DNA of 31,307 bases, taken from the IMG/VR virus record IMGVR_UViG_3300031226_000006, positions 1-31,307 of that record. One strand, given 5' to 3'. Below, piece by piece: positions 1 through 31,307 of the stretch (its first letter is position 1; every line of letters begins with the position of its first letter). The position numbers and the translations under genes were made by a program. The notes beneath the pieces were generated by a model. That model did not search any database, had not been told where the DNA came from, and was given only the letters and a program-made list of their open reading frames with translations. The stretch is from a virus.

Positions 1-1
1 G

Positions 2-166
2 CGCAAGGCAATACGCGATATGGTCAATCTCTGGTTCGAAGACGAACCGGAGCAGGAATCAGCCCCGGTTGTTGAGACCACTCACAATTCCGGTGAGGGT
101 TTGCCAAGCAGTGATGCCGCAGAGGCCGGGGCTGATACCACGATGTCGAATGGAGAACGATCATGA
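2..166 (+). CDS. C-terminal fragment of an unrecognised phage protein (5' end outside the window)
   Basis: An open frame runs from the window edge to a TGA at 164-166 and gives 54 residues. It begins RKAIRDMVNLWFEDEPEQE and becomes acidic and Ser/Thr/Ala-rich, a low-complexity tail typical of the C-terminus of a small soluble protein. The stop overlaps the ATG of the next gene in an ATGA arrangement (163-166), which supports translational coupling and confirms the frame. I do not recognise the family, and the functional part lies upstream of the window. The ATG at 20-22 is in frame but is probably internal because the frame stays open to the edge. Confidence 0.6.
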   Translation, partial: RKAIRDMVNLWFEDEPEQESAPVVETTHNSGEGLPSSDAAEAGADTTMSNGERS

Positions 167-357
167 GTGACGAAAAACTGATCAGGTTCCTGAAGGCTGC
201 AGACGGCGCGCGATGGTCTCACGTCCCCAGCGTATGGCTTGAGCAGCTTCGTACTGCCCTCAACGAAAATCTTGTGAAGGTCGGGTGGGGCGGAATTATA
301 GAACTCACCGAGACGGGCAAGATTGCCAAACGATCCTTGACCGAACATCGAGGATGA
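163..357 (+). CDS. small hypothetical phage protein, 64 aa
   Basis: This ORF starts at an ATG that overlaps the previous stop (ATGA) and ends close to the start of the next gene, so it belongs to the compact plus-strand run of accessory genes. The product (MSDEKLIRFLKAADGARWSH...) is soluble and mixed-charge. Its second half (KVGWGGIIELTETGKIAKRSL) reads like a small winged-helix fragment, because an 'I.LT..G' pattern is common at the end of such domains. That resemblance is only suggestive. No signal peptide or membrane segment is visible and no function can be assigned. Confidence 0.65.
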   Translation: MSDEKLIRFLKAADGARWSHVPSVWLEQLRTALNENLVKVGWGGIIELTETGKIAKRSLTEHRG

Positions 358-359
358 CA

Positions 360-536
360 ATGAGAGCAACAACGATCGTCTATGCCCACCCGGAAGTATT
401 CCGCATACTCGCTGAAGATACTCGGCGGTTCAGCGGGTCAAGGACTGGATTCTGGGACCGGCTATTCGCAGCTTGGCTAGTTTTCGTCGGGCGTGCTGAT
501 GCCTTATCGTGGGAAGAGTGGCCACCTCGGTCATGA
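360..536 (+). CDS. small hypothetical phage protein, 58 aa
   Basis: The start was placed at the ATG at 360 because a GAGG at 350-353 lies six bases upstream. The frame is open further upstream to 285, and an in-frame ATG at 354 overlaps the previous stop, but neither is better spaced from an SD. The product begins MRATTIVYAHPEVFRILAED and has a short aromatic and hydrophobic patch (FWDRLFAAWLVFVGRA) that could be an amphipathic helix or one weak membrane segment. It lies between two better-supported small genes in the same direction. The family is not recognised. Confidence 0.5.
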   Translation: MRATTIVYAHPEVFRILAEDTRRFSGSRTGFWDRLFAAWLVFVGRADALSWEEWPPRS

Positions 537-555
537 CCGATCATCGAGGAAGCCC

Positions 556-873
556 ATGAACAAATGTCCCGGCTGCGACGGCCACGAATGCGACGATGGA
601 TGCCAATATCCAATGACCGAGGACCAAATGAAACGTAAACCCGACTTTATCCTACCCATGCACGGCGAACGCGAAGTGCTGGAAATCTACGGCTGGAAAG
701 TCCCTGGCCGGGTGGAGGCTCTAATGCCGCGCCACTTCGTCAGCATGTATACGGATGGCCCTGCGACCCGCTGGAATGTCATCGACCGCCAAACTCAGGA
801 ATGGGTTCGGCGCTTCCCGACCCAAGCCGAGGCACAGGCCCATGCGGATAAACTCAACGGAGTAACATCATGA
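556..873 (+). CDS. small Cys-rich hypothetical protein, 105 aa
   Basis: The start at 556 is chosen for the GAGGA at 546-550 with five bases of spacing. The frame extends upstream to 493 but without a comparable SD. The N-terminus carries CPGCDGHECDDGC (residues 4-16), four cysteines plus a histidine spaced as in a small metal-binding knuckle. The rest (residues 40-105) is a compact mixed alpha/beta sequence with WNVIDRQTQEWVRRFPTQAEAQAHADKL near the end. That looks like the common phage pattern of a strand followed by a 'T..EA..hA' helix. The stop overlaps the next ATG (ATGA, 870-873). The exact function is unknown; zinc binding is inferred. Confidence 0.65.
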   Translation: MNKCPGCDGHECDDGCQYPMTEDQMKRKPDFILPMHGEREVLEIYGWKVPGRVEALMPRHFVSMYTDGPATRWNVIDRQTQEWVRRFPTQAEAQAHADKLNGVTS

Positions 874-1133
874 CCACGCATCTAGAACTGCTGCGCCAAA
901 CCGATATTTTTCTTTCCATGCTTATCTCAGAGATTTCGGACCCGGACATGAGGAAGCAGGCCGATCAACTACTCAAGTCCATTGAGACCGAGACGCGCAA
1001 TGGCACTTCGGGGGAGGATCAGCCGAAGCCACTCATCGAGTTCGGCGTCGGGTGGGCCAAGATCCATTTTAAGCGCGAAGTGACGGAGCGGGACCGCGCA
1101 AATCTTACCGCCGCCCTGGCAGTCATGCGGTAA
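870..1133 (+). CDS. hypothetical phage protein, 87 aa
   Basis: The gene starts at an ATG overlapping the previous stop, so it is probably translationally coupled to it. The product is soluble and mostly helical. The N-terminal half (LELLRQTDIFLSMLISEISDPDMRKQADQLLKSIE) reads as two amphipathic helices. The C-terminal half (LIEFGVGWAKIHFKREVTERDRANL) reads as a strand pair followed by a helix. No catalytic motif is visible and I do not recognise the family. It is followed by 112 bases with no conventional gene. Confidence 0.65.
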   Translation: MTTHLELLRQTDIFLSMLISEISDPDMRKQADQLLKSIETETRNGTSGEDQPKPLIEFGVGWAKIHFKREVTERDRANLTAALAVMR

Positions 1134-1245
1134 GGGTCTCACCATCTTGAGCAGGGCTTGATGCCCGCAGTGGCCTAGAACATGATTTTCCACATCTGTG
1201 CGAGATCATTAAAGGCCTGCAAGAAGCTGTGGAAGGAGACGGGGA

Positions 1246-1611
1246 ATGAATACGCGAGAGGCACTCGGCAAGCTTCTAGAAATTCTTCCTCCTGACTTCC
1301 CGAACCGGTCTTATTACGACGAAATCTGTGCAGAGGAACAGCAAATGAAATACGACGACGAAACCCCGCCGCCCGCGTTTGGTGACAATATGACAGCGGT
1401 TCACGCCAAGCTGGCTGGCGCGGCCTCTGTAAGAGGAATGCAGCATATTTCTGACATCGCCGCTTTCGCGATCAGGCGCGCGATAATACAACTAGAATCA
1501 GCACGGGTTTTTGTCGGGTCAAAGGAGCGCATGCACCCGACCGGGTTGGAACTATACGATGATGAAATCGAGAGCCTGAAGCGCAGTCTCACCGCACTCT
1601 CGCGCTCTTGA
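1246..1611 (+). CDS. hypothetical phage protein, 121 aa
   Basis: An ATG at 1246 follows an SD-like GGAAGGAGACGGGG tract. The product begins MNTREALGKLLEILPPDFPN. It is largely helical and acidic in the first half, and has a helical segment (ISDIAAFAIRRAIIQLESARVFV) in the second half. There are no membrane segments or recognisable enzyme motifs. The next gene follows after 18 bases with its own strong SD. The family is not recognised, and the assignment rests on length, RBS and position in the run. Confidence 0.65.
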   Translation: MNTREALGKLLEILPPDFPNRSYYDEICAEEQQMKYDDETPPPAFGDNMTAVHAKLAGAASVRGMQHISDIAAFAIRRAIIQLESARVFVGSKERMHPTGLELYDDEIESLKRSLTALSRS

Positions 1612-1629
1612 GCAGTCACGGAGGATGCA

Positions 1630-1827
1630 ATGATTGTAACGGACGAAATGGTTGATCGCGCTCTGAACGCATGGTTCGCAAGCCCGCCCAGCGAGTCTGA
1701 CCGGGGCTTAGAGTACAGCATGCGGGCCGCTCTTGAGGCCGCCCTAATACCCCCAGAGGTAGGCGAGACGAATGATGTAAACGATTTCTATGCCCGCGGC
1801 GAGCATCTGCCGGGGGTAACCCGATGA
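1630..1827 (+). CDS. small conserved-type phage protein, 65 aa
   Basis: A GGAGG six bases before the ATG (SD at about 1619-1623) supports this start. The sequence pattern MIVTDEMVDRALNAWF...MRAALEAALIPP is familiar. Many phages of Proteobacteria carry short proteins opening with 'T.EMV.RA..A' and closing the first domain with 'MRAALEAA'. Their role is unknown, but they recur in accessory-gene clusters. The resemblance is from memory of the family pattern and was not searched. The protein should be soluble and helical. Confidence 0.7.
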   Translation: MIVTDEMVDRALNAWFASPPSESDRGLEYSMRAALEAALIPPEVGETNDVNDFYARGEHLPGVTR

Positions 1828-1859
1828 TAAACAGCCACCGTCACAGAGGAGAACGACAC

Positions 1860-2045
1860 ATGACCTTAGAACACATCATCGACCCCACCGCCCCAACCTG
1901 CGAACGCTGCGGCGCAGTCGTCCACGATCCATGCGCCACTGACGAAAAGAAGAAGTTCTGCCAGCTCCCAGACTTCTGCTTCCCGATCAGCAAGCCGGAG
2001 CACGAGCGGATCTGGAAACTGCTATCCAACGCCGGCCGCTGCTAA
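1860..2045 (+). CDS. small Cys-containing hypothetical protein, 61 aa
   Basis: The ATG at 1860 has a GAGGAGA at 1846-1852 with seven bases of spacing and was chosen as the start. An in-frame ATG at 1824 overlapping the previous stop is an alternative that would add 12 residues. The product has CERCGAVVHDPC near residues 16-27, then further cysteines at FCQLPDFC. This is four to five cysteines plus a histidine, suggestive of a small zinc-binding fold. It ends ...LLSNAGRC. No specific family is recognised. Confidence 0.6.
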   Translation: MTLEHIIDPTAPTCERCGAVVHDPCATDEKKKFCQLPDFCFPISKPEHERIWKLLSNAGRC

Positions 2046-2058
2046 GCGAGGAACGATT

Positions 2059-2283
2059 ATGTTCCACCCAATGTCTGAGCCGTGGCTAGATTGGCATCCG
2101 ATCGATACCTTCCCACGCGACGAGGAAAGTTACCTAGTGACCGACGCTAGGCTGGTCGGCGGATTTCCGCAAGTCGTCTTCTGGCAAGAAGAAACACTGC
2201 ATGTTCCGGATGCTAGCATATCTTATTTGCCGAAAGCTTTCACGCACTGGGCGCGCATTCCTATGCCCTATCCTGGCCAATGA
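2059..2283 (+). CDS. DUF551-like protein, 74 aa
   Basis: The protein has the layout of the phage-common DUF551 family. It opens with a W-x-P-I-D motif (WHPIDTFPRDEESYLVTD), a central strand region (VVFWQEE) follows, and it ends with the 'THW..IP.P' signature (FTHWARIPMPYPG). This family is frequent in tailed phages of Proteobacteria and its function is not known. The GAGG at 2048-2051 lies seven bases before the start. An in-frame ATG at 2071 is the alternative. The stop overlaps the next gene's start (ATGA at 2280-2283). Confidence 0.75.
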   Translation: MFHPMSEPWLDWHPIDTFPRDEESYLVTDARLVGGFPQVVFWQEETLHVPDASISYLPKAFTHWARIPMPYPGQ

Positions 2284-2453
2284 TCACTATAGCCCAACCA
2301 TATTGCGACTGGATCTACGTCGCGAACAAGGACAAGCGAAAGGCCAAGATGTGGCTGTGCAAAGCCTGCGGCCACACGGGAAAGGCGCGCGATGTTCCTG
2401 AATGCCCGTGCCAACCTATCTCGATAGGCCGACCAATGATCTCTATACCCTAG
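2280..2453 (+). CDS. zinc-ribbon-like miniprotein, 57 aa
   Basis: This short gene begins at an ATG overlapping the stop of the DUF551-like gene and ends at TAG 2451-2453, ten bases before the next ATG. The sequence reads MITIAQPYCDWIYVANKDK..., then a CKACGHTGKARDVPECPC block at about residues 28-45. That is two closely spaced Cys pairs with an intervening histidine, the arrangement of a small zinc ribbon. The ATGA coupling, the Cys pairing and the fit between neighbours make it convincing despite its size. A nucleic-acid-binding role is possible but not shown. Confidence 0.65.
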   Translation: MITIAQPYCDWIYVANKDKRKAKMWLCKACGHTGKARDVPECPCQPISIGRPMISIP

Positions 2454-2462
2454 GAGGATAGG

Positions 2463-2648
2463 ATGGCGATACTCAGTGAATACGTTCCGTGCGGTTGGGG
2501 CGTCTTTTGGCGGGATGGAGACACAGAATGCTCTACCCTCACGGTTTCGGAGGCGGCTGCGTTAGAATTTGCAGCCAGATCTGTCCCGACCCTGGCTGTT
2601 ATCGAACAGGTTTTCCGGCGCCGTGACGGGCTTCCACGCTCTCCCTGA
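2463..2648 (+). CDS. small hypothetical phage protein, 61 aa
   Basis: A strong SD (AGGAGG at about 2453-2458) precedes this ATG at seven bases. The product MAILSEYVPCGWGVFWRDGD... is short and soluble with a helical middle (VSEAAALEFAARSVPTLAVIEQVF). The pattern of a short beta hairpin then an Ala-rich helix resembles other phage accessory miniproteins. No known motif is present. It follows the zinc-ribbon gene and precedes the last gene of the plus-strand run. Confidence 0.55.
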   Translation: MAILSEYVPCGWGVFWRDGDTECSTLTVSEAAALEFAARSVPTLAVIEQVFRRRDGLPRSP

Positions 2649-2687
2649 GGGATTGCGGGCTCGGGCAACGTGGGGTAGTGGTGGGGG

Positions 2688-2879
2688 ATGCTGAAACGCC
2701 TGATCAGACGCTGGAAGATACACACCCTCGCCCGAAAGCTTGACCCTAAGGCTTTCGAAGAGGGTCGTATTTTCTCAATATTGATTGCCAGGAAAAGGGC
2801 TGAAATGAAGCTGGCAGAAGCTAAGCCCGCAGCCTCAGCCGAAGCGGGGCAACCGCAGTCGGTACAAAAGCGCCGTTAG
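2688..2879 (+). CDS. small basic hypothetical protein, 63 aa, overlapping the end of the opposing spike gene
   Basis: The ORF starts at an ATG preceded by a G-rich GTGGGGG tract, a weak SD. The product MLKRLIRRWKIHTLARKLDP... is very basic at the N-terminus and ends in a low-complexity Ala/Glu/Gln tail. The last 59 bases overlap, tail to tail, the 3' end of the minus-strand 927-residue spike gene. Because the overlapped part encodes a conserved C-terminal motif on the other strand, the tail of this protein is probably not under its own strong constraint. Function unknown. Confidence 0.5.
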   Translation: MLKRLIRRWKIHTLARKLDPKAFEEGRIFSILIARKRAEMKLAEAKPAASAEAGQPQSVQKRR

Positions 2880-5604
2880 CGTCATTCCGAACAAATGCGT
2901 TCACGGCCGCCATCTGCGTTGGATTTAGATCGGTATCGAAAATAAGATCAGCGTGCATCGTTCCGCGCGCTTCCGAGTTCGACCAAATGTAGGTTCCAGT
3001 CACAACGTTCGCCCCAGCCGTCCACTTCGAACTGGAAGAACCCATCATGAGCGGGTAGTTTGTGAGTGTATTTATAGCATCACTTTGTTGATAGCAGACA
3101 ATGAAGTGAGGATTAAAAGCCGCGCCTGACACTGGCGTCCCAGACGCCCCATTTGCCCAGCAACTGAGATTTGATCCGTCCCACATGCCCGCTACGATTT
3201 GAGGATTGTCGCCAGCGGAAAGTGCAGGTGCGGTCGCGGTAACAACTGCGCTCGTTGAAGTGCTGGTGTCGCTCAACAGAAAAGTCACAGTTCCTTGCGC
3301 GCCAGACCCCTCAGACAGCACCATGCCATGACTAAATTCGTTCATCGCCATTGGCGTGAACACACCCGTTCCATTCTTGCGATAAGAGGAAATGACGGTG
3401 ATCTTCTCTTTGCGCTGTAATGCCTGCAGCCGCCCCATCACGCCTTGGCCGCGCCCATTGTTGCCGTACATGCCACGCGATGTCGTGTTAGGATTTATGA
3501 GTCCGGGGGCGATGCCGTTGACTGCTGTTGCGCTATAGGTCGTTGTGGAGGCACTTGAGCCGGTGTCCCAAGGGGTATAGTCACCCATCCTCGGAAGCCG
3601 CGTTGTGCCAAGGTCAAAGCACCGAGTGACGACAGACGTTTTCGCGACCCCCATCCACGCGAACCTGCCGAGCATTAGGTGCTGGAGCAAGTTTTGCGCC
3701 GTCAACATTGCGACGAAGTTCTTGATCTTGATCTCATTGATAGTGGTCGGATCAGCGCCGGCTGCTAGTACGCGGGTCATGTGCTTGTTCGTCAGCTGGT
3801 CATAGGCGCCGACGTAGGTTGAAACCACGCGAGAGCCCGCCTCTACGCCGCCGTTGAGCGTGACCACCTTGTAATAATAGACAGAGCCCAGCGTGGCCGT
3901 GGAATCGACGTATTGCCCAACGCTGCTGACGTCGCCAAGGTTGGTCGTGATACTACCCGCCGAGGTGCCTCGATAGATTCGATAGGCGTGGCCTGGAATG
4001 ACGTCGTACCAATTAAGCGTGACGTTTCCTGACGAACACTTAGCTTTGAGACCCGGAGGAGCTGCACTGGCAGCCGCTGTCGCATCGATCACGTCTAAAT
4101 GAAGGTCAAGATACTCATTGTACATCCCGCCGCCGTTTTCGTAGTACTCGCCTAATGTGGCTGTCCCAATTTGAGGGAAAAATCCCAGCACGACGTAGTT
4201 GTAGCGGATACCGTCTTCCAGATAGCCGCTAGTGCTGCTGATGTACGACTCTTGCGGGAATATACCGGCGTACATTGCAGAAAGCCGCGTCGGCGCAGGC
4301 GATGCCAGACAGTTACCTTGCGTGTCGATGGCAACTTGCGTCAGAAACATCCCGCCGTCCGTAGCGACATCCCAATGTGTGGGACTCGACGCGGGAGGGT
4401 TGTTTAGATTGCCGGCAGTCTTTGAAACGTAAGACTGGTGTTCGTAGTAATGTTGATCGCGCGGGCCTGTTGGCGCATTAGGATATTTTACGCCGCTGTA
4501 GGTAAATATTTGAGCTTTGTCACCAACCGCGTAGGTCGTACCGCTCGACCAAACAGAGCCTCGTGCATCCTCTGTTGCGGTGGTGTATTTTTGCGCTCCA
4601 ATGAAATATGGAGGATTGAATCCTGTAAAGAATTTGCTGTTGCCGAGAATGGTGTTCGTTGTGCCTCCGTACTCCCATCGACGACCATCCGTTGACGTAT
4701 AGTAGCCCCGAAGGCCATCTTCAAAACCGACATCCCGCGGTCCGAAAGAAACCCAGTTGCCGGTGCTGATGCGTTGCGGAGTTTGCTGGGCAACCGTTCC
4801 GAAACCGGGGTTGTTGAACATATTCGTAAAGGCGGCGCCTTGGAGGGTCCAAGTATCAAGATCAGCCGTCGTGAAAAGGATGTTGTTGAAGGCGTTGGTA
4901 TTGATGCCGGCCCCGTTGGGGCAGCCCTGAATGTAAAGAAAACCGGGAGCGCCGGGCTCGTCAGGGTTGTAAACAAACATCGGGAAGTAAATCCCGGAGA
5001 AACGCTGAGTCCCGGTGAGACTTGCAGTAAATGTCCCGGCTGCAACCGCGCCGCCCTGGTTGGCGCTCAACGTGTAGTCGCCGGGACCACCCTTGCCGGT
5101 GATCTTGGCCGTGATGTGCGCCGCAACCGGAAGCCCGTTGATGACATATCCGAACCCGACTATCCCCGTGTCTGTAAGAGACGGCGTTATCGAATTGATC
5201 CGCAGCGTGGTGCCGTTAGCTAAAACTTCCGCATTGAAGGTCGCGGTGATGCCTGATTGGATAACCCCTTGCGGGGAGATAATCGCGGCCATCGTCGTTG
5301 GATCAGGCGGGATAGCAGGGTCGTTCGAGTACCCAATCCAGATCGCATGAGAGTCAAACCCCCACGTAAACACGTAGCTGTAGTGGTTCGGGGCGATGAA
5401 CCAGATATAGCGATAGCCCTTAGCCGCTTTGCGCGCGGCACCCCACGATCCCATTGCGTCGAGATCGTATGGAGCGCCACCAAACGTCAGCGCGCCGCCG
5501 TTGTGGTAGTAGTCCGACATGCTGGTCGCAGGTCGATCGGTCGTCCGCGACGACGCCGGGGCTCCGAATGCAGGCGAGAAGAAATTGGTTTCGACGAGCG
5601 CCAT
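2821..5604 (-). CDS. large tail spike/fibre protein, 927 aa, propeller-like, fnIII-like and lectin-like regions
   Basis: This is the last gene of the minus-strand adhesin block, starting in a TAATG overlap with the previous gene. Residues 1-100 begin MALVETNFFSPAFGAP and look like an attachment domain. Residues about 100-195 are a Gly-rich beta domain with a 'G.YTLS..QGG' pattern common in tail proteins. Residues about 200-500 contain repeated 'T..D...W' elements (LFTTADLDTWTLQG, YYTSTDGRRWEYGG), as in beta-propeller glycoside hydrolases and sialidase-like proteins. Residues about 515-598 match a fibronectin type III-like module (NVTLNWYDVIPGHAYRIYRG). Residues about 738-910 look like a concanavalin/LamG-type sandwich. 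The C-terminus VPTAVAPLRLRLRA is shared with the neighbouring 810-residue protein. Likely role: receptor binding, possibly glycan cleavage. No catalytic residue can be assigned with confidence. Confidence 0.8.
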   Translation of the reverse strand: MALVETNFFSPAFGAPASSRTTDRPATSMSDYYHNGGALTFGGAPYDLDAMGSWGAARKAAKGYRYIWFIAPNHYSYVFTWGFDSHAIWIGYSNDPAIPPDPTTMAAIISPQGVIQSGITATFNAEVLANGTTLRINSITPSLTDTGIVGFGYVINGLPVAAHITAKITGKGGPGDYTLSANQGGAVAAGTFTASLTGTQRFSGIYFPMFVYNPDEPGAPGFLYIQGCPNGAGINTNAFNNILFTTADLDTWTLQGAAFTNMFNNPGFGTVAQQTPQRISTGNWVSFGPRDVGFEDGLRGYYTSTDGRRWEYGGTTNTILGNSKFFTGFNPPYFIGAQKYTTATEDARGSVWSSGTTYAVGDKAQIFTYSGVKYPNAPTGPRDQHYYEHQSYVSKTAGNLNNPPASSPTHWDVATDGGMFLTQVAIDTQGNCLASPAPTRLSAMYAGIFPQESYISSTSGYLEDGIRYNYVVLGFFPQIGTATLGEYYENGGGMYNEYLDLHLDVIDATAAASAAPPGLKAKCSSGNVTLNWYDVIPGHAYRIYRGTSAGSITTNLGDVSSVGQYVDSTATLGSVYYYKVVTLNGGVEAGSRVVSTYVGAYDQLTNKHMTRVLAAGADPTTINEIKIKNFVAMLTAQNLLQHLMLGRFAWMGVAKTSVVTRCFDLGTTRLPRMGDYTPWDTGSSASTTTYSATAVNGIAPGLINPNTTSRGMYGNNGRGQGVMGRLQALQRKEKITVISSYRKNGTGVFTPMAMNEFSHGMVLSEGSGAQGTVTFLLSDTSTSTSAVVTATAPALSAGDNPQIVAGMWDGSNLSCWANGASGTPVSGAAFNPHFIVCYQQSDAINTLTNYPLMMGSSSSKWTAGANVVTGTYIWSNSEARGTMHADLIFDTDLNPTQMAAVNAFVRNDANGAFVPTAVAPLRLRLRA

Positions 5605-8036
5605 TATGCCCTCAACCTGAGACGGAGCGGTGCCACGGCGGCGGGAACGGCCGACGGAATACCTTGGTCTGTGATCATTTCTATTGTGAATTCTGGCCAG
5701 GTACTTTGGCTTTCGCCGGAAATACTCGACGAAAGAAGGGCGCTGAAACCTGCCCCGATCCAGGCCGGACTGGAGCCAAGACTTAACCCGGAATCTCCTA
5801 CCTGCGACCCCGTGACACTACCTCCCGCAAGAATGACACGCTCGCCAAGCTGCTTGACGTTGATGCGAGGATTGTAGGCGACCCAGGCTCCATTGATGAA
5901 GAGAAAGACTTGAAACTGAGCAAGACCTGCTGTCAGCGTTCCAGAGATCGCGCCTGTATAAATCTTGGTTACATTGATCTTAAGCGATTGGATAAACCCG
6001 ACCATCGGAGTCAGGGACCCCGCATTAGCAAGCGCGCCAGCTTCAGAAAGGCGGATTCCAGCCGATGCGGCGGTAGGGCACGCTCTGTACTGCCTCTTTG
6101 TGTACGAGTCTAATGGCCTATTCCATGCCGCTGGCTGCGACAAATCTATGATGTGATCGTTGCCCGTACAATTCTCAAACCGAACGGATCTAGCTGCTGG
6201 CACCCTCAGAGTTAATTTGACGGCAATTGGAGCAACCGGCAGCGGATCGGTGCTGTCAGTCTGAATGTACATATTGCATGTACCCCATTGAAGTGTACGA
6301 GATACAGACGTCAGGTCATAGTTTGTGCTAGCGTGGAAGACGGTGATGGTTGTCGCGTTCGTATACCCTGTTATATGCGAATAGCAGCTTCCGGGATGAG
6401 ATGATTGGACCGTTCCAGAGCCTCCGCTGGTAGCGATAGCCGATCCTCCGACCGTGGCTGAGACAGAAAATGTATTTGTCGTCAGGTTGGCGGCAACGAC
6501 ATAGTACGTAACACCCGTGGAAATGCCGCTCGGCAAGGTACCCGATCCGGCCTGGAATCGAACAGGCTCATTGAGGGGCTTGCCGTGGTTGTTTTGAGTA
6601 ACAACCCCCGGAGACGCGTTGGAAATTGTGCAGTTGTCATATCCAGAGATAGCCTCAAAACCGGGAATAAAGATCGTTTTCCCGACATCGCCTGGCGAGA
6701 AAATTCCAGATCCAGCCGTTATGATCTTCGATCCATTCACCGTGGATATTGTAGTTGTGACCGTTTGATTATCGGCCGCAGGCCATCTGTCGGATGTGAC
6801 GGACAGCGACTTGAAATACCCGAATGATCCAAACTGCCCCATAAAAAAGATGACATTCCGGCCTAGAGCGTCGGGCATTAAGGTGCGTGTAGCGTTATCG
6901 CCCAGCCACATCGGAATCGTTATGATGCTTCCAGTTTTGGTGGCGCATCCGCCGAGGCCAAGATCGCTGGCAAGATTATCGCTCGGCCCGCCTTCGGTCA
7001 GACCCCCGGTTATGGCGCTGGTGAAGGAAGTGTTCTTCGCAACAAATGTATTGGCTCTGCCGTATGAAGTCGGGCCGACATAGCAAGTCCCTATAGCACA
7101 GCCATCAAGAACAGTATTGAGAACGGTTCCATTCAGGATTTCGGTGACGGTGGTACCCGTCATCTGAAGCAAATTGGTGCTAGAACTCTGGCAGTGCCAA
7201 ACCCGATACGTTCCGCCTTGAAGATCGACCAAGCCAATACACTTGTCGTGTTCAACACTTCCCGCAGTCGAGGTATGATTAATCGCTCGGAAAACACGGC
7301 TGACAGTCGGATAAAGCGGGAAATTTACGATCGAGCCTCCGGTTATCTGGAAGACTTCCCGATTGGTATTAAGGAGATTGTTATGACTAAAAGATCCGTC
7401 AACGATGTTTGTCATTCCACCCCATGCGGAATTTAGGCCCACCAACGTCGCGGGGCCTCCACCGTCTGTTTCGAAAGCAGTACCGCGGCTCATCTCGGGC
7501 CATTCCGAACTATAATAGTTCGTTAATGGCGTACTGAAATGAACTGTATTTCCAACGATGCTAGTGATTTGTACATGATCAATAAAATGCCAATTCGGAG
7601 GGAATCCGTAGCCAGATTGGAAGCCGCTTTGAATAGGCCAGCCAGCGACAATACACCACTGCCCAACCGTGAAGCGTGAGATATGTCCTGCAGAAGCAGA
7701 GGCGGCGGTTAACGTGACGCTAGTCGCCCCAACATTCGCAGTTTGGATTCTGGCGTTTTTGCCGGCGCCTTGATCAATGCCGATTTGAGCAATGTGTCTC
7801 GTTTGGAAATTTGGCACATTGTTGAACGTCGCACCTGTGGCGGTCAGGTTCAAATCCTTCATTCCGTCAATCCAGAAGAAGAAGTTGGTGCCGCCGTAGT
7901 ACGTTCCGGCCGGGACGGTCAGGTTTACATCCTGCCCTGCGCCGTCCGTTTGAAGGCTTTGGAGAGCCGTCTGGATACTAACGACGCCAGTGTTGTCGGC
8001 GCCGTAGTCCGTTACCAGGTTTTTGGTAATTGCCAT
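5604..8036 (-). CDS. tail spike protein, 810 aa, pectate-lyase-like beta-helix
   Basis: The N-terminus MAITKNLVTDYGADNTG...QTALQSL...VPAGTYY has the signature of the pectate-lyase-3-type opening of parallel beta-helix tailspikes: 'DYGA..DG..D....A......G..v.vPaGtY'. Residues about 30-400 carry the repeated short strands expected of the helix. At about residues 478-545 there is an inserted module (SGTLPSGISTGVTYYVVAANLTTNTFSVSATVGG) that recurs in many phage structural proteins. The end carries VPAAVAPLRLRLRA, nearly identical to the 927-residue neighbour. The start is in a TGATG overlap. Likely role: host recognition, possibly polysaccharide degradation. It is unusually long for a simple spike, so several domains are fused. 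Confidence 0.85.
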   Translation of the reverse strand: MAITKNLVTDYGADNTGVVSIQTALQSLQTDGAGQDVNLTVPAGTYYGGTNFFFWIDGMKDLNLTATGATFNNVPNFQTRHIAQIGIDQGAGKNARIQTANVGATSVTLTAASASAGHISRFTVGQWCIVAGWPIQSGFQSGYGFPPNWHFIDHVQITSIVGNTVHFSTPLTNYYSSEWPEMSRGTAFETDGGGPATLVGLNSAWGGMTNIVDGSFSHNNLLNTNREVFQITGGSIVNFPLYPTVSRVFRAINHTSTAGSVEHDKCIGLVDLQGGTYRVWHCQSSSTNLLQMTGTTVTEILNGTVLNTVLDGCAIGTCYVGPTSYGRANTFVAKNTSFTSAITGGLTEGGPSDNLASDLGLGGCATKTGSIITIPMWLGDNATRTLMPDALGRNVIFFMGQFGSFGYFKSLSVTSDRWPAADNQTVTTTISTVNGSKIITAGSGIFSPGDVGKTIFIPGFEAISGYDNCTISNASPGVVTQNNHGKPLNEPVRFQAGSGTLPSGISTGVTYYVVAANLTTNTFSVSATVGGSAIATSGGSGTVQSSHPGSCYSHITGYTNATTITVFHASTNYDLTSVSRTLQWGTCNMYIQTDSTDPLPVAPIAVKLTLRVPAARSVRFENCTGNDHIIDLSQPAAWNRPLDSYTKRQYRACPTAASAGIRLSEAGALANAGSLTPMVGFIQSLKINVTKIYTGAISGTLTAGLAQFQVFLFINGAWVAYNPRINVKQLGERVILAGGSVTGSQVGDSGLSLGSSPAWIGAGFSALLSSSISGESQSTWPEFTIEMITDQGIPSAVPAAVAPLRLRLRA

Positions 8037-8872
8037 CAGCCACCAATGACGCCGATGACGCCCCCACCACCGCCGGAAGGACCGCTAATTGTGATGCCGG
8101 TGTTCTTCCCGAGATCGAATGAATTCGTTGCGGTGATCGATCCTGCCCCAGATTTGGTAACGCCTTGGAAGGCCGCCCAATCGGCTGTTGAAGCAGACCC
8201 AACTGAAACGGTATTGATGTTTGCAATAGTGGAAGACATAAGCCCCGAAGGTGCGCTAGACGTTCCCGTTATCGTCAATGCGCCGGTAATAGTCGTAGTC
8301 GCAAGTTGAGGCGGAACAAGTGTGTTGCCGCTATTGATTGTCACAGAGCTAAAAGTATTTGAGCCACCCAATGAAAATGGCGCCCGCGAACTGTTGGAAT
8401 TTATAGTGAGGCTGCCAAAGGTTTGACCACCTCCGTTAAAAGTTCGACCGACAGACGCGTTGCCAGTGAAGACAAGGGCTGCATTCTGAAAAGTCGGAAT
8501 GAGGTTTGTGACAGTTCCGACATCAAAAATAGCTGCGGCTGTGGTATTCGTAAATGTCCACGTTCCGCTGCCCATGTCGATCGTTCGGGTACCCGTGCCA
8601 GAGAATGAAACACCGGGCGCTCCTGAGGTCGTGACGTTGTTGTCATTGGTGCCAAAGTCTAGAGTCCCAGTAAATGCACCAGCCGTAATTGATATCACGG
8701 TGACGGTCGTATTGACGGTTACCGTTCCCCCGCCAGACGCAGCATCGAACGTAACAACATCGCCAGAACCTGGCACGGATTGACCGCCCGCGGCCCCAGT
8801 TGTTAACGCCCAATGCGTCGTATCTGACGCGTCCCACGTTCCCGTGCCGCCTACCCAAAAACGGTTCGCCAT
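8036..8872 (-). CDS. beta-rich tail/adhesin protein, 278 aa
   Basis: The product starts MANRFWVGGTGTWDASDTTHWA and continues with VPGSGDVVTFDAASGGGTVTV. This opening is characteristic of phage tail-associated and autotransporter-like beta-helical proteins ('WVGG.GTW......WS......P...D.V.FD'). The remainder is almost entirely short Ser/Thr/Asn/Gly-rich strands at regular spacing (LTINS, VTINSG, LTITGTS), consistent with a right-handed beta-solenoid. It ends in a Gly-rich stretch. An AAGGTG SD lies in the end of the preceding gene, with a 3-base gap. Probable role: surface-exposed tail component. No enzymatic residues are visible. Confidence 0.75.
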   Translation of the reverse strand: MANRFWVGGTGTWDASDTTHWALTTGAAGGQSVPGSGDVVTFDAASGGGTVTVNTTVTVISITAGAFTGTLDFGTNDNNVTTSGAPGVSFSGTGTRTIDMGSGTWTFTNTTAAAIFDVGTVTNLIPTFQNAALVFTGNASVGRTFNGGGQTFGSLTINSNSSRAPFSLGGSNTFSSVTINSGNTLVPPQLATTTITGALTITGTSSAPSGLMSSTIANINTVSVGSASTADWAAFQGVTKSGAGSITATNSFDLGKNTGITISGPSGGGGGVIGVIGG

Positions 8873-8875
8873 GTC

Positions 8876-9946
8876 TTACACCTTGCTCTTGAAGCCGATG
8901 AGGGTGACAGTGACGGTCGTTGCAGCAGCCGACGGATCAGCGCAAACGGCAGTCGCCGCGCTGAACGGAAGCGGGACAGGAAGATTGCAGATCGCGCCGC
9001 TGACATTTGCCGGAACAGGGAACGTTGCCTTTACACTCCCGGCCGCTCCATCTCGAAGATCCACCGTGACGGCGGTTGCCGAGCTGTTCGAGAAGATTGC
9101 GCTGGTGATGTAGTTCTTGACGCCGGCTCCTGCGGAGGCGATCACCGAGGTTGACGATCCGTCCGTGATCGCCGCAACGCCGGAAACGATGTCTTCCAGG
9201 TTACAATGCGGGCGGACGATCTGAGCACCATCGATGCCGGCGAAACTATCCGTCACATCCGCGTCAGCAACTAGTGTGCGCCCCGCAAGGCTGGTTGTTG
9301 CTTTGTGGCCTCCCTTGACCGGCGCGGTTGAGTCCGCGGCGTCATGGGCAATAGGACCAGCGGCTTTTAGCGTAGCCGCAATTAGCGTCGTGACGTTCTG
9401 TGCGATACGCTGTAGGCGACCATTGAGACCAGATGATGCCGTGTCGCTGGCCGGCGCCGTTTCAGTAAGACCACCAAGCCGGGTGGCATTCGTTCCATCG
9501 GTCGGCGTGTCTACCAATTGGTAGCCGTCAGTCATCGCCCCGGCTGTCGTCCTGTTGGGCGCGAGCTGCGCGGTATCGATAGACATCCGCTGGGTTCTCG
9601 TTCCGCTCGTTCCGATGCCAAGATCCCATGCCGTCGAGCCGATCGCAGTAACCAAGCTCTGCACACTGGCGCTGATCTGCTTGAACACCTGCATGAAGGT
9701 GACGGAGGTCGCGTCGGTCGCTGTGCTCTTGGCATCCGTTGCGGCGCCGTGAAGTGTGATCAGTGAGGTAACCCGCTGAGCAATCCGCTGCAGTCGACCA
9801 TTCAGACCAGATGAAGCAGTATCTGATGCCGGCGCTGTTTCAATAACTGATCCGATGACCGTGTTGGTTTTGGAGAGCGTCGGGACCGTACCCGTTCCTG
9901 TAGTTGGGACACCAGCTACGATATCGACGTCTGTAATTTCAGCCAT
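8876..9946 (-). CDS. tail fibre-like virion protein with an internal 28-residue repeat, 356 aa
   Basis: The N-terminal two-thirds is Thr/Ala/Ser-rich with predicted coiled or fibrous character. It holds two nearly identical 28-residue segments beginning ETAPASDTASSGLNGRLQRI (residues 36-63 and 162-189). The C-terminal about 110 residues (from IVSGVAAITDGSSTSV on) form a beta-rich module with paired strands and 'AVTVDLRDGAAGSVKATFPVP'. That module is familiar from phage minor structural proteins. An AAGGG seven bases before the ATG supports the start. It lies just downstream of the 46-residue gene. Function is inferred: a trimeric fibre or baseplate-like element. Confidence 0.75.
   Translation of the reverse strand: MAEITDVDIVAGVPTTGTGTVPTLSKTNTVIGSVIETAPASDTASSGLNGRLQRIAQRVTSLITLHGAATDAKSTATDATSVTFMQVFKQISASVQSLVTAIGSTAWDLGIGTSGTRTQRMSIDTAQLAPNRTTAGAMTDGYQLVDTPTDGTNATRLGGLTETAPASDTASSGLNGRLQRIAQNVTTLIAATLKAAGPIAHDAADSTAPVKGGHKATTSLAGRTLVADADVTDSFAGIDGAQIVRPHCNLEDIVSGVAAITDGSSTSVIASAGAGVKNYITSAIFSNSSATAVTVDLRDGAAGSVKATFPVPANVSGAICNLPVPLPFSAATAVCADPSAAATTVTVTLIGFKSKV
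9380..9463 (-). repeat. copy 2 of an 84-bp coding repeat inside the 356-residue fibre gene
   Basis: This segment encodes residues 162-189. It differs from copy 1 only at two residues (QRV to QNV and TSL to TTL). The two copies are separated by 98 residues of unrelated Thr/Ser-rich sequence, so this is not a simple tandem repeat. Confidence 0.85.
9758..9841 (-). repeat. copy 1 of an 84-bp coding repeat inside the 356-residue fibre gene
   Basis: This segment encodes residues 36-63 of the fibre protein. It matches copy 2 at 26 of 28 residues and, by hand alignment, at 61 of 84 bases. Many differences are synonymous, which points to an old duplication held by selection on the protein. Confidence 0.85.
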
Positions 9947-9958
9947 GGTTCAGCCCTT

Positions 9959-10099
9959 TCAGAAGCCAAGGATATGATAAGTTGGGACGTAGCTACCTAC
10001 TGTCCCGGTGATGACTACATCGGACCCGACCAACGCAACGCTGAAGTGCCATGCTGTCCCGACACTCGACGGATATCTAAGAGTGAAGCTTGCTGCCAT
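9959..10099 (-). CDS. 46-aa miniprotein related to the C-terminus of its upstream neighbour
   Basis: The ATG lies two bases after the stop of the 126-residue gene, and the stop lies 12 bases before the next ATG, so the ORF fills the gap exactly. The sequence MAASFTLRYPSSVGTAWHF... ends VGSYVPTYHILGF. The upstream protein ends VGASTPTYYIYGF, so the last ten residues are clearly related. It may be a truncated paralogue or a small virion component. The compact coupling argues that it is translated. Confidence 0.6.
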   Translation of the reverse strand: MAASFTLRYPSSVGTAWHFSVALVGSDVVITGTVGSYVPTYHILGF

Positions 10100-10101
10100 T
10101 T

Positions 10102-10482
10102 TCAGAACCCGTAGATGTAATAGGTTGGAGTAGATGCGCCGACGACGGCGGTCGCCGTGAGCAAGAATGCCTTGTCGATCACCGACCCCGCGCCGTTGTC
10201 AGCTCGGATGGTCACCGGGTAAGAGCCGGCCGCGATCGTGGTGCTGGTAACCCGCAGATCACTGCCCGAGATGTTGAACAGCGTCCCGGGATTGCTCTGG
10301 AATGAATAGGTATAAGTCCCCGTCCCGCCCGTAACCGACAGCGCGCCGATCACTGTGTTGAGTGCGGAGTTCTCGGGAAATGACGATGCTGACAGGCCCA
10401 TCGAAGTGCCGTGTCTTTTCTGACGCTCATCCTGCCAGCGCCAGTAAGTATCCCTGCGCCACTTCGCTATCCGCATTACCAT
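10102..10482 (-). CDS. cadherin/Ig-like domain virion protein, 126 aa
   Basis: After a basic N-terminus (MVMRIAKWRRDTYWRWQDERQKR), residues about 30-110 form a single Ig-like beta sandwich. The pattern FPENSALNTVIGALSVTGGTGTYTYSF...NISGSDLRVTSTTIAAGSYPVTIRADNGAG is that of a cadherin-like or 'putative Ig' repeat found in bacterial and phage surface proteins. An AGGA six bases before the first ATG supports the start. It is the first gene of the adhesin block and lies head to head with the homing endonuclease gene. Likely role: decoration or carbohydrate-binding part of the tail. The basic N-terminus may dock it. Confidence 0.7.
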   Translation of the reverse strand: MVMRIAKWRRDTYWRWQDERQKRHGTSMGLSASSFPENSALNTVIGALSVTGGTGTYTYSFQSNPGTLFNISGSDLRVTSTTIAAGSYPVTIRADNGAGSVIDKAFLLTATAVVGASTPTYYIYGF

Positions 10483-10548
10483 TCGCGTTCCTATTCAAGA
10501 AAAATCCAGTTATTAGTTGGCTTCGGGATTCCGCTTACACTACGAATA

Positions 10549-10557
10549 TGCTATACT
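10549..10557 (+). promoter_or_regulatory. extended -10 promoter for the homing endonuclease gene
   Basis: The sequence TGCTATACT is an extended -10 element (TG-N-TATACT, one mismatch from TATAAT) 24 bases before the endonuclease ATG. There is no convincing -35 hexamer, as is usual for extended -10 promoters. A GAGG at 10572-10575 gives the RBS with six bases of spacing. The call is from sequence inspection only. Confidence 0.45.
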
Positions 10558-10581
10558 TTACGGCTTATTTAGAGGTTACAA

Positions 10582-11094
10582 ATGCTGCCTCATAAACCGC
10601 CGTCCGCCATCAGAGTTGATGGTGAAATTGCCTACATTTTCTTGAGAGAAGGCTGTGAAGCCATCATTGATGCAGCCGATATTCATCTAGTAGCTGGGCG
10701 TCGCTGGCGGCTTCTAACAACAAAGAAACGACACAAGTACGCATGCTCTGGACAAAGTAGAGACGGCACCTTCACAACCTTACATCGATTTTTAGCCCGT
10801 CCATTGGACAATTTGAAGGTTGACCATAGAGACGGCGACGGCCTGAATAACAGGCGCAAAAACATTCGTCCTGCAACTGGGACTCAGAATAACGCGAACT
10901 GTTCTGCATCTCGGAAGAACAAGCTCGGCGTCAAAGGAGTTGCTTTCTTAGACGGACTAGAGAACGGGTTTGTGGCTTCGATAAAAATAAACGGGAAATC
11001 GAAGCACTTAGGCCGCTTCAAAACAGCGGAAGAAGCTTCCGGAGCCTACCTATCAGCGGCTCAAGAAGCTTGGGGCGAATTTGCTAGAAAATGA
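10582..11094 (+). CDS. HNH homing endonuclease with AP2 DNA-binding domain, 170 aa
   Basis: Residues about 65-100 carry the HNH_3-type signature: LHRFLA, then KVDHRDGDGLNNRRKNIRPAT, then QNN. The key residues are His68, Asp81-His82, Asn89/Asn90 and Asn94. Residues about 113-160 (KLGVKGVAF...KHLGRFKTAEEASGAYLSAA) match an AP2-type DNA-binding module, the usual C-terminal partner in free-standing phage HNH endonucleases. The gene lies opposite in direction to the flanking minus-strand genes and looks AT-richer than they do. It has its own likely promoter and RBS. The catalytic residues are intact, so it is probably active. It is a selfish element inserted between the lysis/membrane cluster and the adhesin block. 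Confidence 0.93.
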   Translation: MLPHKPPSAIRVDGEIAYIFLREGCEAIIDAADIHLVAGRRWRLLTTKKRHKYACSGQSRDGTFTTLHRFLARPLDNLKVDHRDGDGLNNRRKNIRPATGTQNNANCSASRKNKLGVKGVAFLDGLENGFVASIKINGKSKHLGRFKTAEEASGAYLSAAQEAWGEFARK

Positions 11095-11118
11095 GCCCGG
11101 CCTGTTTCCAAGCCGGGC
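11095..11118 (-). terminator. rho-independent terminator with GAAA tetraloop, minus strand
   Basis: Read on the minus strand, a 10-bp stem (GCCCGGCTTG pairing with CAGGCCGGGC, one T.G wobble) closes a GAAA tetraloop and is followed by TCATTTTC. That is a credible terminator for the lysis/membrane cluster ending at 11159. It begins directly after the stop codon of the plus-strand endonuclease gene. On the plus strand no T-run follows it, so it is less likely to stop that transcript. Confidence 0.6.
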
Positions 11119-11158
11119 AAGTCGTCTGGGGTAGCGACTCCAATGGAGGGTTTGGAGC

Positions 11159-11308
11159 CTATCTCCGGTCACTGAATGCCCGGCGATTGTATCGATCGGC
11201 GATCTTTGCCATGCCGATCAAGGTCAGAACGTAGGGTATGCCGATGACAATTCCGAAGGCGATCAGGGCAAACCGAGCGATGACTACCAAAACTTCCACG
11301 CCCACCAT
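11159..11308 (-). CDS. small single-pass membrane protein, 49 aa
   Basis: The product MVGVEVLVVIARFALIAFGIVIGIPYVLTLIGMAKIADRYNRR... has one long or two short hydrophobic segments (residues about 3-33) followed by a basic tail, so an inner-membrane location is expected. The start at 11308 was chosen because it overlaps the end of the upstream 141-residue gene by 25 bases. The frame is open upstream to 11428, but that extension is entirely inside the neighbour and is not hydrophobic. The SD is poor, so translation may rely on coupling. It is the last gene before the terminator. Function unknown. Confidence 0.5.
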   Translation of the reverse strand: MVGVEVLVVIARFALIAFGIVIGIPYVLTLIGMAKIADRYNRRAFSDRR

Positions 11309-11709
11309 ACGAGATATGCAGCGCTCGATACCAATGCGCCGATCCACGTCCAGTGGCCAAAAGTCGGTTGCGATACGGTCCGCAAGATGCAGAGAAAACC
11401 GACGATCCCAAGCATCGTGCCAAACCAATAGATTGCGTTGTGTGGCATCAACAGATCGATATCGCCGCTATGCAGGTAACGTGCCCACCACAGAACGATT
11501 CGGGTTAAAAAGACAGCAAACGCTACCGCTAGCATTCCGAGCGCCATCTGAACGCTCAGCGGCAAACTGAAATTGAAAAGTAACTGCGTCCAAGGAATGC
11601 CGCGCTGCACCCTGATGACGGCGATATGGAACACCATGAAGGCCGTCAGCCAACCCGCCAGGATTGCCCAAACGCCATTACTTCCTTCCAGCAGATCGCC
11701 AAATGTCAT
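11284..11709 (-). CDS. four-helix membrane protein of the lysis region, 141 aa
   Basis: Hydrophobic segments can be seen at about residues 13-33, 48-70, 92-110 and 120-140, separated by short charged or polar loops (RVQRGIPW, WWARYLHSGDIDLL, TVSQPTFGHW). The start overlaps the previous stop in ATGA form. No family is recognised. Its position a few genes after the spanins suggests an accessory lysis or superinfection-exclusion membrane protein, but the sequence does not decide this. Confidence 0.65.
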   Translation of the reverse strand: MTFGDLLEGSNGVWAILAGWLTAFMVFHIAVIRVQRGIPWTQLLFNFSLPLSVQMALGMLAVAFAVFLTRIVLWWARYLHSGDIDLLMPHNAIYWFGTMLGIVGFLCILRTVSQPTFGHWTWIGALVSSAAYLVWWAWKFW

Positions 11710-11906
11710 TGACGAATACTGCGGTGTAATCGCGATAGCTGATCTCGATTGTACATGTCTGCCATCATCGCCGCGAATGGATCTCGGGAACGCTGATACC
11801 CCCTGAAGTGCTCGCTCAATTCGTCCGCCTTCTGGCTAATTCGCTGCGACAGTTCGCGAGCGACAGTCGTCTCCGGTTCCGGTTCTCGGCGTTTGAAAAT
11901 GGCCAT
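11706..11906 (-). CDS. small charged hypothetical protein, 66 aa
   Basis: The start at 11906 was chosen for a GGAG six bases upstream. The ATG at 11927, overlapping the previous stop, is the alternative and adds MILLERI. The product MAIFKRREPEPETTVARELSQRISQKADELSEHFRGYQRSRD... is soluble, highly charged and mostly helical with heptad-like spacing, so it may oligomerise or bind a partner. It lies between two genes for membrane proteins. No known family. Confidence 0.6.
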   Translation of the reverse strand: MAIFKRREPEPETTVARELSQRISQKADELSEHFRGYQRSRDPFAAMMADMYNRDQLSRLHRSIRQ

Positions 11907-11923
11907 GATCCGCTCCAGCAATA

Positions 11924-12127
11924 TCATTGTTGGGATCTACCCATAAAAACGTTGCCTAACGTCGCCAAGGTGTTTTCCGTCTTCACCATGGCATCGATCA
12001 TATCGCGAGAAACCGTCTTGTGTTCCTTGCGCTCCTCGCGCCGTTCAGTGCGCTCCAGCCACCACATCACAGCAAAAATAAGGGCCGGACCGGCAGTAGC
12101 GATCTCTTTTAGCCATTCGGGTATCAT
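11924..12127 (-). CDS. single-pass membrane protein with charged cytoplasmic tail, 67 aa
   Basis: The product MIPEWLKEIATAGPALIFAVMWWLERTERREERKEHK... has one membrane helix (about residues 10-24) followed by a strongly charged helical tail. This layout is found in small one-helix holin-like or holin-accessory proteins of phages. An AGGAG lies ten bases upstream. It follows the spanin genes in the lysis cassette, which fits a role in membrane disruption or its control. The main two-helix holin candidate lies four genes upstream of the 66-aa protein, so this would be a second holin-like protein. Confidence 0.65.
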   Translation of the reverse strand: MIPEWLKEIATAGPALIFAVMWWLERTERREERKEHKTVSRDMIDAMVKTENTLATLGNVFMGRSQQ

Positions 12128-12130
12128 CTA

Positions 12131-12247
12131 TTTCATACTCCTAGGGGGCCGCCGTCCGCTAGGATCGTCCCAGCCATTGATATGGTTTACGCCATACTGG
12201 TGGTTAGGCTCGGCCTGTAAGCTCGCAACTTCAGGTCGGGCCGCCTG
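12131..12247 (-). other. 39-codon in-frame open stretch after the o-spanin stop, without a start codon
   Basis: Directly after the o-spanin TAA the same frame stays open for 39 codons and ends at TAG 12128-12130, immediately before the next gene's ATG. The would-be peptide has a protein-like composition (EVASLQAEPNHQYGVNHINGW) but contains no ATG, GTG or TTG except an ATG two codons from the end. It could be a decayed extension of the o-spanin, a readthrough product, or chance. Confidence 0.25.
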
Positions 12248-12481
12248 TTACTTCTTAGCACCCCAATCGGTGCAAATTTTCTCTCCCACTGCGTTGTGCT
12301 CTTTGATCTGAGCGACGGTCTTAGGCGTGTCTTTCGACGACCAGTAGATAGGATCAAACGATTGACACGCCGCTTTGGTTGCAGCGTCCTTAGTCGGGGC
12401 GCTTGAACTTGTCGTCGTGCATGATGCTGTCAGGATCGCGAATATGCTGATCACGAACAGCCTGGCGAGCGGCACGGGCAT
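12248..12481 (-). CDS. Rz1: o-spanin (Rz1-like outer-membrane lipoprotein), 77 aa
   Basis: The start at 12481 gives MPVPLARLFVISIFAILTASC, a short signal peptide with a clear lipobox (LTASC, Cys21), followed by a Thr/Ser/Pro-rich linker. Cleavage before Cys21 and lipidation would place the protein in the outer membrane. The C-terminal part (SFDPIYWSSKDTPKTVAQIKEHNAVG) has the 'I.WS.KDT..T..Q...HN' pattern of o-spanins in phages of Alphaproteobacteria. The gene overlaps the i-spanin gene in another frame, the classic Rz/Rz1 arrangement. The frame is open upstream to 12574, but that part is basic with no signal peptide. The protein pairs with the i-spanin to fuse inner and outer membranes during lysis. 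Confidence 0.88.
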   Translation of the reverse strand: MPVPLARLFVISIFAILTASCTTTSSSAPTKDAATKAACQSFDPIYWSSKDTPKTVAQIKEHNAVGEKICTDWGAKK

Positions 12482-12632
12482 CTTTGATAACCTGCTCACA
12501 GTCTTCCAGCCCCTTGATGATCGCCCTGCTTTCCCCGATCTCGATCCATTTCTGTTGTTCCGAATACGAAACAAACCACCTCAGGAGACCGAGGATCGCA
12601 GAGACAATACTCAGGATGGTGGCAAGGGACAT
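12390..12632 (-). CDS. Rz: i-spanin (Rz-like), 80 aa
   Basis: The N-terminal hydrophobic segment (about residues 3-22, LATILSIVSAILGLLRWFV) is a single membrane anchor. A charged helical region follows with coiled-coil character (QKWIEIGESRAIIKGLEDCEQVIKDARAARQAV), the expected periplasmic part of an inner-membrane spanin. The start shares a base with the holin stop (TAATG). The 3' 92 bases overlap the o-spanin reading frame. Size and position after endolysin and holin fit well. The sequence is not specific on its own, and the call rests on the overlapping lipoprotein partner. Confidence 0.85.
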   Translation of the reverse strand: MSLATILSIVSAILGLLRWFVSYSEQQKWIEIGESRAIIKGLEDCEQVIKDARAARQAVRDQHIRDPDSIMHDDKFKRPD

Positions 12633-12898
12633 TACTTGCTGACGTTCTCAGGCGCGGCCATGGTAGACGGCGCGGACGGCTCAAGCTTGATCGACTGCAC
12701 CTCGGGAAGCGCCGCTGCAGAAGCAACCATGTTGGTCGGCGTCTTGTTGATAATTGCCCAGACGGCGCCGCCGATCGTGATGACCGCACCAACAAGGCCG
12801 GTCATTGTTTCAGCGCTGACCCAGCCCTTCGCCACGATGAAGCCACCGCCGAACGTGAGGATGTGACGCAAGATGCTGCTGATCTGTTCCCAATTCAT
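12632..12898 (-). CDS. two-helix holin, 88 aa
   Basis: The product MNWEQISSILRHILTFGGGFIVAKGWVSAETMTGLVGAVITIGGAVWAIINKT... has two hydrophobic segments (about residues 11-25 and 33-50) with a short loop, a class II-type holin topology. The pattern '...GG..VAKGW..A...T..VGA..T..G..WA...KT...M.A.AAALPEV' is familiar from small holins of phages of Alphaproteobacteria (Pam3 gp34-like), from memory. A GGAG lies seven bases before the ATG. It sits between endolysin and spanin genes. Predicted role: timed permeabilisation of the inner membrane to release the endolysin. Confidence 0.82.
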   Translation of the reverse strand: MNWEQISSILRHILTFGGGFIVAKGWVSAETMTGLVGAVITIGGAVWAIINKTPTNMVASAAALPEVQSIKLEPSAPSTMAAPENVSK

Positions 12899-12928
12899 TT
12901 CAAGTCTCCAGTTAAATGCCTGATGCCG

Positions 12929-13606
12929 TCAGGCGGCGGTTTTGTTTATTGCGTCCCACACTTGAGGTCCGGCTATCCCATCGGGCGTCAGATCATGCGC
13001 CGTCTGAAACGCCTTCAGTGCCTTCTCGGTATCAGCTCCAAACCAGCCATCGATCTGCGCACCCTTCAGGCCTACGCCGGCCTGTAGCTTCTTCACTAGC
13101 TCGCCGCGGGCTTTGATCCGCAGCGTAATCGGAGGCGGAACGTAGCTGTTAGCCTCTGGCGCATTCGCCGCGGCTTCAGCGACAAGGCCGCTCAGGTTCC
13201 ACTGCTTCGGATTGTCAAACTCGGCTTCGTCCTCCGTCACCGAAACATGCGTATGATGGTTATGCGGGTTCTTCCCGCTGTATGGCCGCCACTGCCATGC
13301 ACTCGGGCCGCTCTTGCCGGAAGCAATCTTCCGGTTGCTGATGATGTAGCGAACGCGAGGATCCTTGTTCTTCAGCATCATCTCGGCAAAGGCGTAGGCA
13401 TCGAAGCCGGTTTCCGGCGCGTGCGTGAAATCGAACGCCCGCACCACGCCCTGCCCCTTCACGATGATGTACGGGTTGTGGTCGCTCGATCGCGAGGCGT
13501 GCGAGGCATCTCCAATTCCACCGTCAGAATCCTTCCGCCGGTGCGGGTTTTCAGCGTTCACCTGGTCAAGAAGCGTCTTGATCGACTTCGCAAGCCGCCA
13601 TGCCAT
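12929..13606 (-). CDS. endolysin: M15-like peptidase domain plus peptidoglycan-binding domain, 225 aa
   Basis: Residues about 30-125 carry the zinc-peptidase pattern of M15-like endolysins: SDHNP (His43), AFDFTH (Asp59) and HNHHTHVSV (His115-His120). These are the expected metal ligands and catalytic acid. Residues about 165-222 (VKKLQAGVGLKGAQIDGWFGADTEKALKAFQTAHDL) are a PG_binding_1-type cell-wall-binding domain. No signal peptide is present, so export depends on the holin. The ATG at 13606 follows a GGAG at eight bases. The frame also offers a TTG two codons upstream. The enzyme should cleave the peptide stem of peptidoglycan. Confidence 0.9.
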   Translation of the reverse strand: MAWRLAKSIKTLLDQVNAENPHRRKDSDGGIGDASHASRSSDHNPYIIVKGQGVVRAFDFTHAPETGFDAYAFAEMMLKNKDPRVRYIISNRKIASGKSGPSAWQWRPYSGKNPHNHHTHVSVTEDEAEFDNPKQWNLSGLVAEAAANAPEANSYVPPPITLRIKARGELVKKLQAGVGLKGAQIDGWFGADTEKALKAFQTAHDLTPDGIAGPQVWDAINKTAA

Positions 13607-13647
13607 TTCCAATTCTCCAATGTTTCAAGTCACTTACGCAACCGCAG

Positions 13648-13669
13648 ATATGCCTGTTGATGGGCATAT
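13648..13669. other. inverted repeat between endolysin and the divergent plus-strand mini-genes
   Basis: ATATGCC (13648-13654) and GGCATAT (13663-13669) form a perfect 7-bp stem with an 8-base loop in the 125-base gap between divergent genes. An outer CAGAT/ATCTG pair can extend it with a 3-base bulge. No T-run follows on either strand, so it looks more like an operator or RNA structure than a terminator. Confidence 0.35.
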
Positions 13670-13731
13670 GATCTGACGTTGATCGCGATCTAGTTGTAGT
13701 GTTAGAAGGGCACCCCGAACTGAGGTGCTTA

Positions 13732-13860
13732 ATGGCTAAGTGGATCGCATGCGCGGCAGCAATTCTGATTACGCTTGCCGCGATGTATTTTTCGGAGGGC
13801 CCGCCCATCCTGCCCGGTCAAGGCATCGCACCGATCGAAAGATTCTATGCAACCGTTTGA
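13732..13860 (+). CDS. 42-aa small membrane or exported peptide
   Basis: The sequence MAKWIACAAAILITLAAMYFSEGPPILPGQG... has a short basic N-terminus, one hydrophobic segment (about residues 4-20) and a polar tail, so it is either a single-pass membrane protein or has a signal peptide. A GAGG seven bases upstream supports the ATG. Its 3' end overlaps the next plus-strand mini-gene by 14 bases in another frame. It lies opposite the surrounding minus-strand genes, between endolysin and tail fibre. Function unknown. Confidence 0.5.
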   Translation: MAKWIACAAAILITLAAMYFSEGPPILPGQGIAPIERFYATV

Positions 13861-13969
13861 CGAGGAAAACGCCACTGAAGAGCAGCGCCGATACGCATCT
13901 ACGCCGATCGCGGCCTATACGATCGCAGCTCTCATGCTGTTAGGATTGGTTATCACCCTATTGACTTAA
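13847..13969 (+). CDS. 40-aa small membrane protein
   Basis: The sequence MQPFDEENATEEQRRYASTPIAAYTIAALMLLGLVITLLT has an acidic head and a hydrophobic C-terminal helix (about residues 21-40), a tail-anchored type layout. A GAAAG 5-9 bases upstream of the ATG could act as RBS, and translation may be coupled to the overlapping 42-aa gene. Its TAA (13967-13969) shares two bases with the TAA of the opposing tail-fibre gene (13966-13968) in the palindrome TTAA. It ends exactly where the fibre gene ends, a tight tail-to-tail junction. Function unknown. Confidence 0.5.
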   Translation: MQPFDEENATEEQRRYASTPIAAYTIAALMLLGLVITLLT

Positions 13970-15006
13970 GAGATACGCACTGCCCACAAGGCGCCGTAGG
14001 CTGCCGCCGTCCCTCCTGTGAAATCCGCGGTTATGACGGCAAAGATCGTTGTCGGCGTCGTGATCATGTATGGGATCCATGGATAAGGTACGATCCATCC
14101 ATTCGATTGGTTGGATGTCAGATGCATCGCCACGGTGCTGCCATTGCCAGGCGATGTCTGAATGGAGGTAGATCCGGTCGCGTTATGATCAGCATGCATA
14201 TGCGTGAACACTGGAGACCCACTTGTCCCGAGCACTCCGACATTTCCTCCGAGAAACCAGCACCCGATCGGAAGAGCGAGCTGATTCCAGACGCTGCTAC
14301 TCCCGCCGGTGGATATGGCATATGCCCCCGCGATCGTTACGATCGAGCTTTTCGTTTCACCTATGTACCCGGCAGACGCCGCAATACCTGCCCTGCCCTC
14401 AACCGCAATGCCGCCGCCACCCGATCGCGATAGCGCGCCAGTCGTATCCGCAATCAATAGCGGCGAGTTCTGCCCGAGCTTGCCCGTCGTGGTATCGAAC
14501 CGAACTGCAGCATTGTCCGTTGCTGAAGCGGGACCGATGATGGCATTTACCGCGGATCCGGCAGCGGCAGCAGCAGCAACGGCTGATACGTTGGCAGCAG
14601 CCGCAGAAGCAGCTGCGGCAGCGACGGCCGCCGAAGTCACGGCTGTGATATTCAACGAGAGATATAAAACGAACGTGATACTATCCGTTCCGATATCCGG
14701 CTGATCGGAAATAATTGACCAGACGTTTCCGGCCTGCGTTCCCTCCTGAACATAGATCATCATCCCGGCGCGGATCGTGCGCGAGGAGGCAGCATCGGGG
14801 GCACGCTTCCACGCGCCCACCGATGCCGTATAGATCCCGTTAGCTGTAGCAGCCGTCTGGTTCTTGACGAGAACCCGATCGCCGGCAACGGTCACCACCC
14901 CGTCAACTGTCAGCAATCCAGACAGTGACAGGTTAGCAGTCGATGCCAGGCGAACCGGCTCTTTGTCGCCTGCGAGCAGACGAACAGCGGCAGTTTCACG
15001 AGCCAT
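13966..15006 (-). CDS. tail fibre protein, 346 aa
   Basis: Residues about 10-110 match a module common at the start of phage tail fibres: VRLASTANLSLSGLLTVDGVVTVAGDRVLVKNQTAATANGIYTAS, then GAWKRAPDA. An Ala-rich stretch of about 45 residues (TSAAVAAAAASAAAANVSAV...) follows, likely a helical coiled shaft. Next come a trimeric-fibre-like linker (ATDNAAVRFDTTTGKLGQNSP) and a beta-rich C-terminal head ending ALWAVRIS. An AGGA eight bases upstream supports the start. It is a probable receptor-binding or side-fibre protein. It lies upstream of the endolysin gene, apart from the main adhesin block. Confidence 0.85.
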   Translation of the reverse strand: MARETAAVRLLAGDKEPVRLASTANLSLSGLLTVDGVVTVAGDRVLVKNQTAATANGIYTASVGAWKRAPDAASSRTIRAGMMIYVQEGTQAGNVWSIISDQPDIGTDSITFVLYLSLNITAVTSAAVAAAAASAAAANVSAVAAAAAAGSAVNAIIGPASATDNAAVRFDTTTGKLGQNSPLLIADTTGALSRSGGGGIAVEGRAGIAASAGYIGETKSSIVTIAGAYAISTGGSSSVWNQLALPIGCWFLGGNVGVLGTSGSPVFTHMHADHNATGSTSIQTSPGNGSTVAMHLTSNQSNGWIVPYPWIPYMITTPTTIFAVITADFTGGTAAAYGALWAVRIS

Positions 15007-15017
15007 TGATGTTATCC

Positions 15018-15524
15018 TTAGACCGCGGCGATCGTCATGCCGACGTCCTGCCCGTTCAACAATGTCGCGTTGAACATGCAGGATAGGTCAGTAATGGTGC
15101 CGGTCTTGACCAGCGTGACCTGGATGTCGATCGTCTGCGTCACGCCGACCGCGCCGGTTGCCGCAGATACGCTGTAGGCCAGCGTCAGCGTACCGCCAGA
15201 GGCCGCGGTCGCGATCTGCGCCAGCGCAAGCGTTGCGGCAACACCAACCACCGTTGCCCCGGTCTGCCGGGCCAGCGCGATAAAGCCCGAAGCGACGCGG
15301 GTGGATTCGCTGGCGTCTGTACCGGCGCCGAGCCAAGCGACCAGATCGATTTTGATACCGGCGTTCAGCATCCCGTTGGGGACCGTCACGCGGATGATGG
15401 AGGTGGCGGTATTGTCAGCGATTGCGGTTTTAAGACCGACAAGCTGGGAAACGTTGCCTGCATAACCGGGCCTGTTGCCCTTCTCAACACCGCTAGAGCG
15501 GTTGCGACCGAATTGACGTGCCAT
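15018..15524 (-). CDS. virion-associated protein, 168 aa
   Basis: A strong GAGGAG SD precedes the ATG. After a basic head (MARQFGRNRSSGVEKGNRPGYAG), the rest is beta-rich: residues about 28-168 contain regularly spaced strands (TSIIRVTVPNGMLNAGIKIDLVAWLG, GGTLTLAYSVSAATGAVGVTQTIDIQVTLV). This composition is typical of small phage decoration or tail-associated proteins. It is the first gene after the terminator at 15587-15609 and precedes the tail-fibre gene by 11 bases. No enzymatic motif. A structural role is inferred. Confidence 0.65.
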   Translation of the reverse strand: MARQFGRNRSSGVEKGNRPGYAGNVSQLVGLKTAIADNTATSIIRVTVPNGMLNAGIKIDLVAWLGAGTDASESTRVASGFIALARQTGATVVGVAATLALAQIATAASGGTLTLAYSVSAATGAVGVTQTIDIQVTLVKTGTITDLSCMFNATLLNGQDVGMTIAAV

Positions 15525-15586
15525 TCATTTTCTCCTCAGGAGCCGCCTCTTGGACGGGATTGCGGGCAGCCGGCCCGTGCGGTAAT

Positions 15587-15609
15587 AAAAAACCCGCCGG
15601 GAGGGCGGG
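15587..15609 (-). terminator. rho-independent terminator after the ejection-protein operon
   Basis: Read on the minus strand, CCCGCC pairs with GGCGGG (6-bp GC stem, 5-base loop, 15593-15609) and is followed by six T residues (15592-15587), then ATTACC. This is a textbook intrinsic terminator placed 170 bases after the end of the 1616-residue gene. On the plus strand the same bases form the leader and SD of the 62-residue gene starting at 15610. Confidence 0.8.
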
Positions 15610-15798
15610 ATGAACAAACACGCAAAACTAGCGATTTTACTTTGTGCAGCGTGGTTCGTTGTTGACCTGACGCTGTTTGTTACGGGCGGGTTCAGCGGTG
15701 ATGAGATCGCTGCCTTTTGGGCCTACCTTTTTGCGGGCTTCGCCCTGATCAATTTGAGTATTTGGGGCTATCGTTGGTTTACTGCTGCTGCGGATTGA
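15610..15798 (+). CDS. small two-helix membrane protein, 62 aa, counter-oriented
   Basis: The product MNKHAKLAILLCAAWFVVDLTLFVTGG...AYLFAGFALINLSIWGYRWFTAAAD has two hydrophobic segments (about residues 6-26 and 36-54). Positive charges at the N-terminus would favour a cytoplasmic start. GGGAGG lies about five bases upstream within a hairpin. The 3' end overlaps the 3' end of the opposing 1616-residue gene by 20 bases. It sits at the terminator between two minus-strand transcription units. It could be a holin-like, exclusion or moron-type protein; the sequence does not decide. Confidence 0.6.
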   Translation: MNKHAKLAILLCAAWFVVDLTLFVTGGFSGDEIAAFWAYLFAGFALINLSIWGYRWFTAAAD

Positions 15799-18700
15799 CG
15801 ACGTAGCGGAGCATTTGCCGCATACCGATGTAACTATTGAACGGCAGAAGCCGCTCGGCCGCGTTCTTGTCCGCCTGAGTTATATCGTCGCCCTTTGCAA
15901 ACTTGCTCCCGAGAAACCCAACCGTGCCGACGTCGCCGATCGTTCCGAACGTTGGGCCAAGTATCGCACCAGCCAAGTTTCGGTTCTGGTTCTTCTGAGA
16001 TCCAGCCGCACCCTTATCGAAAATCTTGAGCGGCGCCTTGATGGGATTCAAACCCGTCGCCTTCTCAGCCATGTTCGAAAGCTCCATCGGCACAGCGAAC
16101 ACGCCAGCCCGGTCGAGACCTTCCGAAATCCACCAGCCAGGATTTTCGCCAATGTCCTGAAGCTTCTCGGTTCTGTTACCCGAGATCGCCTTCAGCCACG
16201 TTGCCATGATGCCGATTGTGGACATGGCCACCATACCGCCGACAAACCGCGCAGGCCCTTCCTGGAGACCGCGCAACAGCACCCGCTGATGAGAGGCAAG
16301 CGCAAACGATTTGAACTGGAGCACCGCGCGCCCCGTCGGGGAATTGGCGAACAGCGGCGTATCTGCAACGCCTTTCGTCGTGATGATCGAGTCGACGTCC
16401 TTGTTCATCGCGGCCTGGTAATGCCGCAGCGCAACCTGATCCGTCCACTTCTCTTGATTGGCGACCCGCACCTTCTCGACCGTCTCGCCATGTTCGGCGA
16501 ACTGCTTGGCTATGCGTTCCGCCATGCTTTGATCGATGCCGAGATAGGCCAGATATGCGCGTTCCTTTTCGGCGACTTTGCCGTACATTTCCACGCCGCG
16601 CAGAATGCGGTTCTGCGTCAGCACAGCAGCGATCGATTTTTGCATGTCAGTGAGAAGGGCTATCCCGTTCCACTTTGATGCGAAGTTCGTCATGTTGGCC
16701 AGAAACGCTTCCATCGGCCCGCGCGCCGCGTGGGGGTCAGTGACCTCGGAAAGCGTGGCAAGCCTCGTCTGCAGAATACATTCGGTCACGTTGCCCGCGA
16801 GCTGCGCTTCCTGGACCGATAGCCGAATACCTTTCAGGTTGGTCAGCGTCTGGCCCAGCGTTTCCATGTAGGGCAACAGCCCATGCACCATTGCCGGCCG
16901 CACGGTTTCCGACAGAGACGCAACCGCGACCTCGCCCATGGACCGCAGATAGTTGAAGTTGTTCACCATCCGGACAGCCTTGGAATAGCTTTGTGACCAC
17001 TGCGGCCCCTGCGAGAGATTGTCCCGCAGCGTGTCTCGCATAGCCTCAAGATCGCCAACGTCGCTATCTTCGCGCTTCTTGAGCGCAAGCAATTGTTTCT
17101 CGACCTCGGCTGGAGATAGCCGGGCCTTTGGATCGGTCAGGTTTGCCTTAGCTGAAACCTCGGCGCGTAGATTGGCGTAGTCCTCTTTGATCTTGTTGAA
17201 CTGATCGAGCATATCGACCGAGCCATATTTCCGGGCAATCTCGACGTCGGCACCCATCACGCGCGTATAGCGCCGCGCGACCTCCTCGACATTGTGCTCT
17301 AGGTAATCCTCGACACCGCGACCATTGGCCGAACGGAACAGATCCTCGATATCGAACGTGCGCTCTTTCATCGGGCCGCGCGCTTTGATCGTGATGAAAT
17401 CGTTGCGCACCCCGCCGCCATTTCGGCCGGTCAACGTGTTGAAAACCTCATCAGCAATCCCGCGGCCGAGTTCCTGCGGATCGCCAACAAACCTGGATTC
17501 GCGATCGGCCCGGATATCGGCCTCCCGCTCGGTCAGCTTGTCCTTCAGGATAGCCGCCTTGCGGTCTGCTTCCGCATCCATCGCCTTATAGACCCGCTCG
17601 ACCGCGCCCTTCATCTCTTCCGAAGTCGAGAAGCGCGGCGCCTTGCCATCGGCCCCGACACCCGCACGAGCCAGATCCGCTTCCAGTTGAGCAACGAGTT
17701 CAGTAAGCTTGAAAGCATCCTCGTCGCCATGTTTCAGCACAGCGCGGATTTTATGGAAGTCATCGTTCAGCGCTTCTACGAAATGATCAATCGAGGGCCG
17801 TTGGCTGCTCTCCGGGAAATAGCCGTTCTCCCATGCGTGCCGCGCCATGTCATCTAGCGTCCATCCGCCGTTGGCATTCATCGCCGTGCGGCGTTCCTTG
17901 CGGACCAGACCAGGCCTGGCCTTGTTCGTGATACCGCGGTGCGCAAGCTCGCTGGCATCGTCGACCAGCCCGCCCTGCTTCAGCACGAACTGCGAAAGCG
18001 TGTCGACGCCTTTGGGCTTGGGAGCGCCGCCCTGCACGATACGGAGCGCCTGGCGGATATCGCCCTCGGTCATTTCCGAAGTGTCGGCGACGTCCAGCCG
18101 CTGCTTCAGTTCCTCAGCGCGGCGAAGCTTCCCCATCTCGAGATCGGACAGTTCGCGCCGGATTGGCTCAAGCCGCCGCTCGGAACCCTTGTCAAACTGC
18201 TCGGCCCATTTGGGGGCGTTCTGGGCTACCCAGTCCGAAACCATCCCCTTGAACCCCTGCTCATCGGCCGAGATTTTTTTGCTGTTCCAGAGCCGGCTGA
18301 AGTATGACGGCGCGGTAGTTTGGGCCACGTCCGGAGGCAGAATGCCGACCTCTTTCGCAGCCTTGAACAGAGGATCGATCACCCTAGCGCGGTATTCCTG
18401 AGCCGCCTTCTGCACGGCGGGATCAGGGTCTGTATCGTTTCGGCGCATGGCCTTGCCGACGGCTTCATTGAATTCGCCCGCATCCATCAGGCCGCCGGCC
18501 TTGCGATGCTCGATCAAGGCCTCATTTCCTATCTCGATCGCCTTTGTGAGCCCGCCCCTATAGGCCTTCATGAAGGTTTCGGCACCGACAGATGACGCCA
18601 CGTTAGCGGTCCTGCCTACCTCGGCACCTTCCTCATTCGTTATCACGCGCTCGAAATTCTTCTGCAGGTACAAAGGATTTTCGACCAGATCGAGCATGAT

Positions 18701-20629
18701 TTCGCGGTGCGCCGCGGAAGGGCTGTGCAGGGCCCGCAGGAGCGGGTTTAGCTTGGCGGTACTTGCAGCCACCCCGCGCGCCGCAGCGCCTGCAATGGTG
18801 TTGTCTGCCAGTTCTGTGGCACTGTTGGCGGCAGCGCCGACTGACTTGGCCCCGCCCGTAATCTCGCCCGCATCCCTTACCGCAATCTCGCGATCGGTCG
18901 CCAGCATCCGGTCCATTACGCCGCGGATATCGTCGTTGATTTTGACGTGATCCGGCCCGAGGTTCGTCAGGCTCTTATAGATTTCGGTCAGCCACTTCTT
19001 GAAGGACTCGAAAGCATTGGCGAGCGCAGTTGACGGGGCTTTGCCATCCCGCAGGTATTCCTCGAACCCGCGCGCCCATTGTTCATGGTGCTTTAATTCG
19101 ATCTTACTGGCGTCGCTAACCCCAAGCCATTTTGTGATCTGGTCTAGGTCTGACTTGATGCCAGCCGATTTGCTTGCGTCTCGCACCATTTCATTAAGCC
19201 AGAGATGCCCGGCTTCGTGCATGAATGTGGACTTGTTCGCACCCTTGAACAGGTCGATGACGGCTGAGTTGTCCTTGTAAACCGTGATTTTACCCTGCGG
19301 TTCAGCCTTTTCAGCCGCCTGGAAGAAGGTGCCGGACTCCATCGCCTTACGAAGCGAACCGTTTGCTGGAACCGTATATCCCTCATCAAGCGCGGCACTA
19401 GCGGCCTGCTCCTTCGTCTTGTACTCAGTATGCCCTGAAAAGCCGCGCTCATCAAAATACGTGACGCGCCACCCGTTGGGATTCTCTTGGCTGCGTGTTA
19501 CCGCCGCGGTCAATTTGTTGCGGCTGTTGCTACTGGCGAGCTCTATCCCGCCAGGTTCAGAGCCAAGCACTTTGGCCCAGTCGTCCTTGGCGCCACTGAG
19601 CTTAGACATCTGTTCGAAAGCCGCATCCGCAACAGATTTATCCGTGCGGAGATCTTCCATCATCTTATCAAGCGTCGCCTTTTCACGCGCGACAACTTCA
19701 GCAGACTGGTTGAACACTCCGACGCCTTCAGCCGTTCCGTTCTCCCCGCGTCGAATTTCAAGACCATCGCCACGGTAGACATCAAGCGGCGTAGCGCCCT
19801 CGCCAAGCCTCTCAGCCCGCGTGGCATAGCGCGCAGCAAACACCGAGGCATTCACCCGCGCCTCTTCATCGGCCATGCCAGTGGCCTTTAGCTGCGAAAA
19901 CACATCATCAAACACCGGCTTGGCATCGGAAGGAACGCGCACCCCAGCCAGATCATGGTCGAGGTTGGCAACGCCCTTTTGCCATTCCATCTTGGACAGA
20001 ACAGCCTGCCCGCCCGCGCCCAGCAGCCCGCCTAGGAACAGCGATGCGCCGATCGCCGTAGCGCTCTCGCCCGCCGTGCGCGTCTGCTCGGTTGATTGAA
20101 GAATGCTTTCTTGAACGGCAGTACCTACCGCAGCGGCAGATCCTACACGCGCAGCCGCCCCAGCTACCGCAATCCCGCCTTTCGCTCCCTTAACAAACGC
20201 CCCACCCGGCAAAAACGTGGTTGGGTCAAGTAAAGTAGCTACACCTCCAGTTACGAGACTGACATACCACGGCTGCGAATCTACCAGCTTTCGATCTTCG
20301 TTTTCGCGAGCAACATCCCTTTTGATGGCATCAAACTTTCTCGTATTCCGAGCCTCGGACAGCGCCTTGAAGTTCACCTCGTCCGGCGTACCCTTGATTT
20401 TATCCCACGGATTGAAGCCGGCCTCTGGCTGGTTATCAGTCCATTCCGAGTTGGAAGCCAGTTTTGCGCCAAAAATATTGGAACGACGCAGATCAGCAGC
20501 AAAGTTCCATGACGGCCTCTCGCCGGTATCCTCGAGATCGTTTGCCCCAGGCGTCACCGCAAAGCCCGTCGGCGTATCGATCCGCTTGGAAAGGTCGATC
20601 GGCTGGCCGTTATCTTCGAGGAACGGCAT
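15779..20629 (-). CDS. large internal virion (ejection) protein with HEAGH metallopeptidase motif, 1616 aa
   Basis: By position (third internal protein) and size this corresponds to T7 gp16 (about 1300 residues). The ATG at 20629 overlaps the previous TGA; a GTG one codon upstream is the alternative. The N-terminal 120 residues are polar. At about residues 115-215 there is a Gly/Ala-rich hydrophobic stretch (LVTGGVATLLDPTTFLPGG..., GASLFLGGLLGAGGQAVL). HEAGH at 471-475 with a downstream HEQWARGFEEYL (Glu516) forms an HExxH...E zinc-peptidase signature. Long charged helices follow (about 800-1250). Near the C-terminus (about 1430-1470) lies another hydrophobic segment. Expected role: ejection into the cell with DNA, helping span the envelope. 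No transglycosylase motif is apparent; that activity seems to reside in the previous gene. Confidence 0.85.
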   Translation of the reverse strand: MPFLEDNGQPIDLSKRIDTPTGFAVTPGANDLEDTGERPSWNFAADLRRSNIFGAKLASNSEWTDNQPEAGFNPWDKIKGTPDEVNFKALSEARNTRKFDAIKRDVARENEDRKLVDSQPWYVSLVTGGVATLLDPTTFLPGGAFVKGAKGGIAVAGAAARVGSAAAVGTAVQESILQSTEQTRTAGESATAIGASLFLGGLLGAGGQAVLSKMEWQKGVANLDHDLAGVRVPSDAKPVFDDVFSQLKATGMADEEARVNASVFAARYATRAERLGEGATPLDVYRGDGLEIRRGENGTAEGVGVFNQSAEVVAREKATLDKMMEDLRTDKSVADAAFEQMSKLSGAKDDWAKVLGSEPGGIELASSNSRNKLTAAVTRSQENPNGWRVTYFDERGFSGHTEYKTKEQAASAALDEGYTVPANGSLRKAMESGTFFQAAEKAEPQGKITVYKDNSAVIDLFKGANKSTFMHEAGHLWLNEMVRDASKSAGIKSDLDQITKWLGVSDASKIELKHHEQWARGFEEYLRDGKAPSTALANAFESFKKWLTEIYKSLTNLGPDHVKINDDIRGVMDRMLATDREIAVRDAGEITGGAKSVGAAANSATELADNTIAGAAARGVAASTAKLNPLLRALHSPSAAHREIMLDLVENPLYLQKNFERVITNEEGAEVGRTANVASSVGAETFMKAYRGGLTKAIEIGNEALIEHRKAGGLMDAGEFNEAVGKAMRRNDTDPDPAVQKAAQEYRARVIDPLFKAAKEVGILPPDVAQTTAPSYFSRLWNSKKISADEQGFKGMVSDWVAQNAPKWAEQFDKGSERRLEPIRRELSDLEMGKLRRAEELKQRLDVADTSEMTEGDIRQALRIVQGGAPKPKGVDTLSQFVLKQGGLVDDASELAHRGITNKARPGLVRKERRTAMNANGGWTLDDMARHAWENGYFPESSQRPSIDHFVEALNDDFHKIRAVLKHGDEDAFKLTELVAQLEADLARAGVGADGKAPRFSTSEEMKGAVERVYKAMDAEADRKAAILKDKLTEREADIRADRESRFVGDPQELGRGIADEVFNTLTGRNGGGVRNDFITIKARGPMKERTFDIEDLFRSANGRGVEDYLEHNVEEVARRYTRVMGADVEIARKYGSVDMLDQFNKIKEDYANLRAEVSAKANLTDPKARLSPAEVEKQLLALKKREDSDVGDLEAMRDTLRDNLSQGPQWSQSYSKAVRMVNNFNYLRSMGEVAVASLSETVRPAMVHGLLPYMETLGQTLTNLKGIRLSVQEAQLAGNVTECILQTRLATLSEVTDPHAARGPMEAFLANMTNFASKWNGIALLTDMQKSIAAVLTQNRILRGVEMYGKVAEKERAYLAYLGIDQSMAERIAKQFAEHGETVEKVRVANQEKWTDQVALRHYQAAMNKDVDSIITTKGVADTPLFANSPTGRAVLQFKSFALASHQRVLLRGLQEGPARFVGGMVAMSTIGIMATWLKAISGNRTEKLQDIGENPGWWISEGLDRAGVFAVPMELSNMAEKATGLNPIKAPLKIFDKGAAGSQKNQNRNLAGAILGPTFGTIGDVGTVGFLGSKFAKGDDITQADKNAAERLLPFNSYIGMRQMLRYVVNPQQQ

Positions 20630-23097
20630 CACTGCACCCCGAAATTAGCGCGGGACAGATCAACATTGTCGGCGTTGATGCCGGCCACCGTGTTGATCTT
20701 CGACGATTGCGCCGCGCGCGCCGCGGTCTGCGCATCCCGCATCGAGGCCGGATCCGCATAGAACTGCTTCGGAATGGTCTGGACGTGGCCGTTTTTGTCA
20801 GTGTAGCTCAGAACATAGGTCGGCGGTTCGCCCCTCATGTAGCGCTCGCCGGTATTCTTGACCTCATCCATGCGGATTTTACCGCGCTCAACGTCCACTC
20901 CGTTCAGATCCTTTATCGCCGTGACCGCCTGCATCGCGATTTGTTCGCTGACGTTCTCGACCCCGGCATAAACCGAAGACCGCTCGGGCGGATATTTCAT
21001 CACCACCTTGGAACCATTGACGTTGGTCACGCCCCAGGTTTTCTTCATATCCTCAAGGGCCAGCGTCTTGCTCAAGGTAACGTCACCGTTCTTGGCGAAT
21101 TTCTCGCGGAAAATCTCTTCGTAATCGCCCATAGCCCGGACCCGCATTTCCGGATTGAAGGTCAGTTGCGGGTTGGGCGCCAACCCAAGGAACGAAGGAT
21201 CGAAAGCCCCGCGGATATCGCCGTCCTTCAGGTTCTTCTTGACCACCTCGTTCATGTCTTCCGACTTGATCCGCGCCTTGACCTTCTGCTCGTACTCCGG
21301 AGTTCGCTCTTCCATGATGCGCTTGGTGGCATCGGCAGCGCTCATCCCACGGTCATAGACGTAATGCCGGAACGTGTTCGCCGCCTCGGTCAGCTTCTCG
21401 CCACCCGTGGCACCGGCAAAGATATCAGGGTAGCGCCCGCCGACCAGATTGGCCGCGGTCTGTAGCGCGCCCTCGACCCGCTTCGGATCGGGAGAGAACA
21501 TCGCCCCCTGCATGGCAACCGCGGCACTGGCAGGCACGATCCCGGTTTTCTCAGCGATCGTTTGTAGCGCCTGCATGTTGCCGCCGAGCGACCTGAAACC
21601 AGCGTCCGCGGCGTCTTTATGGCCCTTATCCACAGGGTTCCATGGGAAATCAGGATTAGCCATCGCCTGCCCAAAGGCCTGTACGTCCGCCAGCCCCTTG
21701 TCCCGAGAGGCGATCTGGCTTTGCAGCTTCATGATGTCGCCTGCGTCCCGCAGCCAGCCTTCCTGCCGCGCCTTCTGGACGTCGGCTATTCCCGCGGTGC
21801 CGTCGATGATGCCGGTCTGCATCGTGTTGAAGCGATCGTTATAAGCCGCCGTGGCTGCCGCTGCTTCTGCCGATGCCTGCTTGTGCAGCTCGATATCCGC
21901 GCGGCCGGCGAGTTGCGGCCTCTGATCGGCCGGCACATTGGCAAACCGCGGATCTGGAGCATGCAAGCCCTGCACCGGACCATCGCCCGAGCTGCGAACC
22001 AATGCCGCTTCCGAGAGCCGCCGGCTTGCGTTCACGCCTCCGTTATGACCCTGCAATCCCTCGATCGACTTCGCCAGCGCTTCCGTATCGCCAGACCTTG
22101 CAGCAGCCGCGACCTGAGGCGGCAGGCTCCCGTAATTATAGGCCACCGAACCCAGCGCGGCCTGCTGGTTGGGGTTCAGCTTGTTGAAGGCTTCTTCACC
22201 CACAGAGGATTTAACGCCACCCAGGAACTCGGCAGAGCGCCGCTGAAGATCCCGCTCGGCATCCGCCCGGGTAACCGTATCGCCCTGCTTGACCTGTCGC
22301 ACCGAACCATCCGCCGCCGTGATCGTGTCCGAGCCGAACCCGACCCGATGGGCATTCACATCCCAGTAGGTCGAGGACTTGAAACCCTCCTTGTCGCGCA
22401 GAACCTGCATCGTGCGATCAAGCGCTGTCCCGGACAGGCCCTTGTCGATGCCCCATCCCTTGGCGACCCGCGCCTTTTCCTCAGGCGGTAATGACAGATA
22501 CCCTGCCACCTCCAGCGTTGGCTTGACCGATTTCCGCAGTTCGTCCTTTTGCAGCGGCGTCAAGGTGGATGAATTAATCATCTCCTCGACATCTTTGGCG
22601 AACGGCTCGATCTGCCCGGGCCCGCCCTGCAACACACCTTGCTTGGCCGTCTCGACACGTTGTCCGATCTTCTCGCCCTGGTAGCGCTGGCTTTCAGCCG
22701 CCTCCAGCGTAGCGGAGCCCACCGAGAACGCTTCCCGCTTCGCCCTGATCCGCGCCTCAAACTCCGGGCGCTGGCTTTCGGGGATCTTGGTCAGCCATTC
22801 CGTCGACCGCTTGTCATAAGTTTCTAGCAGCTTGTCATGCAGGCCGATCGCACCGGGCTGCATCGTCTGCTTGGCCTGCTGCGTCTCCCCGGTCATCGAC
22901 GCGCCGAATTCGTCAAATTGGATCAGCGACTGAAACCGCTCCTGCTGGTTCTTCCGGTCTTCGTAATGCAGGGCAAGCTTCTGTAGCTGGCCGCCGCCCT
23001 GCTCCAATGCCTGGCCCACCGGAGAACCGGACGGATAGGAAACCACGCCCCCTGGATCTAGGCCTCGATTGGATACGATGCGCGGGATGGTTGCCAT
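20629..23097 (-). CDS. internal virion protein with GH24 lysozyme domain, 822 aa
   Basis: By order and length this matches T7 gp15 (747 residues), but it carries an embedded muramidase. Residues about 228-370 hold KEGFKSSTYWDVNAHRVGFGSD. Glu237 and Asp246 are nine apart, as Glu11 and Asp20 are in T4 lysozyme, followed by LNPNQQAALGSVAYNYGSLP, a conserved GH24 helix. The position equivalent to T4 Thr26 appears to be Arg251. Flanking regions are long, charged and mostly helical (residues 30-220 and 400-800), typical of ejection proteins. The start is one base from the previous stop. Likely role: local peptidoglycan cleavage during DNA entry. Confidence 0.87.
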   Translation of the reverse strand: MATIPRIVSNRGLDPGGVVSYPSGSPVGQALEQGGGQLQKLALHYEDRKNQQERFQSLIQFDEFGASMTGETQQAKQTMQPGAIGLHDKLLETYDKRSTEWLTKIPESQRPEFEARIRAKREAFSVGSATLEAAESQRYQGEKIGQRVETAKQGVLQGGPGQIEPFAKDVEEMINSSTLTPLQKDELRKSVKPTLEVAGYLSLPPEEKARVAKGWGIDKGLSGTALDRTMQVLRDKEGFKSSTYWDVNAHRVGFGSDTITAADGSVRQVKQGDTVTRADAERDLQRRSAEFLGGVKSSVGEEAFNKLNPNQQAALGSVAYNYGSLPPQVAAAARSGDTEALAKSIEGLQGHNGGVNASRRLSEAALVRSSGDGPVQGLHAPDPRFANVPADQRPQLAGRADIELHKQASAEAAAATAAYNDRFNTMQTGIIDGTAGIADVQKARQEGWLRDAGDIMKLQSQIASRDKGLADVQAFGQAMANPDFPWNPVDKGHKDAADAGFRSLGGNMQALQTIAEKTGIVPASAAVAMQGAMFSPDPKRVEGALQTAANLVGGRYPDIFAGATGGEKLTEAANTFRHYVYDRGMSAADATKRIMEERTPEYEQKVKARIKSEDMNEVVKKNLKDGDIRGAFDPSFLGLAPNPQLTFNPEMRVRAMGDYEEIFREKFAKNGDVTLSKTLALEDMKKTWGVTNVNGSKVVMKYPPERSSVYAGVENVSEQIAMQAVTAIKDLNGVDVERGKIRMDEVKNTGERYMRGEPPTYVLSYTDKNGHVQTIPKQFYADPASMRDAQTAARAAQSSKINTVAGINADNVDLSRANFGVQ

Positions 23098-23573
23098 TAC
23101 GCGAACGCGCTCCCGCCCATCTTGATCGACGACCGCGGCGTATAGAGTGCCGTCAGACCACTCGCGACATTGGTTGCAGCACCGATATAGCCGGCCTGCT
23201 GCTTCTGATCGCCCTGCATCTTGGCCAGATCGCCTTGGGTCAAAAGATTATTCTGCTTGATGGTCGAACCAAACCGAATGGCATCGATGTCCATCTGCGA
23301 CTGGATGGCGTTGTCCGCCAGCACGTCCGTCGGCGATCCCGTCAGCGAAACCCCGGAACCGGCAACCTGCGTCAGCGCCGCTGAAGCCGCGCGCCGGTTG
23401 CGCTCCGCTACCTTCGTCGCTTCGTATCCAGCGGCCATCCGCTCATATTCCGCGGACTGCTGATATGCCGCCTGCTGAGCTTTCCCTGCCTCAGCAGCAG
23501 CATTGCCCTGCATGATCGAGCCAACCGCCTGCAAGCCAGTCGTGGCGATCAACAGCGGAGCCATGGCGCACAT
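23097..23573 (-). CDS. small internal virion protein (T7 gp14-like), 158 aa
   Basis: The gene begins in a TAATG overlap with tail tubular B. The ATG at 23564 (MAPLLIA) is an alternative start. The N-terminus (ATTGLQAVGSIMQGNAAAEAGKAQQAAY) and the core (ERMAAGYEATKVAERNRRAASAALTQVAGSGVSLTGSPTDVLADNA) show the helical, Ala/Gln-rich pattern of first internal proteins in T7-like virions. The 'GSGVS..GSP.DVL' segment recurs in many of these. It ends with a weakly hydrophobic segment (GYIGAATNVASGLTALY). Expected to be ejected first and to help form the channel through the cell envelope. T7 gp14 is somewhat longer (about 196 residues). Confidence 0.8.
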   Translation of the reverse strand: MCAMAPLLIATTGLQAVGSIMQGNAAAEAGKAQQAAYQQSAEYERMAAGYEATKVAERNRRAASAALTQVAGSGVSLTGSPTDVLADNAIQSQMDIDAIRFGSTIKQNNLLTQGDLAKMQGDQKQQAGYIGAATNVASGLTALYTPRSSIKMGGSAFA

Positions 23574-25837
23574 TACGAGCCCTCGCTATCAAAGCCGGGG
23601 ATGATGGCGCGAACGGTACAGGGAACAGGATCGGGCGCTTCAATGCGAATACGGCCCTGCCCTTCCCAGGTATCATCCAGCTTCACTTCATCCAGGTTCC
23701 CGGTGTAGAGCGAAACCAGATCCGAAGGCGCGGCGATCGTATTCCGCCCCGCGCGCTGCAGCTCGAAAGAATCCCGCGACGCCGACCGGACATAGATATT
23801 TGCGGTTTCCAGAACCGAGAAGATGACCGAGTTGACCAGCTTCCGTCTTCCGACGACCGAACCATCCTTGCCGCCGACATCAAGCTCCAGCGTCTCGGCA
23901 ATCGCGTTATAGGGCAGTCCAACGTGAATTTTCGAAGCGGCAACTGCTACCGTAATCGACCCTGCGGCCACGACCAGATCGCGATAGATTACCCCATCGG
24001 CAAGTGCGGTAACAGTCTCGCCTTCGAGATGGTCCAGCCCTGAAACCGCAGTCACCGGCGCCCCATCATAGGTCAACCCGCAATCCACCATGAAGGCATC
24101 TTCCACATCGCCGTATTCAAACGCAGGTTGAAGCACTTCGATATATCGTTTGGTCTCACCGTTGATGGTCCGCTTGACAACCAGCCAGACGTCATCAGGT
24201 CCGGCCTGGCCGGGCGAAGTCGCAACCCATTCGATCATTGCATCGCCACCGGCAAACGATCCGCCGACCTTCTGCCGATGCCAGCCCCGAACGTTCTGAT
24301 CGGCCTCATAGGTCAACCCGCCGAGTTCGCCGCTATCCAGCCCCATCCAGAATATCTGATCAGTTTCGCTCTGGTAGCAGATCGAGGAAATCCCCCGCTT
24401 TGGGATGTGCTCGGAGATGATGCTGATCGGCGAAGTCGAATAACCGTTCTTTTCAAGCGAGAAGTTCATCTCGACCACGGACTTGCGATCGAACCCGACA
24501 TAGACGAACGTCGAGCCTGCCTTGACCGGCGGAATGCTGGAGCACTTCTTGGTTGGAGATCCCCGGTTCTTGAACTTCGATGGCGTGATCGGCTCGTTGT
24601 TTCCGCCACCCGAAAGCGTCCGTACCCCACCGATCGTTCCGATCAACATGAACCCGTCGGATTCCTGCAGCCAGGTAATATCATTGGCGCCGGCCAACTG
24701 GAACGAAAACGCGTCGTCATCATCGGCTCCACCGCGGAAGCTCGTAAAGTCGAACGTCTTCGAGCCATAGACTGAGTACTTCTGCCCGTAGGCAAGCCGC
24801 TCCTCGAAGATCGTAACTGATCGAGGATATTCCGAATCCCCGCCAAGTCCGCCAAGGCTCCAGCGATATGACGCATTTCCAGAACCAACCACTTCAGCAG
24901 GGAAATTGGTCAACACCTGAACGGCCGCTGCAGTACCCCCGAGCGTCGTGTAAACGATACGTCCAACGCCAAACCCGGAATGCAGGTATTGCCACTTGAC
25001 GCCGTAGTTGTCGTTATGTGCGGGCGTTCCGTCATACACTTCTGACTGATCGCCCGCACCGTCCCATTCAGAACCCTCCAAATGAGTTGGCGGCGTGCCC
25101 CCCATCCGAATTTTCCCGGTTACGGAAGCAGGCTCAGTCGCCTGATAGACGTTCCCGTTATGCCTTCTGAGAATCCCCGTAACGCTGCTGTTCGTCAGGA
25201 AGCCGCCCGATTCCCACGGCTTCCACGTCTCATAGGTTTCCACCTGGATCTTGATCAGTTGCCCGACGGTAGCATTGGCGAAGATTGCGGAACTGGCGAA
25301 TATCGTCGTCGATCCCGAGGCCGCGTTGGCAAAAACCGTTATCGTCTCGTCGGCGTTTTGAACCGAGAACGGCCCGTCGTCATAATCGATGGAGACGCAG
25401 GTCCAGTCCGTGTTGGACGTGCGCGTGATCTTGTGGGGGTTGACGCTGGGGTGGGTGACATAGAGGACGTCGCCGGACTGCTCGAACTGCAGGTCTGGAA
25501 CGTAAGCAACTGAGTAAGGCGTCACGACTTCAACGACGGCAGGGCCATCCATGACCGGCCCACCATAGGCATAGACCCGGAAATAGCCATCCCCGAAGAA
25601 CAGCATGTAAGCCTGCTCTTCCGAGAACACGAACGGGATAGGCCGCTCGAAACCGAAATCCTTTGTTGCGCCGGCAAAGTACGTTCCGCCGCGCTTGCGG
25701 ATGCCGCCATGCGGCAGAGTGATATAGTTCTCGCAGAACGACAGCGCCGATCGATACAGGTCAAGCGACGCCCGCGCATGCAGCCGCGGGGAGATTTCGC
25801 CTCTGACGAATGAGTCCTGAGACGGGAAAAGCGTCAT
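23573..25837 (-). CDS. tail tubular protein B (T7 gp12-like), 754 aa
   Basis: The opening FPSQDSFVRGEISPRLHARASLDLYRSALSFCENYITLPHGGIRKRGGTYF is the hallmark start of nozzle/tail tubular B proteins ('..F..GEiSp.l..R.D...Y..g...c.N.......G....R.Gt.f'). Length is close to T7 gp12 (794). Beta-rich segments follow, with strand-turn motifs such as GDVLYVTHPSVNPHKITRTSN near residues 120-145, as in this family. The start overlaps the tail tubular A stop (ATGA). Role: forms the lower tail tube and nozzle and carries the adhesins. Confidence 0.92.
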   Translation of the reverse strand: MTLFPSQDSFVRGEISPRLHARASLDLYRSALSFCENYITLPHGGIRKRGGTYFAGATKDFGFERPIPFVFSEEQAYMLFFGDGYFRVYAYGGPVMDGPAVVEVVTPYSVAYVPDLQFEQSGDVLYVTHPSVNPHKITRTSNTDWTCVSIDYDDGPFSVQNADETITVFANAASGSTTIFASSAIFANATVGQLIKIQVETYETWKPWESGGFLTNSSVTGILRRHNGNVYQATEPASVTGKIRMGGTPPTHLEGSEWDGAGDQSEVYDGTPAHNDNYGVKWQYLHSGFGVGRIVYTTLGGTAAAVQVLTNFPAEVVGSGNASYRWSLGGLGGDSEYPRSVTIFEERLAYGQKYSVYGSKTFDFTSFRGGADDDDAFSFQLAGANDITWLQESDGFMLIGTIGGVRTLSGGGNNEPITPSKFKNRGSPTKKCSSIPPVKAGSTFVYVGFDRKSVVEMNFSLEKNGYSTSPISIISEHIPKRGISSICYQSETDQIFWMGLDSGELGGLTYEADQNVRGWHRQKVGGSFAGGDAMIEWVATSPGQAGPDDVWLVVKRTINGETKRYIEVLQPAFEYGDVEDAFMVDCGLTYDGAPVTAVSGLDHLEGETVTALADGVIYRDLVVAAGSITVAVAASKIHVGLPYNAIAETLELDVGGKDGSVVGRRKLVNSVIFSVLETANIYVRSASRDSFELQRAGRNTIAAPSDLVSLYTGNLDEVKLDDTWEGQGRIRIEAPDPVPCTVRAIIPGFDSEGS

Positions 25838-26436
25838 CGAACCTCGGACCAGTCGCCGCGCTCTTCAGCCCACGAGCGAGAGCCAGCAATCGAGCTTGCA
25901 ACAATTGAGTTGACGCGCCTCGCTTCTGAGATCGCCTCGTTATAGACCAGTTGGGCCCCCTGCAGAACGCTCGGCTTGTTGGTCAGCGGCATGGCTACTT
26001 TCATGGCAAGACGTGCCGCGAAGGCCTCAACAAACAGCGGGTCCCAATCAGCGGGATCAGTCATGTTGCCGATATAGCGAATGATGCGCGGGCCTGAGTA
26101 GTTGGTCAGGATCAGGAGGCCTTCCTGCTTGAACGGAATCCGGATGCCAGAGGCCTCGCCGTTGTCCGTCAGGGGGAGCACCCGTAAGGCGTCATCAGGA
26201 ACGGTATAGCCATAGCCGTATTCGTCGCTAGTCGGCGTAGAGCCGTCGGCGGCCAGATCGACCCGGAAGATTGCAAACACCCAGGGATGCTTGATCAGTT
26301 CGGATTGACGGGTCGTCTCATAGTGCAGGTTCAGCAGCCGCGCGGCCTTGTTGTTGTCGTCAAGGCTCAGGATCGGCGCCTCGACAAGAATGCCGAGCGC
26401 CATGTTTGCCACGTCAAGGGGCGTGAGCGCGACCAT
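25834..26436 (-). CDS. tail tubular protein A / head-tail adaptor (T7 gp11-like), 200 aa
   Basis: The protein starts MVALTPLDVANMALGILVEAPILSLDDNNKAARLLNLHYETTRQSELIKHPWVFA. This is the 'N.AL..lG...I.SldD....A......Y...r...L..hpW.fA' signature of tail tubular A/adaptor proteins. The length (200) equals the family norm (T7 gp11, 196). The last part (DPADWDPLFVEAFAARLAMKVAMPLT) also matches the family. The start shares a base with the previous stop (TGATG). Role: ring between the portal and tail tubular B. Confidence 0.93.
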   Translation of the reverse strand: MVALTPLDVANMALGILVEAPILSLDDNNKAARLLNLHYETTRQSELIKHPWVFAIFRVDLAADGSTPTSDEYGYGYTVPDDALRVLPLTDNGEASGIRIPFKQEGLLILTNYSGPRIIRYIGNMTDPADWDPLFVEAFAARLAMKVAMPLTNKPSVLQGAQLVYNEAISEARRVNSIVASSIAGSRSWAEERGDWSEVR

Positions 26437-26687
26437 CAGGTTGCTTTCATGATCACGTTAGGATGCAGGATCGGCCGCTTGCCTACTTCGCGGCGCTTCT
26501 GCCCAAAACGAGGCGGGCGATGCAGACCAGCAGAAGGATCAACAGTAACGCGCTTGAACCCTTCATGAGCACGGGATAGGCGCTGCGGTTCAGTCGTTGC
26601 CTCAGGCTGCACCTCTACCGGTTCGTCGTATACAGACGCAGCTTTGCGCGGCCTTCCCGGAGGATTGCCCGTGGGTTTGTACGGCAT
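26436..26687 (-). CDS. small basic protein with AT-hook-like motif, 83 aa
   Basis: The N-terminus MPYKPTGNPPGRPRKAAS contains a P-P-G-R-P-R-K core like an AT-hook DNA-binding motif. The rest is basic, Pro/Arg/Lys-rich and probably disordered. It lies between the capsid and tail tubular A genes, ending in a TGATG overlap with the latter. A minor head protein, a DNA-binding virion protein or a head-completion role is possible. An AGGA about 11 bases upstream is a modest RBS. Function is not known. Confidence 0.6.
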   Translation of the reverse strand: MPYKPTGNPPGRPRKAASVYDEPVEVQPEATTEPQRLSRAHEGFKRVTVDPSAGLHRPPRFGQKRREVGKRPILHPNVIMKAT

Positions 26688-26690
26688 TTA

Positions 26691-26699
26691 TGGTATGAT
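26691..26699 (+). promoter_or_regulatory. extended -10 promoter for the counter-oriented 65-aa gene
   Basis: TGGTATGAT is an extended -10 element (TG-N-TATGAT, one mismatch from consensus) 21 bases before the ATG at 26721. The RBS AGGAGA lies between them. The -35 region is poor. By inspection only, this would give a very short leader for a host-sigma70 transcript opposite to the late operon. Confidence 0.45.
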
Positions 26700-26720
26700 C
26701 CTGCAAATCAGGAGAGAACG

Positions 26721-26918
26721 ATGGAAACGAAATACGCGCCTGGCTTTGTTGCCGAACTGCCTGCTGGTGATTGGACCATCCAGCCTTTTGGAGACACGCT
26801 GATCCTCACATGCCCAGATCATCAGCCTCGCATCGTTAAGGATGGTAAGGCTGAAATCCTAGAGCCCATGCCAGCGGGCGATATCCCGAAGCTCTGGAAG
26901 TTCGGAGAGGGCTCGTAA
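26721..26918 (+). CDS. counter-oriented small hypothetical protein, 65 aa (moron-like)
   Basis: The product METKYAPGFVAELPAGDWTIQPFGDTLILTCPDHQPRIVKDGK... is soluble and predicted mostly beta with a Cys/His pair. A good AGGAGA SD lies five bases upstream, after an extended -10 promoter at 26691-26699. The stop codon lies inside a strong hairpin (26905-26926). With its own likely promoter and a hairpin at its end, and running against the capsid and tail genes, it has the form of a phage moron. Function unknown; no family recognised. Confidence 0.65.
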   Translation: METKYAPGFVAELPAGDWTIQPFGDTLILTCPDHQPRIVKDGKAEILEPMPAGDIPKLWKFGEGS

Positions 26919-26926
26919 GCCCTCTC
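26905..26926. terminator. 9-bp hairpin between the capsid stop and the counter-oriented gene
   Basis: GAGAGGGCT (26905-26913) pairs perfectly with AGCCCTCTC (26918-26926) around a 4-base loop. On the minus strand the loop is TACG, a UNCG-type tetraloop, and the hairpin starts 17 bases after the capsid stop codon. On the plus strand it contains the stop of the 65-residue gene. Neither strand has a T-run, so it may be a weak or factor-dependent terminator or an mRNA-stabilising end. Confidence 0.45.
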
Positions 26927-26943
26927 TAACTCTCTGATATCAA

Positions 26944-27936
26944 TTACGATTCAGTCGTGCGCAGCCACACCATGCCGGTGTTCTTGATATCCGTCGCCGT
27001 CCGGTTCCAGTTGGCCGCAGCAGCCAGCTCGGTATCGGTCGGAAACACGCCGGCCACAGAGCCATGCAGCCAGTCAAATCCACGCGGATGCAGGATCATC
27101 TGCCGACGGGCAACCAGCTCGGTCACGCCGCCACCATGCGCCTGACGGGGCTTGCGGTCGGTCTCGACCGGGCCGCCTTCCGTGTTGACCGGCAGTTCGT
27201 CGTAAACGACGGCGCCGACCTTGAACATGATGGCGTTGTATTCGTTGGAGCCGGTCTTGGTGATACCGTCGTCAACGATCACGCGCAGGCCCTGATAGGT
27301 CGGGATCATCATGCCGCCCTGCTGGGACGGAGGCATGTAGTCGATCAGGTCCGCCTTCTTCAGCACTTTCATCTGTTTCGAGTGCACCACCACGCCCTGG
27401 AACTTGTCGGCCTGATCGCCCTGCAGGTACGCAGCATCGATCAGATCGGTATCCACGATGGACGCGTTGGTGTCGCGGATCATATCGCTGGCATCGTTCG
27501 CGATATTGTCCGCCAGCACGCCGGCCAGAGAAGCGTAAACCATCTTCTTGATGGTGCGCTGCCAATAGTCAGTCTGCCGATCGACCAGCACTTTGCCGGG
27601 ATCCTCGCCCGCGAGAACCGCGGTCAGGTCCGGATAGGCCCATGCCTGAGCACGCATCTGACGAAGCGCCGTTTCAGACCGGGTGAGCAGCTTCTTGGTC
27701 TCGATCGAGTCGGCCGGGTCGTCGTTGATCGGCTCGGAGGCGTCATTGGTGATGTCCTTCCAACCCGGCAGTTCCACAAACTTGCCGCCATCCCCGAACT
27801 TGCCGGAGATCATGGCGTCGGTCTGCAGAAGCCCAGCCTGGAAGATATCGAGGTTTTCAACGTGCTTTTCGAACGAATAGCGCGCGTAGGGGAGCGGCAG
27901 TATAACGTCAGAAATCCTGGTATATGCGTCAACCAT
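26944..27936 (-). CDS. major capsid protein, 330 aa
   Basis: The length (330) and its place between scaffold and tail tubular genes fit the major capsid protein (T7 gp10A, 345). The sequence shows family-like features. The N-terminal segment has FQAGLLQTDAMISGKFGDGGKFVELPGWKDI. The central region ALRQMRAQAWAYPDLTAVLAGEDP is followed by VDRQTDYWQRTIKKMVYASLAGVL. Then comes QMKVLKKADLIDYMPPSQQGGMMIPTYQGLRVIVDDG, characteristic of a large group of HK97-fold coat proteins. No signal or membrane segment. The RBS (AAGG) lies within a stem-loop upstream of the ATG. It assembles on the scaffold to form the head shell. Confidence 0.9.
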   Translation of the reverse strand: MVDAYTRISDVILPLPYARYSFEKHVENLDIFQAGLLQTDAMISGKFGDGGKFVELPGWKDITNDASEPINDDPADSIETKKLLTRSETALRQMRAQAWAYPDLTAVLAGEDPGKVLVDRQTDYWQRTIKKMVYASLAGVLADNIANDASDMIRDTNASIVDTDLIDAAYLQGDQADKFQGVVVHSKQMKVLKKADLIDYMPPSQQGGMMIPTYQGLRVIVDDGITKTGSNEYNAIMFKVGAVVYDELPVNTEGGPVETDRKPRQAHGGGVTELVARRQMILHPRGFDWLHGSVAGVFPTDTELAAAANWNRTATDIKNTGMVWLRTTES

Positions 27937-27943
27937 TTTGGTA

Positions 27944-27959
27944 GCCCTTTAGGAAGGGC
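27944..27959 (-). promoter_or_regulatory. stem-loop containing the capsid gene's ribosome binding site
   Basis: On the minus strand GCCCTT and AAGGGC form a 6-bp stem with a CCTA loop, ending eight bases before the capsid ATG. The only SD-like bases (AAAGGG) are in its 3' arm, so the structure could mask the RBS or mark an mRNA processing end. The structure is visible in sequence; any function is inferred. Confidence 0.4.
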
Positions 27960-27968
27960 GCGACAGCA

Positions 27969-28844
27969 CTATGGGCGCTTTGCAGCAACCCAATGGTCCG
28001 GGTTCAAACCGGCTTCGCGTGCCAATCGTCGCGCCTTGTCAGGGTCGCTTTTCACCAGAGCTGATATGGCCGTAAGATTTTTCTCGCCCTTGAACGGGTT
28101 ATCCCCGCCAGGCGCGTCGCCACCGTCGATCCGGTCCTCGGCAAACATCTTCTCGCCGATTTGGGAAAACGCCACCGCAAGAGCCGGGTCAGTCAGGGCA
28201 TTATCCTTGAGGATAATCCCCGCCTTCTGGAAGCTCTCGACAAGCCCGAGCTTTTTCAGAGCTCGGTTTGCCATCTCATGCTTGGTCTTGAAGCCCTCGG
28301 AATCCTGAGGTCCCCATTCCTTCACGAGCGCGTCGGCGGTTGTTTCGACAGCCTTGGTCAGAGCAGTTACATGCGCCTTGGCCTGTTCGGCCTGTGCGAG
28401 TGCGAACTGATCATGCAAGGTCTGAGCCTGCTTGCCGTTCAGTCCCGCGCTGTGAGCCCACGTCTTGAACGAGCCGGCGAGGGCTTCGTCATACGGGAGA
28501 TCAGCAGGCAGGCCTTCCGGCCGCTTAAACTCATAGGCATCAGGCTTTTCAGGGCGGCCCGCTTTCGAATAGAACGCATTCCATTCGGTTTCGGTCGCCT
28601 CTGCACCGGGCACGGTCAACGAAGTGCCGAGACGGCCTTCCAGACTGAGCGCGGCTTTTGCCAGATCATCTACGGACTTATAGCCCTTTTTACCTACCCA
28701 CTCCCGGGCGCCTGCATCCTGCAGACCGGTGAAAGGCGATTCTGAGCCGGCGGCGGACCCGTTATCCGCTGGCTTCTGTGCATTGTCAGGGGCGCCTGCC
28801 GACGGATTTGCATCCGCCACAGACCCTGCGTCTGCGGTAGTCAT
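27969..28844 (-). CDS. capsid scaffolding protein (T7 gp9-like), 291 aa
   Basis: The acidic, Ala/Gly/Asp-rich N-terminus (MTTADAGSVADANPSAGAPDNAQ) leads into a helical core. REWVGKKGYKSVDDLAKAALSLEGRLG at about residues 45-72 matches the opening of phage scaffold proteins, which often show 'GYks.edLakay..le...G'. The C-terminal part (NPFKGEKNLTAISALVKSDPDKARRLAREAGLNP) is basic, as expected for capsid contact. Length is close to T7 gp9 (307). An AAGGA nine bases upstream supports the start. It directs assembly of the procapsid and then leaves. Confidence 0.87.
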   Translation of the reverse strand: MTTADAGSVADANPSAGAPDNAQKPADNGSAAGSESPFTGLQDAGAREWVGKKGYKSVDDLAKAALSLEGRLGTSLTVPGAEATETEWNAFYSKAGRPEKPDAYEFKRPEGLPADLPYDEALAGSFKTWAHSAGLNGKQAQTLHDQFALAQAEQAKAHVTALTKAVETTADALVKEWGPQDSEGFKTKHEMANRALKKLGLVESFQKAGIILKDNALTDPALAVAFSQIGEKMFAEDRIDGGDAPGGDNPFKGEKNLTAISALVKSDPDKARRLAREAGLNPDHWVAAKRP

Positions 28845-28868
28845 CTTTGATAATCCTTGGTTTGAGGC

Positions 28869-29171
28869 TTATTCCTCGGCAAACCCAAAGCGTGCGACCC
28901 GCTCCAAGCGGAGCATTTCGCTTTCGTTCAGGCTGGCGAAGCTCGAGATGTACTGGAACAGCGAGCGACGCCCGTTCTGTTCCGCACAAAATATGTCGAA
29001 CCCGGCGGCTGAGCCGGTATCGGTAATCCATTTGGCGAGGCTCGGCACCTGGTAGAAGCCAGCCTCAACAGCCATGTCGGCAAGCACGATAGCGCCATCC
29101 CCGTGTTTCGGGTTATCGCTGAATAGCCGGGCATAAGAGAGCCTAACCGCGGCTTGCTGTTCTTCTGTCAT
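28869..29171 (-). CDS. Bbp19-like small protein, 100 aa
   Basis: The segment YARLFSDNPKHGDGAIVLADMAVEAGFYQVP (about residues 14-44) resembles the small Bordetella phage Bbp19-type proteins, where '.F....G..VL.dL......' is followed by an aromatic residue. The resemblance is from memory. The family lies near portal and scaffold genes in many podoviruses and its role is unclear. The ATG at 29171 was chosen. The frame extends to a TTG at 29192, and the SD is weak for both, so coupling to the overlapping upstream gene is likely. Acidic C-terminus. Confidence 0.65.
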   Translation of the reverse strand: MTEEQQAAVRLSYARLFSDNPKHGDGAIVLADMAVEAGFYQVPSLAKWITDTGSAAGFDIFCAEQNGRRSLFQYISSFASLNESEMLRLERVARFGFAEE

Positions 29172-29346
29172 ATGTCTCTGAATTCTCTGCAATCATGCGT
29201 TTGGCACAACCGTCCTCAATCATGCGGAAGAACAGCCACCACGCCTGCACATCGCTGCGCATCATGGCCTGCCATGTCAGCTTGGCAATGCGTTGTGATT
29301 GAGCGTCTGTGAAGACTAGAGCCGGGTCGCTTCTTATGTCAGCCAT
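29143..29346 (-). CDS. small hypothetical protein following the portal gene, 67 aa
   Basis: The ATG at 29346 shares a base with the portal TGA (TGATG); a GTG one codon earlier is the alternative. The product MADIRSDPALVFTDAQSQRIAKLTWQAMMRSDVQAWWLFFRMIEDGC... is predicted mostly helical with an aromatic patch (QAWWLFFRM). It overlaps the next gene at its 3' end by 29 bases. Its position between portal and scaffold suggests a head-related role, but no family is recognised. Confidence 0.6.
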   Translation of the reverse strand: MADIRSDPALVFTDAQSQRIAKLTWQAMMRSDVQAWWLFFRMIEDGCAKRMIAENSETYDRRTASRG

Positions 29347-31064
29347 CACTGTTGACCCGGAGCAGCCGCACCAAGGCCGGGCAACAGCCCAGCATCAGCG
29401 GCCTGTGCCATCGCGGCCGCGCCATCCTTCGCCGTAGCCGCACCAACCTGAGCCGCGGCAAGCCCCTGTTGAGCAGCAGCAGCACGAGCATTTGTAGCGC
29501 GCATCTCTTCCAGTTCTTCCCGGCGCCGCATGACAGACTGCGGAGCACGGCCGGCGGCATGAAACACCCGCAAGGCCTCGTCGGGATCAACGTTATCCTT
29601 GGTGCCCGGCCAGATCTGTTCCATCTGCGCCGCTGTGCTCACCAACTCGACAACCGCTTTTGCTTCACCCGCCTTTCGGAGGATGTCGAGAGGTGAGGTA
29701 AATTGAACCCGAATGCCCTTGCCGGACAATGACTGCGGCGGAGCAAACCGGCTATCCGGCTCGTACAGCCCCTTGCTTTCAAGGATCGACAGCTCCCGAT
29801 CGGTCTGCATGGCAAGCCCGCCCTGGATCGACGAACCCGCGGGACCGAGCAGCGCGCCTTTCTCTTCCTGCCGGATCAGCGCTTCCGTTGCAGTCTGGTT
29901 GCCCGGCTTGGAAACCAGCGTCTGGAACAGATTGACGTAAAGCCCTTCCTGGATCGTGTTGCGGCTTTGCTCAATGTACTGGAACGCATAGTCAGGCCTT
30001 GCGCCAGTGATGATCGGCTGGGCCATCAGGCGGCCACTCTCATCGACCAGGCCCGGGTGACGCGAGCCTGGATCGATCGGCGGCAGCCAGTCGAGCTTCC
30101 CACCCAGAGCCAGCCCCGGATCCGTAATGTTCTGCAGCGCCCGCAGCGTACCCTTACGGACTGCGTTGATCTCGCGTACCTCTGTCAGCAGCTCGATAAC
30201 CGGCGACGTGCCGTAATCATCCCCGTCATCTCTGCCCCAATTGAAGCAGGCAACTGGGAACGACGCGAAATCCTTGTCCTTGACGATCTTCTCGTCCTCG
30301 CAGATCACATGGCTGGACTTGAACGGGCCCTCGATGAACTCGGTCTGGCCCATCCGCTTGTAGGTCTTGCGGTCATAGTTCGGGCAGATCGAATGGACGA
30401 ACTCGACCTGCTCCTCACACTGCTTCGAGCCTTTGGCCATTTCGATGACCTTGGGCGGGAGCTTCTCGCCGAATAGCTGGTAGGCCACGCGCGCCGAGCG
30501 TTTATACCTGCGGTGCAGCGTATCAACATCGCCCCATTTGTTACGGGCGATCCAGCATTCAGCAACCGGCAGAGACCGATAGCGCACATAGCGGCCCGAG
30601 AAATCCTCCTCGGCATACAGATAGGCCGGGCCGAACCGGACAATGTTGGCGTAGCATCCCTGCATGGCAGGCACATAGCCCGAGCCCGGCGAATAGCGGA
30701 TCGAGAACAAGAAATCCCGAACCTTCTCGGCCCATTCCTTTTCCTCGTCGGTCTCCTCGTCATCCATAGCCGCGGTCGTCAAGCCCTGCCACTTGTCGTT
30801 CTGTGGCGTGATCAGGCTCTCCAGACCAGCCGCAAGGCGACGCTGGCCCGTCCTGACCGTGGTGTCGTACACCCGCCGCGTTCGGCGATCGGTCCGCGTG
30901 ACCTGGTTGTCCTTGGAGGCAGAGAACCCATTGCGCAGGAACTCAGGTGCATCAGGTGCGCAATACTCTGCTACGTCTTTCCAGACCGGCTCATACGGAG
31001 CGCGCTTCTCCTCAAGCTGCGTCTGCCGGGAAAGGATGTCGCGGGCGATGGAGCCTTCAGCCAT
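29346..31064 (-). CDS. portal / head-tail connector protein, 572 aa
   Basis: The protein matches the podovirus head-to-tail connecting family (Head-tail_con, T7 gp8-like). It opens with KRAPYEPVWKDVAEYCAPD and RRVYDTTVRTGQRRLAAGLESLITPQNDKW. The 'Y.s.....LA.gl.s.ltP....W' pattern is a family signature, and CFNWGRDDGDDYGTSPVIELLTEVREINAV near residues 260-300 is another. Length compares with T7 gp8 (536). The C-terminus is Ala/Gln-rich and low-complexity, often disordered. It forms the dodecameric ring at the head vertex through which DNA is packaged and ejected. It starts 35 bases after the preceding gene's stop. Confidence 0.93.
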   Translation of the reverse strand: MAEGSIARDILSRQTQLEEKRAPYEPVWKDVAEYCAPDAPEFLRNGFSASKDNQVTRTDRRTRRVYDTTVRTGQRRLAAGLESLITPQNDKWQGLTTAAMDDEETDEEKEWAEKVRDFLFSIRYSPGSGYVPAMQGCYANIVRFGPAYLYAEEDFSGRYVRYRSLPVAECWIARNKWGDVDTLHRRYKRSARVAYQLFGEKLPPKVIEMAKGSKQCEEQVEFVHSICPNYDRKTYKRMGQTEFIEGPFKSSHVICEDEKIVKDKDFASFPVACFNWGRDDGDDYGTSPVIELLTEVREINAVRKGTLRALQNITDPGLALGGKLDWLPPIDPGSRHPGLVDESGRLMAQPIITGARPDYAFQYIEQSRNTIQEGLYVNLFQTLVSKPGNQTATEALIRQEEKGALLGPAGSSIQGGLAMQTDRELSILESKGLYEPDSRFAPPQSLSGKGIRVQFTSPLDILRKAGEAKAVVELVSTAAQMEQIWPGTKDNVDPDEALRVFHAAGRAPQSVMRRREELEEMRATNARAAAAQQGLAAAQVGAATAKDGAAAMAQAADAGLLPGLGAAAPGQQ

Positions 31065-31099
31065 TCAGTATCCGGTCTATTTCTTTGTCGGACATGCCA

Positions 31100-31303
31100 T
31101 CACTGCCCCAACATCACAGACTTAACCGGGCTCAGAACCGGCCGCGTGCTCGTCACGTCGCTCGGCTTGAGATCGCTGACGATATTCGACTGCGAGCCGC
31201 CACGGGCTGCCGCAAGCCGGCGGGCTTCATCGCCCTGCTGCTGCGCCACGAAGCTGTCAGGCTGCGGTACGCGCGGTACTGCTGCTTGCTGCGGCGCTGG
31301 CAT
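31100..31303 (-). CDS. small Pro/Gln-rich protein upstream of portal, 67 aa (possibly 5'-incomplete)
   Basis: The product MPAPQQAAVPRVPQPDSFVAQQQGDEARRLAAARGGSQSNIVSD... has a Pro/Ala/Gln-rich head, an 'A..RRLAAARGG.S..I' middle and ends PVKSVMLGQ. This matches the layout of small proteins often encoded just upstream of the portal gene in tailed phages, where 'aa..GrsStiLt' is followed by a C-terminal 'LG' motif. The ATG is four bases from the window edge and the frame is open to it, so the true start may lie outside. Function unknown; structural or assembly role possible. Confidence 0.6.
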   Translation of the reverse strand: MPAPQQAAVPRVPQPDSFVAQQQGDEARRLAAARGGSQSNIVSDLKPSDVTSTRPVLSPVKSVMLGQ

Positions 31304-31307
31304 TGAT

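Follow-up and report, generated by a model that had tools for sequence, protein, structure and literature searches.

The usual description of tailspikes is of an N-terminal anchor joined to an exchangeable C-terminal body, and in canonical tailspikes the C-terminus is distal. Those with a pectate-lyase fold are likewise generally described with an N-terminal anchor domain. In phages K1-5, K1E and SP6, the tailspikes carry conserved N-terminal hepta- or undecapeptides that dock to the adaptor gp37 (PMC6872550). The second receptor-binding proteins of Klebsiella phages of the KP32, KP34, Menlow and PhiK64-1 groups have an N-terminal 'conserved peptide', which is group-specific and is thought to dock on a T4gp10-like domain (PMC6872550). 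Virion attachment by a C-terminal domain is known for T4 Hoc and the tentaclins (PMC10743442).

Here we describe an 11-residue core, AVAPLRLRLRA, that ends two unrelated proteins of one virus as well as the diverged spikes of four further phages. Like the K1-5/SP6 peptides (7 or 11 residues), it is a short conserved end peptide on spikes with differing bodies, and in both cases two spikes occur in one podovirus. However, the K1-5/SP6 peptides are N-terminal, whereas the present tag always lies zero to one residues before the stop codon. Moreover, the 7- and 11-residue peptides of K1-5/SP6 are found on separate spikes, while here one C-terminal peptide is common to two. The Klebsiella second spikes are comparable in being anchor-less depolymerase-type spikes with a short conserved end, although theirs is N-terminal. 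Hoc and the tentaclins would resemble our proteins in attaching C-terminally, but they do so through a folded Ig-type or capsid-anchoring domain rather than an 11-residue peptide. A preliminary description of this DNA knew of no published tag of this form. For the C-terminal position and the sequence, which has no match in the open-access literature, we agree; however, N-terminal docking peptides of spikes were already known (PMC6872550).

The window, by which we mean the whole stretch of DNA analysed, is a 31.3-kb virus record of an epsilon15/SPN1S-like podovirus: its 754-residue tail protein is 34% identical to those of these phages, and a major head protein and a head-tail adaptor are recognisable. 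The tagged proteins are encoded in a gene cassette with the order W126, W356, W278, W810, W927. Features referred to below are as follows.

2821-5604, minus strand: W927, a large anchor-less adhesin, Fn3-like at residues 511-591, ending in the tag
2824-2865, minus strand: C-terminal tag of W927, VPTAVAPLRLRLRA (14-mer; core AVAPLRLRLRA at 2824-2856)
5604-8036, minus strand: W810, a tailspike predicted to be a beta-helix of the pectate-lyase type, lacking an N-terminal anchor domain and ending in the tag
5607-5648, minus strand: C-terminal tag of W810, VPAAVAPLRLRLRA (14-mer; core AVAPLRLRLRA at 5607-5639)
8036-8872, minus strand: W278, the gene upstream of W810, of the FWVGGTGTWD family, with homologues in G002, G409 and L074
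8039-8059, minus strand: a second tag, VIGVIGG, at the end of W278
8876-9946, minus strand: W356, a candidate adaptor and conserved cassette gene, also present ahead of the spike in G002, G003 and G409
13966-15006, minus strand: W346, a separate fibre with PHROG tail fibre and virion structural matches

W810 overlaps its neighbours at both ends, the W278 stop with the W810 start (TGATG) and the W810 stop with the W927 ATG (TAATG). W356 matches its counterparts in G002 and G003 at 68-78% (blastp), and it shares the terminus TVTLIGFKSKV with its G409 homologue. Pfam and PHROG gave no match to a T4gp10-like domain in W126, W278, W356 or W346. The short basic/aromatic start of W126 (10102-10482, minus strand), WRR...WRWQDERQ.RH, is kept in a relative (L205:7927-8424); the remainder differs, and in W126 a PKD-like domain follows the start stretch. 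An HNH-endonuclease-like ORF, assigned by eye, is located on the opposite strand between structural genes (10582-11094, plus strand) and has a relative in G002 (L070:8851-9420).

A shared end on two unrelated proteins

In translation, W927 ends in FVPTAVAPLRLRLRA and W810 in AVPAAVAPLRLRLRA, giving the shared end VP[T/A]AVAPLRLRLRA. The coordinates and hand count given earlier are correct: 13 of the 14 terminal residues are identical, and 11 of the 13 corresponding codons differ synonymously, which excludes a recent duplication or gene conversion between the two genes, as the preliminary description had argued. Outside the tail the two proteins are unrelated, as had also been proposed, and BLASTP returns only that stretch (14 residues, 93%, E ~1e-3). 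The W927/W810 pair also has by far the top score (BLOSUM62 sum 61, the next being 38) among 26,971 pairs of ORF C-termini from 18 sequence stretches, namely the window and the loci of related and tag-bearing phages; these pairs include ORFs in all frames, so they provide a background and not a p-value. The motif does not occur again within the window.

The bodies that precede the tag are structurally unrelated. The AlphaFold2 monomer of W810, built from a shallow six-sequence alignment and only partly confident (mean pLDDT 51), places the strands of the beta-helix at about residues 94-345, with a C-terminal beta-domain from 676 to 790; residues 791-810, which include the tag, are disordered. 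Foldseek relates this model to the tailspikes AP22 gp54 (E 3.5e-8) and LKA1 gp49, although with low TM-scores (0.18-0.23). Together, the strands and the Foldseek matches predict a right-handed beta-helix of the pectate-lyase fold, the same fold as in these two tailspikes. W810 departs from pectate-lyase-fold tailspikes in having no recognisable N-terminal virion anchor, its beta-helix entry motif, DYGADNTG, being reached at about residue 10, and in the added C-terminal tag. Spikes of the tagged family start in the same manner at the beta-helix (DYGA.. at residue ~10).

W927 belongs to no Pfam or PHROG family, and its only recognised part is the Fn3-like stretch (match to 3mpc, E 2.5e-5). Structure prediction from the single sequence reached a pLDDT of 30 and is unusable. 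No relatives were found in phages (INPHARED), plasmids, IMG/VR or 397 Hyphomicrobiales genomes; because no homologue was found, it is codon divergence that argues for conservation of, and selection on, the tag of W927.

Across the 11 codons of all six known copies, pN is 0-0.22 and pS 0.39-1.1, so that selection acts on the peptide, as first suggested from the two genes. Synonymous change is near saturation, which rules out DNA-level conservation, such as a recombination site or regulatory DNA, for AVAPLRLRLRA. Nine random substitutions in the 33-nucleotide core would leave the peptide unchanged with a probability of about 1.5e-5; this value and the background of pair scores rule out a chance origin. 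The copy in W927 is at least 7 of 33 nucleotides away from every other known copy, with no amino-acid change relative to four of the five others, and is identical to the G003 tag over 14 residues. Arginine is constant at 18 of 18 positions in the six copies, and one leucine and one alanine vary. We conclude that the tail is genuine and is maintained by selection as a protein element. A PEP-CTERM or VPLPA-CTERM sorting signal was considered and rejected: the terminus reads RLRLRA(A/V), with no hydrophobic helix after the motif.

Relatives with and without the tag

W810 has six relatives (G001, G002, G003, G409, L074 and L075). Among 2.9 million viral contigs, exact tag patterns identified three further genuine copies, in G001 (L003), G002 (L004) and G003 (L005/L069). 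Spike-core patterns, derived from an alignment that already included two of the tagged relatives, found the same three again together with two untagged homologues, L074 and L075. A search using only the upstream tag V[VI]GVIGG (see below) added one genuine contig, G409, in which the next gene is a tagged spike ending in TAVVPLRFRLRA with the variant core AVVPLRFRLRA; this gene runs across the ends of a circularly permuted contig (160-bp terminal overlap). All genuine extra copies lie at the extreme C-terminus of W810-family beta-helix spikes, and in G001, G002 and G003 the spike was the only tagged protein found. With the third position left free, the pattern occurs at gene ends in exactly the four known copies, the other 23 matches being internal or in shadow frames, and a relaxed pattern (large hydrophobics at Leu, Ile/Met at Val, Ser at Arg) gave no further real gene end in the viral contigs.

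In 84,980 bacterial and archaeal genomes there are 43 exact matches, nearly all internal or in shadow frames and none at a credible gene end, which rules out a general cellular tag. The only cellular matches within two residues of a stop codon, L050 and L060, are in open frames of 71 and 51 codons that bear no likeness to tagged spikes. INPHARED contains no relative of W810, of the G001 spike or of the tag itself, and the spike profile gave two weak local matches in the 397 Hyphomicrobiales genomes.

The spike bodies are only 26-63% identical (53-63% among G001, G003 and G409, 46% between W810 and G002, and 26-29% between these groups), while the core is invariant save for the one variant. When W810, G001, G002 and G003 are aligned, only the tag gives 11 consecutive invariant columns, and the best windows clear of it reach 6 of 11; G001, G002 and G003 were fetched by the tag pattern, and the invariance there is partly by construction. 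The preliminary description had staked its claim on the C-termini of homologues. The tag is present in five of the seven W810-family spikes and absent from two, a small sample in which the claim survives.

The untagged spikes show how the tag is joined to the body. L074 ends in TIECLTDQEF, exactly at the point where the linker and tag would begin, and L075 has another tail, PDIIVGPTKRHKHIATHI, in place of the tag. The spike tree places L074 with W810 and G002, both of which are tagged; therefore the tag has been gained or lost, and its presence has changed at least twice. Judging from these sequences, the tag is a modular extension beyond the folded end of the spike that can be gained or lost. 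The L074 spike (L074:5944-7827) has an extra N-terminal peptide, MLRFAGSERGIKNLTPIA, that is absent from tagged spikes and is possibly, in this one case, an alternative docking end.

Tagged spikes are spread over several phage builds, the four extra contigs spanning at least three different virion backbones. These backbones are epsilon15/SPN1S-like in the window, podovirus-type with a phrog_578 head-closure gene in G002, and of a third kind in G003 and G409; G001 has a tail-terminator gene on its contig and is probably a long-tailed phage. No non-spike gene common to all tagged contigs was seen, the G001 contig being only 6.8 kb.

Some details of gene structure concern individual relatives. 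In G002 the reading frame of the spike continues upstream of the first ATG, with an apparent GTG start (VALTKDIVADYGAD, L004 ~6100-6198); an ATG-based ORF is about 32 residues too short. In G003, a GDSL-type hydrolase gene (L069:10497-11075, plus strand) is convergent with the tagged spike and overlaps it by 26 nucleotides, tag codons included. A convergent copy of the GDSL-type hydrolase in G001 (L003 ~3543-4143, plus strand) is frameshifted in appearance.

The upstream tag and a probable anchor module on W346

A second short end, V[VI]GVIGG, closes the gene that precedes the spike in four phages. In the window, G002 and G409 this gene is of the FWVGGTGTWD family, and in G003 it encodes an unrelated DUF4082 protein. 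Outside the window it is located at L004:6076-6096, near 13227 of L069 and near 162 of L185. In L074, which has no spike tag, the W278 homologue ends in QTVYGG. G001 carries the spike tag and its preceding protein lacks V[VI]GVIGG, so the two tags are not obligatorily linked. The last codons of V[VI]GVIGG, GGTGGC, may also serve the TGATG-coupled spike start as its ribosome-binding site, and DNA-level constraint on this second tag is therefore possible.

The N-terminal domain of W346, AVRLLAGDKEPVRLAST (~120-150 residues), occurs in the close relatives G004 and G008 (58-67% identical) fused to other C-terminal parts (L205:11847-14255 and L206:10233-11462). The anchor-type domain of the phage is thus located on a separate gene. 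The W346 domain is probably a canonical N-terminal anchor module, one that is absent from W810 and W927.

Possible roles of the tag

Our preferred reading, to which we give slightly less than an even chance, is that AVAPLRLRLRA serves anchor-less receptor-binding proteins as a portable docking peptide at the C-terminus, a counterpart of the N-terminal peptides of K1-5 and SP6. W810 and W927 begin directly with their functional domains, with no recognisable N-terminal virion anchor. We infer that the extended peptide, in which Leu and Arg alternate after Pro, would bind a partner by lying as an added beta-strand in its groove; this partner would be on the virion or come from the same cassette, with W278, W356 and W346 as candidates. 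Two structurally unrelated receptor-binding proteins would thereby be seated on the same kind of socket, much as the K1-5/SP6 peptides seat their spikes. We favour docking because the spikes lack an anchor domain and an anchor-type domain is found on the separate gene W346. It is further consistent with the same 11-mer on two proteins that share no other similarity, and with the disorder of the tag in the W810 monomer, as expected of a linear motif. The invariance of the tag on diverged bodies, the low pN in all six copies and the end of L074 just ahead of the tag also speak for docking, as does the lack of further real gene ends under relaxed patterns. Against docking, tagged spikes are found on different virion backbones, so a common dock must travel with the cassette; a tag at the distal C-terminus of a canonical tailspike would face the host; and L074 and L075 have neither the tag nor a typical N-terminal anchor, so that anchor-less spikes can manage without it.

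The main rival, which we consider unlikely but well ahead of the other alternatives, is a portable trimer clasp in the manner of a mini-foldon. Three Leu/Arg strands would form a small C-terminal beta-prism with Leu inside and Arg outside, and would register or lock homotrimers of whatever body precedes them. Such a clasp would need no partner and could work on any virion, which fits the several backbones; the place at the very C-terminus and the strict alternation of Leu and Arg also agree with it, and phage fibres are known to carry small trimerisation tags at this end (the T4 fibritin foldon). However, L074 keeps the same C-terminal domain and yet stops before the tag, and arginines that never vary are more than a solvent-exposed face should need. 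Those same arginines, three per chain and nine per trimer, could instead belong to a cationic amphipathic strand at the distal trimer tip that binds anionic lipopolysaccharide or the outer membrane in a host group common to these phages. This would be independent of virion type and would agree with the distal C-termini of canonical tailspikes. We nevertheless find it improbable: the regions of phage adhesins that face the host are usually the quickest to diversify, but the tag is the most conserved block, and unspecific anionic binding needs no exact sequence identity.

Two further explanations give the tag no role in the finished virion or, on W927, no role at all. A signal for folding or quality control, recognised during infection by a shared chaperone or protease, would suit a peptide that is disordered in the model and common to two neighbouring, probably co-expressed large proteins; we regard it as quite improbable, since no chaperone-like gene is recognised beside the cassette and none is common to all tagged contigs. 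Least probable of all is a passive leftover, in which the recombination that brought in the W927 body also picked up the 3' end of a spike gene. W927 does directly follow W810, no other protein of its type is known, and its tag and the one in G003 agree over 14 residues. However, neutral drift would tend to break the W927 tag, and its seven or more nucleotide differences from all other copies have left the amino acids unchanged relative to four of five, unless an unsampled donor tag had nearly the same codons.

The two short ends might belong to one modular 'plug' system, in which spikes that differ in fold share AVAPLRLRLRA and the fibre gene before them is marked by V[VI]GVIGG. Such a pair would make up a pluggable array of receptor-binding proteins, outside the N-terminal anchor rule, that travels among podoviruses and a phage that is probably long-tailed; we put this broader proposal forward as doubtful. 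A conserved C-terminal peptide on unrelated bodies, crossing phage types, would break the N-terminal-anchor rule of tailspikes, and the tag would serve as a sequence marker for anchor-less receptor-binding proteins in metagenomes. The attachment of such proteins becomes directly testable with an 11-residue peptide.
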